In this document: piece by piece, positions 1 through 52,615 of the stretch
How the letters are laid out: every line of letters begins with the position of its first letter
How positions within the stretch are numbered: the stretch's first letter is position 1
From: Bacteroidetes bacterium HGW-Bacteroidetes-21
GTDB taxonomy: Bacteria > Bacteroidota > Bacteroidia > Bacteroidales > GWA2-32-17
Assembly: GCA_002840935.1 (NCBI GenBank)
Contig: PHDH01000002.1
Location: forward strand, 1 to 52,615
DNA length: 52,615 bases
Reading direction: 5' to 3'
Notes under the pieces: model-generated
The model's input: the letters and a program-made list of their open reading frames with translations, nothing else
Databases searched by the model: none
Told to the model about the DNA's origin: nothing
Made by a program: the position numbers and the translations under genes

Positions 1-40
1 AGTAAGAGTTTTGTCCTACTAGCAATGGTTAGATTAATGC

Positions 41-181
41 TCAACAGAATTTAAAAGTGAATTTTAAACAACCTCTAAATGTTCCTCCCTTAATTTCAAC
101 CCATTCTATAACTGGTTTGGTTTGACTAAAGGTTAATTGAAAAATAAATAGAAATAGTGTCGTTAAAAAGCTGAATTTCAT
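41..181 (-). pseudogene. Truncated FGE/SUMF-like secreted protein remnant
   Basis: A 46-codon reading frame starts with ATG at 181. It encodes a clear signal peptide (hydrophobic residues 4-18, ending in TFSQ), then the segment VIEWVEIKGGTF at residues 24-35. That segment resembles the opening of formylglycine-generating-enzyme-like (SUMF/FGE-sulfatase) domains of secreted Bacteroidota proteins, where GGTF is normally followed by MGS and about 200 more residues. Here it runs into an unrelated stretch of 11 residues and a stop at 41-43. A promoter-like box lies upstream at 238-245. The most economical reading is a gene truncated by deletion or frameshift. The rest, if present, would lie left of the window. 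A genuine short peptide is possible but less likely. The family call rests on one short motif. Confidence 0.45.
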
Positions 182-237
182 AATTTTTCGTTTTTTTTAA
201 ACCTACTCTTTTAAGGCTTTTCGGCATACTCCATATG

Positions 238-245
238 CAAATATA
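238..245 (-). promoter_or_regulatory. -7 box TATATTTG upstream of the FGE-like remnant
   Basis: On the minus strand this reads TATATTTG, a perfect match to the Bacteroidota -7 consensus TAnnTTTG, 56 bp upstream of the remnant's ATG. No clear TTTG -33 element is seen at the right distance. Confidence 0.4.
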
Positions 246-441
246 TAAAAATTATTGTCATAATCATATACTTAAATAAAGAAATTGTAGAGGGTAAATT
301 AAATTTATAAAGTCTATAATTTGAGTTGGTTGTTTAGCCTATAATAGAACTAATCTAATTGCTGCAAAGTTTCATTTTAACTATCAAGTTTTAATCCTAC
401 TTAAAATGCCAAGATTGCATTCTTTTTCATTCATTAAAAGG

Positions 442-870
442 TCATTTAGTCCCGATTAAAACAACGATATCATAACCTTTCTTTTTTTTCACACTTAGAT
501 CAATACTATCCAATCTGATTGCTATTGTTATATCCTCAGTTTGTTTTGGGGTGAAGTCATAATGAGTGGGTGTACAGCCATACTCAGTTGTCCATATTGT
601 GTCTCCTTTATGTCCTGTCATTGTGACAGAAAAGGGAATAATGCATTTATATTCATAAACTACAACTCTATAACTTATATTCTGATCAAAAGTTTTTACG
701 AGTTTATCTTCCTTGCCAGGGAATATTGCTATACTATTCGGATAATGTGAATATGGATTATATTGCTCAAGCAAAGGATATCTTTGCATTTTGATATCAA
801 GTTGTAGCCTATGTTTGCAGGATAAACAAACTGTGCCAATTATAGCTATTGTAATGAGAATTCTTTTCAA
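442..870 (-). CDS. Small hypothetical lipoprotein
   Basis: Encodes 142 residues. The N-terminus is a lipoprotein signal: KR, hydrophobic residues 4-15, then the lipobox CLSC with the lipidated cysteine near residue 18. The mature part (about 124 residues) contains alternating polar/hydrophobic strands and no motif I recognise. The start is a TTG at 870: no ATG lies in frame between it and the upstream in-frame stop, and the signal peptide begins exactly there. A TATATTTG box at 965-972 would give a leader of roughly 90 nt. It lies alone, convergent with nothing and divergent from mutA. Probably an envelope lipoprotein of unknown role. Confidence 0.7.
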   Translation of the reverse strand: MKRILITIAIIGTVCLSCKHRLQLDIKMQRYPLLEQYNPYSHYPNSIAIFPGKEDKLVKTFDQNISYRVVVYEYKCIIPFSVTMTGHKGDTIWTTEYGCTPTHYDFTPKQTEDITIAIRLDSIDLSVKKKKGYDIVVLIGTK

Positions 871-964
871 TGTATCACTAATGTTTTAATCTCTTTGTAA
901 TCTTGCTATGGGTGCTTGATAGTTTCTTATGGATTTTACCTTTAAATTTTCAATTTTCTTTCTA

Positions 965-972
965 CAAATATA
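965..972 (-). promoter_or_regulatory. -7 box TATATTTG for the 442-870 lipoprotein
   Basis: Minus-strand TATATTTG, perfect TAnnTTTG match, oriented towards the lipoprotein gene and about 95 bp upstream of its TTG start. No good -33 TTTG was found. Confidence 0.45.
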
Positions 973-1144
973 AACTATTTTGATTTGTTGTGAAAAAGAT
1001 AAGGTAAAAGATCTGAGAAATTTCATATTTGCTGCCTTAGATGTTGTCATGGAAAATGGGTCAAAAGGCGATGACCTAATTAGGATGTTATAATGTTCAA
1101 GAACAACATTGATAAAAAACATATTTATTACGTTAGATTATCTT

Positions 1145-1152
1145 TACTTTTG
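1145..1152 (+). promoter_or_regulatory. -7 box TACTTTTG of mutAB
   Basis: TACTTTTG matches TAnnTTTG and ends 20 bp before the ATG at 1173, giving a short leader. No perfect TTTG is seen 18-21 bp further upstream. The box position supports the ATG at 1173 over the TTG at 1167 only weakly, since both lie downstream. Confidence 0.5.
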
Positions 1153-1172
1153 CGAAAATTTAATTCTTGGTT

Positions 1173-3053
1173 ATGTCAGAACACAGTAAGGAAAAATTAT
1201 TTGATGAGTTTCCCCCAATTAGCGTAGAGCAATGGGAGGAAGTCATACTGAAAGACCTCAAAGGGGAAGATTACCGGAAAAAACTAATCTGGAATAGTCC
1301 CGAAGGAATTCCGGTTCGACCATTTTACACTAAAAATGATACGGCTGGAAAAGAAAAATTGAGTCAGGATTCCGTTATCCGTGGCAATGCAGATGCCGAT
1401 TGGGATATCTGCGAAGAGATTTATGTCGCCGACCTAAATAAAGCCAATGCAACTGCGATGGATGCTCTGGCCAAAGGAGCTACGGCCATCAATTTCATTC
1501 TTCAGGATAAGATTTGTGCTCAGCAGTCCGAAGTGATTTCTTCTAAGGAAGATCTGGCCACTTTACTGAAGGGTATTGATATTACAAAGACCACCATCAA
1601 CTTTATTTCCGGAAATAACACCCCGGTGCTTGTTTCTTTGTTTGATGAGTATTTTAAAGGTCAGGCTACTGAGGCTTCGAAAGTGAAAGTGAATTTTGAT
1701 TTCGACCCCATCGGACATCTGACACTCAATGGCAATTTCTTCTTTCCCCGTGAAACGGTTTTTAGTCAAACTGCTTCCTTATTAAAGTTCTCGTCCGAAG
1801 TTTTACCCGAAGCCAAAGTTCTGGGTATTAACGGATATTTTTTCCATAATGCAGCGGCTACCTCCGTTCAGGAACTTGCCTATTCGCTGGCTATTGCCGA
1901 CGATTACCTGTCACGCCTCACCGATTTGGGAATACCTGCTGCCGAAATTATCAAACGTTTTAAATTCACTTTTGGCGTGGGTTCAAATTATTTCATGGAA
2001 ATTGCCAAATTCAGGGCTTTCCGCTGGCTGTGGGCAAAAATAGCCGAACAATATCTGGGCAGTTCTGCAAGTCAATTTGTAGATATACATGTGGTAAATA
2101 GTAACTGGAATAAAACGGTGTATGATCCACATGTAAACATTTTGCGTGCTACCACCGAAGCCATGTCGGCTGTTCTGGGTGGTGCTAAATATCTCTCTAT
2201 ACGTCCTTTTGACGCCGTTTTTCATAGTCCTACCGATCAGTCCAGAAGAATTGCCCGTAACTTACAGATTGTGCTGAAAGAAGAAGCATACTTCAGCAAA
2301 GTTAACGATATTGCTGGCGGTTCTTATTATATCGAATCGCTCACCGAATCTCTGGCCCAGGAAGCCTGGAAACTTTTCCTCGAAGTCAACGAAAAAGGGG
2401 GTTACACCGAGTCTTTCCTTCGTGGCGAAATACAGCAGGCAATAAATGAATCGGCACAAAAACGCCGTCAGGCTGTTTCTTCTCGCCAAAACGTTCTATT
2501 GGGAACCAATCAGTATCCCAATCTTAACGAAAAGGTAAAAGAAAAAGTTTCTCCTTGCGCCATGTCATCACTGACACCGGCTGCAGATATGGAAATTGTG
2601 AAGCCTATTGAACTTTTCCGTGGCTCCGAAGCCTTCGAAAATTTACGTCTGACAGTAGAGTCAATGCCTCGTCGTCCCAAAGTATTTTTGCTGACTCACG
2701 GAAGTCTCGCTATGCGCAAAGCACGAGCCAGTTTCTCGACCAGCTTCTTTGGCTGTGCCGGGTATGAAGTGATAGACAATCTTGGTTTTGCTACCGTAAC
2801 CGAAGGTGCAGATGCTGCATTGGCAGCCAAATCTGATATCGTAGTGCTTTGCGGCAGTGACGATGATTATCCTGTAATGGTTCCTGAAGCACTGAAAGCT
2901 CTTAACGGAAAAGCAGTGGTCGTTCTGGCGGGATATCCTAAAGAGCAGATTGAAGCTTACAAAGAAATGGGCCTGAAACATTTTATTCATGTGAAAGCCA
3001 ACCTCCTTGATACGCTGACCATGTTCAACGAAGAGATGAAAGCACGGATGTAA
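1173..3053 (+). CDS. mutA: Methylmalonyl-CoA mutase small (beta) subunit
   Basis: Encodes 626 residues from ATG 1173 (an in-frame TTG at 1167 would add two). It is the non-catalytic subunit of heterodimeric adenosylcobalamin-dependent methylmalonyl-CoA mutase, which interconverts succinyl-CoA and (R)-methylmalonyl-CoA in propionate metabolism. The N-terminal TIM-barrel region resembles MutB (shared NYFMEIAKFRAFRWLWAK and the VNDIAGGSYYIESLT segment matching [14 protein letters not shown] in MutB). The C-terminal flavodoxin-like domain lacks the B12-ligand motif DxHxxG: the aligned part reads LTHGSLAMRKARA. This is the known signature of the small subunit. It lies 15 bp upstream of mutB in the same direction, so the two are surely cotranscribed and form the complex. 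Confidence 0.95.
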   Translation: MSEHSKEKLFDEFPPISVEQWEEVILKDLKGEDYRKKLIWNSPEGIPVRPFYTKNDTAGKEKLSQDSVIRGNADADWDICEEIYVADLNKANATAMDALAKGATAINFILQDKICAQQSEVISSKEDLATLLKGIDITKTTINFISGNNTPVLVSLFDEYFKGQATEASKVKVNFDFDPIGHLTLNGNFFFPRETVFSQTASLLKFSSEVLPEAKVLGINGYFFHNAAATSVQELAYSLAIADDYLSRLTDLGIPAAEIIKRFKFTFGVGSNYFMEIAKFRAFRWLWAKIAEQYLGSSASQFVDIHVVNSNWNKTVYDPHVNILRATTEAMSAVLGGAKYLSIRPFDAVFHSPTDQSRRIARNLQIVLKEEAYFSKVNDIAGGSYYIESLTESLAQEAWKLFLEVNEKGGYTESFLRGEIQQAINESAQKRRQAVSSRQNVLLGTNQYPNLNEKVKEKVSPCAMSSLTPAADMEIVKPIELFRGSEAFENLRLTVESMPRRPKVFLLTHGSLAMRKARASFSTSFFGCAGYEVIDNLGFATVTEGADAALAAKSDIVVLCGSDDDYPVMVPEALKALNGKAVVVLAGYPKEQIEAYKEMGLKHFIHVKANLLDTLTMFNEEMKARM

Positions 3054-3068
3054 AACTTAAAATTTGCA

Positions 3069-5201
3069 ATGATGAAACCCGATTATAAAAAAGTAAACAT
3101 ATCCGAAATTCCCGCCTCCGGAAACAAACCTATGGCAGGTGAATGGAATACCCCCGAATTGATCAATGTGAAGAAAACCTTCACCGCTGAGGATCTGGCT
3201 AATATGGAGCATTTGAGTTATGCTGCCGGTTTGCCTCCTTTCCTTCGTGGTCCTTACAGTACTATGTATGTGCAGAAACCCTGGACCATTCGTCAGTATG
3301 CCGGTTTTTCGACAGCCGAAGAATCTAATGCTTTCTACCGTCGTAATATTGCCGCCGGACAGCAAGGTCTTTCTGTGGCTTTCGATTTAGCTACACACAG
3401 AGGTTATGACTCCGATCACGAAAGAGTAGTGGGAGACGTTGGAAAAGCCGGAGTTGCTGTCGATTCTATCCTCGACATGAAGATACTCTTCGATCAGATT
3501 CCCCTCAACAAAATTTCTGTGTCCATGACCATGAATGGCGCTGTATTGCCCGTTCTTGCTTTCTACATCGTTGCTGCTTTGGAACAGGGAGCCAAACTGG
3601 AAGAACTGGCCGGAACCATACAGAACGACATTCTGAAAGAGTTCATGGTTCGTAATACTTACATTTATCCGCCCGATGCTTCGATGAGGATTATTGCTGA
3701 TATTTTCCAGTTCACCTCACAGAAAATGCCCAAATTCAACAGCATTAGTATTTCAGGATACCACATGCAGGAAGCCGGCGCAACTGCAGATATCGAAATG
3801 GCCTACACTTTGGCCGATGGACTCGAATATCTTCGTACGGGAATCAAATCAGGACTGACCATTGATGAGTTCGCTCCCCGCCTGTCTTTCTTCTGGGCCA
3901 TTGGGATGAACCACTTCATGGAAATCGCCAAAATGCGCGCTGCCCGTATGCTTTGGGCTAAGATGGTGAAACAGTTTAATCCTAAAAACCCAAAATCTTT
4001 GGCGCTTAGAACTCATTCGCAGACTTCAGGATGGAGCCTCACCGAACAGGATCCTTATAATAACATCGCCAGAACTTGTATCGAAGCTATGGCTGCCGCA
4101 CTGGGTCATACTCAGTCGCTGCATACCAATGCGCTGGATGAAGCCATTGCTCTACCAACAGACTTCTCTGCACGTATCGCCCGTAACACACAGATTTATC
4201 TGCAGGAAGAAACCAACATTTGCAAGGTGGTCGACCCATGGGCAGGTTCCTATTATGTGGAATATCTGACCAACGAACTGGCGCATAAAGCATGGGAACT
4301 GATTAAAGAAGTAGAAGATTTGGGCGGTATGGCCAAAGCCATCGAGACAGGTATTCCCAAAATGCGTATCGAAGAAGCTGCTGCCCGCAAACAGGCACGC
4401 ATCGACTCCGGCAGAGATGCCATCGTGGGCGTGAATAAATATCGCCTCGAAAAAGAAGATCCCATCGATATTCTTGAAGTTGATAATACTGCCGTTCGTG
4501 AAGCTCAGTTGAGAAGATTGAAAGATCTGAAAGCCAATCGCAACAATGCTGAGGTACAGGCTGCTCTCGACGCCATTACCAAAGCTTGCGAAACCGGCGA
4601 AGGCAATCTGCTCGAGCTTTCGGTAGATGCTGCTGCCAAACGCGCCAGTTTGGGCGAAATTTCTTACGCAATTGAAAAAGTTTATGGGAGGTACAAAGCT
4701 GTGATACGTACAATTTCAGGGGTTTATGCTTCAGAAACCCACGGTAGCGACGAATTCAATAAAGCCAAAGAACTGGCCGACAAATTTGCCGCAAAAGAAG
4801 GACGTCGTCCTCGTATTATGATTGCTAAACTGGGCCAGGACGGTCACGATCGTGGAGCCAAAGTGGTAGCAACTGGTTATGCTGATATAGGCTTTGACGT
4901 GGATATGGGACCGCTGTTCCAGACACCCGCCGAAGCTGCCAAACAGGCGGTAGAAAATGACGTGCATGTACTGGGTATTTCCAGTCTCGCAGCAGGACAC
5001 AAAACCCTTGTGCCTCAGGTAATGCAGGAGCTTGCCAGTTTAGGAAGAGAAGATATTATGGTAATCGTGGGTGGTGTAATTCCCGCTCAGGACTATGACT
5101 TCCTCTACAAAGCCGGTGCTGCAGGTATTTTCGGACCCGGAACTTCAGTAGCTTTGGCTGCATCTAAAATTCTGGAAATACTGCTGGAAGGACAGGAATA
5201 A
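3069..5201 (+). CDS. mutB: Methylmalonyl-CoA mutase large (alpha) subunit
   Basis: Encodes 710 residues, the usual MutB length. This is the catalytic subunit for succinyl-CoA/methylmalonyl-CoA interconversion. The substrate-binding TIM barrel occupies about residues 30-560, with recognisable stretches such as [19 protein letters not shown] and [12 protein letters not shown]. The C-terminal cobalamin-binding domain (about 580-710) carries DxHxxG with Asp591, His593 and Gly596 ([12 protein letters not shown]), His593 being the lower axial cobalt ligand by family knowledge. Two adjacent ATGs (3069 and 3072) are possible starts. No epimerase, MeaB/ArgK GTPase or decarboxylase gene lies beside the pair. 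The operon ends at a strong bidirectional hairpin at 5261-5292. Confidence 0.97.
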
Positions 5202-5260
5202 AGTTTACTGTTAAGACGAGTTGTTACTTCTGATTTTTGAAATTAGGATATGACAAAAAA

Positions 5261-5300
5261 ATGAGTAAAACCGCCAATGTGGTTTTACTCATTTTTATTT
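5261..5300. terminator. Bidirectional terminator between mutB and the SRPBCC gene
   Basis: A perfect 12-bp stem (ATGAGTAAAACC / GGTTTTACTCAT) with an 8-nt loop is flanked by a run of A on the left and T-rich sequence on the right. It can terminate mutAB (plus) and the gatE-to-SRPBCC group (minus), whose last gene ends at 5304. Confidence 0.9.
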
Positions 5301-5303
5301 ATT

Positions 5304-6302
5304 CTATTTTACAGGAAAATAGATTTCCGTAATCCATTTTGAAGTGTCCGGCTCAGTCATAGGATCGGTTACGTAAATTTCCCAAGGCCCACCATTCTGT
5401 TCGTATCCATTTTCTTTCATGTAGTAGTCGAGGTCGTTATATGCTTTCTCTGTTCCTTCGTAGGGCCCGGTGTAGATAATATAAACTACTTTACCGGCAT
5501 AGCTTTGTTTGAATTGTATGCGGCCTTCTGGTTTGATTTCTTTACTGACGGGTATAGCTGCTTCGAAATCCCAACTGGAAGGATCCCATGCATAGGAAAT
5601 AGCCATTGGAGCACCGGCGCATTCTACTTTCTGTTTTTTTAGTAAGCTCATTATTTCTCCAAAGTTTTTTCCCAGAACTTCGCTGGTTTCGTTCATAGAA
5701 ATAGTGTCTCTGATGGCTGCAATATTTAAAGCATCTACTGATTTTTCAAATATTGAATAAGAATATTCATAAGACTTTTCTTCAGCGACAGTCTTGATGT
5801 TTGCCAGACCTTTTTCGAAATCACTGCCCAGCATTTTATCAAAGCTTATAAATAGGGTCATCAACCGCCCCATGGGGTATGATAAACTTCCTTCATCGTA
5901 CCAAGTCAGTTCTGTTTTGTCATCATTAATTTTAACAATAAAACCTCCTTCGGAAGTGCTTTCCATTGGATCTAGGAATGTAAGCTGATATTTGATAAGG
6001 GTGTCATTAATTCCCGTTATTCTTAGTTTTCCTGAACCTACAATTTCACCTTCCCAAGACATCTCGGCATTCACTCCAATGGTATCGTTGTATGTGTATA
6101 TGGCTGCTGAATCGGCTGCTTTCCATGGTGACCATTTGTCCCACATTTTTAAGTCAGTTATCAGAGGTGCTATTTTTTCAAAGCTGGCATTTATTTCTGT
6201 TTTACGCTCTACTTTATATGAGGAGGGGAGAAAGGCTGCTATAATCAGTGCTATTGCAATAATTGAGATCAGTATAATCATTATCCATTTTAAGCTTTTC
6301 AT
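5304..6302 (-). CDS. Membrane-anchored SRPBCC + GyrI-like domain protein
   Basis: Encodes 332 residues. Residues 5-25 form a single hydrophobic helix (signal anchor). Residues about 30-175 look like an SRPBCC/polyketide-cyclase-like ligand pocket (VERKTEINASFEKIAPLITDLKMWDKWSPW, then alternating strands). Residues about 180-332 resemble the GyrI/AraC effector-binding fold (GRIQFKQSYAGKVVYIIYTGPYEGTEKAYNDLDYYMKENG, ending PDTSKWITEIYFPVK). This two-domain arrangement is common in Bacteroidota and is thought to bind small hydrophobic ligands; the ligand is unknown. It is the last gene of the minus-strand group, 35 bp after the Nudix gene, and ends just before the shared terminator. Domain calls are by sequence resemblance. 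Confidence 0.75.
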   Translation of the reverse strand: MKSLKWIMIILISIIAIALIIAAFLPSSYKVERKTEINASFEKIAPLITDLKMWDKWSPWKAADSAAIYTYNDTIGVNAEMSWEGEIVGSGKLRITGINDTLIKYQLTFLDPMESTSEGGFIVKINDDKTELTWYDEGSLSYPMGRLMTLFISFDKMLGSDFEKGLANIKTVAEEKSYEYSYSIFEKSVDALNIAAIRDTISMNETSEVLGKNFGEIMSLLKKQKVECAGAPMAISYAWDPSSWDFEAAIPVSKEIKPEGRIQFKQSYAGKVVYIIYTGPYEGTEKAYNDLDYYMKENGYEQNGGPWEIYVTDPMTEPDTSKWITEIYFPVK

Positions 6303-6337
6303 ATTTTTTTAAGTTTTAGATAAAGCAAATATAGAAA

Positions 6338-6952
6338 TTATTCTGCTTTCAAAAGTTCAATAATTTCGGATAATATCATGGCAGTTGCTCCCCATATGAT
6401 GTGACTATTAAAACGATAGCAGGGGATATTAAAAAGTTGATTTGCGTAATTAAGTTCGAAGTCTGACTTTGTCTCTGGGTCTAAAAGACGGGCAAAGGGA
6501 ATTTCAATAATCTCGTCAACTTCAATATCGTTTTTCGAAAAGTGGGGTCTGGATTCAAGCACACCCACAAAGGGGTGGACCATAAAATTACTTACAGGAA
6601 TAAACAAGGGAGATAGTCCTCCGGCAATTTCTCCAGATTTTATTTCTACTCCAATTTCTTCACGACATTCCCGAATGGCAGCTGCTTTTAAACTCGGATC
6701 TTCTTTTTCCATTTTTCCTCCGGGAAAGGCAATTTGTCCGCTGTGTGGACTTCTGTCTATTGTCCGTTTTATAAAGCATAAATTAAGCACATTGTCTATG
6801 GGGTAAAAAAGTGCCAACACACTACTGTTTACAGGAGGAGTTGAATGGGAAATTTTTAGAAACTCATAACGGGTTTCCGGCCACATATGCTTATGCGCCT
6901 TTTCGCCAGGAAGCGGCTGGCTTAAAGCATGTTGTATGCTTTCGAGTAGCAA
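6338..6952 (-). CDS. Nudix hydrolase, CoA-pyrophosphatase (NudL/UPF0035) type
   Basis: Encodes 204 residues from a TTG start at 6952. It is the only start between the upstream in-frame stop and the domain apart from a Met at residue 23. The sequence SGQIAFPGGKMEKEDPS followed by RECREEIG (Arg94, Glu95, Glu98, Glu99, Gly101) is the Nudix box with the preceding GQxAFPGG typical of the UPF0035 subfamily, whose members hydrolyse CoA and acyl-CoA to 4'-phosphopantetheine and 3',5'-ADP with Mg2+ or Mn2+. It begins two bases after the gatD stop, so it is almost certainly translated from the same message. The pairing with an amidotransferase has no obvious metabolic logic and may be simple operon packing. 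Confidence 0.85.
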   Translation of the reverse strand: MLLESIQHALSQPLPGEKAHKHMWPETRYEFLKISHSTPPVNSSVLALFYPIDNVLNLCFIKRTIDRSPHSGQIAFPGGKMEKEDPSLKAAAIRECREEIGVEIKSGEIAGGLSPLFIPVSNFMVHPFVGVLESRPHFSKNDIEVDEIIEIPFARLLDPETKSDFELNYANQLFNIPCYRFNSHIIWGATAMILSEIIELLKAE

Positions 6953-6954
6953 GT

Positions 6955-8340
6955 TTATTTATGATACTTTCTGATAAAATCTTCGACTTCTTTCACGCCA
7001 CCCTGATAGATCAGATATCCATTGTACGGTTCGCGGGGAGTAATTTCGTCGTTGATAGGTGTGAGCATAATTTCTTTTACCTTTTCGGTATCGCTGGTCT
7101 GGCCCAAAGCCCAACCCAGTTTAATGTAGGCTGTTTCGGGCAACATGTTTTCAGCCGGAACAATACCTTTAGCCATTAAGTCGCGGCCGGTATCATAAAC
7201 GAACATATGTACATATCCCCAAAGGGTCTGAACTGTCATATAAATTACGACACCTTTTTGCACGGCTCTTTCGATGGCAGGATAAATGGGTTTGTTTACG
7301 TGACCCAGTCCGGTACCGATCATGATAATACCTTTATAACCATTGTCCACCATGCTGTCGATCATGTCGGGCTGCATGTTGGTGTAGTAATATAACATAC
7401 CCACTTTTTCTTCGAAATAAGGCATGATGGTTACATTTCTGTCTTTGCGACGTGGTTTGTAATCTAGTTTCTGTGGAACAACGCCTTTGCGGGTTACAGT
7501 GGCAACGGGAATATCTCCGATGGTACGAAAAGTCGAGCGGTAGGAAGAGTGCATTTTTCTGACACGGGTACCTTTGTGTAGAAAACCATATTCGTCTGAA
7601 GTGGGTCCGAACATACATACCATAACTTCGGCAATATCGCCATGACCAGCAGCTGTGGCAGCATGCATGAGGTTTAAGGCTGCGTCAGAGCTGGGGCGAT
7701 CGGATGAACGCTGTGAACCAACAAGTATGATGGGAACGGGTGAGTTCTGTACCATGAAAGTCAAGGCTGCTGCGGTATAATGCAGGGTGTCGGTACCGTG
7801 ACCGATAATAATACCATCAATGCCATTCTCAATTTCTTTACCAATGGCAATGGCCAGTTTTTTATATTGTTCTGGCCCCATATTTTCGCTGAAAACTGCA
7901 AAAAGTTTGTCGGTGGTCAGATTACATATATCGGCTAGTTCGGGTACTGCACCGTATAATTCGCCAGGAGTAAAAGCGGGAATTACAGCTCCGGTGCGGT
8001 AGTCGAGACGGGATGCAATGGTTCCTCCGGTTCCCAGTAGTTTTACTTTTGGCAACCCAGGTGTAGTAGGGAATTCCTTCTCGGGAATCTTATAATTTGC
8101 TTTTTTGTAACCGGTTTCTTTCATTCCGGTGATAGTTGTAACGTCAATTCCGATATTGTAACCGGTGATGATTTTTACCACAATGTGTTGGTCGTCATCA
8201 TTCTCTGACCGGGGTAAAACGGTGCCTTTGAATTCGCCACGGGTTGTGTTGATTTCGGCCTGACCCCATACTCTTACGTTATATTTTTTAAGCAATTCGA
8301 GTGATTGCCCTTTATAACCCTGAAAAAAATCTTCGCTCAT
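6955..8340 (-). CDS. gatD: Archaeal-type Glu-tRNA(Gln) amidotransferase subunit D (GatD)
   Basis: Encodes 461 residues. GatD is the glutaminase subunit of GatDE: an asparaginase-like enzyme that releases ammonia for amidation of Glu-tRNA(Gln). Residues about 15-95 form the small N-terminal domain found in GatD but not in plain asparaginases. The asparaginase core then starts with LGTGGTIASRLDYRTGAV (nucleophile candidate Thr107), followed by GHGTDT (Thr183, Asp184) and a Lys in RVRKMHSS (Lys262). These four correspond to the catalytic set described for archaeal GatD. It starts 11 bp after gatE in the same direction and is followed 2 bp later by the Nudix gene. The N-terminal domain and the partner gatE argue against an ordinary L-asparaginase. 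GatDE is textbook-archaeal, so its presence in a Bacteroidota context is notable. Confidence 0.92.
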   Translation of the reverse strand: MSEDFFQGYKGQSLELLKKYNVRVWGQAEINTTRGEFKGTVLPRSENDDDQHIVVKIITGYNIGIDVTTITGMKETGYKKANYKIPEKEFPTTPGLPKVKLLGTGGTIASRLDYRTGAVIPAFTPGELYGAVPELADICNLTTDKLFAVFSENMGPEQYKKLAIAIGKEIENGIDGIIIGHGTDTLHYTAAALTFMVQNSPVPIILVGSQRSSDRPSSDAALNLMHAATAAGHGDIAEVMVCMFGPTSDEYGFLHKGTRVRKMHSSYRSTFRTIGDIPVATVTRKGVVPQKLDYKPRRKDRNVTIMPYFEEKVGMLYYYTNMQPDMIDSMVDNGYKGIIMIGTGLGHVNKPIYPAIERAVQKGVVIYMTVQTLWGYVHMFVYDTGRDLMAKGIVPAENMLPETAYIKLGWALGQTSDTEKVKEIMLTPINDEITPREPYNGYLIYQGGVKEVEDFIRKYHK

Positions 8341-8351
8341 TATTTCAAGTT

Positions 8352-10319
8352 TTAAGCTGATAAAATAATCTTTTTTAATTCACTGAGAGGAATGTTTCCT
8401 TCAGCCTGTGTGCGCAGTTGTCCCATGACCCAATTGGCTTCATTTTCTTTGTCCTTTATTCGGCCAATTTCTTTGTACTTGTCTTTCAAAAAGCCTATGG
8501 GTGCAGTAATCTCTTCTTTGCTGCGTTTTTTATAACGGAGTATTGTCAGGATGCTGTCGATATCCATGTTGGGGTGCATATATAATTCGGGAAGCATTTG
8601 CCATGCCAGTTCGTAATGTATGCCTTGTTGTTTCAGGAAAGCCAGTACATTATAAACTTTTTCAAAAGTAAATTCGGGAGATGCTGGATAATGTCCTTGT
8701 ATCCATTTAAGACGTTGAGATAAAAGGCGGGCAGTGAATGCAGGTGGAACACTCAGCTCTTTTTCGGCTTTTTCAATCATGGGAACCAGATTGTTGCGGA
8801 AAAGATAATGATGCAGATATTCGGAAACGCCCCATCCAAGTAGCTGTTTGTAACGGTCAATGACTTCCACAGGAAGGCTGTTACGTAGGTTTTCTATGTA
8901 ATCGTTTTCCAGAGGAATGGGTGCTGAGTCGGTGTCGGGATACATGCGGTCGGCTCCGGGAAGTACTCGTTCGAAAATGGTTGTGCCATCCACGAAAGAT
9001 TTTCTGGTTTCAAAGGGTATGCCCGTGAAGGCCATCAGACAGCGTTCCTGAATTACTTCAAGAGCCGTTTTTCTGTCGTTTTCGGGTCCCCAGAATATCA
9101 TCAGTGCGTCGTCGTCGCCGGCAGAAATCTGTGTTGCCAGTTTTTCCCATACTTCATTTTTAATGACGGGTTCGGGCATTTCACTATGAATCATGTTGGG
9201 CAGTTCGAGGCAAGCAATGACTTTCAGTCTTTCTTCAATTTCGTTGGCAAAACATTTTCCGGGCTGTGTGAAATGCGATAGAATGCCTTTGAATCCGGGC
9301 AATTTAACCAGAACAATCATGTGGTCCTGTCCTTTTCCTTTTTCAAGGGGCTCGTAGTCAGTGGTAAATTGCCCCTGATTAATATCCAAAGTTTCAATTT
9401 TCCATCCGGAAAAATCGGGGAAACGTTTCAGTAATTCGTCGCGGAGATGCAATAACGACCACTGGCGATAACATTCGTTATGTGTAAGTTCGGGAATCCA
9501 ACTGTTATGTGCTACTCCTTTGATTTCGATACGGGTGCCGCCTTTGCAGCTTACATTTACGTCTTCGCGACCAGCGCCAATACCGGTTCTTACTTTACCC
9601 GTACTGCGGTTCAGAAAACGTATATAGTTAGCGGCTTCTTTTACTTCGTCGGGATTGACCATGTCGGGATAAGTCACTGTTTCAATCAATGGCATGCCCA
9701 GTCGATCTGTCTTGTAAATACGTACATGGCCGATATCTGAAATTTCGCGACATGAATCTTCTTCAATACTCAGCTGAATGAGTCTTACTTTTTTATTTTT
9801 TAAAGGAATTTCGCCTTCAACACCTAGTATAGCGGTTCTTTGAAATCCTGTGGGAATACTGCCATCGAGATATTGTTTGCGGGTAATATGTACTTCACCT
9901 ACTACGTTCATTTTATTCAGAAGTGTGATTTCAAGAGCAATACCCAGCGCTTCACGATCGATTTTAAAGGGTGGGGTATCATCCACTTCATAAGTGCAAG
10001 CCGTTTCGTTTTTAATGCGGTAAACGATTTCCTTGCGGGTCTTAAATTCCATGAGGGCTGTGCCATCGTATTCGCCCAGTTCACTGAGGGTAGGACGCAT
10101 ATGTCGTACGATTTCGGCGTCATAATCGTCGCTGTGATTAAATTTTCCGGCAGGACAATGGCAAAAAAGCTTTTTCTTGGTCAGTAATTGCTGATGTACT
10201 TCAAGTCCAGACATAAAACCAATGCGATCGTAGTCGGCTTGAGTTGCTTTTTTACGCGGAACATATCCTATGATTTCACGCGTCTTGTCATAATTTTCTT
10301 TAGCATTAATCAATTTCAT
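8352..10319 (-). CDS. gatE: Archaeal-type Glu-tRNA(Gln) amidotransferase subunit E (GatE)
   Basis: Encodes 655 residues. GatE is the GatB-like subunit that binds Glu-tRNA(Gln), phosphorylates the glutamyl group and amidates it. The N-terminal GatB/GatE kinase-amidase core (about residues 30-260) contains GFMSGLEVHQQL, IQLSIEEDSCREI and RTGIGAGREDVNVS. Between about 280 and 420 lies the GatE-specific insertion resembling the AspRS GAD domain (LVKLPGFKGILSHFTQPGKCFANE), which GatB lacks; ADRMYPDTDSAPIP follows. The C-terminus is a helical tail domain. Length is near that of archaeal GatE (about 620-640). It is the first gene of the group with gatD. A degenerate -7 box (CATTTTTG, minus strand, 10351-10358) lies about 30 bp upstream. 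Assignment as GatE rather than GatB is firm because of the insertion and the GatD partner. Confidence 0.93.
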   Translation of the reverse strand: MKLINAKENYDKTREIIGYVPRKKATQADYDRIGFMSGLEVHQQLLTKKKLFCHCPAGKFNHSDDYDAEIVRHMRPTLSELGEYDGTALMEFKTRKEIVYRIKNETACTYEVDDTPPFKIDREALGIALEITLLNKMNVVGEVHITRKQYLDGSIPTGFQRTAILGVEGEIPLKNKKVRLIQLSIEEDSCREISDIGHVRIYKTDRLGMPLIETVTYPDMVNPDEVKEAANYIRFLNRSTGKVRTGIGAGREDVNVSCKGGTRIEIKGVAHNSWIPELTHNECYRQWSLLHLRDELLKRFPDFSGWKIETLDINQGQFTTDYEPLEKGKGQDHMIVLVKLPGFKGILSHFTQPGKCFANEIEERLKVIACLELPNMIHSEMPEPVIKNEVWEKLATQISAGDDDALMIFWGPENDRKTALEVIQERCLMAFTGIPFETRKSFVDGTTIFERVLPGADRMYPDTDSAPIPLENDYIENLRNSLPVEVIDRYKQLLGWGVSEYLHHYLFRNNLVPMIEKAEKELSVPPAFTARLLSQRLKWIQGHYPASPEFTFEKVYNVLAFLKQQGIHYELAWQMLPELYMHPNMDIDSILTILRYKKRSKEEITAPIGFLKDKYKEIGRIKDKENEANWVMGQLRTQAEGNIPLSELKKIILSA

Positions 10320-10402
10320 GATAATTTCATTTCAGCTGTAAAGTGAGTTACAAAAATGGTGAAAATTGCGCAAATCTTTTCAAATTATCCTGTTTTTTTT
10401 AA

Positions 10403-10410
10403 TAGCTTTG
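10403..10410 (+). promoter_or_regulatory. -7 box TAGCTTTG for the T9SS cargo gene
   Basis: TAGCTTTG matches TAnnTTTG, 49 bp upstream of the ATG at 10460. No perfect -33 TTTG is seen; a T-rich tract precedes it. Confidence 0.4.
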
Positions 10411-10459
10411 TAACGTTACGATTTTCAGCGCGTATAAGTAATAATAAAATGAAAAATTT

Positions 10460-11743
10460 ATGAAAAGTTTAATTTTTACTTTCTTTTTTTCTATGACTCT
10501 GACGGGTATTGTATTCTCGCAGGTAAGAACCCCAAGACCACAACTTGAAAGTTCGCCCAATATTAACAAAGGCGGATCTGTAGTTACTCTATTGTCAGAT
10601 CCAGAATCGTTTGTACAGGGTGAAATGTTTGGTCCTTGTGTCAATATTTCCAATGTACAGGTCACTTTTCCTGCTGGAAAATTATCAAACTCTATTGGCA
10701 TGTGGTCAGACTCTTTAAATCATATCGGAATTGATGAAGGGATGATAATCTCTACCGGATATGCTCTGTCAGCGATTGGTACTGTATCAGATTTTGCTTC
10801 AAATGATTTAATTGGGGCAGGTGATACTAATCTTACTGCATTATGTGGGGTTACAACATATGATGCCGTTAGTATTGAATTTGATTTTGTGCCTTTGGCT
10901 GATTCTATAGTTCCCTTTGAATTTGTTTTTGGCTCAGAGGAATATCCCGAATATGTGAATACTGGTTATAATGATGTGTTTGCCTTTTATGTAACGGGAA
11001 CAGGGTATACTGGGGCAGAAAACGTAGCGATTATTCCTGGAACAAATATCCCAATAGCCATTGATAATATTAATTCTGGGTCATATTCTCAGTACTTTAT
11101 AGATAACCAAGCAATAAATGGTAGTTTCTGGGTTTACGATGGCTACACGACTGTGTTCTCATTAAGTATACCTGTTGTTGCACTTGAATCGTACCATTTT
11201 AAAGCCGTTATTGCTGATGCCGGTGATGGTATTTATGATTCGGGTGTCGTTCTCAGAACGGGCAGTTTTGCCGGTAATATTATTGCTCCCGCACCTTCCT
11301 TCACCTATGAAGTGAATGGTAATGCTGTGACTTTTACAAATACAACGACCAACGGAATGAATTATTCCTGGGATTTTGGCGATGGAACTTTTTCTACAGA
11401 AGAAAATCCCGTTCATACTTATGCCGGAGCTGGTCCTTATACTCTCAAACTGACAGCTGCTAATCATTGCTATTCCGAAGAAATTGAAGTAGTGATGGAC
11501 CTGGCCACACAAGCAGGAACATTTCCTGTTCAGGAAGTGATGCTACATTCTATGAATCAACAAGGTTTGTATAATCTAAGTGGCTTGACCGGAAAAGAAA
11601 GCATTAGGCTCTGTGATATTACAGGAAAAACTATACAGTTTCAATTGAACGGTACAATGGCGGTAATTGATTTGAGTAATTTCCAGTCGGGAGTGTATAT
11701 CCTGAATGTGGATGGTAAGAGTTTTAAACTAATCAGACCCTAG
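10460..11743 (+). CDS. Secreted T9SS cargo: choice-of-anchor L, PKD and sorting domain
   Basis: Encodes 427 residues. A signal peptide ends near residue 20 (GIVFSQ). Residues about 50-275 match the 'choice-of-anchor L' architecture, with the characteristic FEFVFGSEEYPEYVNTGYND and a late AVIADAGDGIYDSGV. A PKD domain follows (about 278-350) with MNYSWDFGDGTFSTEENPVH. The last 70 residues have the type A T9SS C-terminal signal pattern (LCDITGKTI, then GVYILNVDGKSFKLI). The protein should be exported by Sec, then moved across the outer membrane by T9SS and surface-anchored or released. Its function is probably adhesive; no catalytic residues are evident. arfB follows within 10 bp. Confidence 0.88.
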   Translation: MKSLIFTFFFSMTLTGIVFSQVRTPRPQLESSPNINKGGSVVTLLSDPESFVQGEMFGPCVNISNVQVTFPAGKLSNSIGMWSDSLNHIGIDEGMIISTGYALSAIGTVSDFASNDLIGAGDTNLTALCGVTTYDAVSIEFDFVPLADSIVPFEFVFGSEEYPEYVNTGYNDVFAFYVTGTGYTGAENVAIIPGTNIPIAIDNINSGSYSQYFIDNQAINGSFWVYDGYTTVFSLSIPVVALESYHFKAVIADAGDGIYDSGVVLRTGSFAGNIIAPAPSFTYEVNGNAVTFTNTTTNGMNYSWDFGDGTFSTEENPVHTYAGAGPYTLKLTAANHCYSEEIEVVMDLATQAGTFPVQEVMLHSMNQQGLYNLSGLTGKESIRLCDITGKTIQFQLNGTMAVIDLSNFQSGVYILNVDGKSFKLIRP

Positions 11744-11752
11744 TCGTTGTAC

Positions 11753-12178
11753 ATGCTAAAAGATGGTCGCGATTTATTGCGTTTTTTGGTCTTTGTGACT
11801 TCCCGAAGTTCGGGTCCAGGCGGACAGAATGTGAACAAAGTCAATACCAGGGTGGAACTTCGTTTTAATGTTCATGCCTGTGAATTATTGACAGATGCAG
11901 AAAAAATGCTTATTTCAGAAAAGCTGAAAAGGAAGATTAACTCCTACGGAGAATTTATTCTGGTCCGACAAACCGAACGGTCACAATTGAAAAATAAGGA
12001 AAAGTGCCTTCTTGCTTTTTACGAATTGATAAACCAAGCTCTAATCCCACCTAAAAAGCGTAAAAAAACAAAATTGTCGGTCGCTGTTAAAGTGCGTCGT
12101 TCCGAAGAAAAAAAACGGGCTGCCATGAAAAAAAAGGACAGAGGCTGGAGTAAAAATTCAGGACTGGAAGGCGAATAG
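11753..12178 (+). CDS. arfB: Alternative ribosome-rescue factor / peptidyl-tRNA hydrolase ArfB
   Basis: Encodes 141 residues from ATG 11753 (a TTG at 11747 is possible). ArfB enters the A site of ribosomes stalled on truncated mRNA and hydrolyses the peptidyl-tRNA. The catalytic GGQ lies in SRSSGPGGQNVNKVNTRVEL near the N-terminus, as in the YaeJ/ICT1 family. The C-terminus is a basic, Lys/Arg-rich tail (KKRKKTK and KKKRAAMKKKDRGW-like repeats) that in ArfB threads into the empty mRNA channel. The length matches ArfB (about 140) and is far shorter than RF1/RF2. It follows the T9SS cargo gene by 9 bp, so cotranscription is likely, without functional connection. Confidence 0.93.
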   Translation: MLKDGRDLLRFLVFVTSRSSGPGGQNVNKVNTRVELRFNVHACELLTDAEKMLISEKLKRKINSYGEFILVRQTERSQLKNKEKCLLAFYELINQALIPPKKRKKTKLSVAVKVRRSEEKKRAAMKKKDRGWSKNSGLEGE

Positions 12179-12212
12179 AGGATTAATTTAAAGGCTTTGT
12201 GTGCCCTGAAAA

Positions 12213-15200
12213 CTATTTTGCCCAAATGCCAAAATCATTCTCAATATTTTCTTGTCGCATGGTAGGTTTTTGTTTGCCTCCGGTGAGTTTTTGCACGTTT
12301 TCGAGGATGTATTTTTGCAGTTCAGACACGGTAATCTGATGGTCTTTGTTCAGGTCGGCAAGTCCGGACAATAGCCCTTCGCGAAGCGAATAGGTAAATA
12401 CGCCATTTTTCCATTGTTCTCCCTCGAAAGCAAACTCGCCTCCCCCTGCCGAGGAGATCACCACAGCGCCCGTTCCTTTGCGAAGATCAGCGAAAAGCTC
12501 CTTCATAAGCTCAAACGAATTATTATAGCTGAGCGTTGTGTTAGACTGATAACCTCTGGGTTTCACGCCTCTGAATATGACATCTTTTTCGGTCGTTGTT
12601 TGTGCTACTATTTGCGTTTCTGCATCTTTATCCACTTCTCCGGAATGGCAGGCGTCGATGAGTAAAAGCTTTTCGCGTGCCGGGATGGAATCGAGTAGTC
12701 TGTCCAGTTCTTCGTATTTCAGACCGCCTTCTGAAGGCTTATTGAAATTTATGTTGTAAGTAGCCAGGTAATAATCAAGGTTCTCATCCAATAATCCATG
12801 CCCTGCATAAAAGACGAGTACTTTGTCGTCAACTTTTGTGTTGCTAAGTAATTCCTTTACTTTTTTAATATTTCCTATGGTTACATCTTTGTTAAGAATT
12901 ACGCGGGTAGTGATTTTCCCGTAGTTGTTCTTTTGGTTCTCAAAAAGCGAGATAACATCACTGGCATCCTTAGCGGCAAAAGAGAGATTCCACTCAGGAT
13001 CTGCGTATTCTGAAGCACCAATAGCAATGACATACAAATCCGGTTTTGCTTGTCCGGCACTGGTGCAGATGATTTCAACCGTTTCTCTCAGGCTTTCAAC
13101 CCCTTTTTCGTTCATGCATGAAACCCTGACTTTGTTTGTTCCTTGCGAAAGGGTCAGGGTTATTTCGCGGGAAAACTCTTTCAGGTTTTTATCGCGCAAC
13201 GAAAAACCTTGAGATCCGAAAACAGCAACGTCGTTTACCCAGACATTCATTCGGTCGAGATAATACTTGCTGTCTTTTGCCACGAGGGTGAATGTAAGTG
13301 ATGAATTTTCAGTAAGAACAGGAATTTTATCTGCTTCTGTAATCACTATTTCAGGAAGATGAAAATCGTTGGCAAACATTTCTTCTGTAAAACCACTTTT
13401 TTGTAGTCGTTTTGCATATGCCATATGTAGCGCTTTAACCATCTCTGGCGTGGCGCATCCAAGTCGTTCCATGACAATGTCGGGACGGTTGTATTGAAGA
13501 TCGAATTGTTCAAAGGGATAAAATTTTAGCCCGAATGTAAACCCAATTTCTTTTTTAGCATTTTTTGTTGAATAATAGAAATAATCGGGGGTCTTAATGA
13601 TAAAATCACTGTTGTTCATTGTAAATAAGGTGGCAATCTCTTTCCCGCTATTGATATCCCAAATTTTCATGGACCCATCTAGCGACGATGTGACTAACTG
13701 TTTTCCGCCAGTTATAAATGCTGCTCCAGTGAGAGAATCGCTGTGCCCCGTGTACTTACTTGTAATTTTTTGTTGCTCGATATCAAATTTGACCATGGAG
13801 TGGGTCTGATCCTGAAAAAGAAATGATTTTCCATCGGAAGCATAGAGTAAAGGTCCTTTTCCTGAAGTAATTACTTTAACAGAATCCCTTTTGTAGTCAA
13901 ATATAAGAATTTTATCTTTTTCATCAGCTATCAGCATAGTATCGTTAACAGGACTGAAGCAGAAAGATTTTATTTCGTATTGAAAATCAAATGTTTTAAT
14001 TGGTTTTGTCTGTTGTAAATCCCATATTTTTAATGAATTATATGAGTCGTAAAGAACCGTGTTTTGAGATAAAGTTTTTACTGCCAGATACATGCCCAGG
14101 ACAGGTACCAGAAGAGAAATCGCCATGTTTTTACTAAATTTTTTTGAAAGTGCAGGTGCTCCTGTCTTATAATCTCGTCCACTACAGGCAAAAATGGAAG
14201 AATTATAATTAAAACCGATGCAATCTATAGATTTGTAATGTGCGCCAATAACTTTTTCTTTCTTTAATTCTGCAGTGTTAATTAGATGGATGGGGAAAAT
14301 ACGGGGTGCGAAAAATCGATAAAGAATGCCTTTGTTGAATCCTTTTCCCCCTGAAGCATAATATTTTCGATTGGGTGAAACGGCTGATACATCTTGTGAT
14401 TCGAAATTTCCCCACAGGAATTTTCGGGCATAATCAAAGGAAGTTATAGTATTAAGAAAAACCGTGTACAAAGGTGCATTTGCGATAGCATTATACCACC
14501 TGGGATTATGATTTCCTTTAATCTTTGCTGTGGAGCCCGTTTTCATATTGGAAAAAGCAATACGATTATCACTGCCTGAGGAAACCAACATCGTATCGGA
14601 GACGAAATGCATTCCGGTGACTTTACCCTGATGCCCGGAAAAGCCCATAATAGAAATTTTGTTATCAAGGAAAATGGAACTAATAAAGTGATCGCTTCCT
14701 CCCAGGGCAATATAGCTGCCTTCGGGATTGACCGCCATTTGAACAATAGGATGGATGCCACTTTCGAGCTTGCGAACGATTTGATTATTGCTAATGTCAA
14801 TGACAACAACATCCCCCGACTTGTTTCCTGCAATTAGAATGTTTTTATGCAGTGGATGAAAAACCACTGAAGTATAAATATTGAGAGGATCTGCAAATAT
14901 TTGCAGAAAGGCTCCTGAGCTTTTCCATTTGTAAATATTTCCATCTTCATTTACAGCTGTTAGAATGGAATCGTTAGCATTTAAAGAGATACTAATGAAA
15001 TTCTTTTTTCTAAAATCGCCTGAACGAGTATAGGTGACTTTTTCTTTTATTGGATCGAAGCAAGATATTCTAGATGGAACACAGGATATAAATAGTTTTG
15101 CTTTTTCTATTTTATGGTAGATAATATTTGCTTTGCATGGGATAGTCATTTTCTCGGAGCCATCCCACGAGAGCATTTTTGTGTCAAAATAGGAAAAGAA

Positions 15201-15878
15201 ATTATAGCCCGATAATAAGGAAATGGCCCTTGCAGCAATAATTTCTGTCTCGTTGGATCCAAAAACAACCGAAACGCCAGCGGGTATTGGCTTGTATATT
15301 TGGGAAAACATGGACATCAATTTCCCTGTTTTTTTATAACTCTTTTTTATTCCGCTTTTTTTAAGGAGAGTCTCAAAATATTTAATACTATCAGCTGATG
15401 ACCACAGGGTAATATCCTTGTCGAAAACAATTTTTTCAGAAATTTTCCAACATCTAATAAAAGAAAAAATCCCCGTGGCTATTAGATGTGCATCGTTTTC
15501 ACTGATGTCAAAAGATAAAACGGGCTGTTTCATTTGAATGGATTCTTTGATACTCCCTTCCTCGATATTCCAGAACAGAATCTGACCATCATTGCCGGCA
15601 GAAATAAGTTGATTGTTATGGTGTAGAAACTGAATTGCATTAATCTTCTGGCTATGTCCTTTTAAAACTTTTAACTGCTTTCCCAACCTGAAATCCCAAA
15701 TGATAATAATGTTATCGGCACCAGCTGTAGCCAACAGGGTTCCATCTTGATTAAAAGCCATTGTAGTCACGGGAGCCGAGTGGCCCGTTTGCAACGTGAG
15801 TTCTGGGTTTTGTCCCCAAAGAATGGGAGTAGCCAGGACAAACAACAAAAGCAATAACTGTTTTTTTATCATTGCCAT
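12213..15878 (-). CDS. Exported WD40-repeat caspase-like (C14) peptidase
   Basis: Encodes 1221 residues. A signal peptide ends near residue 22 (TPILWGQ). Residues about 25-800 are WD40-type propeller repeats (examples: GHSAPVTTMAFNQDGTLLATAGADNIIIIWD; GHSDSLTGAAFITGGKQLVTSSLDGSMKIWD). Then comes a linker starting PFEQFDLQYNRPDI and an Ig-like stretch (VNDVAVFGSQGFSL). The C-terminal caspase-like domain starts at KPDLYVIAIGASEY (about 945), with the His/Cys dyad in YAGHG (about His1027) and DACHSG (about Cys1077). It is the last gene of a five-gene unit, 3 bp after the VWA-like lipoprotein. Because it is exported, it should act in the periplasm or on the surface, not as a cytoplasmic suicide effector. 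Start could be ATG 15878 or the Met two codons later. Confidence 0.9.
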   Translation of the reverse strand: MAMIKKQLLLLLFVLATPILWGQNPELTLQTGHSAPVTTMAFNQDGTLLATAGADNIIIIWDFRLGKQLKVLKGHSQKINAIQFLHHNNQLISAGNDGQILFWNIEEGSIKESIQMKQPVLSFDISENDAHLIATGIFSFIRCWKISEKIVFDKDITLWSSADSIKYFETLLKKSGIKKSYKKTGKLMSMFSQIYKPIPAGVSVVFGSNETEIIAARAISLLSGYNFFSYFDTKMLSWDGSEKMTIPCKANIIYHKIEKAKLFISCVPSRISCFDPIKEKVTYTRSGDFRKKNFISISLNANDSILTAVNEDGNIYKWKSSGAFLQIFADPLNIYTSVVFHPLHKNILIAGNKSGDVVVIDISNNQIVRKLESGIHPIVQMAVNPEGSYIALGGSDHFISSIFLDNKISIMGFSGHQGKVTGMHFVSDTMLVSSGSDNRIAFSNMKTGSTAKIKGNHNPRWYNAIANAPLYTVFLNTITSFDYARKFLWGNFESQDVSAVSPNRKYYASGGKGFNKGILYRFFAPRIFPIHLINTAELKKEKVIGAHYKSIDCIGFNYNSSIFACSGRDYKTGAPALSKKFSKNMAISLLVPVLGMYLAVKTLSQNTVLYDSYNSLKIWDLQQTKPIKTFDFQYEIKSFCFSPVNDTMLIADEKDKILIFDYKRDSVKVITSGKGPLLYASDGKSFLFQDQTHSMVKFDIEQQKITSKYTGHSDSLTGAAFITGGKQLVTSSLDGSMKIWDINSGKEIATLFTMNNSDFIIKTPDYFYYSTKNAKKEIGFTFGLKFYPFEQFDLQYNRPDIVMERLGCATPEMVKALHMAYAKRLQKSGFTEEMFANDFHLPEIVITEADKIPVLTENSSLTFTLVAKDSKYYLDRMNVWVNDVAVFGSQGFSLRDKNLKEFSREITLTLSQGTNKVRVSCMNEKGVESLRETVEIICTSAGQAKPDLYVIAIGASEYADPEWNLSFAAKDASDVISLFENQKNNYGKITTRVILNKDVTIGNIKKVKELLSNTKVDDKVLVFYAGHGLLDENLDYYLATYNINFNKPSEGGLKYEELDRLLDSIPAREKLLLIDACHSGEVDKDAETQIVAQTTTEKDVIFRGVKPRGYQSNTTLSYNNSFELMKELFADLRKGTGAVVISSAGGGEFAFEGEQWKNGVFTYSLREGLLSGLADLNKDHQITVSELQKYILENVQKLTGGKQKPTMRQENIENDFGIWAK

Positions 15879-15881
15879 GGC

Positions 15882-16973
15882 TTATTTTATAAAAAAGTTA
15901 AAAGGTACTTCCACGGTTTCTTGCTCAAAATCAGTATTCAGCATAATTCTTAAGCCGGAAGTATAAGAGCAGCCATTATAAAATTCGGGACTTGGACTTT
16001 CAAGTGTCATTACGACTTCAAAGCAATCAAACCCACCTTGCATCATTTCTGGTATTTTTCCTGAAATCTGAAGGAAGTCCATGGGTAATTCCCCGTCATC
16101 GTAATTATAATCAAAGCTGTAGGGTGGTTTGTAATAGATGCCTTGGGTACCGGCATTAAGTCTCTCCAGAAAACCATGAATATTATTATTGCTCCATGTA
16201 TAAGGTTCTGTAAATTCTAAAAAATGACAAATGACTTTACTTTGAAGCGCTTTATTCATCAGGCTATATAGATTGATTTCCTGCCAGTAATTTTTTCGTC
16301 TCGTCATAAAGATAAACAAATGCTGGTTTTCGTAAGTCGATTTTGCGTTGAGGTAATCCAGCATAGAGTCTATGGCTGTTAGCAGCCGAAGTGTGTCGAA
16401 TGCTTCGGTATTACCTGTATGAAAAAATTGGGAAATAATCTGGTCTGTTTCGCCAGGATTAGAGATAAATCCGTTACTCAAAAGTTCAATAGGCATTTGT
16501 TTATCGCCTACTTTTGCCAGAAGTATCTCATTGGAAGGTAGTGAACCATGAATAATTTTTCGAACGGTTGGTTCCATTCTATCAAAAATGCCATTCATGT
16601 TGATGGTGACGTCTAGTCCATTACTCATTAATATAGCGGCCGAATAATTCCCTTTCTCCGGAGTCGTAATACGCTTTAAACTATCAATCGCACCTGAGTA
16701 GTCGCCTGACAGTGAGATTCTCCCGTTTATATCGAAACGAACCAGACCGTCGGCATTGGATTTGTCCAGTACAAAGAAGCGAACTTTAACAACTGACTTT
16801 AAATTTGTATAACTCAGTACTTCGTTGGATAAAATCCCTACTGAATAATAGTTTTTAATGATTTTCTCTTCCTCTTTTTTGCAAGATGGCAGGATTATCA
16901 GTACTGAAAAAAGACAGACAGCTAAAGCTTTGAAACTGAAAGAAAATACTATGTGGTTGTTTCTTTTTTTCAT
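15882..16973 (-). CDS. Lipoprotein with VWA-like domain
   Basis: Encodes 363 residues. The lipoprotein signal ends at LPSC (Cys31), followed by the charged KKEEEK. Residues about 110-300 resemble a von Willebrand factor A fold: a strand NYSAAILMSN in the place of the usual DxSxS strand, amphipathic helices (TLRLLTAIDSMLDYLNAK), then HLFIFMTRRKN and a later strand SKVICHFLEF. The metal-ion (MIDAS) aspartates are not preserved, so metal-dependent binding is doubtful. Its ATG overlaps the stop of the preceding barrel gene by 4 bp (ATGA), and the caspase gene follows after 3 bp. That suggests a stoichiometric envelope complex. The VWA assignment is my inference from pattern and is not certain. 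Confidence 0.7.
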   Translation of the reverse strand: MKKRNNHIVFSFSFKALAVCLFSVLIILPSCKKEEEKIIKNYYSVGILSNEVLSYTNLKSVVKVRFFVLDKSNADGLVRFDINGRISLSGDYSGAIDSLKRITTPEKGNYSAAILMSNGLDVTINMNGIFDRMEPTVRKIIHGSLPSNEILLAKVGDKQMPIELLSNGFISNPGETDQIISQFFHTGNTEAFDTLRLLTAIDSMLDYLNAKSTYENQHLFIFMTRRKNYWQEINLYSLMNKALQSKVICHFLEFTEPYTWSNNNIHGFLERLNAGTQGIYYKPPYSFDYNYDDGELPMDFLQISGKIPEMMQGGFDCFEVVMTLESPSPEFYNGCSYTSGLRIMLNTDFEQETVEVPFNFFIK

Positions 16974-17707
16974 GAGCTGGGGTTTGACTTTTTAATCCAA
17001 GGGTTGAATAATGTAAAACTATAGCAAACTCTTATCATTATAAGGTCCTTATAATTTGCATTGTACAAAAAAGTTTCTTTGTTAAGTTCTGTAATATTTT
17101 TTTCAAACCGGATATCAAGTGCATTACTATAGTACGAAAAACCTATTCCTCCTATGATGTCCATGTAATAATTGTTGAATTTCTTCATTAGCTCATCTTT
17201 TCTCGTCGCATCGGCATAATAATAATAATTCTGATTTGAGTTTTGATCCGTTACGAGAGTTATTGAAGAGAAAAATACGGTTCTGAATCGACCAATACGG
17301 TTATTTATTCCTCCAAAGAATCTGATTTTGACAAGGCTGCCAGGATTAATTGTAAGCCCACAAAAAAGAGGAACTTCCAGCGCCGAATAAGTAAAGTATT
17401 TATCTCGGGAGGTCTTCCAGTCAGGAATGTTTTTCCTGAATTTATTTTCAAAAAAATTAACTTCGCCCTGAAAATATATGTGGGGCATTCTATATCTTAC
17501 AAAAACCCCTGTAGACAATCCTGTGAGATAAGTGTGATACTTATTATCACCGGCAGTAAGTGAGGTATAATCTTTAAAAATGATGTATTCTTTATCAAAA
17601 GTAAGTTTGCTGAATAATAAAGGGGAGTATACAATACCGGTTTCCATTTTCTGGGCAAAAAGGCTTGCATAAATGCACATGAATCCTATGATGAGCAACT
17701 TTCTCAT
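16970..17707 (-). CDS. Outer-membrane beta-barrel protein (caspase operon, second barrel)
   Basis: Encodes 245 residues. A signal peptide ends near residue 18 (SLFAQ). The mature part consists of alternating aromatic/hydrophobic strands (THLYF-like RMPHIYFQGEVNFFENKFRK; LVKIRFFGGINNRIG; MDIIGGIGFSYYSNALDIRFEKNITEL) typical of the small Bacteroidota outer-membrane beta-barrel domain. No enzymatic motif is seen. It overlaps the upstream barrel gene by 4 bp (stop 17704-17706, ATG 17705-17707) and the downstream VWA-like gene by 4 bp. Translational coupling on both sides indicates a co-produced complex with the lipoproteins and the caspase. Confidence 0.72.
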   Translation of the reverse strand: MRKLLIIGFMCIYASLFAQKMETGIVYSPLLFSKLTFDKEYIIFKDYTSLTAGDNKYHTYLTGLSTGVFVRYRMPHIYFQGEVNFFENKFRKNIPDWKTSRDKYFTYSALEVPLFCGLTINPGSLVKIRFFGGINNRIGRFRTVFFSSITLVTDQNSNQNYYYYADATRKDELMKKFNNYYMDIIGGIGFSYYSNALDIRFEKNITELNKETFLYNANYKDLIMIRVCYSFTLFNPWIKKSNPSS

Positions 17708-18360
17708 TCGTAGCTTATCCTTTTTATCTGATTCGGTGGAGTGCTAACAAGTATAGGGAAAGCTACACCGATTTTTATTTCATAAAAACTGGAGATCTGA
17801 AAACTATCGTATTCCATTTTGTCTGCACGGTTGCATCTGGATAATGTACAGGTTATGGGTGTATTTCCCAGTTTGAAAATCGTATTAATGCCAGTTCTTA
17901 GAGTAAAGACGCTTGCTGAAATATCATAGGCAGAGCCATATATTCTAATATAAGGATCTTTATTATATGTGGCATTGTGACTGAATATTGTGATTCCAAA
18001 TTCAGGAGCAATTTTCAACTTCTCTGATTTGCTTCGGATTACATCGTAAGAAATTCCAAAGTCGAAGGTATTGCCTCCGCCCCGCGCATTTACTTTAACG
18101 GACTTATAATCAAATTCATCAAAACTATAGTTTCTCACGGTTCCATAATAATTTTTTGGTACATAATAATTCATTCCAAAGTATATACCGAATCTATTTA
18201 AAAGGAAAGTATATTGCCAGGAAGCGCCATAAAAATAGAAGGGTTTATTATCAAAGGCAGGAAGGTAAATCTGACTACTGCCTATAGACAAGCGATATGA
18301 CTGGGAAAAAGAAGTCAAAGACAAGAATGCAAAGGCGAAAAACAGTAGTAGTTTTCTCAT
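17704..18360 (-). CDS. Outer-membrane beta-barrel protein (caspase operon, first barrel)
   Basis: Encodes 218 residues from ATG 18360; ten further in-frame codons upstream would place a hydrophilic stretch before the signal peptide and overlap the upstream gene. The signal peptide is MRKLLLFFAFAFLSLTSFSQ. The rest shows beta-barrel periodicity (FYFYGASWQYTFLLNRFGIYFG; KIAPEFGITIFSHNATY; FYEIKIGVAFPILV). The chosen ATG overlaps the stop of the upstream lipoprotein as ATGA, matching the other junctions of this operon. It is not obviously a duplicate of the next barrel. The function is unknown; outer-membrane location is inferred. Confidence 0.7.
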   Translation of the reverse strand: MRKLLLFFAFAFLSLTSFSQSYRLSIGSSQIYLPAFDNKPFYFYGASWQYTFLLNRFGIYFGMNYYVPKNYYGTVRNYSFDEFDYKSVKVNARGGGNTFDFGISYDVIRSKSEKLKIAPEFGITIFSHNATYNKDPYIRIYGSAYDISASVFTLRTGINTIFKLGNTPITCTLSRCNRADKMEYDSFQISSFYEIKIGVAFPILVSTPPNQIKRISYE

Positions 18361-18824
18361 AAACCATCTGGATTTAATCTGGTCGTCCAATGGCTTCTGT
18401 CGAAATAATCATAGACGTAAAAATAGTACCCGGTCCATGAGTTGAGAATTGCTTCATCGTCTTTTACGCACAAATTTTTAATAGTTAACGTATAATATAC
18501 ATCTTCTTCTCTCTGCTCGAATTCCCCCATATATTCGTGGATATGCAAGTCGGTATAATCGAATTCATCGTATAATAATTCTGATGTCCAGTCTTTGATT
18601 TGATATTTGACTACATGGAATAAATCGTATTTTATTTCGACATATTCGTTTGCTTGATAGAATTTTCCATCAACAGGTATGCTACCGGATGCGTCAAAGA
18701 TTTGTAGGTTTTTAATCGTGGTATCTGCTGGGGGGATGACACGCAAAAAACATAAGCCGTTTTCTTTTTTGCAGGAGAAGAAAACCGTCAGTAAAACTAT
18801 TATTACTAACCCTTTTTGCCGCAT
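18357..18824 (-). CDS. Small lipoprotein, first gene of the caspase operon
   Basis: Encodes 155 residues. The lipoprotein signal has the lipobox FFSC (Cys18) followed by KKENG. The mature part is rich in Asp, Glu and Tyr and has strand-like segments (YVEIKYDLFHVVKYQIKDW; VYYTLTIKNLCVKDD), giving an Ig-like or small beta-sandwich impression, but I cannot assign a family. It opens the operon: a TACATTTG -7 box lies 23-30 bp upstream, and its stop overlaps the start of the first barrel gene. Presumably lipid-anchored in the outer membrane next to the barrels. Confidence 0.72.
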   Translation of the reverse strand: MRQKGLVIIVLLTVFFSCKKENGLCFLRVIPPADTTIKNLQIFDASGSIPVDGKFYQANEYVEIKYDLFHVVKYQIKDWTSELLYDEFDYTDLHIHEYMGEFEQREEDVYYTLTIKNLCVKDDEAILNSWTGYYFYVYDYFDRSHWTTRLNPDGL

Positions 18825-18846
18825 TATTTGCTTAGAAATCTCCTTA

Positions 18847-18854
18847 CAAATGTA
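18847..18854 (-). promoter_or_regulatory. -7 box TACATTTG of the caspase operon, inside a palindrome
   Basis: Minus-strand TACATTTG (perfect TAnnTTTG) is 23 bp upstream of the first ATG of the five-gene unit. It is embedded in the inverted repeat CTTACA-AA-TGTAAG (18844-18857), so a dimeric regulator could bind over the promoter. The -33 element is not clear. Confidence 0.5.
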
Positions 18855-18970
18855 AGAAAATTAATGATACTCGTTTTTTGAAAGCGTAATTTTTGCAAGA
18901 ATTGAGAATTTACTTTTTATGGGAAAAAATGAGTTTTGTATGTGTCAGTTAATGAGAGCAAAACGACAAA

Positions 18971-21160
18971 TTAGTAGACATTCATTATTTCGCGGTATTT
19001 TGGTAAAGTCCATGTTTCATCATCTACAAGTAGCTCTATTTTGTCGGCTTCATATCTTATCAGCGCAAAATATGGAAATACTAATTTACAATAAGCAGAA
19101 GCCTTTTCTTCTGCTGAATCGAGGGAATTTGCTTTTTTTCGGGCTTCGGTCATGGCAGTTACGTTGTCTTTGATGGACGAAATTCTTTCGGCAATTTCTT
19201 CAATTATTTGCATCTGCATTTTGGCCAGTTTACGGAATTCTTTGTCTGGATATATCTCTTTTAATCCTCTTACATTTTCTATAAGCAAATGCTGGTAGTT
19301 GAGTGCCACTGGAATGATATGATTAAGAGCGATGTCGCCTAATACACGTGACTCAATCTGTATGATTTTATAATATTTTTCCAGTTTAATCTCGTAACGG
19401 GCTTCCAACTCTCTTTCAGTTAAAATATTATTGTTTTTGAAAAGCTTAATTGTATTGGCATTGATATATGTTTTTAGTGCTTCGGGGGCATTGTTAATAT
19501 TTGATAATCCACGTTTTTTAGCTTCTGAGATCCAGTCGCATGAGTACCCGTTGCCATCGAAAATTCTTTGTTTGGAAGCTTTATAGGTTTCTTTCAGTAC
19601 GATATACATAGCTTCGTCTTTTTCGAAACCTTTATTTAAGAGTTTGTCGACATCCTTTTTGAACTGAACTAGTTGACCGGCAACAGCAGTGTTGAGGGCT
19701 ATCATAGCCGCAGCGCAATTCTCTGACGAACCCACCGATCTGAACTCAAATTTATTGCCGGTGAAAGCGAAAGGTGAAGTCCGGTTTCTGTCGGTATTGT
19801 CGATGAGGATGGGGGGGATTTTGATAATATTGAGTTTGAGTGCTGTTTTTTGCTCCGGTGTAAATTTGTTACTACTTACTTTTTTGCAAAAATCTTCGAG
19901 CATGTTGGTTAGATAGCTTCCCGCAAAGACAGACATGATGGCCGGAGGGGCTTCGTTGGCTCCCAGTCGGTGATCGTTGGAGGCAGAGGCGATGGAACCC
20001 CGTAACAGGTCAGCATGATCGTGAAAGGCTTTGATGGTATTTATGAAAATGGTTAAGAACAGTAGGTTGGATTTTGGATTTTTACCAGGAGATAAGAGAT
20101 TGCGCCCTGTGTCAGTGGCCAGTGACCAGTTGTTGTGTTTGCCAGAACCATTTACTCCGGCAAAAGGCTTTTCGTGAAAGAGTACTTTAAAGTGATGTTT
20201 CTTTGCAGATCTTTGCATAAGGAACATCATGAGCTGATTGTGGTCGTTTGCCAGATTTGCCTCCTCGTACTGAGCCGCTAATTCGTACTGATTGGGGGCG
20301 ACTTCGTTATGGCGGGTCCTGACGGGTATTCCTAATCTCCAGGCATCGTGCTCATAATCGTCCATAAAACTACGAATGCGATCGGGGATAGACCCAAAGT
20401 AATGATCTTCGAGTTGCTGGCCTTTGGCTGCTTCGTGACCAAACAGTGTGCGTCCGGTGAGTGCTAGATCGGGGCGGGCATTATATAAAGCTTCATCAAT
20501 GAGAAAGTATTCTTGTTCCCATCCCAGGGTAACGTATACTCGGTTAATATTTTTATCAATGTATTGACAGATATCAGTCGCCGCTTTGTCAATAGCAGAA
20601 AGTGATTTGATGAGTGGGACTTTAAAATCGAGGGCTTCGCCGGTGTACGAAATAAAGATGGTGGGAATACATAAAGTATTGTCAATAATAAAAGCAGGTG
20701 AAGAAGGGTCCCAGGCAGAGTATCCTCTGGCTTCGAATGTGTTTCGGATGCCCCCGCTGGGAAAGCTCGATGCATCGGGTTCCTGTTGAACCAGATTTTC
20801 ACCGGCCATGATTTCTATGGGCTGTCCTGCTTCGTTAAGTTGCAGGAAAGTGTCGTGTTTTTCGGCAGTACCTCCTGTGAGAGGTTGAAACCAATGGGTG
20901 AAATGTGTCGCACCATGAGATACAGCCCAGTTTTTCATGCCCGAAGCTACCATGTCAGCAATGTCTCTGTCTATCTGCTTGCCTTGTGAAACGGAGTTTT
21001 CAATCATTTCTACTACATGAAGTGGAAGAAATTCTTTCATTCTGCTCATTGTAAATACATGGGTAGAGAAAATGGCGGATGGGTTTTCCTTTTTTGGAGC
21101 CTGAAAGGTATTGGAACGACGTCCAATAATTTCTAATGCAAGTTTTCTGAATGATGACAT
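18971..21160 (-). CDS. glnN: Glutamine synthetase type III (GSIII)
   Basis: Encodes 729 residues from ATG 21160, the family's usual length; an upstream extension to 21247 would cross the promoter-like box and add a hydrophobic stretch unlike GSIII. The enzyme makes glutamine from glutamate, ammonia and ATP in the cytoplasm. Recognisable GSIII sequences are SHGATHFTHWFQPLTGGTAEKHD (positions about 84-107, given in part), GWEQEYFLID, VPVRTRHNEVAPNQ-like IPVRTRHNEVAPNQYE, FAGVNGSGKHNNWS and NRTSPFAFTGNKFEFR. These supply the metal and substrate ligands. It is the typical, often sole, glutamine synthetase of Bacteroidales. Monocistronic, with a TACATTTG box just upstream. Confidence 0.97.
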   Translation of the reverse strand: MSSFRKLALEIIGRRSNTFQAPKKENPSAIFSTHVFTMSRMKEFLPLHVVEMIENSVSQGKQIDRDIADMVASGMKNWAVSHGATHFTHWFQPLTGGTAEKHDTFLQLNEAGQPIEIMAGENLVQQEPDASSFPSGGIRNTFEARGYSAWDPSSPAFIIDNTLCIPTIFISYTGEALDFKVPLIKSLSAIDKAATDICQYIDKNINRVYVTLGWEQEYFLIDEALYNARPDLALTGRTLFGHEAAKGQQLEDHYFGSIPDRIRSFMDDYEHDAWRLGIPVRTRHNEVAPNQYELAAQYEEANLANDHNQLMMFLMQRSAKKHHFKVLFHEKPFAGVNGSGKHNNWSLATDTGRNLLSPGKNPKSNLLFLTIFINTIKAFHDHADLLRGSIASASNDHRLGANEAPPAIMSVFAGSYLTNMLEDFCKKVSSNKFTPEQKTALKLNIIKIPPILIDNTDRNRTSPFAFTGNKFEFRSVGSSENCAAAMIALNTAVAGQLVQFKKDVDKLLNKGFEKDEAMYIVLKETYKASKQRIFDGNGYSCDWISEAKKRGLSNINNAPEALKTYINANTIKLFKNNNILTERELEARYEIKLEKYYKIIQIESRVLGDIALNHIIPVALNYQHLLIENVRGLKEIYPDKEFRKLAKMQMQIIEEIAERISSIKDNVTAMTEARKKANSLDSAEEKASAYCKLVFPYFALIRYEADKIELLVDDETWTLPKYREIMNVY

Positions 21161-21174
21161 GGTGTTTTTTGGGG

Positions 21175-21182
21175 CAAATGTA
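21175..21182 (-). promoter_or_regulatory. -7 box TACATTTG of glnN
   Basis: Minus-strand TACATTTG, perfect TAnnTTTG, begins 22 bp upstream of the glnN ATG at 21160. It lies inside the frame that extends upstream of that ATG, supporting the chosen start. No clear -33 TTTG. Confidence 0.5.
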
Positions 21183-21342
21183 AATATAAAATGAAAATAA
21201 TAATTAAATTGTGTGAAAAATATGGGTAAATATTCAAAACAAAACAAAATATGAAATTTTATATTTCATTTTTGGTGACTTGAAGAAAAATAAAAAATTT
21301 ATTTGGTATTATTCTTGTAAATCTGTTCACAAATCGATAGAT

Positions 21343-21843
21343 ATGAAAACAACTTTATTCGCATTTTTTCCTCTGGTTTTTCTTTTTAGTTTTTTCAATT
21401 CGAATTTGAATGATATTTCTAAAATGCCAATTAATCAGGTGGATGCTTCGGATACGCTTCTTCCGCCAGCCATTATTAGCCCTATTAATGGAAGTTATAT
21501 GGATGGGAAGAATGTGGCATTCATGTGGACAAAAACCGGTCAAAAGCATGTATACGAAATTATGATTTCTACATCACCAGATTTTATCAATGCGAAAAGT
21601 TTTGGTGTGAAAGATACGTCTTATAGTTTTCCTGCAAATGAATTAACAAAGAATGCAAACTACTATTGGAAAGTCAGAGCTTTTGCCTCAAAAAAAATAT
21701 TCAGTGAATGGTCTCCTGTGTATCAGTTTTATTATGGAATAATGCCAGTTCAGGTAAGATCAGGTTGCGACCATAATTGTGGTTCGTGTACGCATCCTTG
21801 CGGAAGAAGACCTCCTCCCGTTTACGATATAAAAGCCGAATAA
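21343..21843 (+). CDS. Secreted fibronectin-III-like protein with Cys-rich tail
   Basis: Encodes 166 residues from ATG 21343. A TTG at 21280 would add 21 hydrophilic residues ahead of the signal peptide and is rejected. The signal peptide is MKTTLFAFFPLVFLFSFFNS. Residues about 40-135 have the pattern of an FN3-like beta-sandwich: PAIISPINGSYMDGKNVAFMW, YEIMISTSPDF, NANYYWKVRAFAS, EWSPVYQFYY. The C-terminus holds four cysteines in CDHNCGSCTHPC followed by GRRPPP, reminiscent of a small metal- or disulfide-stabilised knot. No partner gene is evident. The function is unknown. Confidence 0.68.
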   Translation: MKTTLFAFFPLVFLFSFFNSNLNDISKMPINQVDASDTLLPPAIISPINGSYMDGKNVAFMWTKTGQKHVYEIMISTSPDFINAKSFGVKDTSYSFPANELTKNANYYWKVRAFASKKIFSEWSPVYQFYYGIMPVQVRSGCDHNCGSCTHPCGRRPPPVYDIKAE

Positions 21844-21963
21844 GCAGCAACTTTTTGATATTTTTTTAGTTATTATCCTCATTTAGTTAGATTCTATATT
21901 ATACTGGTAATTTAAATGCCTGTGTTTAATCTATAGCTTAAAATAGAAATAGTTGAATAAAAA

Positions 21964-21996
21964 TTTGACGTGGATTGCTAAAATTTCTTATGTTTG
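21964..21996 (+). promoter_or_regulatory. Promoter TTTG-N21-TATGTTTG of the 22025 gene
   Basis: TTTG (21964-21967) and TATGTTTG (21989-21996) are separated by 21 bp, a good Bacteroidota -33/-7 pair. The ATG at 22025 lies 28 bp downstream. The promoter falls inside the longer frame beginning at 21953, so that longer start cannot be used from this promoter. Confidence 0.65.
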
Positions 21997-22024
21997 CATC
22001 CTTAATCATTTAATATTTAACTTT

Positions 22025-23626
22025 ATGAAAAGAATCATGTTTTTATCTTTCCTATTATTTATGGGGATAGGGACTATGCTTTATAGTCAAACTATAGAGG
22101 TCCAAAATACCTATGAAATTACCGGAAAAGCAAAAAGAGGTGCCTTAGGTCATGTGGAGTATGATCAGGCTTCAGGTGTTTATACATTAGTATATGTCAC
22201 AAAATCTAACGAGAAGAAGGCAAAATTTCAGGTCTATACTTTCGACCGAGATTTCAAGTTTCTCAATATGGTTGAAGATGAAATTGAATTTGATAAGGCC
22301 AAAACGAAATATACCTGGTTTAAGTATAATGGTGAATTATATTCTGTTACAGGAAATTATGTAGAGCCAAATCTCGTAGGGACATTAGTGCTGAAAAAAA
22401 AGAAAATTACCTATAAGTATGATTGGTTGTTATTAGGCTATTATAAAACGGTTGAAATTCTTGAAAAAGTTAAACCTAAAACAGATGATGGTAGAAAATT
22501 ATTTTATTTGAAACATGCTGAAGATGATAGAACTGGAGATATTTATGTCTTGTGTGGAGTGAAAGCAAATATGAAAGATGCAAAAGATGATAATGCTGCT
22601 GCCTATCGTCATCAGATGGATATTCACTTGCTGAAATTTAATGCTGATCTTGATATTGTTGGAGATATTCCTGTAAAATTTGATTTTCCACAGCAAGTGG
22701 CTTTTGGAACAACCATAACAAAGATGTATGAAGATGATCCTGATAATCCGGGTATTTCTGGTATTGTTTTCGTTACAGTTCCCATGGGTGGTCCGGGTAT
22801 GAATAAATTTGCAGACCCTAAAATGAATAATTATACTTACCTTCGTTTTAATACAGAGGGAACACCATCACTAAAAGAAAGGATTTCTTTTGAATCTCCT
22901 GCAATTTATTGGAGAATGGATGAAATGGTGGTTGCTGATGATGCTGTTTACATTTTTGGAGTATCGGCTCCAGGTAAAGAAAAGTATTACAACATGATAA
23001 CCAATGTGACTAAGTTTAAAGGGGTCCAGCTCATGAAAATTGCTGGTGGAAAAGTAGAATATCTGACAGAAACAACGTTAGAAGATTTTGCCGCGAAAGT
23101 AAAATTTCCTCCTTCCCAGAAGAAGATTGAAGCATATGAAGGGAAAAGGTTTCATTTTGCCAATTACTATGTGTCTGACAATGGTGATTTCTTTGTACTT
23201 GGTCAGAAATTTGATGAAGCAAAGGAAGGGAACAAATATAAAGATGTACTTACCTTCCATTTTGATAACAAAGGAGTGTTGAAATCACAATATGCTGTCG
23301 ATTTATTGGAGTCTAATCAATATTCCAAAGCTGCCGGTTGTCCTCAGGATTTGATTGAAGGGAACAAATCAATGTATTGGCTGATGATGGAGATAAAAGG
23401 AGTAACCATGTGGAATCCTAAACCCCTTACTTATCCCCGAATTGGCAAAATTGATATTAATACAGGTACTATCTCAGATCCTGCTGCCTTTGGTAAAATT
23501 GAAAAAGCGGATTATTATCTTGATCCCAAGTTTCCCTTTTTACAAACCGACGGAGGTAATAAAATTGTATTTTTTGGATCTGATAAAAGTGGTAAAACTA
23601 TTTGGTTCTGCCGTGTAGCTTTATAA
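22025..23626 (+). CDS. Secreted protein of unknown function, probable beta-propeller
   Basis: Encodes 533 residues from ATG 22025, which begins a normal signal peptide (MKRIMFLSFLLFMGIGTMLYSQ). The mature protein is a succession of short strands with repeats of the kind 'VYTLVYV...FQVYTFDRDFKFL', 'MDIHLLKFNADLDIVGD', 'VLTFHFDNKGVLKSQ', ending GGNKIVFFGSDKSGKTIW. This suggests a beta-propeller reading out successive blades. It has no T9SS tail, lipobox or catalytic motif. It has its own promoter and a strong terminator (23650-23677). Cell location is probably periplasm or outer surface. I do not recognise the family. Confidence 0.72.
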   Translation: MKRIMFLSFLLFMGIGTMLYSQTIEVQNTYEITGKAKRGALGHVEYDQASGVYTLVYVTKSNEKKAKFQVYTFDRDFKFLNMVEDEIEFDKAKTKYTWFKYNGELYSVTGNYVEPNLVGTLVLKKKKITYKYDWLLLGYYKTVEILEKVKPKTDDGRKLFYLKHAEDDRTGDIYVLCGVKANMKDAKDDNAAAYRHQMDIHLLKFNADLDIVGDIPVKFDFPQQVAFGTTITKMYEDDPDNPGISGIVFVTVPMGGPGMNKFADPKMNNYTYLRFNTEGTPSLKERISFESPAIYWRMDEMVVADDAVYIFGVSAPGKEKYYNMITNVTKFKGVQLMKIAGGKVEYLTETTLEDFAAKVKFPPSQKKIEAYEGKRFHFANYYVSDNGDFFVLGQKFDEAKEGNKYKDVLTFHFDNKGVLKSQYAVDLLESNQYSKAAGCPQDLIEGNKSMYWLMMEIKGVTMWNPKPLTYPRIGKIDINTGTISDPAAFGKIEKADYYLDPKFPFLQTDGGNKIVFFGSDKSGKTIWFCRVAL

Positions 23627-23649
23627 TATTTTCTTAGAAAACTAAAGAG

Positions 23650-23677
23650 AGGCTGTCTGAAAAGGCAGCCTTTTTTT
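23650..23677. terminator. Terminator hairpin after the 22025 gene
   Basis: Stem AGGCTGTC / GGCAGCCT (one G-T pair) with loop TGAAAA, followed by seven T. It serves the plus-strand gene ending at 23626. The convergent caspase gene ends at 23698, so its message would also meet the hairpin, although there the trailing tract is weaker. Confidence 0.88.
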
Positions 23678-23697
23678 GTTTGGTCGACTGATTATAC

Positions 23698-26600
23698 TTA
23701 CCATATCCTAAAATCAAACTCCAAATTTTCTCTTCGTGTAGTTGGTCGTTGTTTTCCACCGGAAAGTTCTTCTACTTTTTTGTAGACGTAGTTTTCAATT
23801 TCACTGAGCAATATGATTCCGTCTTTGTTCAGGTCAGACGATTTTTCTTTTAAGCCAGAGAGAAGACAATATGTAAATAAACCATTGTTCCAGGCCTTTC
23901 CTTCCATGGCGAATTCAGCCCCTCCCGCCGAGGATATTATCGTGGTTCCGGTTCCCCTCCTAAGATCAGCAAATAGATCGGATGCGAGTTGTGCTGATTG
24001 AGACAACCCAAAACCATTTTTTGCAACCGTAGTAACAGCACCTGCATTACGAAACTTGACTTCAGATGTTTCTGTTTTTGTGTTGTCGGCAATGGAATAC
24101 TCATCCAAATCCAGTTCGCCAGAGTGACAAGAGTCCATCAGGAAAAGCTTTTTGATAGGCTTAATGCCATCCAACAATAGTTCCAGATCCTCGTACGCAA
24201 TTCCTCCCGAAATAGGATTATTGAAATCCATATCGTAAGTTCCAAAAAAGTAATTAAGATCAGTATCTAAAACTCCATGACCTGCAACAAAAATAATAAC
24301 CACATCTTTCGTTTGAGCCTGACTTAGAAAATTGTTTTTAAGATCAAGAATTGCATTTTTTGTGGCTTGTTCGTTGGTCAGTGTTTTTATAAATACTTTG
24401 TTGTATTGGTCAGATTTTTTAAAGAATTCTGCCACATCACCAGCATCTTTTGCGGCATAATTTAAATTAAACTTTTCGTTTTTATACTTCGAAACACCTA
24501 TCGAAACTAAGTATAAATCTGGTTTTGTAATATTTTTATTTAAAATGTTAAATGTTTCTTTGAGTGATTCGGCTCCTTTTGTATTTAATGCAGAAACTTG
24601 AATTTTATTCTTGCCTGGGCAAAGTGGAATATTCAATTCTGTATTGAAGTTTTTTGTTGATTTGTCTTTAATGGATAATCCTTGGGTACCGTATACGGGA
24701 ACATCGTTAACAAAAATATTTAATCGGTCTAATTCGTATTTGCTGTCGATGGCAGAAAGTTGGATTTTGACTTCTTGTTTAGTCTCATCATAATTTTGAT
24801 TTTTTATCAGGATTTCAGGCAGGTGAATATCGTCAGACAATTGGGTCTCGTCCATTCCCATTCTCTTTAATCGTTTTTGATAAGCGAGATAGTAAGCATT
24901 AATGACATCTTGATTCACCATACTCAGATCTTTAAGTATGATATCAGGACGGTTGTATTTCAAATCAAATTGTTCGAATGGATAATATTTTGCTTCTTTT
25001 TCCTTTCCTTGATTGACATGATAACCAACATATTTGCTTCCTTTTTTGGAACTGGTAAAGTAGCCATCTTCATTCCATATAATCCAGTCTCCGTTTTCAT
25101 CAATAAAAACCGAAACCACGGGGTAAATTTCATTACTATATATTTCCGAAAAGTGATTTTTAAAAGACGAACATCGATAATCGTTTTCTACCATTGTATT
25201 AATAACTTTTAACCAAGCTTCCTTTGTAGCAATTTGGGATTCAGCACTTACGCCTATGATTTTAAATACTTTATTAAATGTCGGATAGATTTTCATACGT
25301 TTACAAAATTCTGTAACGGATTCAGGTGATTTGGGGTTAACAGTGGCCCCTAACTCATTCAACGGCCATATTTTTATAGTACGATCGTTACTGGCAGTAA
25401 TTAGTTTTTTGCCGTCATCCGAGATACTTAGACCTTCAATATCTCCAATATGTCCAATAAACTGTGATATCTCAACGCCTTGATAATTATATGCTTTAAG
25501 CGTTCCGTAAGATGCTCCGGAAATAATGCTATTGTTAACGAATGAAAAGGAACGGTGTTCACTGCCGTTCCAATATTCTAGGGGTATGGAATCGTGAATG
25601 GCTTTATTTTTATAAATATAAAGACCGCCGTTAAGAGCATCGCCACGGCGATATCTTTCGATACTCATATTTCCATTTGTTTTTACAGGCCGTTTCCAGG
25701 CAATTGACATGTCGGGGCTTTCTATCGTTTTCGAAATGAGGTCGAATTGTTTATTAAACTTCGAGTATCCGAAATTTTCAGTCCATTGGTCGGCAAACGC
25801 AATTTTTGAACCAGAAAGAGCTGCAGAAAACATAATATTACCTTTTCCAGTCATTCTTTGAATAACCTCAGGCTTTTCATTCATCCCCTTCAATCTAATT
25901 ACAATTACTTCATCTTTGCTTCCTCCCGAAATGGCAAATGTTTCATTGTCAATGAAGGCTCCTGCAATGACTGAATTATCAACGTCTTCAAAATCCGCAT
26001 AGGGCGTCCAACCCTCAGTTTCCAGACTTAATACCGAAACCGTATGTTTGCTTCCCCTTCCAGTACAACCGAAGAGAATTTTTTTGCTGTCGGGAGAAAA
26101 GGCTGCGAAAATAAATTCCATATCACCTGTTGCTTCTGCTATTGGTTTGTAGGTCTCATCATAGATTGTCATAAATGTGTCAACTACCGCAACAGTATAT
26201 TTTCCGTCGGGCGACCAGGCAACACCATCTCCAGCAATTTGTTCGTAATAATGGTCGCAATACAAACTATCTTTTTTATTTATGTTCCACCATTTAATTC
26301 TTCCATATTGATCGGTTGTAATAAATTGATTGTCGTGAACGGCAATGTCCATTATATCATCATCTTGGCCAAGTCCAAGATTTTTGTCGTGATGATTGTA
26401 TTTTTGAATAATTTTTTGACCCTCAACATCCCAAAGAAAAAGTTCGTTTTCTGCGTCTCCAGATAGTAGCTTTTTCCCATCGGGAGTGAAAGCTAATGCA
26501 TGAATGACATTTCTGTGACCTTTTAGTAAAAAAAGAAGTTTCCCGCTTTTAAAATCATAAATTCGAATGTCTCCAATAACCTCCGATTCATCGTGTTTGC

Positions 26601-26910
26601 CAAACCAGCCTCCTGTGGCGAGGTATTTATTGTCGGGCGAAAGAGCCATAGAATAGACCATCCCGTTGCTTCCGGGGCCTATTTCGCCGAGTATTTCCCT
26701 GACCATTTCTCCTGACTCAACGTCCCAAACTTTTATTGTTTTATCAAAGCTCCCAGTAATAATTTGTTTTTTGTCGGAAGTTACAAGTAGAGCCCTTATT
26801 TGCCCTTTATGTCCCGCCGGATTTATCACCAACAAGGGTCTGCTTTCCTGGGCAAAAATCCCTGTATATGTCAAAAAAGTTATAAATGTACCTATAAGTA
26901 ACTTGTTCAT
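23698..26910 (-). CDS. Second exported WD40-repeat caspase-like (C14) peptidase
   Basis: Encodes 1070 residues. The signal peptide ends near residue 20 (TGIFAQ). WD40 repeats cover about 25-530 (GHKGQIRALLVTSDKKQIITGS...TIKVWD; GHIGDIEGLSISDDGKKLITASNDRTIKIW). Then follows a segment GDWIIWNEDGYFTSS and the linker PFEQFDLKYNRPDI shared with the 12213-15878 protein, plus the VNDVPVYGTQGLSI stretch. The caspase-like domain begins at KPDLYLVSIGVSKY (about 793) with the dyad in VAGHG (about His878) and DSCHSG (about Cys928). The two caspases are clearly paralogous over linker and protease, but this one stands alone with no barrel or lipoprotein partners. Exported; function unknown. Confidence 0.9.
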   Translation of the reverse strand: MNKLLIGTFITFLTYTGIFAQESRPLLVINPAGHKGQIRALLVTSDKKQIITGSFDKTIKVWDVESGEMVREILGEIGPGSNGMVYSMALSPDNKYLATGGWFGKHDESEVIGDIRIYDFKSGKLLFLLKGHRNVIHALAFTPDGKKLLSGDAENELFLWDVEGQKIIQKYNHHDKNLGLGQDDDIMDIAVHDNQFITTDQYGRIKWWNINKKDSLYCDHYYEQIAGDGVAWSPDGKYTVAVVDTFMTIYDETYKPIAEATGDMEFIFAAFSPDSKKILFGCTGRGSKHTVSVLSLETEGWTPYADFEDVDNSVIAGAFIDNETFAISGGSKDEVIVIRLKGMNEKPEVIQRMTGKGNIMFSAALSGSKIAFADQWTENFGYSKFNKQFDLISKTIESPDMSIAWKRPVKTNGNMSIERYRRGDALNGGLYIYKNKAIHDSIPLEYWNGSEHRSFSFVNNSIISGASYGTLKAYNYQGVEISQFIGHIGDIEGLSISDDGKKLITASNDRTIKIWPLNELGATVNPKSPESVTEFCKRMKIYPTFNKVFKIIGVSAESQIATKEAWLKVINTMVENDYRCSSFKNHFSEIYSNEIYPVVSVFIDENGDWIIWNEDGYFTSSKKGSKYVGYHVNQGKEKEAKYYPFEQFDLKYNRPDIILKDLSMVNQDVINAYYLAYQKRLKRMGMDETQLSDDIHLPEILIKNQNYDETKQEVKIQLSAIDSKYELDRLNIFVNDVPVYGTQGLSIKDKSTKNFNTELNIPLCPGKNKIQVSALNTKGAESLKETFNILNKNITKPDLYLVSIGVSKYKNEKFNLNYAAKDAGDVAEFFKKSDQYNKVFIKTLTNEQATKNAILDLKNNFLSQAQTKDVVIIFVAGHGVLDTDLNYFFGTYDMDFNNPISGGIAYEDLELLLDGIKPIKKLFLMDSCHSGELDLDEYSIADNTKTETSEVKFRNAGAVTTVAKNGFGLSQSAQLASDLFADLRRGTGTTIISSAGGAEFAMEGKAWNNGLFTYCLLSGLKEKSSDLNKDGIILLSEIENYVYKKVEELSGGKQRPTTRRENLEFDFRIW

Positions 26911-27246
26911 AGTTTGCTTTTTTTTGCTAAATTATAGTATTCTTCGTTACAATTTATCTATTCAAAATAAAATGATTTATTTTTTATTCTTATCGTTTAC
27001 GATATTTTTTTCGCAATTTGACTCTTAATTGTTTTTTGTGAGTAGGTAATAATGTTATGAAAATAAGCAATATATATTCGTATCTCGAGTTGTTCTTGTT
27101 GTTCCCCTAAGATTCTAAAAATTTATCGTAAGATTATCCTTCGTAATGAGCATAAATACAGGGCGTTGTTGTCTGTGATAAAGAAGTTGACACATATGTT
27201 AAAATAATATATTTTTGCTCCTTCTAAAAACTAAAAATTATTTTGT
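26911..27246. other. Divergent intergenic region
   Basis: 336 bp, very AT-rich, between the second caspase (minus) and the OmpA-family gene (plus). It contains the plus-strand promoter at 27187-27217. On the minus strand only a degenerate TATAATTT-like box near the caspase start is visible. No gene, RNA or repeat was recognised. Confidence 0.5.
27187..27217 (+). promoter_or_regulatory. Promoter TTG-N20-TATTTTTG of the OmpA-family gene
   Basis: TTG (27187-27189) and TATTTTTG (27210-27217) are spaced by 20 bp; the ATG at 27247 lies 29 bp downstream. A good match to the Bacteroidota promoter pattern. Confidence 0.6.
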
Positions 27247-30012
27247 ATGATAAAACGAATACTATTATTTTTTGTTCTTTTAGTAAATTCAGTGTTACTG
27301 TTTGCTCAAACGGGTGATGAGTATTTTACAAAAAAAGAATATGCCAGTGCAATTGCAAGATATGAACAGGAAATTAAATCAAAACCTGAAAAGTATTTCA
27401 ATCTGGCTAAAGCGTATTTTGCAATTAAAGAATTTGATAAATCAATTGCAGCACTTGAAAATTATAAAAAATTGTACACTTCAGCAGATATTGCTCTAGC
27501 TGATAAATGGATAACTCTACTGAAGAGAGACGATGAGTATATTGAAGTAAATAACTCTGGAGAATTGTTAAACTCGCCTCAATCTGATTATTTTCCGTAT
27601 GTATCAAAAGATGGTAATACATTGTATTTTACGACAAAAGACCGTGCTAATGGATTTGGTGGAGAAGATATCTGGTTTTGCGAAAGAAATTCGGATGGCA
27701 CTTGGGGAAAAGCCCAGAATATCAATACACAACTTAATACAAAGAGTCATGAGTGTATGATGTCTATGTCGGGAGATGGCAACGTTTCTATCCTATTTGG
27801 TAATTATGAAGGTTCATTCGGTGGTGGCGATTTATTCTATTCTGTTAAAACGGAAAAGGGATGGACTATGCCTTGTAACCTGGGAGGAACAATCAATTCG
27901 AAAAACTGGCAGTCGCAAGCAAGTTTAGCTGCTGATGGAAAAACTTTATTGTTTATCAGTGATGTTGAAGGCGGTTTTGGGGGTGGGGCTGATATTTATG
28001 TGTCAGTCTTATCAGAAGAAGGTTGGAGCAAACCGGTGAATTTGGGCCCTAAGATTAATACTCCTGGGTTCGAAGGCTGGCCTTTCCTTGCCGCTGACGG
28101 CAAAACTTTGTATTTTTTCAGTGATGGTCATTTTGGGTTTGGCGGTCATGATATCTTTATGGCTAAAAAAATCGGTGAATCCTGGACAGATTGGAGCGAA
28201 CCTGTGAATATGGGTAAATACATTAATACATTAGATGATGATAAGTATTTATCTATTCCATCATCCGGAATCAAGGCATATACAGTTAGAACAAATCAGC
28301 CCGAAGGATATGGTGAGTCGGATATTTATGAATTTATCATTCCTCCCAGTATGCGCCCCGAAATTGTAATTAATGTGTATGGTTATGTTACAGATGAGAA
28401 TAAAGCTCCCGTTGGAGCCGTTGTTCGTTTTTATGACTCAGTAACAGGTGTTGAGCAGGCATCGGCTAGTAGTAATTTTACGGATGGCTTATATCGGGTG
28501 TCTTTACCTCCATTAAAAAAATACAATGTTGTCATCGATATGAAAGGATATCTTTATCTGACCGATGTAATTGATCTTACTGATTTGTCGAAGTTTACTA
28601 AGGTCGAATATATGAATGAAAGATTAGCAGAGCAACTTCCTGAAATTAAGGCAATGCAAGAAAAACTGACAGCACTTAATAATCAGCTATTCTCAGTGAT
28701 TAACGAAAACTCTACAAATATTGATAATGCTTTTAAAAATTATGATGATATTATTAAAGCATATAGGACAAATCTTAATAGTTTAGACCTCTCTATTAAA
28801 AAATCAAAACTCGCATGGATGTCTAAAGAAGATAAAATTATGGATGTCCGTAAAGATTTTCAATTGCAAACAATTCGTGTAGGGGCAACTTTCGAACTAA
28901 AAAATATTTTCTTCGATTCCGGTAAGGCTACCCTTCGTGAAGAATCAAAAACTGAGCTTGATAAACTGGTGGATATAATGAAGAAAAGCGAAATCGTTAT
29001 TGAGCTAGGAGGACATACCGATAGCATTGGTACAGATGAGTCAAATATTAAACTTTCGCAAGAGAGGGTAAATTCTGTTATGCAGTATTTGATTGATAAT
29101 CAAATTAAACCTGAACGTATCAAAGCAGTGGGATATGGCGAGTCTCAACCTTTAGCCTCTAATAGTACAGACGAAGGACGTCAGAAAAATCGTCGTGTAG
29201 AAGTTAAAATTCTTCAGTTACAACTTGCAAGAGAAGGACAGGATGTGTATACGGATCAGCCCAAAGAAGTGAAGCCTGAAGAAAAATTTGATTTTCTTTC
29301 AACACTGCAAAATGCGGCACAAAAAGGAGGATTGCCTTCTAACAGCCCATGCTCTAACGAAGTTAAATATCTGACGGATATTGTGCCCACAACAACTACC
29401 ACAGATCCTCAGTATACTACACCAACACGCACACCCCGTTCAACATATAGCGAAGTCGAAAGGGATAATTTTGTTTACAAAACATTTAACCCTTATCTTA
29501 AAAACTTAAGTCTTGCTGAGCAAAATGTTAATGGAGCAAATATTTATGAAGGATCTTCTTTAGGAGTTGGAGTGAATTTTGTTAGCGAGAAACTTAGGGA
29601 AACAACCTTTGAGTACTATTTTGTTAATGATGATAGTATTAAGTGGATGGGGTATTTTAACTTTAATTATAACTGGCAGTTTTTTAAATCTCTCGATTTG
29701 CCTTTATTGACAATTTTTGGTGTTAATACTCATTTCTGGCAGCATACTTCTAATATTAATGGTTCAGACGGTGCAATTATTCTAAATATGCCTATAGGAT
29801 TCCGTTATAATATTGAAATTTCTGATGACTTGTATGCGGCTCCTATGATAAAGTATAGTTTTGGTACTTCATTAAAAGATATAAATGATGTAAGTTCAAA
29901 ATACTTTACAGTTGGGGTAGATGCACGGTATAAATTTATACAAGGAGGATTAAATTATAATAGTGGCGAACTAATTAAATATCTAGGATTTAGAATCGGA
30001 TTTGCATTCTGA
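27247..30012 (+). CDS. OmpA-family protein with TPR, PD40 propeller and C-terminal barrel
   Basis: Encodes 921 residues. After a signal peptide (to about residue 21) comes a TPR-like helical part (22-95). PD40 beta-propeller blades follow (about 110-345: SPQSDYFPYVSKDGNTLYFTT, ASLAADGKTLLFISD, GWPFLAADGKTLYFFSD). A carboxypeptidase-regulatory-like domain spans about 373-460. The OmpA peptidoglycan-binding domain (about 551-656) has FFDSGKATLREES, GGHTDSIGTDESNIKLSQER and GRQKNRRVEV. Unlike the usual OmpA-family layout, about 265 residues follow: a Thr/Pro-rich linker and a beta-rich domain (about 741-921) ending GFRIGFAF, like a small outer-membrane barrel. The protein would link peptidoglycan to the outer membrane. 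The gene ends at a perfect terminator. Similar propeller-OmpA proteins occur in T9SS/gliding contexts, but I see no partner here. Confidence 0.88.
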   Translation: MIKRILLFFVLLVNSVLLFAQTGDEYFTKKEYASAIARYEQEIKSKPEKYFNLAKAYFAIKEFDKSIAALENYKKLYTSADIALADKWITLLKRDDEYIEVNNSGELLNSPQSDYFPYVSKDGNTLYFTTKDRANGFGGEDIWFCERNSDGTWGKAQNINTQLNTKSHECMMSMSGDGNVSILFGNYEGSFGGGDLFYSVKTEKGWTMPCNLGGTINSKNWQSQASLAADGKTLLFISDVEGGFGGGADIYVSVLSEEGWSKPVNLGPKINTPGFEGWPFLAADGKTLYFFSDGHFGFGGHDIFMAKKIGESWTDWSEPVNMGKYINTLDDDKYLSIPSSGIKAYTVRTNQPEGYGESDIYEFIIPPSMRPEIVINVYGYVTDENKAPVGAVVRFYDSVTGVEQASASSNFTDGLYRVSLPPLKKYNVVIDMKGYLYLTDVIDLTDLSKFTKVEYMNERLAEQLPEIKAMQEKLTALNNQLFSVINENSTNIDNAFKNYDDIIKAYRTNLNSLDLSIKKSKLAWMSKEDKIMDVRKDFQLQTIRVGATFELKNIFFDSGKATLREESKTELDKLVDIMKKSEIVIELGGHTDSIGTDESNIKLSQERVNSVMQYLIDNQIKPERIKAVGYGESQPLASNSTDEGRQKNRRVEVKILQLQLAREGQDVYTDQPKEVKPEEKFDFLSTLQNAAQKGGLPSNSPCSNEVKYLTDIVPTTTTTDPQYTTPTRTPRSTYSEVERDNFVYKTFNPYLKNLSLAEQNVNGANIYEGSSLGVGVNFVSEKLRETTFEYYFVNDDSIKWMGYFNFNYNWQFFKSLDLPLLTIFGVNTHFWQHTSNINGSDGAIILNMPIGFRYNIEISDDLYAAPMIKYSFGTSLKDINDVSSKYFTVGVDARYKFIQGGLNYNSGELIKYLGFRIGFAF

Positions 30013-30023
30013 TTAATGATATC

Positions 30024-30055
30024 AAAAAAAGGCTGAGGAAACTCAGCCTTTTTTT
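30024..30055. terminator. Bidirectional terminator
   Basis: Perfect stem GGCTGAG-GAAA-CTCAGCC flanked by seven A on the left and seven T on the right. It ends the OmpA-family gene (plus) and the TonB-receptor-like gene (minus, ending 30072). Confidence 0.95.
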
Positions 30056-30071
30056 ATGACTACTAATATCA

Positions 30072-32429
30072 CTAAAACATTCCCTTGGTTTTCTTTTCAG
30101 TATCCAGTTCAATGTTTTTTTCAATCTTAGTTACAGTTTTACCTTTATTGAAACGATAGCTTATTTCGACCATAATCATGTTTTTCAGGAAGCCAATATC
30201 GTTGAACTTACTTTCGGAATATCCCGAAGTTTGAATAAAACTACCCTGATTAAAATCGACACCCCATGTAATAGGTGTAAAGTAAAGCAACATGACAGTC
30301 AGTTGTTTTTTTAGGAAAGGTTGTTGGATAAACGCAATCCAAAAGTCGTTGTCGCCTTTATTGTAGCCCTGGGATGTGATGAACTTCCTTAAATTATTCT
30401 GATACTGAATTCCAACAACGGTTCCATGGGCTTGGTTGACATAAATAAACTGATTAGACATGGACCAGTCATTTAAACTGTATTCGTTGCCTGAATAGGT
30501 GACACTGCTTTTGTAAAAGTCGAAGTCTGATTGAAGAAATATTGACTTCCCGAAAGGAATCGTCATCCTGGCCTCGAGACCGTAGTTCTGATAAAATCCT
30601 GTGTTGGCATAGTTGTATTCGAAAATGCTGTCGGAGCGTAAAGTGCCGATTTCTGCAATGTAATTGTTGGAAAAATGATAATAGGGTTCTATGGTTAAAA
30701 GTCCTCCAAGTATATTGGTTTGCATCGAAATTTTATGTGTGACTTCTGGTGTTAGATAGGGGTTTCCTGTTCGGACGCTCTGTAAGTCAAGCATGTATGT
30801 AAAGGGGTTGGATTGTCCGATACCGGGATAATTGGAGGCAGAACGGTATTTTACCTTAAAATCAATTTTTTCGTTGGGTTTATATTTAAAATCGCCGTAG
30901 GGCTGGAAAATGAGGTAGTTGTTTTTTCTTCCATCTGCTACCGGAGCGCTGGTTTCGGCTGCACAACCGAGTTTCATGCCTAGTTTTTTAGTGAACTGTA
31001 AGGAGTAATAACTGTAAAGTTTATTTCTGATATCAGAATATTCAAAATTATTTGTGGTTGTTTCAACAGTATAAGTGTTATTGCTTTGAACCCATGTATT
31101 GCCGTAACCAAACTGAATGCCTGATTTGCTGTTGATAGTATGGTTGTATTCGAAATAAAATTTAGTACTACTTCTGTTGTTGTCTCCGTTTTCAGTCCGA
31201 ATATCAACATCGTTTTCATTGTATGTATTGGTGTAGTTGTCAGCGTATTGAGCAAAAACGAAATTGGAATTAAACGTATTATTTTCGTTGATTTTTCCAT
31301 TATAAAACAATGAACTGTAATAGCTTTTTGACCCTGTCTGATTTTTATACAAAGTGTTTAGATGATTAACTAAACTGCCGTTTGATAAGTAATTCACGCT
31401 GTAATTTTCTTCCGTCTTATTGATATTGTAGGGTTGAGTCATTATATTGTTTTCCATGCTGATGGTGTGTTTGGGGTTGATGTAATAATCCGCGCCTACA
31501 GTAATTCCATTATAAAGTTGCTTCACTCTGGTATTTATATCGTCGCCTTCTGGAACGCTTTCAATTATAAACCCATTTTGATATTCCTTTAGATTTGTTG
31601 AGATTAAATTGAAATTATTGAAGTTACTACTATATTTCCCGTAGATATTTACTTTATTGTATACATAGTTGAGGGTGGCAGAAGCACCGTTCTGAACCGG
31701 TATATATTCCTTTTTTTGGGGATCGGTGTCCAGCATTCCTCTTTCGCTGATAAAAATTTCGGTGCCCTGATAATCTTTTTTCAGAATAATATTAATGACA
31801 GACGAATATCCTTCAAGCGCATACCTTCCGCCCGGATCGCGTATAACTTCAATTTTCTTTAAACGGTCGGGGGCCAGATTTTTAATGTATTCCTGATCTT
31901 TTTCAAGTCCGTCGACCAGAATTATTACTTTGCTGTCGTTGTCTACTTTTATGGAATTGTTATATCTATCGTAGGTTACGCCGTTTACTTTCTCAAGAAC
32001 CTCTTTGGTGTTGCTGGCTCCGGCTTTCATTTTATCCGTTACAATCTGGACATCCCTATCGAGCAGGTTTTCACTCGAATTGGTTTTAATGTTCACTTCA
32101 CTAATAAAGTTAACATCTTGAACGAGGTTTATTACGCCCACAAATTTATTGCTCCCCACCATCGTCATTTCTGAAGTGTCTGTTACATATCCTATGAAAC
32201 TATAGACAAAACGATAGGCTCCGGGATTTAGAGAAATAGTAAAAAAACCTTTTTGATCGGTCACCGTTCCGGACACTATTTCTTTCGCTGGATTTTGAAC
32301 AGATACAGAGCAAAACTCTAACGCATCTTTGGTTATAGCATCTTTAACCTGCCCTGTGACTTCGACTTTATTTTGCGAAAATAATGCTGTGCTTAAGGAT
32401 ATAAACAGTACAAGTAATACTTTATTCAT
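30072..32429 (-). CDS. TonB-receptor-like outer-membrane beta-barrel protein
   Basis: Encodes 785 residues. The signal peptide ends ALFSQ (about 19). Residues about 22-105 form a carboxypeptidase-regulatory-like beta-sandwich (VEVTGQVKDAITKDALEFCSV...GFFTISLNPGAYRFVYSFIGY). Residues about 115-225 resemble a TonB-receptor plug (KEVLEKVNGVTYDRYNNSI, VIILVDGLEKDQEYIKNL, IEVIRDPGGRYALEG). The remainder is a large beta-barrel of the family often annotated 'outer membrane beta-barrel family protein'. No TonB box is obvious, and the substrate is unknown; no SusD partner is present, so it is not a glycan SusC. It starts 57 bp after the beta-lactamase gene with no promoter box between, so read-through from aroC-bla is plausible. 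Confidence 0.85.
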   Translation of the reverse strand: MNKVLLVLFISLSTALFSQNKVEVTGQVKDAITKDALEFCSVSVQNPAKEIVSGTVTDQKGFFTISLNPGAYRFVYSFIGYVTDTSEMTMVGSNKFVGVINLVQDVNFISEVNIKTNSSENLLDRDVQIVTDKMKAGASNTKEVLEKVNGVTYDRYNNSIKVDNDSKVIILVDGLEKDQEYIKNLAPDRLKKIEVIRDPGGRYALEGYSSVINIILKKDYQGTEIFISERGMLDTDPQKKEYIPVQNGASATLNYVYNKVNIYGKYSSNFNNFNLISTNLKEYQNGFIIESVPEGDDINTRVKQLYNGITVGADYYINPKHTISMENNIMTQPYNINKTEENYSVNYLSNGSLVNHLNTLYKNQTGSKSYYSSLFYNGKINENNTFNSNFVFAQYADNYTNTYNENDVDIRTENGDNNRSSTKFYFEYNHTINSKSGIQFGYGNTWVQSNNTYTVETTTNNFEYSDIRNKLYSYYSLQFTKKLGMKLGCAAETSAPVADGRKNNYLIFQPYGDFKYKPNEKIDFKVKYRSASNYPGIGQSNPFTYMLDLQSVRTGNPYLTPEVTHKISMQTNILGGLLTIEPYYHFSNNYIAEIGTLRSDSIFEYNYANTGFYQNYGLEARMTIPFGKSIFLQSDFDFYKSSVTYSGNEYSLNDWSMSNQFIYVNQAHGTVVGIQYQNNLRKFITSQGYNKGDNDFWIAFIQQPFLKKQLTVMLLYFTPITWGVDFNQGSFIQTSGYSESKFNDIGFLKNMIMVEISYRFNKGKTVTKIEKNIELDTEKKTKGMF

Positions 32430-32486
32430 AAAAAGAATTTTGCTTAAAACGGTGCAAGAAAGAGAAAGTTACAGTAAAAAACAGAA

Positions 32487-33323
32487 TTAAATAAACCCCA
32501 GTTTTAAAAACGACTGTATAGTGATGTCTGTCCGTATTTTTGGAAACATGTCCATGTTAAAGGCTTCGTTGGGTTCGATGTTTACTGCCACAAAGTATAC
32601 TTTTCTGTCTTTTTCAATATATCCCACAAACCATCCGATATTGTTTTCGTTTCTGATAGCCCATCCGGTTTTTCCGCTGAAAACATATGCGCCGCTTTTA
32701 TCGATAATCATCATTCTTTTCATGATGTCGTATGTTTTGTTGGAAATGGGAAGTTGTTTATTGAAAAATCGTTGTAAAAAACTAATTTGTTCAAACTGGG
32801 TGATTTTTGATTCTCCTTCGAGCCAGAATAGATCTATGGTTGTTGAGTCAAAAATCATATGTCCATAATCAAAATCGGTAAGATATTTCTTCATTCTTTC
32901 GACACCAATCTTCCTTGCAACATCCTGATAACATGGTACGCAAGAAACATAAAAAGCTTCACTGAAATACAGGTTTTGTTCCCATACCGGAAGTCTTCTT
33001 TTTTTGCCATCCCATGTAAAAAGGGTACTGTCGTTTTCAACAATACCTGTTTCCAAAGCAATGAGTGAGTTGGGGATTTTAAAAGTAGATGCTGGCAGAA
33101 ACCCCTGACTACATCTGTCGAAGTTATTTGAATACCATGTTTTTGATTGTGGATCGTAAATCAGGATGGAGCCTGTCACATCTGCCGAATCGAGTATGAT
33201 TTGCAGGTCGTTTGAAACCACTCGGGTGCTGTCGGGTTGTGTTACAACTTCTTTTTTCGTTTCCTGATTTTCTGAACAAGAGAAAAGAAACAGTACAGAG
33301 ATTAAGTAAAAAAGTTTATTCAT
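32487..33323 (-). CDS. Class D beta-lactamase-like lipoprotein
   Basis: Encodes 278 residues. The lipoprotein signal ends LFSC (Cys16). Class D motifs are in order: STFK (Ser79, Lys82), S-C-V in YVSCVPCYQDVARKIG, Y-G-H in FDYGHM (usually YGN or FGN at the same 26-residue spacing), FWLEGESKITQFEQ (the Trp near the carboxylated Lys in OXA enzymes) and SGKTGW. The set predicts a serine hydrolase that acylates at Ser79 with carbamylated Lys82 as base. Being lipidated, it would sit in the periplasmic leaflet. Odd points are Asn-to-His in the YGN motif and a CVPC pair in the SxV loop. Its start overlaps aroC by 8 bp. It could confer beta-lactam hydrolysis or be a sensor; activity is not certain. 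Confidence 0.88.
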   Translation of the reverse strand: MNKLFYLISVLFLFSCSENQETKKEVVTQPDSTRVVSNDLQIILDSADVTGSILIYDPQSKTWYSNNFDRCSQGFLPASTFKIPNSLIALETGIVENDSTLFTWDGKKRRLPVWEQNLYFSEAFYVSCVPCYQDVARKIGVERMKKYLTDFDYGHMIFDSTTIDLFWLEGESKITQFEQISFLQRFFNKQLPISNKTYDIMKRMMIIDKSGAYVFSGKTGWAIRNENNIGWFVGYIEKDRKVYFVAVNIEPNEAFNMDMFPKIRTDITIQSFLKLGFI

Positions 33324-34287
33324 ACTGTAGTTTTAAATCTGTCATTATAATAGCTGCCACTGCTTCCAGAATAACAGGAACACGAAGGGCAATGCAAGTG
33401 TCGTGACGCCCTTTAATTTCTAGGGTTTCTGCTTTTCCGGATTTAATATTGAGTGTTTTTTGACTTTTGGCAATACTGGAAGTTGGTTTAACCGCTACTC
33501 TGAAAACAAGTTCGTTACCATTCGTTATTCCTCCATTGATACCTCCTGAGTTATTTGTTTTTGTTTTACCGGAGGCTTCAATAATGGCGTCATTGTGTTC
33601 GCTGCCCTTCATGGAAGCTGCCGAAAAGCCAGCACCGAATTCTATTCCTTTAATCGCTGGAATGGAAAAAGCAAGGTGACTGATTAAGGATTCTGCCGAA
33701 TCGAAAAAGGGTTCGCCCAACCCTGCTGACAGTCCTAGTATGCGACACTCAACGATACCTCCGATGGAGTCTTTTTCTGCAAGTGCTTTTTCTAGTGCTT
33801 TTTCAATATTTTTCATCCCTCCGGCTTCTATTAGTTTTGCTTCGAAATGCACATCCTGACTTATTTTTTTTGCTACCACACCCGCAGCAACCAACGCCAA
33901 AGTAAGACGTCCCGAGAAATGCCCTCCGCCACGATAATCAGCGAAACCACCAAATTTTATCTGTGCCGTATAATCAGCATGTCCCGGACGGGGTGTGTCG
34001 ACCAATTTGCTGTAATCGGATGATTTAATGTTGTTATTTGTGAAAAGTATGGTTATCGGAGCGCCGGTAGTGTGACCGTTGAAAGTGCCACTGATAATTT
34101 CAGGTATGTCGTCTTCAATCCGCTGACTTGTCCCTTTGGCTCCGCTTTTACGACGGAGTATATCGTCAATAAAATCTTCTTCTTTCAATGGTATGCCAAA
34201 GGGACAACCGTCAATTACAACGCCGATTGCCTTTCCGTGAGATTCGCCGAAAATACTGATTCTGAATTTTGTGCCAAAGGAATTCAT
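33316..34287 (-). CDS. aroC: Chorismate synthase (short form)
   Basis: Encodes 323 residues, shorter than the common 350-390. It converts 5-enolpyruvylshikimate-3-phosphate to chorismate with reduced FMN. Visible signatures are FGTKFRISIFGESHGKAIG at the N-terminus (first active-site His), DTPRPGHADYTAQIKFGG (second His) and DYRGGGHFSGRLTLALVAAG; the last replaces the common RGGGRSSARETASRVAAG, marking a divergent short subfamily. KTKTNNSGGINGGITNG and the ending ADLKL-like TDLKLQYE complete the domain. It is the first gene ahead of the beta-lactamase, overlapping it by 8 bp. aroA, the preceding pathway step, lies at 44997-46250. Confidence 0.92.
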   Translation of the reverse strand: MNSFGTKFRISIFGESHGKAIGVVIDGCPFGIPLKEEDFIDDILRRKSGAKGTSQRIEDDIPEIISGTFNGHTTGAPITILFTNNNIKSSDYSKLVDTPRPGHADYTAQIKFGGFADYRGGGHFSGRLTLALVAAGVVAKKISQDVHFEAKLIEAGGMKNIEKALEKALAEKDSIGGIVECRILGLSAGLGEPFFDSAESLISHLAFSIPAIKGIEFGAGFSAASMKGSEHNDAIIEASGKTKTNNSGGINGGITNGNELVFRVAVKPTSSIAKSQKTLNIKSGKAETLEIKGRHDTCIALRVPVILEAVAAIIMTDLKLQYE

Positions 34288-34398
34288 TTGTAGATGTATT
34301 TGAAATGTAAAAGTAGTAAATATTTACTCCGTAAGAATATCTGTGGGGATAACTTACATTCAATCGGAAATAAAATATGAGAAGAATTTAATTGAATG

Positions 34399-34428
34399 TT
34401 TGGGGTGATTTTGCTTTTCATATATTTG
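34399..34428 (+). promoter_or_regulatory. Promoter TTTG-N18-TATATTTG of the TPR-CHAT gene
   Basis: TTTG (34399-34402), 18-bp spacer, TATATTTG (34421-34428): the best match to the Bacteroidota consensus in this window. The ATG at 34455 is 26 bp downstream. Confidence 0.75.
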
Positions 34429-34454
34429 TAATTCAATTGTGAATCAATAAGAAG

Positions 34455-37400
34455 ATGAAATTGATATTTACTTCATTGGTACTAATACTTTTCTCGATTG
34501 CTGTTTGTGCTCAGACACAGGAAGAAACGCTGAACAGTTTTTATCAGGAGTATCAGGCGCAGAATTTTACGTCGGCCGTCACCGCAGGTAATCAGTATTT
34601 GCAGAAATCCACTATTAAGGATACAACCTATTTAGACGTTCTGCGATATCTGGCATTTAGCTATTACAACTTGCAGGATTATCCTATGGCGGTCGAGAAA
34701 TACGAACAATGTCAAAAACTTTGCGCGGATCTTAAAGGTAAGGAGAACTACGAATATATCATGGCAACTTTCAATCTGGCAGTCAATTATACTTATGTAA
34801 AAAAGTATTCGTTGGCTTTTCCGTTGATGGAAGAAGTCATGGCTTTTATAGAGAAAGATCAGACGAAACACAGCATGGATTACATTAATACGGGCATACA
34901 GCAGGCTAATATTTACAATCTTGCCGGAAGTTTCGATTTGGCAGCCTCTGTGTACGAAGATATTTTTTCGGTCGTTAAAAGCGAATACACGGAGACCGAT
35001 TCTCTGTATCAGCAAATGGTGAATATTATTGCCCCTTTTTACCTTCAGAATGGTCGTTACGATAAAGCTGAACCTTTTTATGTCAGCGCTGTTAGTATTA
35101 TGGAAAATGTGTATGGGAAAAAGCACGTTTATTATTTGCTGACATTAAACAGTCTGGGCGAGTTTTATCTCTATGCCGGGATGTATGCGAAAATGGAAAA
35201 AGTCTTTGCTGAATCGGTAACTATATGCCTTGATATGTATGGAAAAAACTCAGCCGATTATGCAACTGCACTCAACAATCTGGCTGTTTCTTATGAAAAG
35301 CAAGGAAAAAACAAGGAGGCTGAGGAATTATATCTTCAGTGTCTGAAAATAAAAGCCAAAGTGTATAAAAAAGAGAGCGACTATTATGCTTTGTCGTTAT
35401 CCAATCTTGCAGTACTGTACGATAATATGGGTCGTAATGAGGAAGCCGGAAAACTTCTCGAAGAAGCCATTCGTATTTATTCAAAAGTATACGACGAATC
35501 CAATCCGAATTATGCTGTTGCGCTGAGTAATATGGCTTCTGTCTATTCGGGATCGGGGAAGTATCTTCGGGCAATGGAGTTATTGCTAAAAGCGGGAGAG
35601 ATACAACAAAAAAACTATGGCGAAAAATATGTTGGGTATATTAATACACTTCATAATCTGGCTACCATTCATGAAGAATTGGGTGATTACAATATGGCAG
35701 AATCTATCTATGAAAAAGTTGCAGCGTTGAAAAAAGAAGTTCTGGGAGCAAGTCATACCGATTATGCCACAACTTTAGTCAGTTTGGCTCATATAAAGAC
35801 AGTTAGGGGAAAATATAGTGAGGCAGAAAAATTACTGACTGAAGCTTTGGCAATTCAGCGACAAGCTGTAGGCGAGAATCATGCTTCTTATCTCACTTGT
35901 CTCAACAGTCTTGCCGGATTGTACAGTTACATGGGAAATTATCAGTTGTCGGGCGAGTTGTATCAGCAATGTAAGATAGGTTTTGAGTTGACTTTTGGCG
36001 ATATGCATCCCGAGTATGCTACTTTTTTGAATAATATGGGACTCTATTATTTTGAGTCGGGTCAGTATAATGAAGCAGAGAATGCGCTAAAAAAGTCGCT
36101 CGACATTCAACAGAAAGCCTATGGAAAAGATCATCCGGATAATGTGAATATGCTTACCAATCTGGCTAATGTAATGATGAAAATAGGTAACAATAGAATG
36201 GCCGAAGAATATCTGATGGAATCGAATCGCATAGTTCAGGAAAAATTGGGACTTGAGCATCCAAGTTATGTTACATCGATTCTATCTTTGGGTGTTTTTA
36301 ATTTCGAGACAGGGAATTACGAAAAAGCCGAAAATTTTTATCTGGAAGCATTAGAGAAATCGAAAGCACTGAAAGGTGAAGTAACTGAAGAATATGCAAC
36401 CATACTTAGTAATCTGGGAGCTCTTTATCTGGCAAAAATAATGGTCGAGGAAAATGAAACAAAAGCAGTTGTCTTGGCAAAAACGGCCGAGTCCTATTTA
36501 TTGAGTTCGCTTCGCATTGATAGCCTTTTATATGGTAGCGATCATCCCGATTATATTTCGCATTTGAATAATCTGGCAGAGTTTTACAGAAATACCAATC
36601 AGTTCGAACAAGCAGAAAAACTTTATCTCAAAGTTATAGAAGCTGAACGAAAGAAATTCGGCGAAAGTTTTCCGCCGTTAGCCGTGATATATCACAATCT
36701 GGGGCTGCTTTACAATGGGGCTGGCATGAACGAAAAAGCGGAGGATTTTTGCAAAAAGTCGTTGGCACTTAAAAAAGAGGTATATGGCGAAAACTCCACG
36801 GCTTGCTCTGATGTATTGTCGAGTCTGGCTTATGTTTACGAAAGTTCAGGAAACTTTAAGGATGCCGAAGCATGTTACAAAAAGGCGCTGAAACTAAACT
36901 ATGAAATGGTACGACAGAACTTTGCTTTCTTATCCGAGGAAGAAAAAACCAATTACCTCACAACATTGGCTCATTATAACGATATGTTTGCCGCTTTTGT
37001 TTTAAAAAACAAAGCACTTAATCCCTCTGCTACCAGTGATTTGTATAGTAATTTACTGATCAATAAAGGAATACTTTTACGTTCTTCGGGGGAGATGAAA
37101 AACAAGGTGTTTAAAAGTAATGATAAGGCACTTATACAAAAATATAATGAATGGATAGGCTTCAGGCAGCAGTTGGCAAAGCTATATACGATGCCCGAAA
37201 AGGATCGTTTTGAATCAGTGTCTGAAGTAGAAGAAAAAGCAAACCGGCTTGAAAAAGAACTAGTAGCAGTTACTTCCGATCCTAACGACGAAAACGAATC
37301 GTTCTATCGCGATGGGCAAACAGTTCAGAAATCATTAAAGGAAAAAGAAGCAGCCATTGAGTTTGGTCATTTTAAGCGATTAGAAAAAGATAACACTTAC

Positions 37401-38516
37401 AGCGATAACTATTACGCCTTAATTGTTCGGTCCGATCAGCCTTATCCATTGATGCTAGAATTATTTAATGTCGAGGCTTTTGCTAAAGTATTTGGCACTT
37501 ACAAGGGAAATAATTTGAATTACATTTCTGGTCTGTATTTTACTCCAGATCTGTATCGGTTAATATGGCAGCTGCTGGAGCCTTACCTGAACGGTATTTT
37601 TACGTTGTATATCGCTCCGGATGGATTATTGCATAAGGTAGCATTTGCTTCGGTAAAAACGCCAAAAAACCTGTATTTGTCAGATATGTATTCGCTGAAT
37701 ATTGTTTCGTCTACTTTCCAGGTCTGCAATAAAAATGAAGGTAATGTAATGGCAGGTAATCCCGATGCGGCCATTTTTGGAGGAGCGCTATACAGTAGCG
37801 GTGAAGCGCCTGCTGAAGGCTGGAAATATCTAGAAGGAACGTTGACGGAAGCACAGCAAATACAAAAAATATGTAGCAGCCAGAAAGTGCAAAATAAAGT
37901 CTTTACTGGTGAGCAAGCGAGTGAGGAGAACATAAAGGCGTTAGTCGGGAAAAGTGCGCCGACAATACTGCACATTGCAACCCATGGTTTTTTCTATCCA
38001 GATCCCAATGAAACCAACGTGAAAGATGAAAACGAAGCCCCTGTTCTGGCCGAAGTTACATTTCGTGGCGGAACGGGTTCTGAGGCCATTTTATCTTTCC
38101 TCAATAATCCTAATCCGCTTTTGCGTTCAGGTCTTGCATTGTCAGGTGCAAATAGTGTTTGGACTTCCACCTCCGGGTTGGCTGAAGATGGTATTTTAAC
38201 GGCTTACGAAGTATCAAATATTAATCTGTCGAAAGTTCGGCTAGTTGTTCTCTCAGCCTGCGAAACCGGTCTGGGCGATATCAAGGGAAGTGAGGGGGTT
38301 TACGGTCTGCAACGTGCTTTTAAAATGGCGGGAGTTAAATACATCGTAATGAGTTTATGGCAGGTGCCGGACAAAGAAACCGTCGAGTTTATGGAAACAT
38401 TTTACACCAAACTTTTAAAATCAAAAGACATTCGAAAATCGTTTTCGGATACACAAAAAGAAATGCGGAAGAAATATGATCCGTATTATTGGGCTGCCTT
38501 TGTGTTGGTAGAGTAG
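34455..38516 (+). CDS. Exported TPR-repeat CHAT-domain protein
   Basis: Encodes 1353 residues. The signal peptide ends near residue 20 (SIAVCAQ). Residues about 30-830 are tandem tetratricopeptide repeats of the 42-residue kinesin-light-chain type (e.g. YATALNNLAVSYEKQGKNKEAEELYLQCL; YVTSILSLGVFNFETGNYEKAENFYLEAL). After a helical linker, the C-terminal CHAT domain (about 1000-1353) carries the caspase-like dyad in HIATHGFF (His1177) and LSACETGLG (Cys1269), then GVKYIVMSLWQVPD and ends YWAAFVLVE. CHAT proteases belong to clan CD with caspases; some act in bacterial immunity, but those are cytoplasmic, whereas this protein is exported. It has its own strong promoter and is followed by the 132-bp repeats. 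The substrate is unknown. Confidence 0.93.
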   Translation: MKLIFTSLVLILFSIAVCAQTQEETLNSFYQEYQAQNFTSAVTAGNQYLQKSTIKDTTYLDVLRYLAFSYYNLQDYPMAVEKYEQCQKLCADLKGKENYEYIMATFNLAVNYTYVKKYSLAFPLMEEVMAFIEKDQTKHSMDYINTGIQQANIYNLAGSFDLAASVYEDIFSVVKSEYTETDSLYQQMVNIIAPFYLQNGRYDKAEPFYVSAVSIMENVYGKKHVYYLLTLNSLGEFYLYAGMYAKMEKVFAESVTICLDMYGKNSADYATALNNLAVSYEKQGKNKEAEELYLQCLKIKAKVYKKESDYYALSLSNLAVLYDNMGRNEEAGKLLEEAIRIYSKVYDESNPNYAVALSNMASVYSGSGKYLRAMELLLKAGEIQQKNYGEKYVGYINTLHNLATIHEELGDYNMAESIYEKVAALKKEVLGASHTDYATTLVSLAHIKTVRGKYSEAEKLLTEALAIQRQAVGENHASYLTCLNSLAGLYSYMGNYQLSGELYQQCKIGFELTFGDMHPEYATFLNNMGLYYFESGQYNEAENALKKSLDIQQKAYGKDHPDNVNMLTNLANVMMKIGNNRMAEEYLMESNRIVQEKLGLEHPSYVTSILSLGVFNFETGNYEKAENFYLEALEKSKALKGEVTEEYATILSNLGALYLAKIMVEENETKAVVLAKTAESYLLSSLRIDSLLYGSDHPDYISHLNNLAEFYRNTNQFEQAEKLYLKVIEAERKKFGESFPPLAVIYHNLGLLYNGAGMNEKAEDFCKKSLALKKEVYGENSTACSDVLSSLAYVYESSGNFKDAEACYKKALKLNYEMVRQNFAFLSEEEKTNYLTTLAHYNDMFAAFVLKNKALNPSATSDLYSNLLINKGILLRSSGEMKNKVFKSNDKALIQKYNEWIGFRQQLAKLYTMPEKDRFESVSEVEEKANRLEKELVAVTSDPNDENESFYRDGQTVQKSLKEKEAAIEFGHFKRLEKDNTYSDNYYALIVRSDQPYPLMLELFNVEAFAKVFGTYKGNNLNYISGLYFTPDLYRLIWQLLEPYLNGIFTLYIAPDGLLHKVAFASVKTPKNLYLSDMYSLNIVSSTFQVCNKNEGNVMAGNPDAAIFGGALYSSGEAPAEGWKYLEGTLTEAQQIQKICSSQKVQNKVFTGEQASEENIKALVGKSAPTILHIATHGFFYPDPNETNVKDENEAPVLAEVTFRGGTGSEAILSFLNNPNPLLRSGLALSGANSVWTSTSGLAEDGILTAYEVSNINLSKVRLVVLSACETGLGDIKGSEGVYGLQRAFKMAGVKYIVMSLWQVPDKETVEFMETFYTKLLKSKDIRKSFSDTQKEMRKKYDPYYWAAFVLVE

Positions 38517-38524
38517 TTTGTATG

Positions 38525-38804
38525 TACTCTGTGAAATTATCTCCCGCAGATCTCGCTGATGTTCGCAGATTCGATTCTGATTAATTAGTGAATTTTCATC
38601 TGTGTAAATCTGTGTAATCTGTGGCAAATGTATTTGTATTGATATATCCTCATTGGTACTCTGTGAAATTATCTCCCGCAGATCCCGCGGATGTTCGCAG
38701 ATTCGATTCTGATTAATTAATGAATTTTCATCTGTGTAAATCTGTGTAATCTGTGGCAAATGTATTTGTATTCAAATATCCTCCGTGTTACTCTGTGAAA
38801 TAAC
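38525..38804. repeat. 132-bp tandem repeat (two copies plus partial third)
   Basis: Copy 1 runs 38525-38656 and copy 2 38657-38788, nearly identical; a third start (TACTCTGTGAAATAAC) lies at 38789-38804. The period is exactly 132 bp (44 codons), so minus-strand frames stay open through it. Each unit contains short internal echoes (TCTGTGTAAATC / TCTGTGTAATCTGTGG, and CGCAGAT twice). The wording resembles low-complexity dispersed repeats that recur in many environmental bacterial genomes. It directly follows the TPR-CHAT stop and precedes a convergent gene. Confidence 0.92.
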
Positions 38805-38808
38805 TTCT

Positions 38809-39273
38809 CTACACAACGGGTTTGACCCTAAAAGCGTGCACCGTTCCGATAATTGTAAATGCCAACATAAATAGTCCGTAGGCGACCCAGCCCAAGCCTG
38901 TTTCGTCGAATGAAATGTGACTGGGTGACGATATCATGAGTCCGTCCCATAATATCATTATGAAGGATAATGAAAGACCTATGATAGAAAAGACTTTTAC
39001 CGTTTTGGTTTTAAGTTTCACCAACGACAAAATAAATAATACTGTAAAACCCAGAAAAAACATCATGGTCACTACACCGGCTTCTTCGGTAATATCATCG
39101 TCATTGTCATAGGCAGAGTATGAATTATAGCCAGAATAATCGTAAGGATCCGAATTGTATGTGTCGTAGTAACTACTGTAACGGGCACTGGACACTTCTT
39201 CCATGTAATAGAAATCAGCTATAATGAAGCCCAGACTCAGTGCCATGGCGATAATAAATAAAACTCGCATCAT
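38809..39273 (-). CDS. Small four-helix membrane protein
   Basis: Encodes 154 residues starting with two Met codons (39273 or 39270). There are four hydrophobic segments: about 3-22, 68-85, 95-113 and 130-150. Between the first and second is an unusual hydrophilic stretch rich in Tyr, Ser and Asp (about residues 28-62, with repeated SYYDTYNSDPYDYSGY-like wording). No family is recognised. Probably an inner-membrane protein with one extracytoplasmic Tyr/Asp-rich loop. It lies between the tandem repeat and the divergent barrel gene. Confidence 0.65.
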   Translation of the reverse strand: MMRVLFIIAMALSLGFIIADFYYMEEVSSARYSSYYDTYNSDPYDYSGYNSYSAYDNDDDITEEAGVVTMMFFLGFTVLFILSLVKLKTKTVKVFSIIGLSLSFIMILWDGLMISSPSHISFDETGLGWVAYGLFMLAFTIIGTVHAFRVKPVV

Positions 39274-39433
39274 AATATATTGGTTTTGGTTAATAAATGA
39301 GTTGTCTATAAATTTTTTACGACCCTGAACGAAAATAGTTTGTGAAAAGGGAGTGTTTTTTTACAGAAGTTTTAAAAATCATTTTCCATATGTATTGTTT
39401 TTTATCAACCCATTTCATAGCAAAAATTCAAAT

Positions 39434-39463
39434 TTTCAATCTGGTACGATTTTCGTATATTTA
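39434..39463 (+). promoter_or_regulatory. Near-consensus promoter for the 39482 gene
   Basis: TTTC (39434-39437), 18-bp spacer, TATATTTA (39456-39463): one mismatch in each element. The ATG at 39482 lies 18 bp downstream. Confidence 0.4.
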
Positions 39464-39481
39464 CCTGCCTAATTTTATTGA

Positions 39482-40045
39482 ATGAAAAGTATAGTTAAAA
39501 TATTTTTAGTTGTAATTATCCTTATAGGTGCATATGCTAATCTCAAGGCTCAGAAAGGATGGGGTGTAGGAGCCAGCGGGATTTACAATTTCAACACCAA
39601 AGAGCCGGGGATAGGTGCCAGAGTCCTTATCCCGGTAAAAGACAAAGGTTATGGAATACCCTATGTTTATTATTATTTTCCAAGTAATAATTTTTCAGGT
39701 GGACTTGCTGGAATGTATACTTTTTACAAAACCGGACCTTTTTCTTTTTATGCCATTGTTACCGGGACTTTCAGGGGGAGTGTAAGTGTCTCGGTAAACG
39801 ATTCTACAGCTAGCAACGAAAAATCATATGAGGCTGAAGGCGAGGCTGGTGCCGGGGTGTGGATTGGCCGGGGTTGTCTTAAAGGAATGATAGAGCCCCG
39901 TTATGCCGTGGTTAGTGAAGAAGTTACTTTACGGGCTGGGTTTGTTTTATTTTTCTCTTGTAAACATAAGAAAAAAGGAGGAAAAAGCAGAGCTAGTTAT
40001 CGGGGTATGTCAAGTAAAAAGCCCATTTGTCCCGCTTACGAATAA
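39482..40045 (+). CDS. Probable outer-membrane beta-barrel protein with basic tail
   Basis: Encodes 187 residues. The signal peptide ends near residue 23 (NLKAQ). The mature part has beta-barrel-like strands (WGVGASGIYNFNTKEPGIGARVLIPV; YGIPYVYYYFPS; FSFYAIVTGTFRGSVSV; EAGAGVWIGRGCLKGMIEPRYAV; LRAGFVLFFSC). About 30 basic residues then follow (CKHKKKGGKSRASYRGMSSKK), ending CPAYE. A Lys-rich C-terminal tail after the last strand is uncommon for a barrel and might sit in the periplasm near peptidoglycan. It heads a plus-strand series with the FecR-like and SpoIIE genes. The function is unknown. Confidence 0.65.
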   Translation: MKSIVKIFLVVIILIGAYANLKAQKGWGVGASGIYNFNTKEPGIGARVLIPVKDKGYGIPYVYYYFPSNNFSGGLAGMYTFYKTGPFSFYAIVTGTFRGSVSVSVNDSTASNEKSYEAEGEAGAGVWIGRGCLKGMIEPRYAVVSEEVTLRAGFVLFFSCKHKKKGGKSRASYRGMSSKKPICPAYE

Positions 40046-40083
40046 TTTCTTCTGAAAATGCTACATCTTTAATCAAAACAGTT

Positions 40084-40091
40084 TATTTTTG
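40084..40091 (+). promoter_or_regulatory. -7 box TATTTTTG for the 40109 gene
   Basis: Perfect TAnnTTTG, 17 bp upstream of the ATG at 40109, implying a very short leader. No clear -33 TTTG. The following gene at 40960 has no box of its own, so it is probably cotranscribed. Confidence 0.5.
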
Positions 40092-40108
40092 CTTAAAATT
40101 AAGGTCTT

Positions 40109-40918
40109 ATGAAAACAACAGCCATTCTGATTATTCTGATTACATTTTTTCTGCATTCGTTTGCTCAGAATCCGTTTAAAGTGATCAGTGTTAACGGTGA
40201 GATATTAGCTAAAAAAGCCAATGTGAATTTGCAGAGTGGGTTGGAAGTGAAAAGCGACGATAATTTCGCCTTTATCAAACCAAATTCTCGGGCAGCATTA
40301 ATTAATCCCGACTTAGGTAGAGTAATCTTAACTGAACAGAACTCCTCCAATGCGTTTAATAAAGCGGCTTTTGCACCGGCTATGAGCTCTGTTAGTACAC
40401 GTGGTACAAGCAGTAATGTTATGTTTACAAAAGATCAGGTGTCTACCTATTTTAGCGAAAAACTTCTGGTAGTCGACAGACTCGAGATAAAAATCAGCAA
40501 CAAGGTTTTTCCCATGAATTCCAACGCCTATTTCTTCATCCGTTATATGTACAACGGCGACGAAATAAATAAACGTTTATCCTATAAATCGGATACTTTA
40601 ATTATTGATAAGTCCGAATTATATGCAATTGATGGCAAGCCCATTCCCAATCCCGAAATTGATGAAATGAAACTATATTATTACGAAATTAATGGGGATA
40701 ATTCTAAAGCTACTTTCATCAGTTCATTTAATCTGGTTTTTATTCCTAATGAACAACTGAAAAGCGAAGTACAGCTTATACTCGATGCCTGCAAAAAACA
40801 GTCGTACGAAAGAAAATTCTCTGAAGTTTATGATTTTTTGACTTCCTTTTACGGCGCCATCGATCAGACCTATGTCGAATCATGGTTAGATATAACTTTC
40901 GGATTAAAGAAAAAATAG
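40109..40918 (+). CDS. Secreted protein with FecR-like N-terminal region
   Basis: Encodes 269 residues. The signal peptide ends LHSFAQ (about 20). Residues about 22-75 (FKVISVNGEILAKKANVNLQSG, then SDDNFAFIKPNSRAALINP) resemble the ligand-binding FecR/secretin-regulator type of small beta-domain. The middle contains strands around DRLEIKISNKVFPMNSNAYFFIRYMYNG and the C-terminus is helical (EQLKSEVQLILDACKKQSYERKFSEVYDFLTSFYG). The family is unknown to me. It precedes the SpoIIE-phosphatase sensor by 41 bp with no intervening promoter, so it may be an accessory periplasmic part of that signalling protein. That link is inference. Confidence 0.65.
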   Translation: MKTTAILIILITFFLHSFAQNPFKVISVNGEILAKKANVNLQSGLEVKSDDNFAFIKPNSRAALINPDLGRVILTEQNSSNAFNKAAFAPAMSSVSTRGTSSNVMFTKDQVSTYFSEKLLVVDRLEIKISNKVFPMNSNAYFFIRYMYNGDEINKRLSYKSDTLIIDKSELYAIDGKPIPNPEIDEMKLYYYEINGDNSKATFISSFNLVFIPNEQLKSEVQLILDACKKQSYERKFSEVYDFLTSFYGAIDQTYVESWLDITFGLKKK

Positions 40919-40959
40919 TTTGATCGTATCTGTTTTGAACTTACAAAGCCTTCTTTAAA

Positions 40960-43900
40960 ATGAGAAAAACCTTCCTGATTTTATGTTGTTTTTTTTCGTT
41001 TATCTCATGTTTTTCTCAGTTCGATAGGCAGACTGTTACTAATTTCTCACCAAGGGATTACGGTCAGAATTATTCCAACTATACACAAGCTGTCACTGAA
41101 GACGCGCAGGGTTTAATCTATGTGGGAACAGCCTACGGAATTCTGCAATATGACGGATATTCATGGCAGTTTATTCCAGTGAAAGCCGGTGCTTTTGTCA
41201 CTTCGCTGGCCTGTTTTGATAAGACTATTTATGTGGGTAGTCAGGGGGATTTTGGTTATCTGTCGCCCGACGCAAATGGAAAGCTGACGTATATCTCACT
41301 GCTGGAGCAAGTGGCCGAAGAAGATAAAGGATTCACGTCGATATGGAGGACTTTGGTATATGACAATAAGGTTGTCTTTCAGGCCGACGAAAGAATATTC
41401 CTATATGAAAACCAAAAAATAAAAGTTGTACGTCCTCAGACGAGTTTTCATTTGGCTTTTACCGATGGGACATCCCTTTATGCAAGACAAAGAGAAGTCG
41501 GATTGACTGCCTTTTCCGGGAATGGCTTTCAACTGGTGGATGGAGGTGCACAATTCGCCGATACTGGGATTTTTGCCATACTTCCCTACGAAAAGAATTC
41601 AAAACTAGTTGTTTCTCAGGAAGCGGGTCTCTTTGTGTGGACAGATTCTGTCTTCGTTCCCCTCCATATTAGATTGAAAGATCGTCTCCAAAAATCTATG
41701 ATTATTGGAGCACGCAAACTTTCTGACGGAAATTATGCATTGTACGGACTGAAAGATGGGATTATCGTTATTAATGCAGAAGGACAAATCTTGTCTGTAT
41801 ATGGAAGTGGGGCAGGATTGAGGTCATCAGAGATTCATGAAATCTGGCAGGATAGGTATGGTAATATCTGGGCTGCGACACAAAAAGGTGTTAGCAGAAT
41901 ACAATATAATTCTCCCCTGTCTGTATATGGTGAATCATCGGGTTTGTCGGGCAATGTTCAGGCTGTAGCTTCTTATGGGTCATTGCTCTATGTAGGAACA
42001 ACAGAGGGGTTGTACTATAATGGTTTGTCGGGATCGAAAGTCTTTGCCGAGGTTAATGAGATGAAGGGCAGTGTGTGGGTCCTCAGTCAAAATGAACGTG
42101 GGGTTTTTGCCGGGGGCGAGAGTGGTGTCTGGTTTACTGATGGAACAAGGATGGTTCAGATTTCTAAAGCGCAATGTTCAGGAATGCTCTTGGTGCCCGA
42201 AAAAAAATGGCTGATTGTCGCCGGAAATGCAGGGGTTCGCTTTTATAATTCCGAGACATTTACCCTGCTTCTAGATTTACCCGAAGTAATGCTTGACGCC
42301 TATGGAATTGCCTGTCAAACGACGTCGGAAAACGCCTGCGAAATTTGGTTGGGTTCGAAAACGCAAGGGGTAAGTCAGATTATAGTAACAGATGACCTCA
42401 AGTATCAGGTTGATTTTTATATGGGCATGGAAGATGGATTGCCCAACGACTGGGTTTGTGCTTTTCAGGCAAAAAACAAGGTGTTGTTTGGAACATCGTT
42501 GGGAATGCTACGCTTTATAAGTTCCAGTGAAATATCCGAACTGACTCATGATACAACGGCAGTCAGAGGTTATTTCGATATTACCGATTTTCCCAAAGGC
42601 TCTTCTGGCCAGTCGGTGACCAGTTTTGTATATAACGATGCGTTGTCGTTTGCGGCACTTGATAATTTTGTATATCAAATCGATTTGAAAGACAGTACAA
42701 TGAATAATTCTTTCTTCAAAACATTGCAACTGGGTCGGTTCAACGTGATTTATAAGCAACAACAAAATATTTGGATAGGCGGTGACGATGGATTGGCCCT
42801 TTATGATGCCAGAAAAGCCAGTACAATTCAGAAGATGTCTCCCGAGATGGGCATTCGAAGGATCACCGTAGGTAAAGATTCTGTTATATGGTCAGGAGAT
42901 ATTCCTTATTCTGGAAAAGAAATTGTGTTGCCTTTTACGCAGAATTCATTACGCATTGACTTGTTTTCTCTCTTTTCCGACAATGGTTTTCGACTCCGGT
43001 ACTCGTGGAAACTTGAAGGTATGAGTGATGAGTTTTCTGATTGGAGCAATGACCATATTATAACTTTCTCTCACCTTCGCGAAGGGAGCTATGTTTTACA
43101 TGTTAAGGCGGTTACTCCCGGTGATCAGGAGACCGACGAAACGCTATTGTATTTCCAGATTTTACCTCCATGGTACCGTTCCTGGTGGGCGTATGTAATT
43201 TATGGAATAGGCTTGATTTTCTTCATTTATATTTTAATCCTTTTAAACACTCGTCGTTTGAAGGAGAAGAACCGCAAACTGGAGGAAATTGTGAAAATTA
43301 GAACACAGGAAGTGGTTGCCCAGAAACATGAAATTGAAATTCAGAAAGAAACCATACTGGAGATTCTTAACGATCTTAATGCAAGTATCACATACGCTCA
43401 GCGAATACAAGAAGCCATCCTGCCCAGCAAAGAATTACTGAAACATTGTTTTCCTGAGCATTTCATTTTATACAAACCCAGAAATGTTGTTAGTGGCGAT
43501 TATTACTGGGCAAGTCAGGTAGGCGACTGGACCGTGATAACCGTTGCCGATTGCACAGGACACGGTGTGCCCGGCGCATTTATGTCCATGCTGGGAATAT
43601 CATTCCTCAATGAAATTGTGCGCAAGAAGGAAGTTACAGCACCCGATAAAATCCTCAATGCTCTTCGCGATGCCGTTATTGAAGCTCTCAGACAGTCGTT
43701 AACTGAAGGCAAACAAAAAGATGGTATGGATATTTCCCTTTGCGCAATTAATATAAAGACAATGCAATGCCTGTGGGCCGGGGCAAATAATTCGCTGTAT
43801 ATTATTAGAAATGCAGCTAACAGCCAATTAGTTGAGTTCAAAGCTGACAAAATGCCCATCGGCATTCACGTTAAAATGTATCCTTTTACCTGTCACGAAG

Positions 43901-44142
43901 TGAAATTAGAATCGGGGGATTGTTTGTACATGACTTCGGATGGTTATCCCGATCAGTTTGGAGGTGAAAAAGGCAAGAAGTTTATGTCGAAAAATTTGAA
44001 AGAACTGCTGACCGAAAACGCGGCATTGCCTATGGAAAGTCAAAAAGCTGCATTAGAAAAAGCCTTGGACGAATGGATGAACGGACATGAGGAAAAACAT
44101 GCACAAGTAGACGATATCACCATTATGGGTATCAGGGTGTAA
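40960..44142 (+). CDS. Periplasmic-propeller sensor with SpoIIE/PP2C phosphatase
   Basis: Encodes 1060 residues. The signal peptide ends near residue 20 (FSCFSQ). A two-component-regulator-type propeller (Reg_prop-like blades) covers about 40-640: SNYTQAVTEDAQGLIYVGTAYGI; EIHEIWQDRYGNIWAATQKGV. A Y_Y_Y-like domain (about 662-735) ends in LREGSYVLHVKAVTPG. One transmembrane helix lies at about 742-764, then a coiled coil (764-815). The cytoplasmic PP2C/SpoIIE domain (about 830-1060) has GDYYW, ADCTGHGVPGAFMS, DGMDISL, TSDGYPDQFGG and QVDDITIMG; these supply the metal-binding aspartates. The layout is that of hybrid two-component sensors, with a phosphatase in place of the kinase. By family knowledge such phosphatases act on anti-sigma-antagonist or similar Ser/Thr phosphoproteins; no such target is adjacent. 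Confidence 0.9.
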   Translation: MRKTFLILCCFFSFISCFSQFDRQTVTNFSPRDYGQNYSNYTQAVTEDAQGLIYVGTAYGILQYDGYSWQFIPVKAGAFVTSLACFDKTIYVGSQGDFGYLSPDANGKLTYISLLEQVAEEDKGFTSIWRTLVYDNKVVFQADERIFLYENQKIKVVRPQTSFHLAFTDGTSLYARQREVGLTAFSGNGFQLVDGGAQFADTGIFAILPYEKNSKLVVSQEAGLFVWTDSVFVPLHIRLKDRLQKSMIIGARKLSDGNYALYGLKDGIIVINAEGQILSVYGSGAGLRSSEIHEIWQDRYGNIWAATQKGVSRIQYNSPLSVYGESSGLSGNVQAVASYGSLLYVGTTEGLYYNGLSGSKVFAEVNEMKGSVWVLSQNERGVFAGGESGVWFTDGTRMVQISKAQCSGMLLVPEKKWLIVAGNAGVRFYNSETFTLLLDLPEVMLDAYGIACQTTSENACEIWLGSKTQGVSQIIVTDDLKYQVDFYMGMEDGLPNDWVCAFQAKNKVLFGTSLGMLRFISSSEISELTHDTTAVRGYFDITDFPKGSSGQSVTSFVYNDALSFAALDNFVYQIDLKDSTMNNSFFKTLQLGRFNVIYKQQQNIWIGGDDGLALYDARKASTIQKMSPEMGIRRITVGKDSVIWSGDIPYSGKEIVLPFTQNSLRIDLFSLFSDNGFRLRYSWKLEGMSDEFSDWSNDHIITFSHLREGSYVLHVKAVTPGDQETDETLLYFQILPPWYRSWWAYVIYGIGLIFFIYILILLNTRRLKEKNRKLEEIVKIRTQEVVAQKHEIEIQKETILEILNDLNASITYAQRIQEAILPSKELLKHCFPEHFILYKPRNVVSGDYYWASQVGDWTVITVADCTGHGVPGAFMSMLGISFLNEIVRKKEVTAPDKILNALRDAVIEALRQSLTEGKQKDGMDISLCAINIKTMQCLWAGANNSLYIIRNAANSQLVEFKADKMPIGIHVKMYPFTCHEVKLESGDCLYMTSDGYPDQFGGEKGKKFMSKNLKELLTENAALPMESQKAALEKALDEWMNGHEEKHAQVDDITIMGIRV

Positions 44143-44216
44143 TCTGCAACAAATCGCTAAGCTTTGCTGACAGCAAGCTGATAAATGCTAATTCATTTAA
44201 GTTTTATTTGAAAAAA

Positions 44217-44261
44217 GGCTAAAGTAAAGGTCAGGTCTAATTCTGATCCCTCACTTTAGCC
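44217..44261. terminator. Large hairpin between the convergent SpoIIE and TM2 genes
   Basis: Outer stem GGCTAAAGT / ACTTTAGCC (9 bp) with a second helix inside (GGTCAG pairing with CTGATCC minus one bulge). On the minus strand the hairpin is followed by AGCCTTTTTTC, so it is a good terminator for the TM2 gene; for the plus strand the trailing sequence is weakly T-rich. Confidence 0.75.
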
Positions 44262-44304
44262 AAACAGTTATTTTATTAGGACTAATTGCTATTATCTTTT
44301 CAGC

Positions 44305-44952
44305 CTACCAACCCGGGCCGAGATCGCCAACGATTAAGCGAATGAAGTCGATCAATACCCATATTTCGAGAATGATCAAAATCACGAAGCCTATTAAAAT
44401 TATTGAAGTAATAATTCCTACAAGAAACATTACGAGCTGCCAAATTCCTTTTTTTGTGTTTCCTAGAAAAAAACTGTGAATGCCTAGATATCCAAGGAAA
44501 AAGCAAAGTGCCAAAGCAATAATCTGAGTGTATTCGCCAGCAGGAGATGAAGGAGAAGCTACGCCATACGATATGTCTTTATTCAATTCACTATTTCTTA
44601 AACTATGCTTAATGGTTTTCTTTTCTTTAGCAATTTGTATCTCAGAAGTGGAATTTACATTTGTTGAAGTTGTTTTTTTACTAACTAAAGGATTATCTTT
44701 AGAAGAGGTAGATGCCTGAAGTTGATCATTTTTCACAACAGCTGTTGTTGTATTTTCTTCTGTAATCTGCTGTTTATCATTAGTTTTAATGGCAACATTT
44801 GTCTGCTGAGCTGTTGACGGTTTTTCGTTTGCGGTTTTTGTTTTATTTTCAACATGAAATCCCGGCATGTATTTTCTTCTTTCGATAGAGCAGGATGTAA
44901 AAATAAAGACCGAAATAAGGGTCATTAAAAAAGTAAATTTTAATGTTTTCAT
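44305..44952 (-). CDS. Lipoprotein with disordered linker and TM2 domain
   Basis: Encodes 215 residues. The lipobox FTSC gives Cys21. A linker of roughly 110 residues rich in Thr, Asn, Ser, Lys and Gln follows (about 25-140), probably disordered. The C-terminus is a TM2-type membrane domain (about 145-215): ALCFFLGYLGIHSFFLGNTKKGIWQ, a hydrophobic hairpin, then LIDFIRLIVGD, matching the GxxGxHxFYLG...LIDxxR pattern of TM2 proteins. A lipid anchor at one end and a membrane hairpin at the other imply tethering to two membranes or double anchoring in one. A TATATTTG box sits 29-36 bp upstream, inside the aroA 3' region. Confidence 0.78.
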   Translation of the reverse strand: MKTLKFTFLMTLISVFIFTSCSIERRKYMPGFHVENKTKTANEKPSTAQQTNVAIKTNDKQQITEENTTTAVVKNDQLQASTSSKDNPLVSKKTTSTNVNSTSEIQIAKEKKTIKHSLRNSELNKDISYGVASPSSPAGEYTQIIALALCFFLGYLGIHSFFLGNTKKGIWQLVMFLVGIITSIILIGFVILIILEIWVLIDFIRLIVGDLGPGW

Positions 44953-44980
44953 AGGCGTTTTTTTATTTTTGTTAATTATT

Positions 44981-44988
44981 CAAATATA
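44981..44988 (-). promoter_or_regulatory. -7 box TATATTTG for the TM2 lipoprotein
   Basis: Minus-strand TATATTTG between the aroA stop (44997) and the TM2-lipoprotein ATG (44952). It suggests separate transcription from aroA. Confidence 0.5.
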
Positions 44989-44996
44989 ATCAAAAA

Positions 44997-46250
44997 TCAG
45001 TGTTTTGATTCGTTAAAGTCCGAAAAAAAATCAGGATACGATTTATTGACTGTTTCGTAATGCTCAATTTCGACCGGCATTTTTGCGTTTAACGACATTA
45101 ATGCCAGCGCCATAGCAATACGATGATCATTATGCGAATTGACACTTCCTCCTGTAATTTTTCCCCCGGTAATATGCATTTCGTTCTCTGAAAGTTTGAT
45201 TTGTATTCCCAGTTTTTGAAATTCACTTTGCAGGGAAAGTGCTCTGTTGCTTTCTTTTTGCGTCAGTCGTTGTGTGCCGGTGATGACAGAAGTGCCTTTG
45301 CAGTGTGCGGCAAGGGCTGCCAGAGGTGGGAAGAGGTCGGGGTACATGGTTGCATCGAAGTGAAAGTCATGGAGGTCACTTTTAATGACCGTGACTGCTT
45401 CGTCTGAAAGTGTGACAAGAGCTCCGGCTGACTTTAAAACATCGCAAATTATCCGGTCGCCTTGTGCAGAAGTTGGGTTTAGCCCTTTGATGCATACGTG
45501 TCCGCTGATAGCGGCAGCCGCCATGTGAAAAGCTGCACCACTCCAGTCGCCTTCGACCTGATATTGTAAAGGCTTAAAATGTTGATTACCACGAATGAAA
45601 AAATCGCTAAAATTTTTATGCTGAATAGACACGCCAGCTTTTTCGAGCATTTCCAAAGTCATTGCAATATATGGCTGACTGCAAAGGTTGTGTACATGCA
45701 GGGTCGTATCTCCTTTTGCCAAAGGAAGAGCAATGAGTAAACCTGTAAGCAACTGGGAAGTCTCCGAAGCATCGATCGTGATTTTACCGGGTTGTAATTT
45801 TCCGCTAATATGTAAAGGAAGAAATCCATTTTGGCTGACAACGGTTTTTCCCAGTAACTGAAGGGCTTGTTCAACCATGTGCATGGGGCGGTTGAGAAGG
45901 GAACCCCGACCTTCTATCACTACGCTGTTGTTGTAAAGGGTCGAAATACCTCCGAACATTCTTGCTGCCAGACCCGATTCTCCGCTATGTAAATGAACTG
46001 GAAGATCGTACTGAGACAACCCTTTAATGTGAATGGTATCTCCCTGTATATTGACTTCTGCCCCTATGCTTTTAACTAAGCCGAGAACAGCGTCGGTGTC
46101 GTTGTTAGCTTTGTAGCCAGTTATGACTGACGTTTCGGGGCATAGCGAAGCAAAGGCAACAGCCCTTTGTAAATAGCTTTTTGAGGGCGGAGCGGTAAGG
46201 GTTCCGTAGTATACGCCGGGACTTAGTTTAATGTATGATGTTGGTTCCAA
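44997..46250 (-). CDS. aroA: 3-Phosphoshikimate 1-carboxyvinyltransferase (EPSP synthase)
   Basis: Encodes 417 residues from a TTG start at 46250: an in-frame TAG lies just upstream, and no Met occurs before the active-site motif. It transfers enolpyruvyl from phosphoenolpyruvate to shikimate-3-phosphate. Motifs: TAPPSKSYLQRA (substrate Lys/Ser), LHSGESGLAARMFGG in the place of the common GNAGTxxR loop, GRGSLLNRPM, EGDWSGAAFHMAAAAISG, DATMYPDLFPPLAALAAHCKG and SHNDHRIAMALALM. The altered GNAGT loop marks a divergent class, as is common in Bacteroidota. A -7 box TATTTTTG (minus, 46274-46281) lies upstream. Convergent with nothing; followed by the TM2 lipoprotein. Confidence 0.95.
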   Translation of the reverse strand: MEPTSYIKLSPGVYYGTLTAPPSKSYLQRAVAFASLCPETSVITGYKANNDTDAVLGLVKSIGAEVNIQGDTIHIKGLSQYDLPVHLHSGESGLAARMFGGISTLYNNSVVIEGRGSLLNRPMHMVEQALQLLGKTVVSQNGFLPLHISGKLQPGKITIDASETSQLLTGLLIALPLAKGDTTLHVHNLCSQPYIAMTLEMLEKAGVSIQHKNFSDFFIRGNQHFKPLQYQVEGDWSGAAFHMAAAAISGHVCIKGLNPTSAQGDRIICDVLKSAGALVTLSDEAVTVIKSDLHDFHFDATMYPDLFPPLAALAAHCKGTSVITGTQRLTQKESNRALSLQSEFQKLGIQIKLSENEMHITGGKITGGSVNSHNDHRIAMALALMSLNAKMPVEIEHYETVNKSYPDFFSDFNESKH

Positions 46251-46273
46251 AATCTATATGCAGGGTTATAAAG

Positions 46274-46281
46274 CAAAAATA
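46274..46281 (-). promoter_or_regulatory. -7 box TATTTTTG of aroA
   Basis: Minus-strand TATTTTTG, perfect TAnnTTTG, 24-31 bp upstream of the TTG start at 46250. A -33 TTTG at standard spacing is not evident. Confidence 0.5.
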
Positions 46282-46471
46282 GTCAAAATATAAAGACCTT
46301 TACGTGCCATGTGACAAAAATCCAGATTTTTAAAAACCTAGGATTTCAGAGTGAGATATTTATTTTTTCTATTTCTCAAATTGTTGGGGGTTGGTGTGTA
46401 AATTAAAAAAATGAAAAACGTAAGTTATTTTACAATAATTTCGAACTCTGTTTTCAAAAGCAAATAATTTA

Positions 46472-46479
46472 TACTTTTG
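46472..46479 (+). promoter_or_regulatory. -7 box TACTTTTG of the S41 peptidase gene
   Basis: Perfect TAnnTTTG, 47 bp upstream of the ATG at 46527. The -33 element is not obvious. Confidence 0.45.
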
Positions 46480-46526
46480 TTAAGTTATTATGCTAACTGC
46501 TTTATTTCAGTATTGAAAAACGAACG

Positions 46527-47987
46527 ATGAAAAATATACTTTTATTAATAATTTTTCTTGGAATTACGTCTCAAATCAAATCTCAGACAAATGAATGTTT
46601 GAAAGACTTTGATTTTTTAGTCAAGAAAATTAAAGCCGATTATCCTGGATATCAGGATAAAGTGACAAAGGAATCTGTTGAGGAATTAAACCAATTGGAA
46701 CAAAAAATTCGAGAGCAAATCCGGTTATATCCAGATTCATGTGGCAAATTTCTGTCTTTTTATACCGACTGGTTTAAAGACAATCATTTACGAATTCAGC
46801 GAATATGGCCTTCTTCAGGTTCAAATAAATCAAAAACTTCAAATCACATTTTCTTCACTGGGAATGTCGATACAATTCTTAGTCAAACAAGTGATTCATT
46901 AGAGGGAATTTGGCATTCGTTCGGGGGTGATGTCGCAATAGCTTACAATGCTGATTCGCAGGAGTATTCTGGCATTTCGATTTCTTATCGGGGCTATGAA
47001 AAAAATCAGCTTGTCTTCAAGCTTTCAAATCGATTGGGAAATGAGTTTCAGCTGATATCCTATCCATATTACAATGACTTTCTTCCCGCAAACGGGAAAG
47101 CCTCCATACACATACAAAATAAAGTGCTTGAGCTGCATGAGGATACTCGATTTGTAAAAAAAACGAATTCAACAGTTTCCGACAATGCTCTTTTGTATTC
47201 GTATATCCCTGAATTTCCTAATGGGTCGAATGTTTATCCCGTGGCACTTTCATTGGACGACAGTACATTTTATCTCCGTATTCCCTCCTTTATGGGTGAT
47301 GTTGCAGATGTGCTTGTAAAGAAACATTGGGATGAAATAATGTCGAAGCCAAACCTGATAATAGATATTAGGAACAATGGTGGAGGACAGGATAATTATT
47401 TTCAAATACTAACCGATTTGATTTACAATACTCCATATGTAAGCAAAGGGGTAGAGTGGTATGCCACTGAAAACAACATCCGTATGTTTGAAAAGGCATT
47501 AGAAGATGGCGAAATCCGTAATGGCGAGGAAGGTATCGAATGGACTAAGAGTCTCGTTAAAGAAATGAAAAAAAGTAAAGGAAAATTTGTAATTCATCCA
47601 TTAATGGGGTCCGACAAAACGATTAAAAATGATACTATCTACAAATATCCTTCAAGAGTTGGAATTATTATTAACGAAGGGAATGCGTCATCTGCTGAAC
47701 AGTTTCTGATACAAGCTAAAATGAGTACAAAAACTATATTGTTTGGGAATTCAAATACTGCCGGAGTTTTAGATTATTCTAATGCCATTAGTGAAAATTT
47801 GCCATCAAATAAGTTCAAACTCATTTTTCCCATGACTCGTTCTCGCAGATTGCCTGAATATCCGATAGACAATATCGGGATTTCGCCAGATGTAATGATT
47901 CCCTTTCCATCCAATCCTCAACTTTACGATAGACTTGACCAGTGGGTTTATTTTGTAAAAAACTATTTGGAATTGATGAATAATTAA
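46527..47987 (+). CDS. Secreted S41-family (C-terminal-processing-like) peptidase
   Basis: Encodes 486 residues. The signal peptide ends QIKSQ (about 19). The N-terminal helical part (20-100) is followed by a beta-rich region and an S41/TSPc domain (about 250-450) with LIIDIRNNGGGQDN, RVGIIINEGNASSAEQF (Ser388 or Ser389 as nucleophile) and FGNSNTAGVLDYSN. The Lys found in the GKG motif of CtpA/Tsp enzymes is not present at the corresponding place; TAGVLDYSN-type members instead resemble tricorn-like S41 proteins, so the general base is unclear. No PDZ domain. It should act in the periplasm or outside. An unknown gene follows after 77 bp. Confidence 0.85.
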   Translation: MKNILLLIIFLGITSQIKSQTNECLKDFDFLVKKIKADYPGYQDKVTKESVEELNQLEQKIREQIRLYPDSCGKFLSFYTDWFKDNHLRIQRIWPSSGSNKSKTSNHIFFTGNVDTILSQTSDSLEGIWHSFGGDVAIAYNADSQEYSGISISYRGYEKNQLVFKLSNRLGNEFQLISYPYYNDFLPANGKASIHIQNKVLELHEDTRFVKKTNSTVSDNALLYSYIPEFPNGSNVYPVALSLDDSTFYLRIPSFMGDVADVLVKKHWDEIMSKPNLIIDIRNNGGGQDNYFQILTDLIYNTPYVSKGVEWYATENNIRMFEKALEDGEIRNGEEGIEWTKSLVKEMKKSKGKFVIHPLMGSDKTIKNDTIYKYPSRVGIIINEGNASSAEQFLIQAKMSTKTILFGNSNTAGVLDYSNAISENLPSNKFKLIFPMTRSRRLPEYPIDNIGISPDVMIPFPSNPQLYDRLDQWVYFVKNYLELMNN

Positions 47988-48064
47988 TAAAACAAGTTCA
48001 ATATTTATATTCGCATTATAAATTAAACAAAATAGTCCAGGAATGTAAGAATAGAATACAGAAT

Positions 48065-48640
48065 ATGAGCTTAGGTTATAAATTTTCGTGGTCTGAAATG
48101 GACCTTCTGGCGCAAAGATGGGAGAATTTCGCAATAAAGCATGCAGGCGAATTTAAGATTATTAATTCCCATTCCTTTTCAAATATTTCAGATCCTACTC
48201 TAAGAAAATTCGAGTTGAAAATTCCATTCGAGAATGGACAAATTACCTTTTTAACAACTGAGATAAAACCTCTAAAAGTAAGCTATTCGTTTAATCGAAT
48301 TATTCCCAATGAGTTTTTAATCTATAACGAGGACTATTTCGATAAAATCTTGAAACATTTTGGATTAAATGAACTTGAAATTGGCGATCCTGATTTTGAT
48401 AATAAATTTATTATCAAGGGAAACAATGAGTTTTTATTGAGAAAAATATTGACAAAAGAATGGAAGACATTTTTACAAAGTAATTATTTAGCAAATTTCA
48501 AATTAGAAAAAGTTGAAGTTTGCTCTGTTCTTGAATTAAATATTTCGATAAATGAGTTAGAGGTTTCGAACTTAGCGAAAATAGCGGAGCTATTTAAAGA
48601 CATTATATCAATAATACAATACAAGTGTGAAATAGAATAA
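48065..48640 (+). CDS. Hypothetical cytoplasmic protein
   Basis: Encodes 191 residues without signal peptide or membrane segment. Composition is mixed alpha/beta: an N-terminal amphipathic helix (SWSEMDLLAQRWENFAIKH), strands around RKFELKIPFENGQITFLTTEIKP, and a C-terminal helical part (ISINELEVSNLAKIAELFKDIISIIQ). I do not recognise the family. A weak TATATTCG box lies about 50 bp upstream (48006-48013). It is flanked by a secreted peptidase and an OsmC protein, with no clear functional link. The gene looks real by its start, length and composition. Confidence 0.6.
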   Translation: MSLGYKFSWSEMDLLAQRWENFAIKHAGEFKIINSHSFSNISDPTLRKFELKIPFENGQITFLTTEIKPLKVSYSFNRIIPNEFLIYNEDYFDKILKHFGLNELEIGDPDFDNKFIIKGNNEFLLRKILTKEWKTFLQSNYLANFKLEKVEVCSVLELNISINELEVSNLAKIAELFKDIISIIQYKCEIE

Positions 48641-48729
48641 TTATCATTGAATTTGTATTGCAATATGAAAACAATTGAAATTATTTTGTGAAAAAGTACG
48701 ATGAAGGATCAACTAATAAAAACACTGAG

Positions 48730-49164
48730 ATGAAAGACAAATCTAAAGAACTCGACACATCCCTTACATTAATCAATGATAAACTAAATTTCATTGGATC
48801 TAACGGGTACAATGATCCCATTTCAATAGATTATCTGCCACCTTTAGGTGATAATTTGGGATATACATCACTTGAGCTACTTCTTCTAAGTTTATCTTCG
48901 TGTATAGGGAGTGCTGTTTTGACATTTTTAAGGAAGATGAACAGAGAAATATCTTTTTGTAAAATCAATGCAAAAGGTTTAAGAAGAGAGGAGCACCCAA
49001 CATGTTTTTCAAAAATTATTGTTGAGATAAGCGTAGGTTCTTCCAATGTGACTGACGAAGATATGGCCAAGGTTATTCAACTCTCAGAAGATAAATATTG
49101 TCCTGTTTATGCTATGATTAAGGGGAATGCGGAAATCAATATTGAATACAAAATTGAAAACTGA
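48730..49164 (+). CDS. OsmC/Ohr-family protein
   Basis: Encodes 144 residues from ATG 48730; a GTG at 48688 would add 14 polar residues and cannot be excluded. The OsmC fold is indicated by the segment SLELLLLSLSSCIGSAVLTFLRK (peroxidatic-type Cys region; positions about 55-77) and by the C-terminal SEDKYCPVYAMIKGNAEINIEY holding the second Cys. OsmC/Ohr proteins reduce organic hydroperoxides using the cysteine pair, with lipoyl or dihydrolipoyl donors. Many OsmC-like proteins in Bacteroidota are of unproven substrate. Cytoplasmic. Convergent with the T9SS cargo gene downstream. Confidence 0.85.
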   Translation: MKDKSKELDTSLTLINDKLNFIGSNGYNDPISIDYLPPLGDNLGYTSLELLLLSLSSCIGSAVLTFLRKMNREISFCKINAKGLRREEHPTCFSKIIVEISVGSSNVTDEDMAKVIQLSEDKYCPVYAMIKGNAEINIEYKIEN

Positions 49165-49247
49165 GAAATTTTAAAGTAATCCTAAAGATTTTCGAATTTC
49201 GAGCTTGCCATTTCTATGTTTTTTATATTGGATAGATTTTTAAGTCA

Positions 49248-50579
49248 CTAATTTATTTTTCTTACAACGAGTTTCTGAATTCTTGTTGTTGAACCATCGG
49301 TCATTTTTATTAGATAAAAGCCATTTTGAATGGATGAAATGTTAACATTATTTTTTGTGCTATTCATATGTTGAATTAAAGTGCCATCAATGCTGTAAAT
49401 TTCTATTGTAGAAGGAATAAAGTCAGTATTGAAATATAAATAATCAGTGGCAGGGTTGGGGTAGAAATTGGGTTTGTTTGATATATCATCGTTGTTGATC
49501 ATTTCAGTTAGAAAGTCAAAGCCAATTTCAAATGGAATCCCGTAAATTTCATAAGCATCATTGCCAGAAAATGCTTCGTTAGTGAAGTTTACACTGACGT
49601 TAGGCAAATCGTAATTATGGGCAATGGCTGCACCAAGTATACGAACACTGATTAAGGTGTCATTTATGAGTATTAGTTCGGGAGTAATACCTTGATGAAG
49701 AGTTGAAAAGGTCACTTTTTCCGTTTGATAAAAGTCCTCTCCTATTGTACCCGAAAAGGTTTCGCCGCCATACCTGTTCAATTTGATATATTTGGCAACT
49801 GAATTATCAATGGTGCCGTCATTCGTGCTGTTTTCATAAAACCAGTAGAAATTCTTCGAAACATTGGGTTGCTTAAAATTAATGCTAATATTTTGAAAAG
49901 AATTGTTTTGAACAAGTAGGGAGTCGCCTATTGTGGTTGCATTATTGTGAAGACAGATACCAATATTATAAACTGAATTAATGACTTTGTGAAAAAGGGC
50001 ATTCCCCGCAAAACTTACTTCCAGCAGACTGTCATTGATTTTTACAACTTGCATTGTAAGACCTTCTGGAACATTAGAGCCTGTGGCTTTACCCTGTGAA
50101 ATATAGTCATCATTTTCATTGCCTGTAAAACTTTGTCCATTGATACTTCTCATGATGATTTTCACCGAATAATCTAAAGAAATACTTCCTGAGTTGGAAT
50201 TATCTTCCTGATAGCTATAATTCTGCCATAATAGATTTGGGTAATCAGACCAAACCTGTGGGGCAGGGAAAATACTGCCGGAATAGCAAGTGACTTGCCA
50301 GTTGTCTATTGGGGGAAGTTCTATCCAATCGTAGTTTTTGTAAATCATTGTATCGACATTCATGATGACCCATTTAGGCATACATCCAATTTCATTCGTA
50401 AAATGGAGAGAATAATTGCCAAAAGTCCAGTTGGGATAACCATTTATCTCGCCAGAATACACATATGTTCCATTTGCATCGGCATGTCCTGCGCCAATTA
50501 CATGATAATTTTGTGAGGATAAATGTATCGTGATAGATATTAATATAAGAAGAAGAAAAGTTCTCATATACTTTGTCAT
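49248..50579 (-). CDS. Secreted T9SS cargo protein
   Basis: Encodes 443 residues from ATG 50579 (or 439 from ATG 50567); the longer frame from 50591 overlaps the -7 box and is rejected. The signal peptide ends IHLSSQ. The middle has two similar segments with 'GQSFTGNENDDYISQGKATGSNVPEGLTMQVVKIND' and 'GETFSGTIGEDFYQTEKVTFSTLHQGITPELILIND' wording, an internal duplication of a beta-sandwich unit of about 130 residues. The C-terminus (about 375-443) is a type A T9SS sorting signal: PNFYPNPATDYLYF, IEIYSIDGTLI and GFYLIKMTDG. It should be secreted through T9SS. No enzymatic motif is seen. Confidence 0.87.
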   Translation of the reverse strand: MTKYMRTFLLLILISITIHLSSQNYHVIGAGHADANGTYVYSGEINGYPNWTFGNYSLHFTNEIGCMPKWVIMNVDTMIYKNYDWIELPPIDNWQVTCYSGSIFPAPQVWSDYPNLLWQNYSYQEDNSNSGSISLDYSVKIIMRSINGQSFTGNENDDYISQGKATGSNVPEGLTMQVVKINDSLLEVSFAGNALFHKVINSVYNIGICLHNNATTIGDSLLVQNNSFQNISINFKQPNVSKNFYWFYENSTNDGTIDNSVAKYIKLNRYGGETFSGTIGEDFYQTEKVTFSTLHQGITPELILINDTLISVRILGAAIAHNYDLPNVSVNFTNEAFSGNDAYEIYGIPFEIGFDFLTEMINNDDISNKPNFYPNPATDYLYFNTDFIPSTIEIYSIDGTLIQHMNSTKNNVNISSIQNGFYLIKMTDGSTTRIQKLVVRKIN

Positions 50580-50588
50580 AATATTAAT

Positions 50589-50596
50589 CAAAAATA
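50589..50596 (-). promoter_or_regulatory. -7 box TATTTTTG of the second T9SS cargo gene
   Basis: Minus-strand TATTTTTG 10-17 bp upstream of ATG 50579 and 22-29 bp upstream of ATG 50567. It overlaps the alternative ATG at 50591, which therefore cannot be used from this promoter. Confidence 0.55.
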
Positions 50597-50701
50597 AGTA
50601 AAATTCATGAAATTAAAAACCTTATTGTGGGAATGTGAAAAAGATCAATTACAATTATGGGAAAACAAGAGTAATATTATTACATATTCGTATTTCATTA
50701 C

Positions 50702-50709
50702 TATTTTTG
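50702..50709 (+). promoter_or_regulatory. -7 box TATTTTTG, nearly on top of the 50714 start codon
   Basis: Perfect TAnnTTTG ending only four bases before the ATG at 50714. Transcription would start at or within a few bases of that ATG, so the message may be leaderless. Confidence 0.5.
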
Positions 50710-50713
50710 CTCC

Positions 50714-51454
50714 ATGAAAATTTATATTGGCATTGATGATACCGATAATCTGGAGTCGAGGGGAACCGGTTACAGATCGAGACAATTAGCTGCAGAACTT
50801 AATGTATCTGGGTTTGGAAAAGTCGTAGGAATTACCCGGCATCAGCTGTTTTTTAATTCGGCGATACCTTATACATCACACAACAGTTCGGCTTGTCTTG
50901 AAGTGATAGCCGGAGTGAGAGAAAAGCTTATTGAAATCTCACGACAACATATGATTACGTTTGGAGAGCCCGGTTCTGATGTGGGTTTGTGTGTAGCAGA
51001 TGAAACTCAGGTAAACGAAACCGTGATGAAGTGGGGACAAAGGGCAAAAGTTGAAGTGCTGACCATGGAAGAAGCTTATCAATTGGCAAAGTCAACCGGC
51101 ATTTATCTCGAAGGTTTAACGGGCTTGCATACCGGAATTATTGGCTCAATGGCAGGAGTAGGCCTTCGTGTCACGGGTACGGATGGCCGTCTTATTTGGT
51201 TGCCTGGAAAGGATTTCAGAGAAATCAAGGGAGTGTTATCTAAAAAGGAATTGCTGGATCAGTCGCTGGCAAAAAACATACTAAATCTAGCCAACATGAA
51301 ACCCGTTGATGATTTTGCATTGATCGATACAGGAGAATGGATGCGCCCCGTAATGCATGAAAATCAGGCGGTAATCCTTGTAGAATCAGAGAATGTTGAA
51401 AAAAACACATGGAAAGTGCCTGAAAAAGCAAAAATAAAGATGCTATCCGATTAA
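50714..51454 (+). CDS. TiaS-like 'IGIDDTD' protein (kinase and ferredoxin-like domains only)
   Basis: Encodes 246 residues. The N-terminus MKIYIGIDDTDNLESRGTGY and the later GSDVGLCVAD match archaeal TiaS (tRNA-Ile2 agmatinylcytidine synthetase), whose kinase-like domain uses these Asp residues with ATP and whose adjacent domain is ferredoxin-like. Segments TGIYLEGLTGLHTGIIGSMAGVGLRVTGTDGR also fit. TiaS is about 420 residues with a C-terminal OB-fold and zinc ribbon that bind tRNA; both are absent here, so tRNA modification of the archaeal type is unlikely and a different nucleotide-dependent role is probable. It is 40 bp upstream of a ModE-like regulator and an S-component-like membrane protein. 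Cytoplasmic. Confidence 0.75.
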   Translation: MKIYIGIDDTDNLESRGTGYRSRQLAAELNVSGFGKVVGITRHQLFFNSAIPYTSHNSSACLEVIAGVREKLIEISRQHMITFGEPGSDVGLCVADETQVNETVMKWGQRAKVEVLTMEEAYQLAKSTGIYLEGLTGLHTGIIGSMAGVGLRVTGTDGRLIWLPGKDFREIKGVLSKKELLDQSLAKNILNLANMKPVDDFALIDTGEWMRPVMHENQAVILVESENVEKNTWKVPEKAKIKMLSD

Positions 51455-51461
51455 AAAATTA

Positions 51462-51469
51462 TAATTTTG
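51462..51469 (+). promoter_or_regulatory. -7 box TAATTTTG ahead of the ModE-like gene
   Basis: Perfect TAnnTTTG, 25 bp before the ATG at 51495, in the 40-bp gap after the TiaS-like gene. It could give the regulator its own transcription; no good -33 is seen. Confidence 0.4.
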
Positions 51470-51494
51470 CGACTTGAATTAATTTTCATATCAC

Positions 51495-51872
51495 ATGGCC
51501 GGACCTAAAGGATCAAAATATTATAATATTTTTCTGAGATACAAAATATCCTTGTCGTCGGTAGATGATAATAGTATTATTGATGTCGAGTTATTTAATG
51601 TTCTCAACGAAATTAAAAACGAGGGATCTATTGTCAGTGCAGCAGGAAAGGCCGGCATTAGTTTTCGTAAAGCTTGGAATAAAATTAAGAAAGCCGAAAG
51701 GATGTTGGGTTTTAATATTGTCGAGAGAACAAGAGGTGGAGTATCTGGAGGGCATAGTGAACTATCAGAAGAAGGCCTAAAGTTGCTGGCGGCATACGAC
51801 GAACTGGTAGTAGAGTTCGACAAATCAATCTATAGTGTAACAAAAAAGTTTTTCAGAACCATAAACGCATAA
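51495..51872 (+). CDS. ModE-type winged-helix regulator (DNA-binding domain only)
   Basis: Encodes 125 residues. Residues about 25-105 match the ModE N-terminal winged helix: LFNVLNEIKNEGSIVSAAGKAGISFRKAWNKIKKAE, then ERTRGGVSGGHSELSEEGLKLLAAYDEL with the glycine-rich wing. The C-terminal molybdate-binding (MOP) domains of full ModE are missing, as in many stand-alone ModE-like regulators. It probably controls transcription of the neighbouring transport-like genes, perhaps in response to a metal or oxyanion, but the effector cannot be read from sequence. It ends 5 bp before the membrane-protein gene. Confidence 0.83.
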   Translation: MAGPKGSKYYNIFLRYKISLSSVDDNSIIDVELFNVLNEIKNEGSIVSAAGKAGISFRKAWNKIKKAERMLGFNIVERTRGGVSGGHSELSEEGLKLLAAYDELVVEFDKSIYSVTKKFFRTINA

Positions 51873-51877
51873 ATTTC

Positions 51878-52414
51878 ATGACGACAAATAGTATTTTCGC
51901 TACCAAATCAATCAGCAAAACAATTACAGAAGTTTTGTTGCTTTTTGTCATTGGCTTTTTTGCCGCCTTCTTACATGCAAAACTTCGCATTCCTTTAAAA
52001 ATGCCCGGACATCACGGCCTGGAGTTTATGCTAATTATCATGTCAGGAAGAACCTTGTCTAAACTCGGTGCGGCTTCTACATTATCTTCGCTTGGTGCAT
52101 CAGCATTTTTTCTCATGCCTTTTGCCGGCATAAAAGATCCTATCATGCCCATCGCTATCCTTTTACCGGGAATCATGATCGATTTGTTTTATTATGTCAC
52201 ACCCAAAATAAAGACTTCTGTAGTTTTTATAGGACTACTTGCAGGTATCGCTTATGCCATGATTCCCATGGTACGCTTCATCTTCAGCTTAACAACGGGC
52301 TATGTTTATACTAATATGGCTGGAGGTTTGGCTTATCCGCTTATCTCTCATTTTATATGGGGTACAGCTGGAGGAATGCTGGCATACGGAATTATCAAAG
52401 TCGTTAAAAAGTAA
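51878..52414 (+). CDS. S-component-like integral membrane protein
   Basis: Encodes 178 residues with about five or six hydrophobic segments: about 18-34, 48-60, 66-86, 90-110, 114-140 and 150-174. Their length and arrangement resemble the substrate-binding S component of energy-coupling-factor transporters, but no diagnostic motif for a particular vitamin or metal is visible. KMPGHHGLEFMLIIMSGRTLSK near the N-terminus is distinctive, with a His pair that could bind a ligand or metal. It is 5 bp after the ModE-like gene, so the two are cotranscribed, and a lipoprotein follows. No ATPase or T component lies within the window. Inner membrane. Confidence 0.65.
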   Translation: MTTNSIFATKSISKTITEVLLLFVIGFFAAFLHAKLRIPLKMPGHHGLEFMLIIMSGRTLSKLGAASTLSSLGASAFFLMPFAGIKDPIMPIAILLPGIMIDLFYYVTPKIKTSVVFIGLLAGIAYAMIPMVRFIFSLTTGYVYTNMAGGLAYPLISHFIWGTAGGMLAYGIIKVVKK

Positions 52415-52457
52415 ATTGTAACCAGAACGCTCTTTTAAAATGAATTAGAATTACGAT

Positions 52458-52615
52458 ATGAAAAAATTTGCAAGTCGAACTTTAATATGGCTCTTGCTTG
52501 TGCTATTGATTTTTCCTTTCCAAGCTTGTAAGAAAGATGAGCCATCGGATGTCAGTCCAGGGATTAGTTTTGATCTGCAATATGTAAATGCAGATACTTC
52601 TTTGCCAGCTGGTAC
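52458..52615 (+). CDS. Lipoprotein, 5' part (runs off the window)
   Basis: ATG 52458 opens a frame that continues to the window end (52 codons visible). The signal peptide is hydrophobic from about residue 8 and ends in the lipobox FQAC (Cys24), followed by KKDEPSD. The visible mature part is too short to identify a family. It lies 43 bp after the S-component-like gene in the same direction and could be the extracytoplasmic part of the same system. Confidence 0.75.
   Translation, partial: MKKFASRTLIWLLLVLLIFPFQACKKDEPSDVSPGISFDLQYVNADTSLPAG

Follow-up and report, generated by a model that had tools for sequence, protein, structure and literature searches.

The tRNA-dependent amidotransferase GatDE is described in reviews of 2021 (PMC8007984) and 2022 (PMC9499178) as found in archaea only, and the preliminary description of the DNA analysed here called it the archaeal route to Gln-tRNA(Gln). 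According to one proposal, archaea have stayed without GlnRS because GatDE and their tRNA-Gln co-evolved. Archaeal GatDE has been reported to read the A1-U72 pair of tRNA-Gln and bacterial GatCAB to recognise U1-A72 (PMC4206432), and according to one review base 73 of this tRNA is G in bacteria and A in archaea. In Deinococcus, Thermus and Bdellovibrio, GatCAB is believed to serve the synthesis of Asn on its tRNA in genomes that have no asparagine synthetase (PMC4206432). For Bacteroidetes with GlnRS, a 2014 survey of bacterial GluRS and GlnRS (PMC3927822) concluded from the absence of GatCAB that the indirect route is defunct and that GluRS is discriminating. A full-text literature search, with subscription papers outside its scope, found no description of bacterial GatDE; the KEGG entry K03330 (GatE) appears in a gut microbiome table (PMC5530560). 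The NCBI models recognise the proteins described below, so that automatic annotation would already carry the names GatD and GatE.

Identity of the gatE-gatD pair

The stretch of DNA analysed (hereafter the window; 52,615 nucleotides of contig PHDH01000002.1) comes from Bacteroidetes bacterium HGW-Bacteroidetes-21, a genome that is 88% complete and is called G000 here. As the preliminary description had reported, it carries a two-gene unit on the minus strand, in the order gatE (8352-10319, 655 aa), an 11 nt gap, and gatD (6955-8340, 461 aa), and both reading frames are intact. A Nudix hydrolase gene (6338-6952, minus strand; Pfam NUDIX, with a CoA pyrophosphatase model as top NCBIfam match, under its cut-off) starts 2 nt downstream of gatD and is probably co-transcribed with the pair, a shared function being a candidate only; in a comparison of gene neighbourhoods it was the sole recurring neighbour, following gatD in 11 of 81 loci. 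By Pfam and NCBIfam the flanking genes (a T9SS-sorted protein, ArfB, the Nudix hydrolase and methylmalonyl-CoA mutase) are bacterial, as had been noted, and the GC contents of gatD (0.44) and gatE (0.43) lie inside the range of the neighbours (0.39-0.47). Elsewhere in the window are a candidate cis-regulatory Rfam DUF805b RNA motif (RF02914; 200-234, minus strand; score 38.3 bits, cut-off 35.6) and a gene (12213-15878, minus strand) whose 1221 aa product combines WD40 repeats with a caspase-like (Peptidase C14) domain at its C-terminus.

The gatD product, a predicted asparaginase-like, ammonia-releasing subunit, matched Pfam GatD_N, Asparaginase and Asparaginase_C and scored 494 bits against the NCBIfam equivalogs PRK04183.1 and TIGR02153 (cut-offs 310 and 324). 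The gatE product, with a kinase/transamidase core, an AspRS-like insertion and a helical and tail part, reached 471 and 407 bits with its own equivalogs, PRK04028.1 and TIGR00134 (cut-offs 456 and 320). The top PDB relatives by sequence were the archaeal GatDE structures 1zq1 and 2d6f (E 3e-116 for GatD and 2e-84 for GatE), with GatB far weaker, and a Foldseek search with a predicted GatE structure (AlphaFold2, mean pLDDT 86.6) also placed 1zq1_C and 2d6f best, with TM scores by target of 0.79-0.81 and 0.56-0.73 for GatB chains. Thr107, Thr183, Asp184 and Lys262, correctly picked out beforehand as the catalytic residues of GatD, align with Thr101, Thr177, Asp178 and Lys254 of Methanothermobacter thermautotrophicus GatD, and none of the four varies among the 112 bacterial GatDs compared; core residues common to both archaeal GatEs are likewise kept in 139 bacterial GatEs. 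Two other identities were rejected. With the GatB models GatE reached 105-107 bits, where the cut-offs are 315-338, and a stand-alone L-asparaginase is at odds with the GatD_N domain and the adjacent gatE. On these profile and structural grounds the earlier naming stands, and the pair is a real, correctly named GatDE, a known family in a new biological setting.

Overall, GatE is about 32-35% identical to archaeal GatE, and this identity is unevenly spread: the core reaches 41-44% and the insertion 21-22% against the archaeal enzymes, and in the comparison with Pyrococcus abyssi the values are 44% for the core, 22% for the insertion and 18% for the tRNA-contacting helical and tail part, the most diverged portion of the protein. 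The AspRS-like insertion that had been proposed from the sequence is seen in both the alignment and the model; it is strongly diverged, however, and Pfam GAD matches it only at E 0.074, under the cut-off, compared with 1e-19 in P. abyssi. Pfam YqeY is also under its cut-off in the window GatE and above it in the relatives L005, L030 and L089. Divergence of the tRNA-contacting tail could mean that another tRNA is bound. In close pairs of genomes, dN/dS was 0.02-0.07 for both genes, and this strong purifying selection indicates an enzyme in use. One Aminicenantes pair (L107 and L113) was an outlier, with values of 0.33 for GatE and 0.5 for GatD, possibly because of assembly frameshifts; the L107 GatD also sits on a long branch.

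Distribution and phylogeny

The pair had been presented as a one-off in a Bacteroidota genome, and this framing proved wrong. When species of the window's order were sampled evenly, GatE was found in 124 of 295 (in 100 of the 243 good-quality genomes and 82 of 184 genera), the carriers including three more genomes of the window's own family; about half of the order is without GatDE. Across the phylum, 30 of 395 sampled genomes had a GatE above cut-off, and 29 of the 30 belong to other classes. The best 80 named GatE relatives were almost all Bacteroidales; among the 80 are isolates (Marinifilum, Labilibaculum, Perlabentimonas) as well as metagenome-assembled genomes (MAGs) of Aminicenantes, Zixibacteria and Planctomycetota. 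In the phylum to which one of these Aminicenantes genomes belongs (Acidobacteriota in GTDB), GatE was present in 24 of 199 genomes. Almost every locus with both genes has gatE adjoining gatD, and the two-gene unit is kept across classes and phyla.

In GatE trees the window sequence groups with that of a same-family genome and with other Bacteroidales. Bacterial GatE falls into two main groups: the first consists mostly of sequences from other Bacteroidota classes, together with several genomes of the Aminicenantes phylum, and the second comprises Bacteroidales, Aminicenantes and Zixibacteria. In the GatD tree a long branch with full support separates the bacteria from the two archaeal sequences, and in the GatE tree bacterial monophyly is possible but weakly supported (36); the archaeal side of both trees consists of these two sequences, and a search of viral contigs for further archaeal ones found none. 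Two very divergent bacterial GatE lineages on long branches were also seen, L030 (G357) and L263 (G872); the L030 GatE is only 36-38% identical to that of the window and may have a separate origin. Contamination or a misbinned contig was rejected, as the pair also occurs in other genomes of the family and the proteins cluster together. The same clustering, with the wide occurrence of the pair, speaks against lateral transfer as an isolated event, one of the explanations first offered.

GlnRS, GatB and tRNA-Gln in GatDE-bearing genomes

G000 encodes two synthetases of the GluRS/GlnRS family, an intact GlnRS (565 aa; 734 bits, cut-off 426) and a single GluRS (511 aa), as well as AsnRS. No GatB above cut-off was found in this genome, its sole GatB_N match being the gatE gene. 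GatDE is thus not needed for the supply of Gln-tRNA(Gln), since GlnRS is present, nor for Asn, since AsnRS is present. Of 58 GatDE-bearing genome entries, 53 had a GlnRS above cut-off; among the other five, GatB is present in three, the GlnRS of a fourth is fragmented and the fifth is a partial MAG. In a second set from the window's order, all 15 GatDE-bearing and all 15 GatDE-lacking genomes had GlnRS. GatDE and GlnRS therefore occur together in 68 of 73 genome entries, a figure that counts entries, since one genome at the least was entered in each set under a different handle (G399, G475). The same pattern in single-contig assemblies (G132, G294, G124, G633) and in isolates (G413-G415) shows that it is no binning effect. 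GatB was above cut-off in 24 of the 58 GatDE-bearing entries, none of them Bacteroidales, and was also absent from all 21 other genomes labelled Bacteroidales or Bacteroidetes in that set. Replacement of GlnRS or GatCAB by GatDE, another of the early suggestions, is accordingly rejected, although GatB is indeed absent from G000.

GatDE was the sole route in no adequately complete genome. One 1.37 Mb MAG with neither GlnRS nor GatB (G412) was rejected as such a case; it was judged incomplete because it has 26 tRNAs for 18 amino acids and because a close relative (G411, L077) has GlnRS. Two Bacteroidota genomes from another class, both close to complete (G287 and G314; L007 and L006), are without GlnRS and have both GatCAB and GatDE, and these must charge tRNA-Gln indirectly.

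The two tRNA-Gln genes of G000 (UUG and CUG) each have U1-A72, the bacterial rather than the archaeal pair, and A73. All 51 tRNA-Gln genes from 16 GatDE-bearing and 15 GatDE-lacking genomes of the order likewise have U1-A72, and neither the 1-72 pair nor base 73 differed between the two groups of genomes among these genes. All 51 have A73 (L134:1500-1571, L139:370-442 and 30 further genomes), in contrast to the G73 reviewed as bacterial. In GluRS, Arg358 (T. thermophilus numbering), which distinguishes C36 from G36 and is the usual sign of discrimination, was present in all 31 genomes, 16 GatDE-bearing and 15 GatDE-lacking. It was also present in the GlnRS-less G287 and G314 (GluRS in L269 and L270), and so cannot separate a discriminating from a relaxed GluRS here; as a marker it was rejected as uninformative. 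A one-residue Ala insertion in GluRS occurs in 12 of 15 GatDE-lacking and 0 of 16 GatDE-bearing genomes (alignment of L173-L202), a pattern that is probably due to shared ancestry.

Discussion

GatDE is commoner in bacteria than the preliminary description supposed, and it is more puzzling there, since it stands beside GlnRS. On balance we think it probable that the window pair is an active Glu-tRNA(Gln) amidotransferase that works alongside GlnRS in an accessory or repair role, and, as part of the same reading, we propose that GatDE is an old, largely vertically inherited trait of Bacteroidales. The gatE-gatD unit would give a competent heterodimer in which GatD frees ammonia from an amide donor and GatE activates the tRNA-bound Glu of Glu-tRNA(Gln) and amidates it, giving Gln-tRNA(Gln); the anatomy of the two proteins agrees with this established chemistry. 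GlnRS would make the bulk of Gln-tRNA(Gln) directly, Glu-tRNA(Gln) would arise through misacylation by GluRS (or GlnRS), and GatDE would turn the misacylated product into the correct one; an alternative accessory role would be a top-up when glutamine is scarce. That GlnRS is nearly always kept argues for such an accessory role, most simply repair or top-up, and the early idea that GatDE corrects Glu-tRNA(Gln) from a relaxed GluRS survives as a candidate. Against this explanation stand the lack of an informative difference in tRNA-Gln or GluRS between GatDE-bearing and GatDE-lacking genomes, the divergence of the tRNA-contacting part of GatE and the half or so of the order without GatDE.

A neofunctionalised GatDE could instead amidate another Glu- or Asp-tRNA, or a carboxylate that is not on a tRNA, in place of Glu-tRNA(Gln). 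Both amide aminoacyl-tRNAs are already supplied by GlnRS and AsnRS, the insertion and the tRNA-binding part have strongly diverged, and tRNA-Gln carries U1-A72 where archaeal GatDE is reported to read A1-U72; however, the equivalog scores and the conserved active site favour the original activity, and because recognition of U1-A72 has been reported for bacterial GatCAB (PMC4206432), only a modest change would be needed to read that pair. We therefore consider neofunctionalisation unlikely. Rather improbable as well is GatDE as a redundant main route, in which a non-discriminating GluRS feeds GatDE, much of the Gln-tRNA(Gln) comes from GatDE and GlnRS is partly dispensable: the GlnRS-less G287 and G314, which have GatCAB plus GatDE and must go indirect, have a GluRS that resembles the others at position 358, but hardly any GatDE-bearing genome is without GlnRS, and the one candidate for GatDE alone, G412, is an incomplete MAG. 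Recent acquisition from an archaeon, or misbinning of an archaeal contig, would fit the archaeal origin of the top PDB matches, although the GatDE structures in the PDB are archaeal only. The nearest relatives are Bacteroidales, same-family genomes included, the flanking genes are bacterial, gatD and gatE match their neighbours in GC content, and the long branch splits bacterial from archaeal GatD, so that recent transfer or misbinning is improbable to the point that we regard it as ruled out; ancient transfer and ancient inheritance are both compatible with trees that hold two archaeal sequences.

A broader form of the repair reading, in which bacterial GatDE is a widespread, previously undescribed system that repairs Glu-tRNA(Gln) beside GlnRS and reads bacterial-type tRNA-Gln, is put forward tentatively, as somewhat short of an even chance. 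If it holds, the view of GatDE as archaea-only is overturned, and GlnRS without GatCAB no longer implies that bacteria are without an indirect glutamine route. The presence of GatDE, together with GlnRS, in roughly two fifths of the species sampled from the order itself removes the basis of the 2014 conclusion for Bacteroidetes (PMC3927822). Cultivable strains with GatDE make specificity, coexistence with GlnRS and origin testable.

Among known systems, the archaeal enzymes (P. abyssi, 1zq1; M. thermautotrophicus, 2d6f) resemble the window pair in their two subunits, in the GatD tetrad and GatE core residues and, by the model, in a GatE fold with a putative insertion and helical tail. They differ in that the insertion and tail of the window GatE have strongly diverged and in their hosts, which have no GlnRS and an A1-U72 tRNA-Gln, whereas the window host has GlnRS and U1-A72; this archaeal setting is a property of the hosts and not of the GatDE protein family. 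With bacterial GatCAB the pair would have the type of reaction in common, GatB and GatE having a catalytic core in common, but the window GatE lies far under the GatB cut-offs and pairs with GatD rather than with GatA and GatC, in a genome without GatB. A parallel in arrangement is offered by Deinococcus, Thermus and Bdellovibrio, in which a tRNA-dependent amidotransferase is likewise retained beside the direct synthetases GlnRS and AsnRS; there the amidotransferase retained is GatCAB, and in the window genome it is GatDE.
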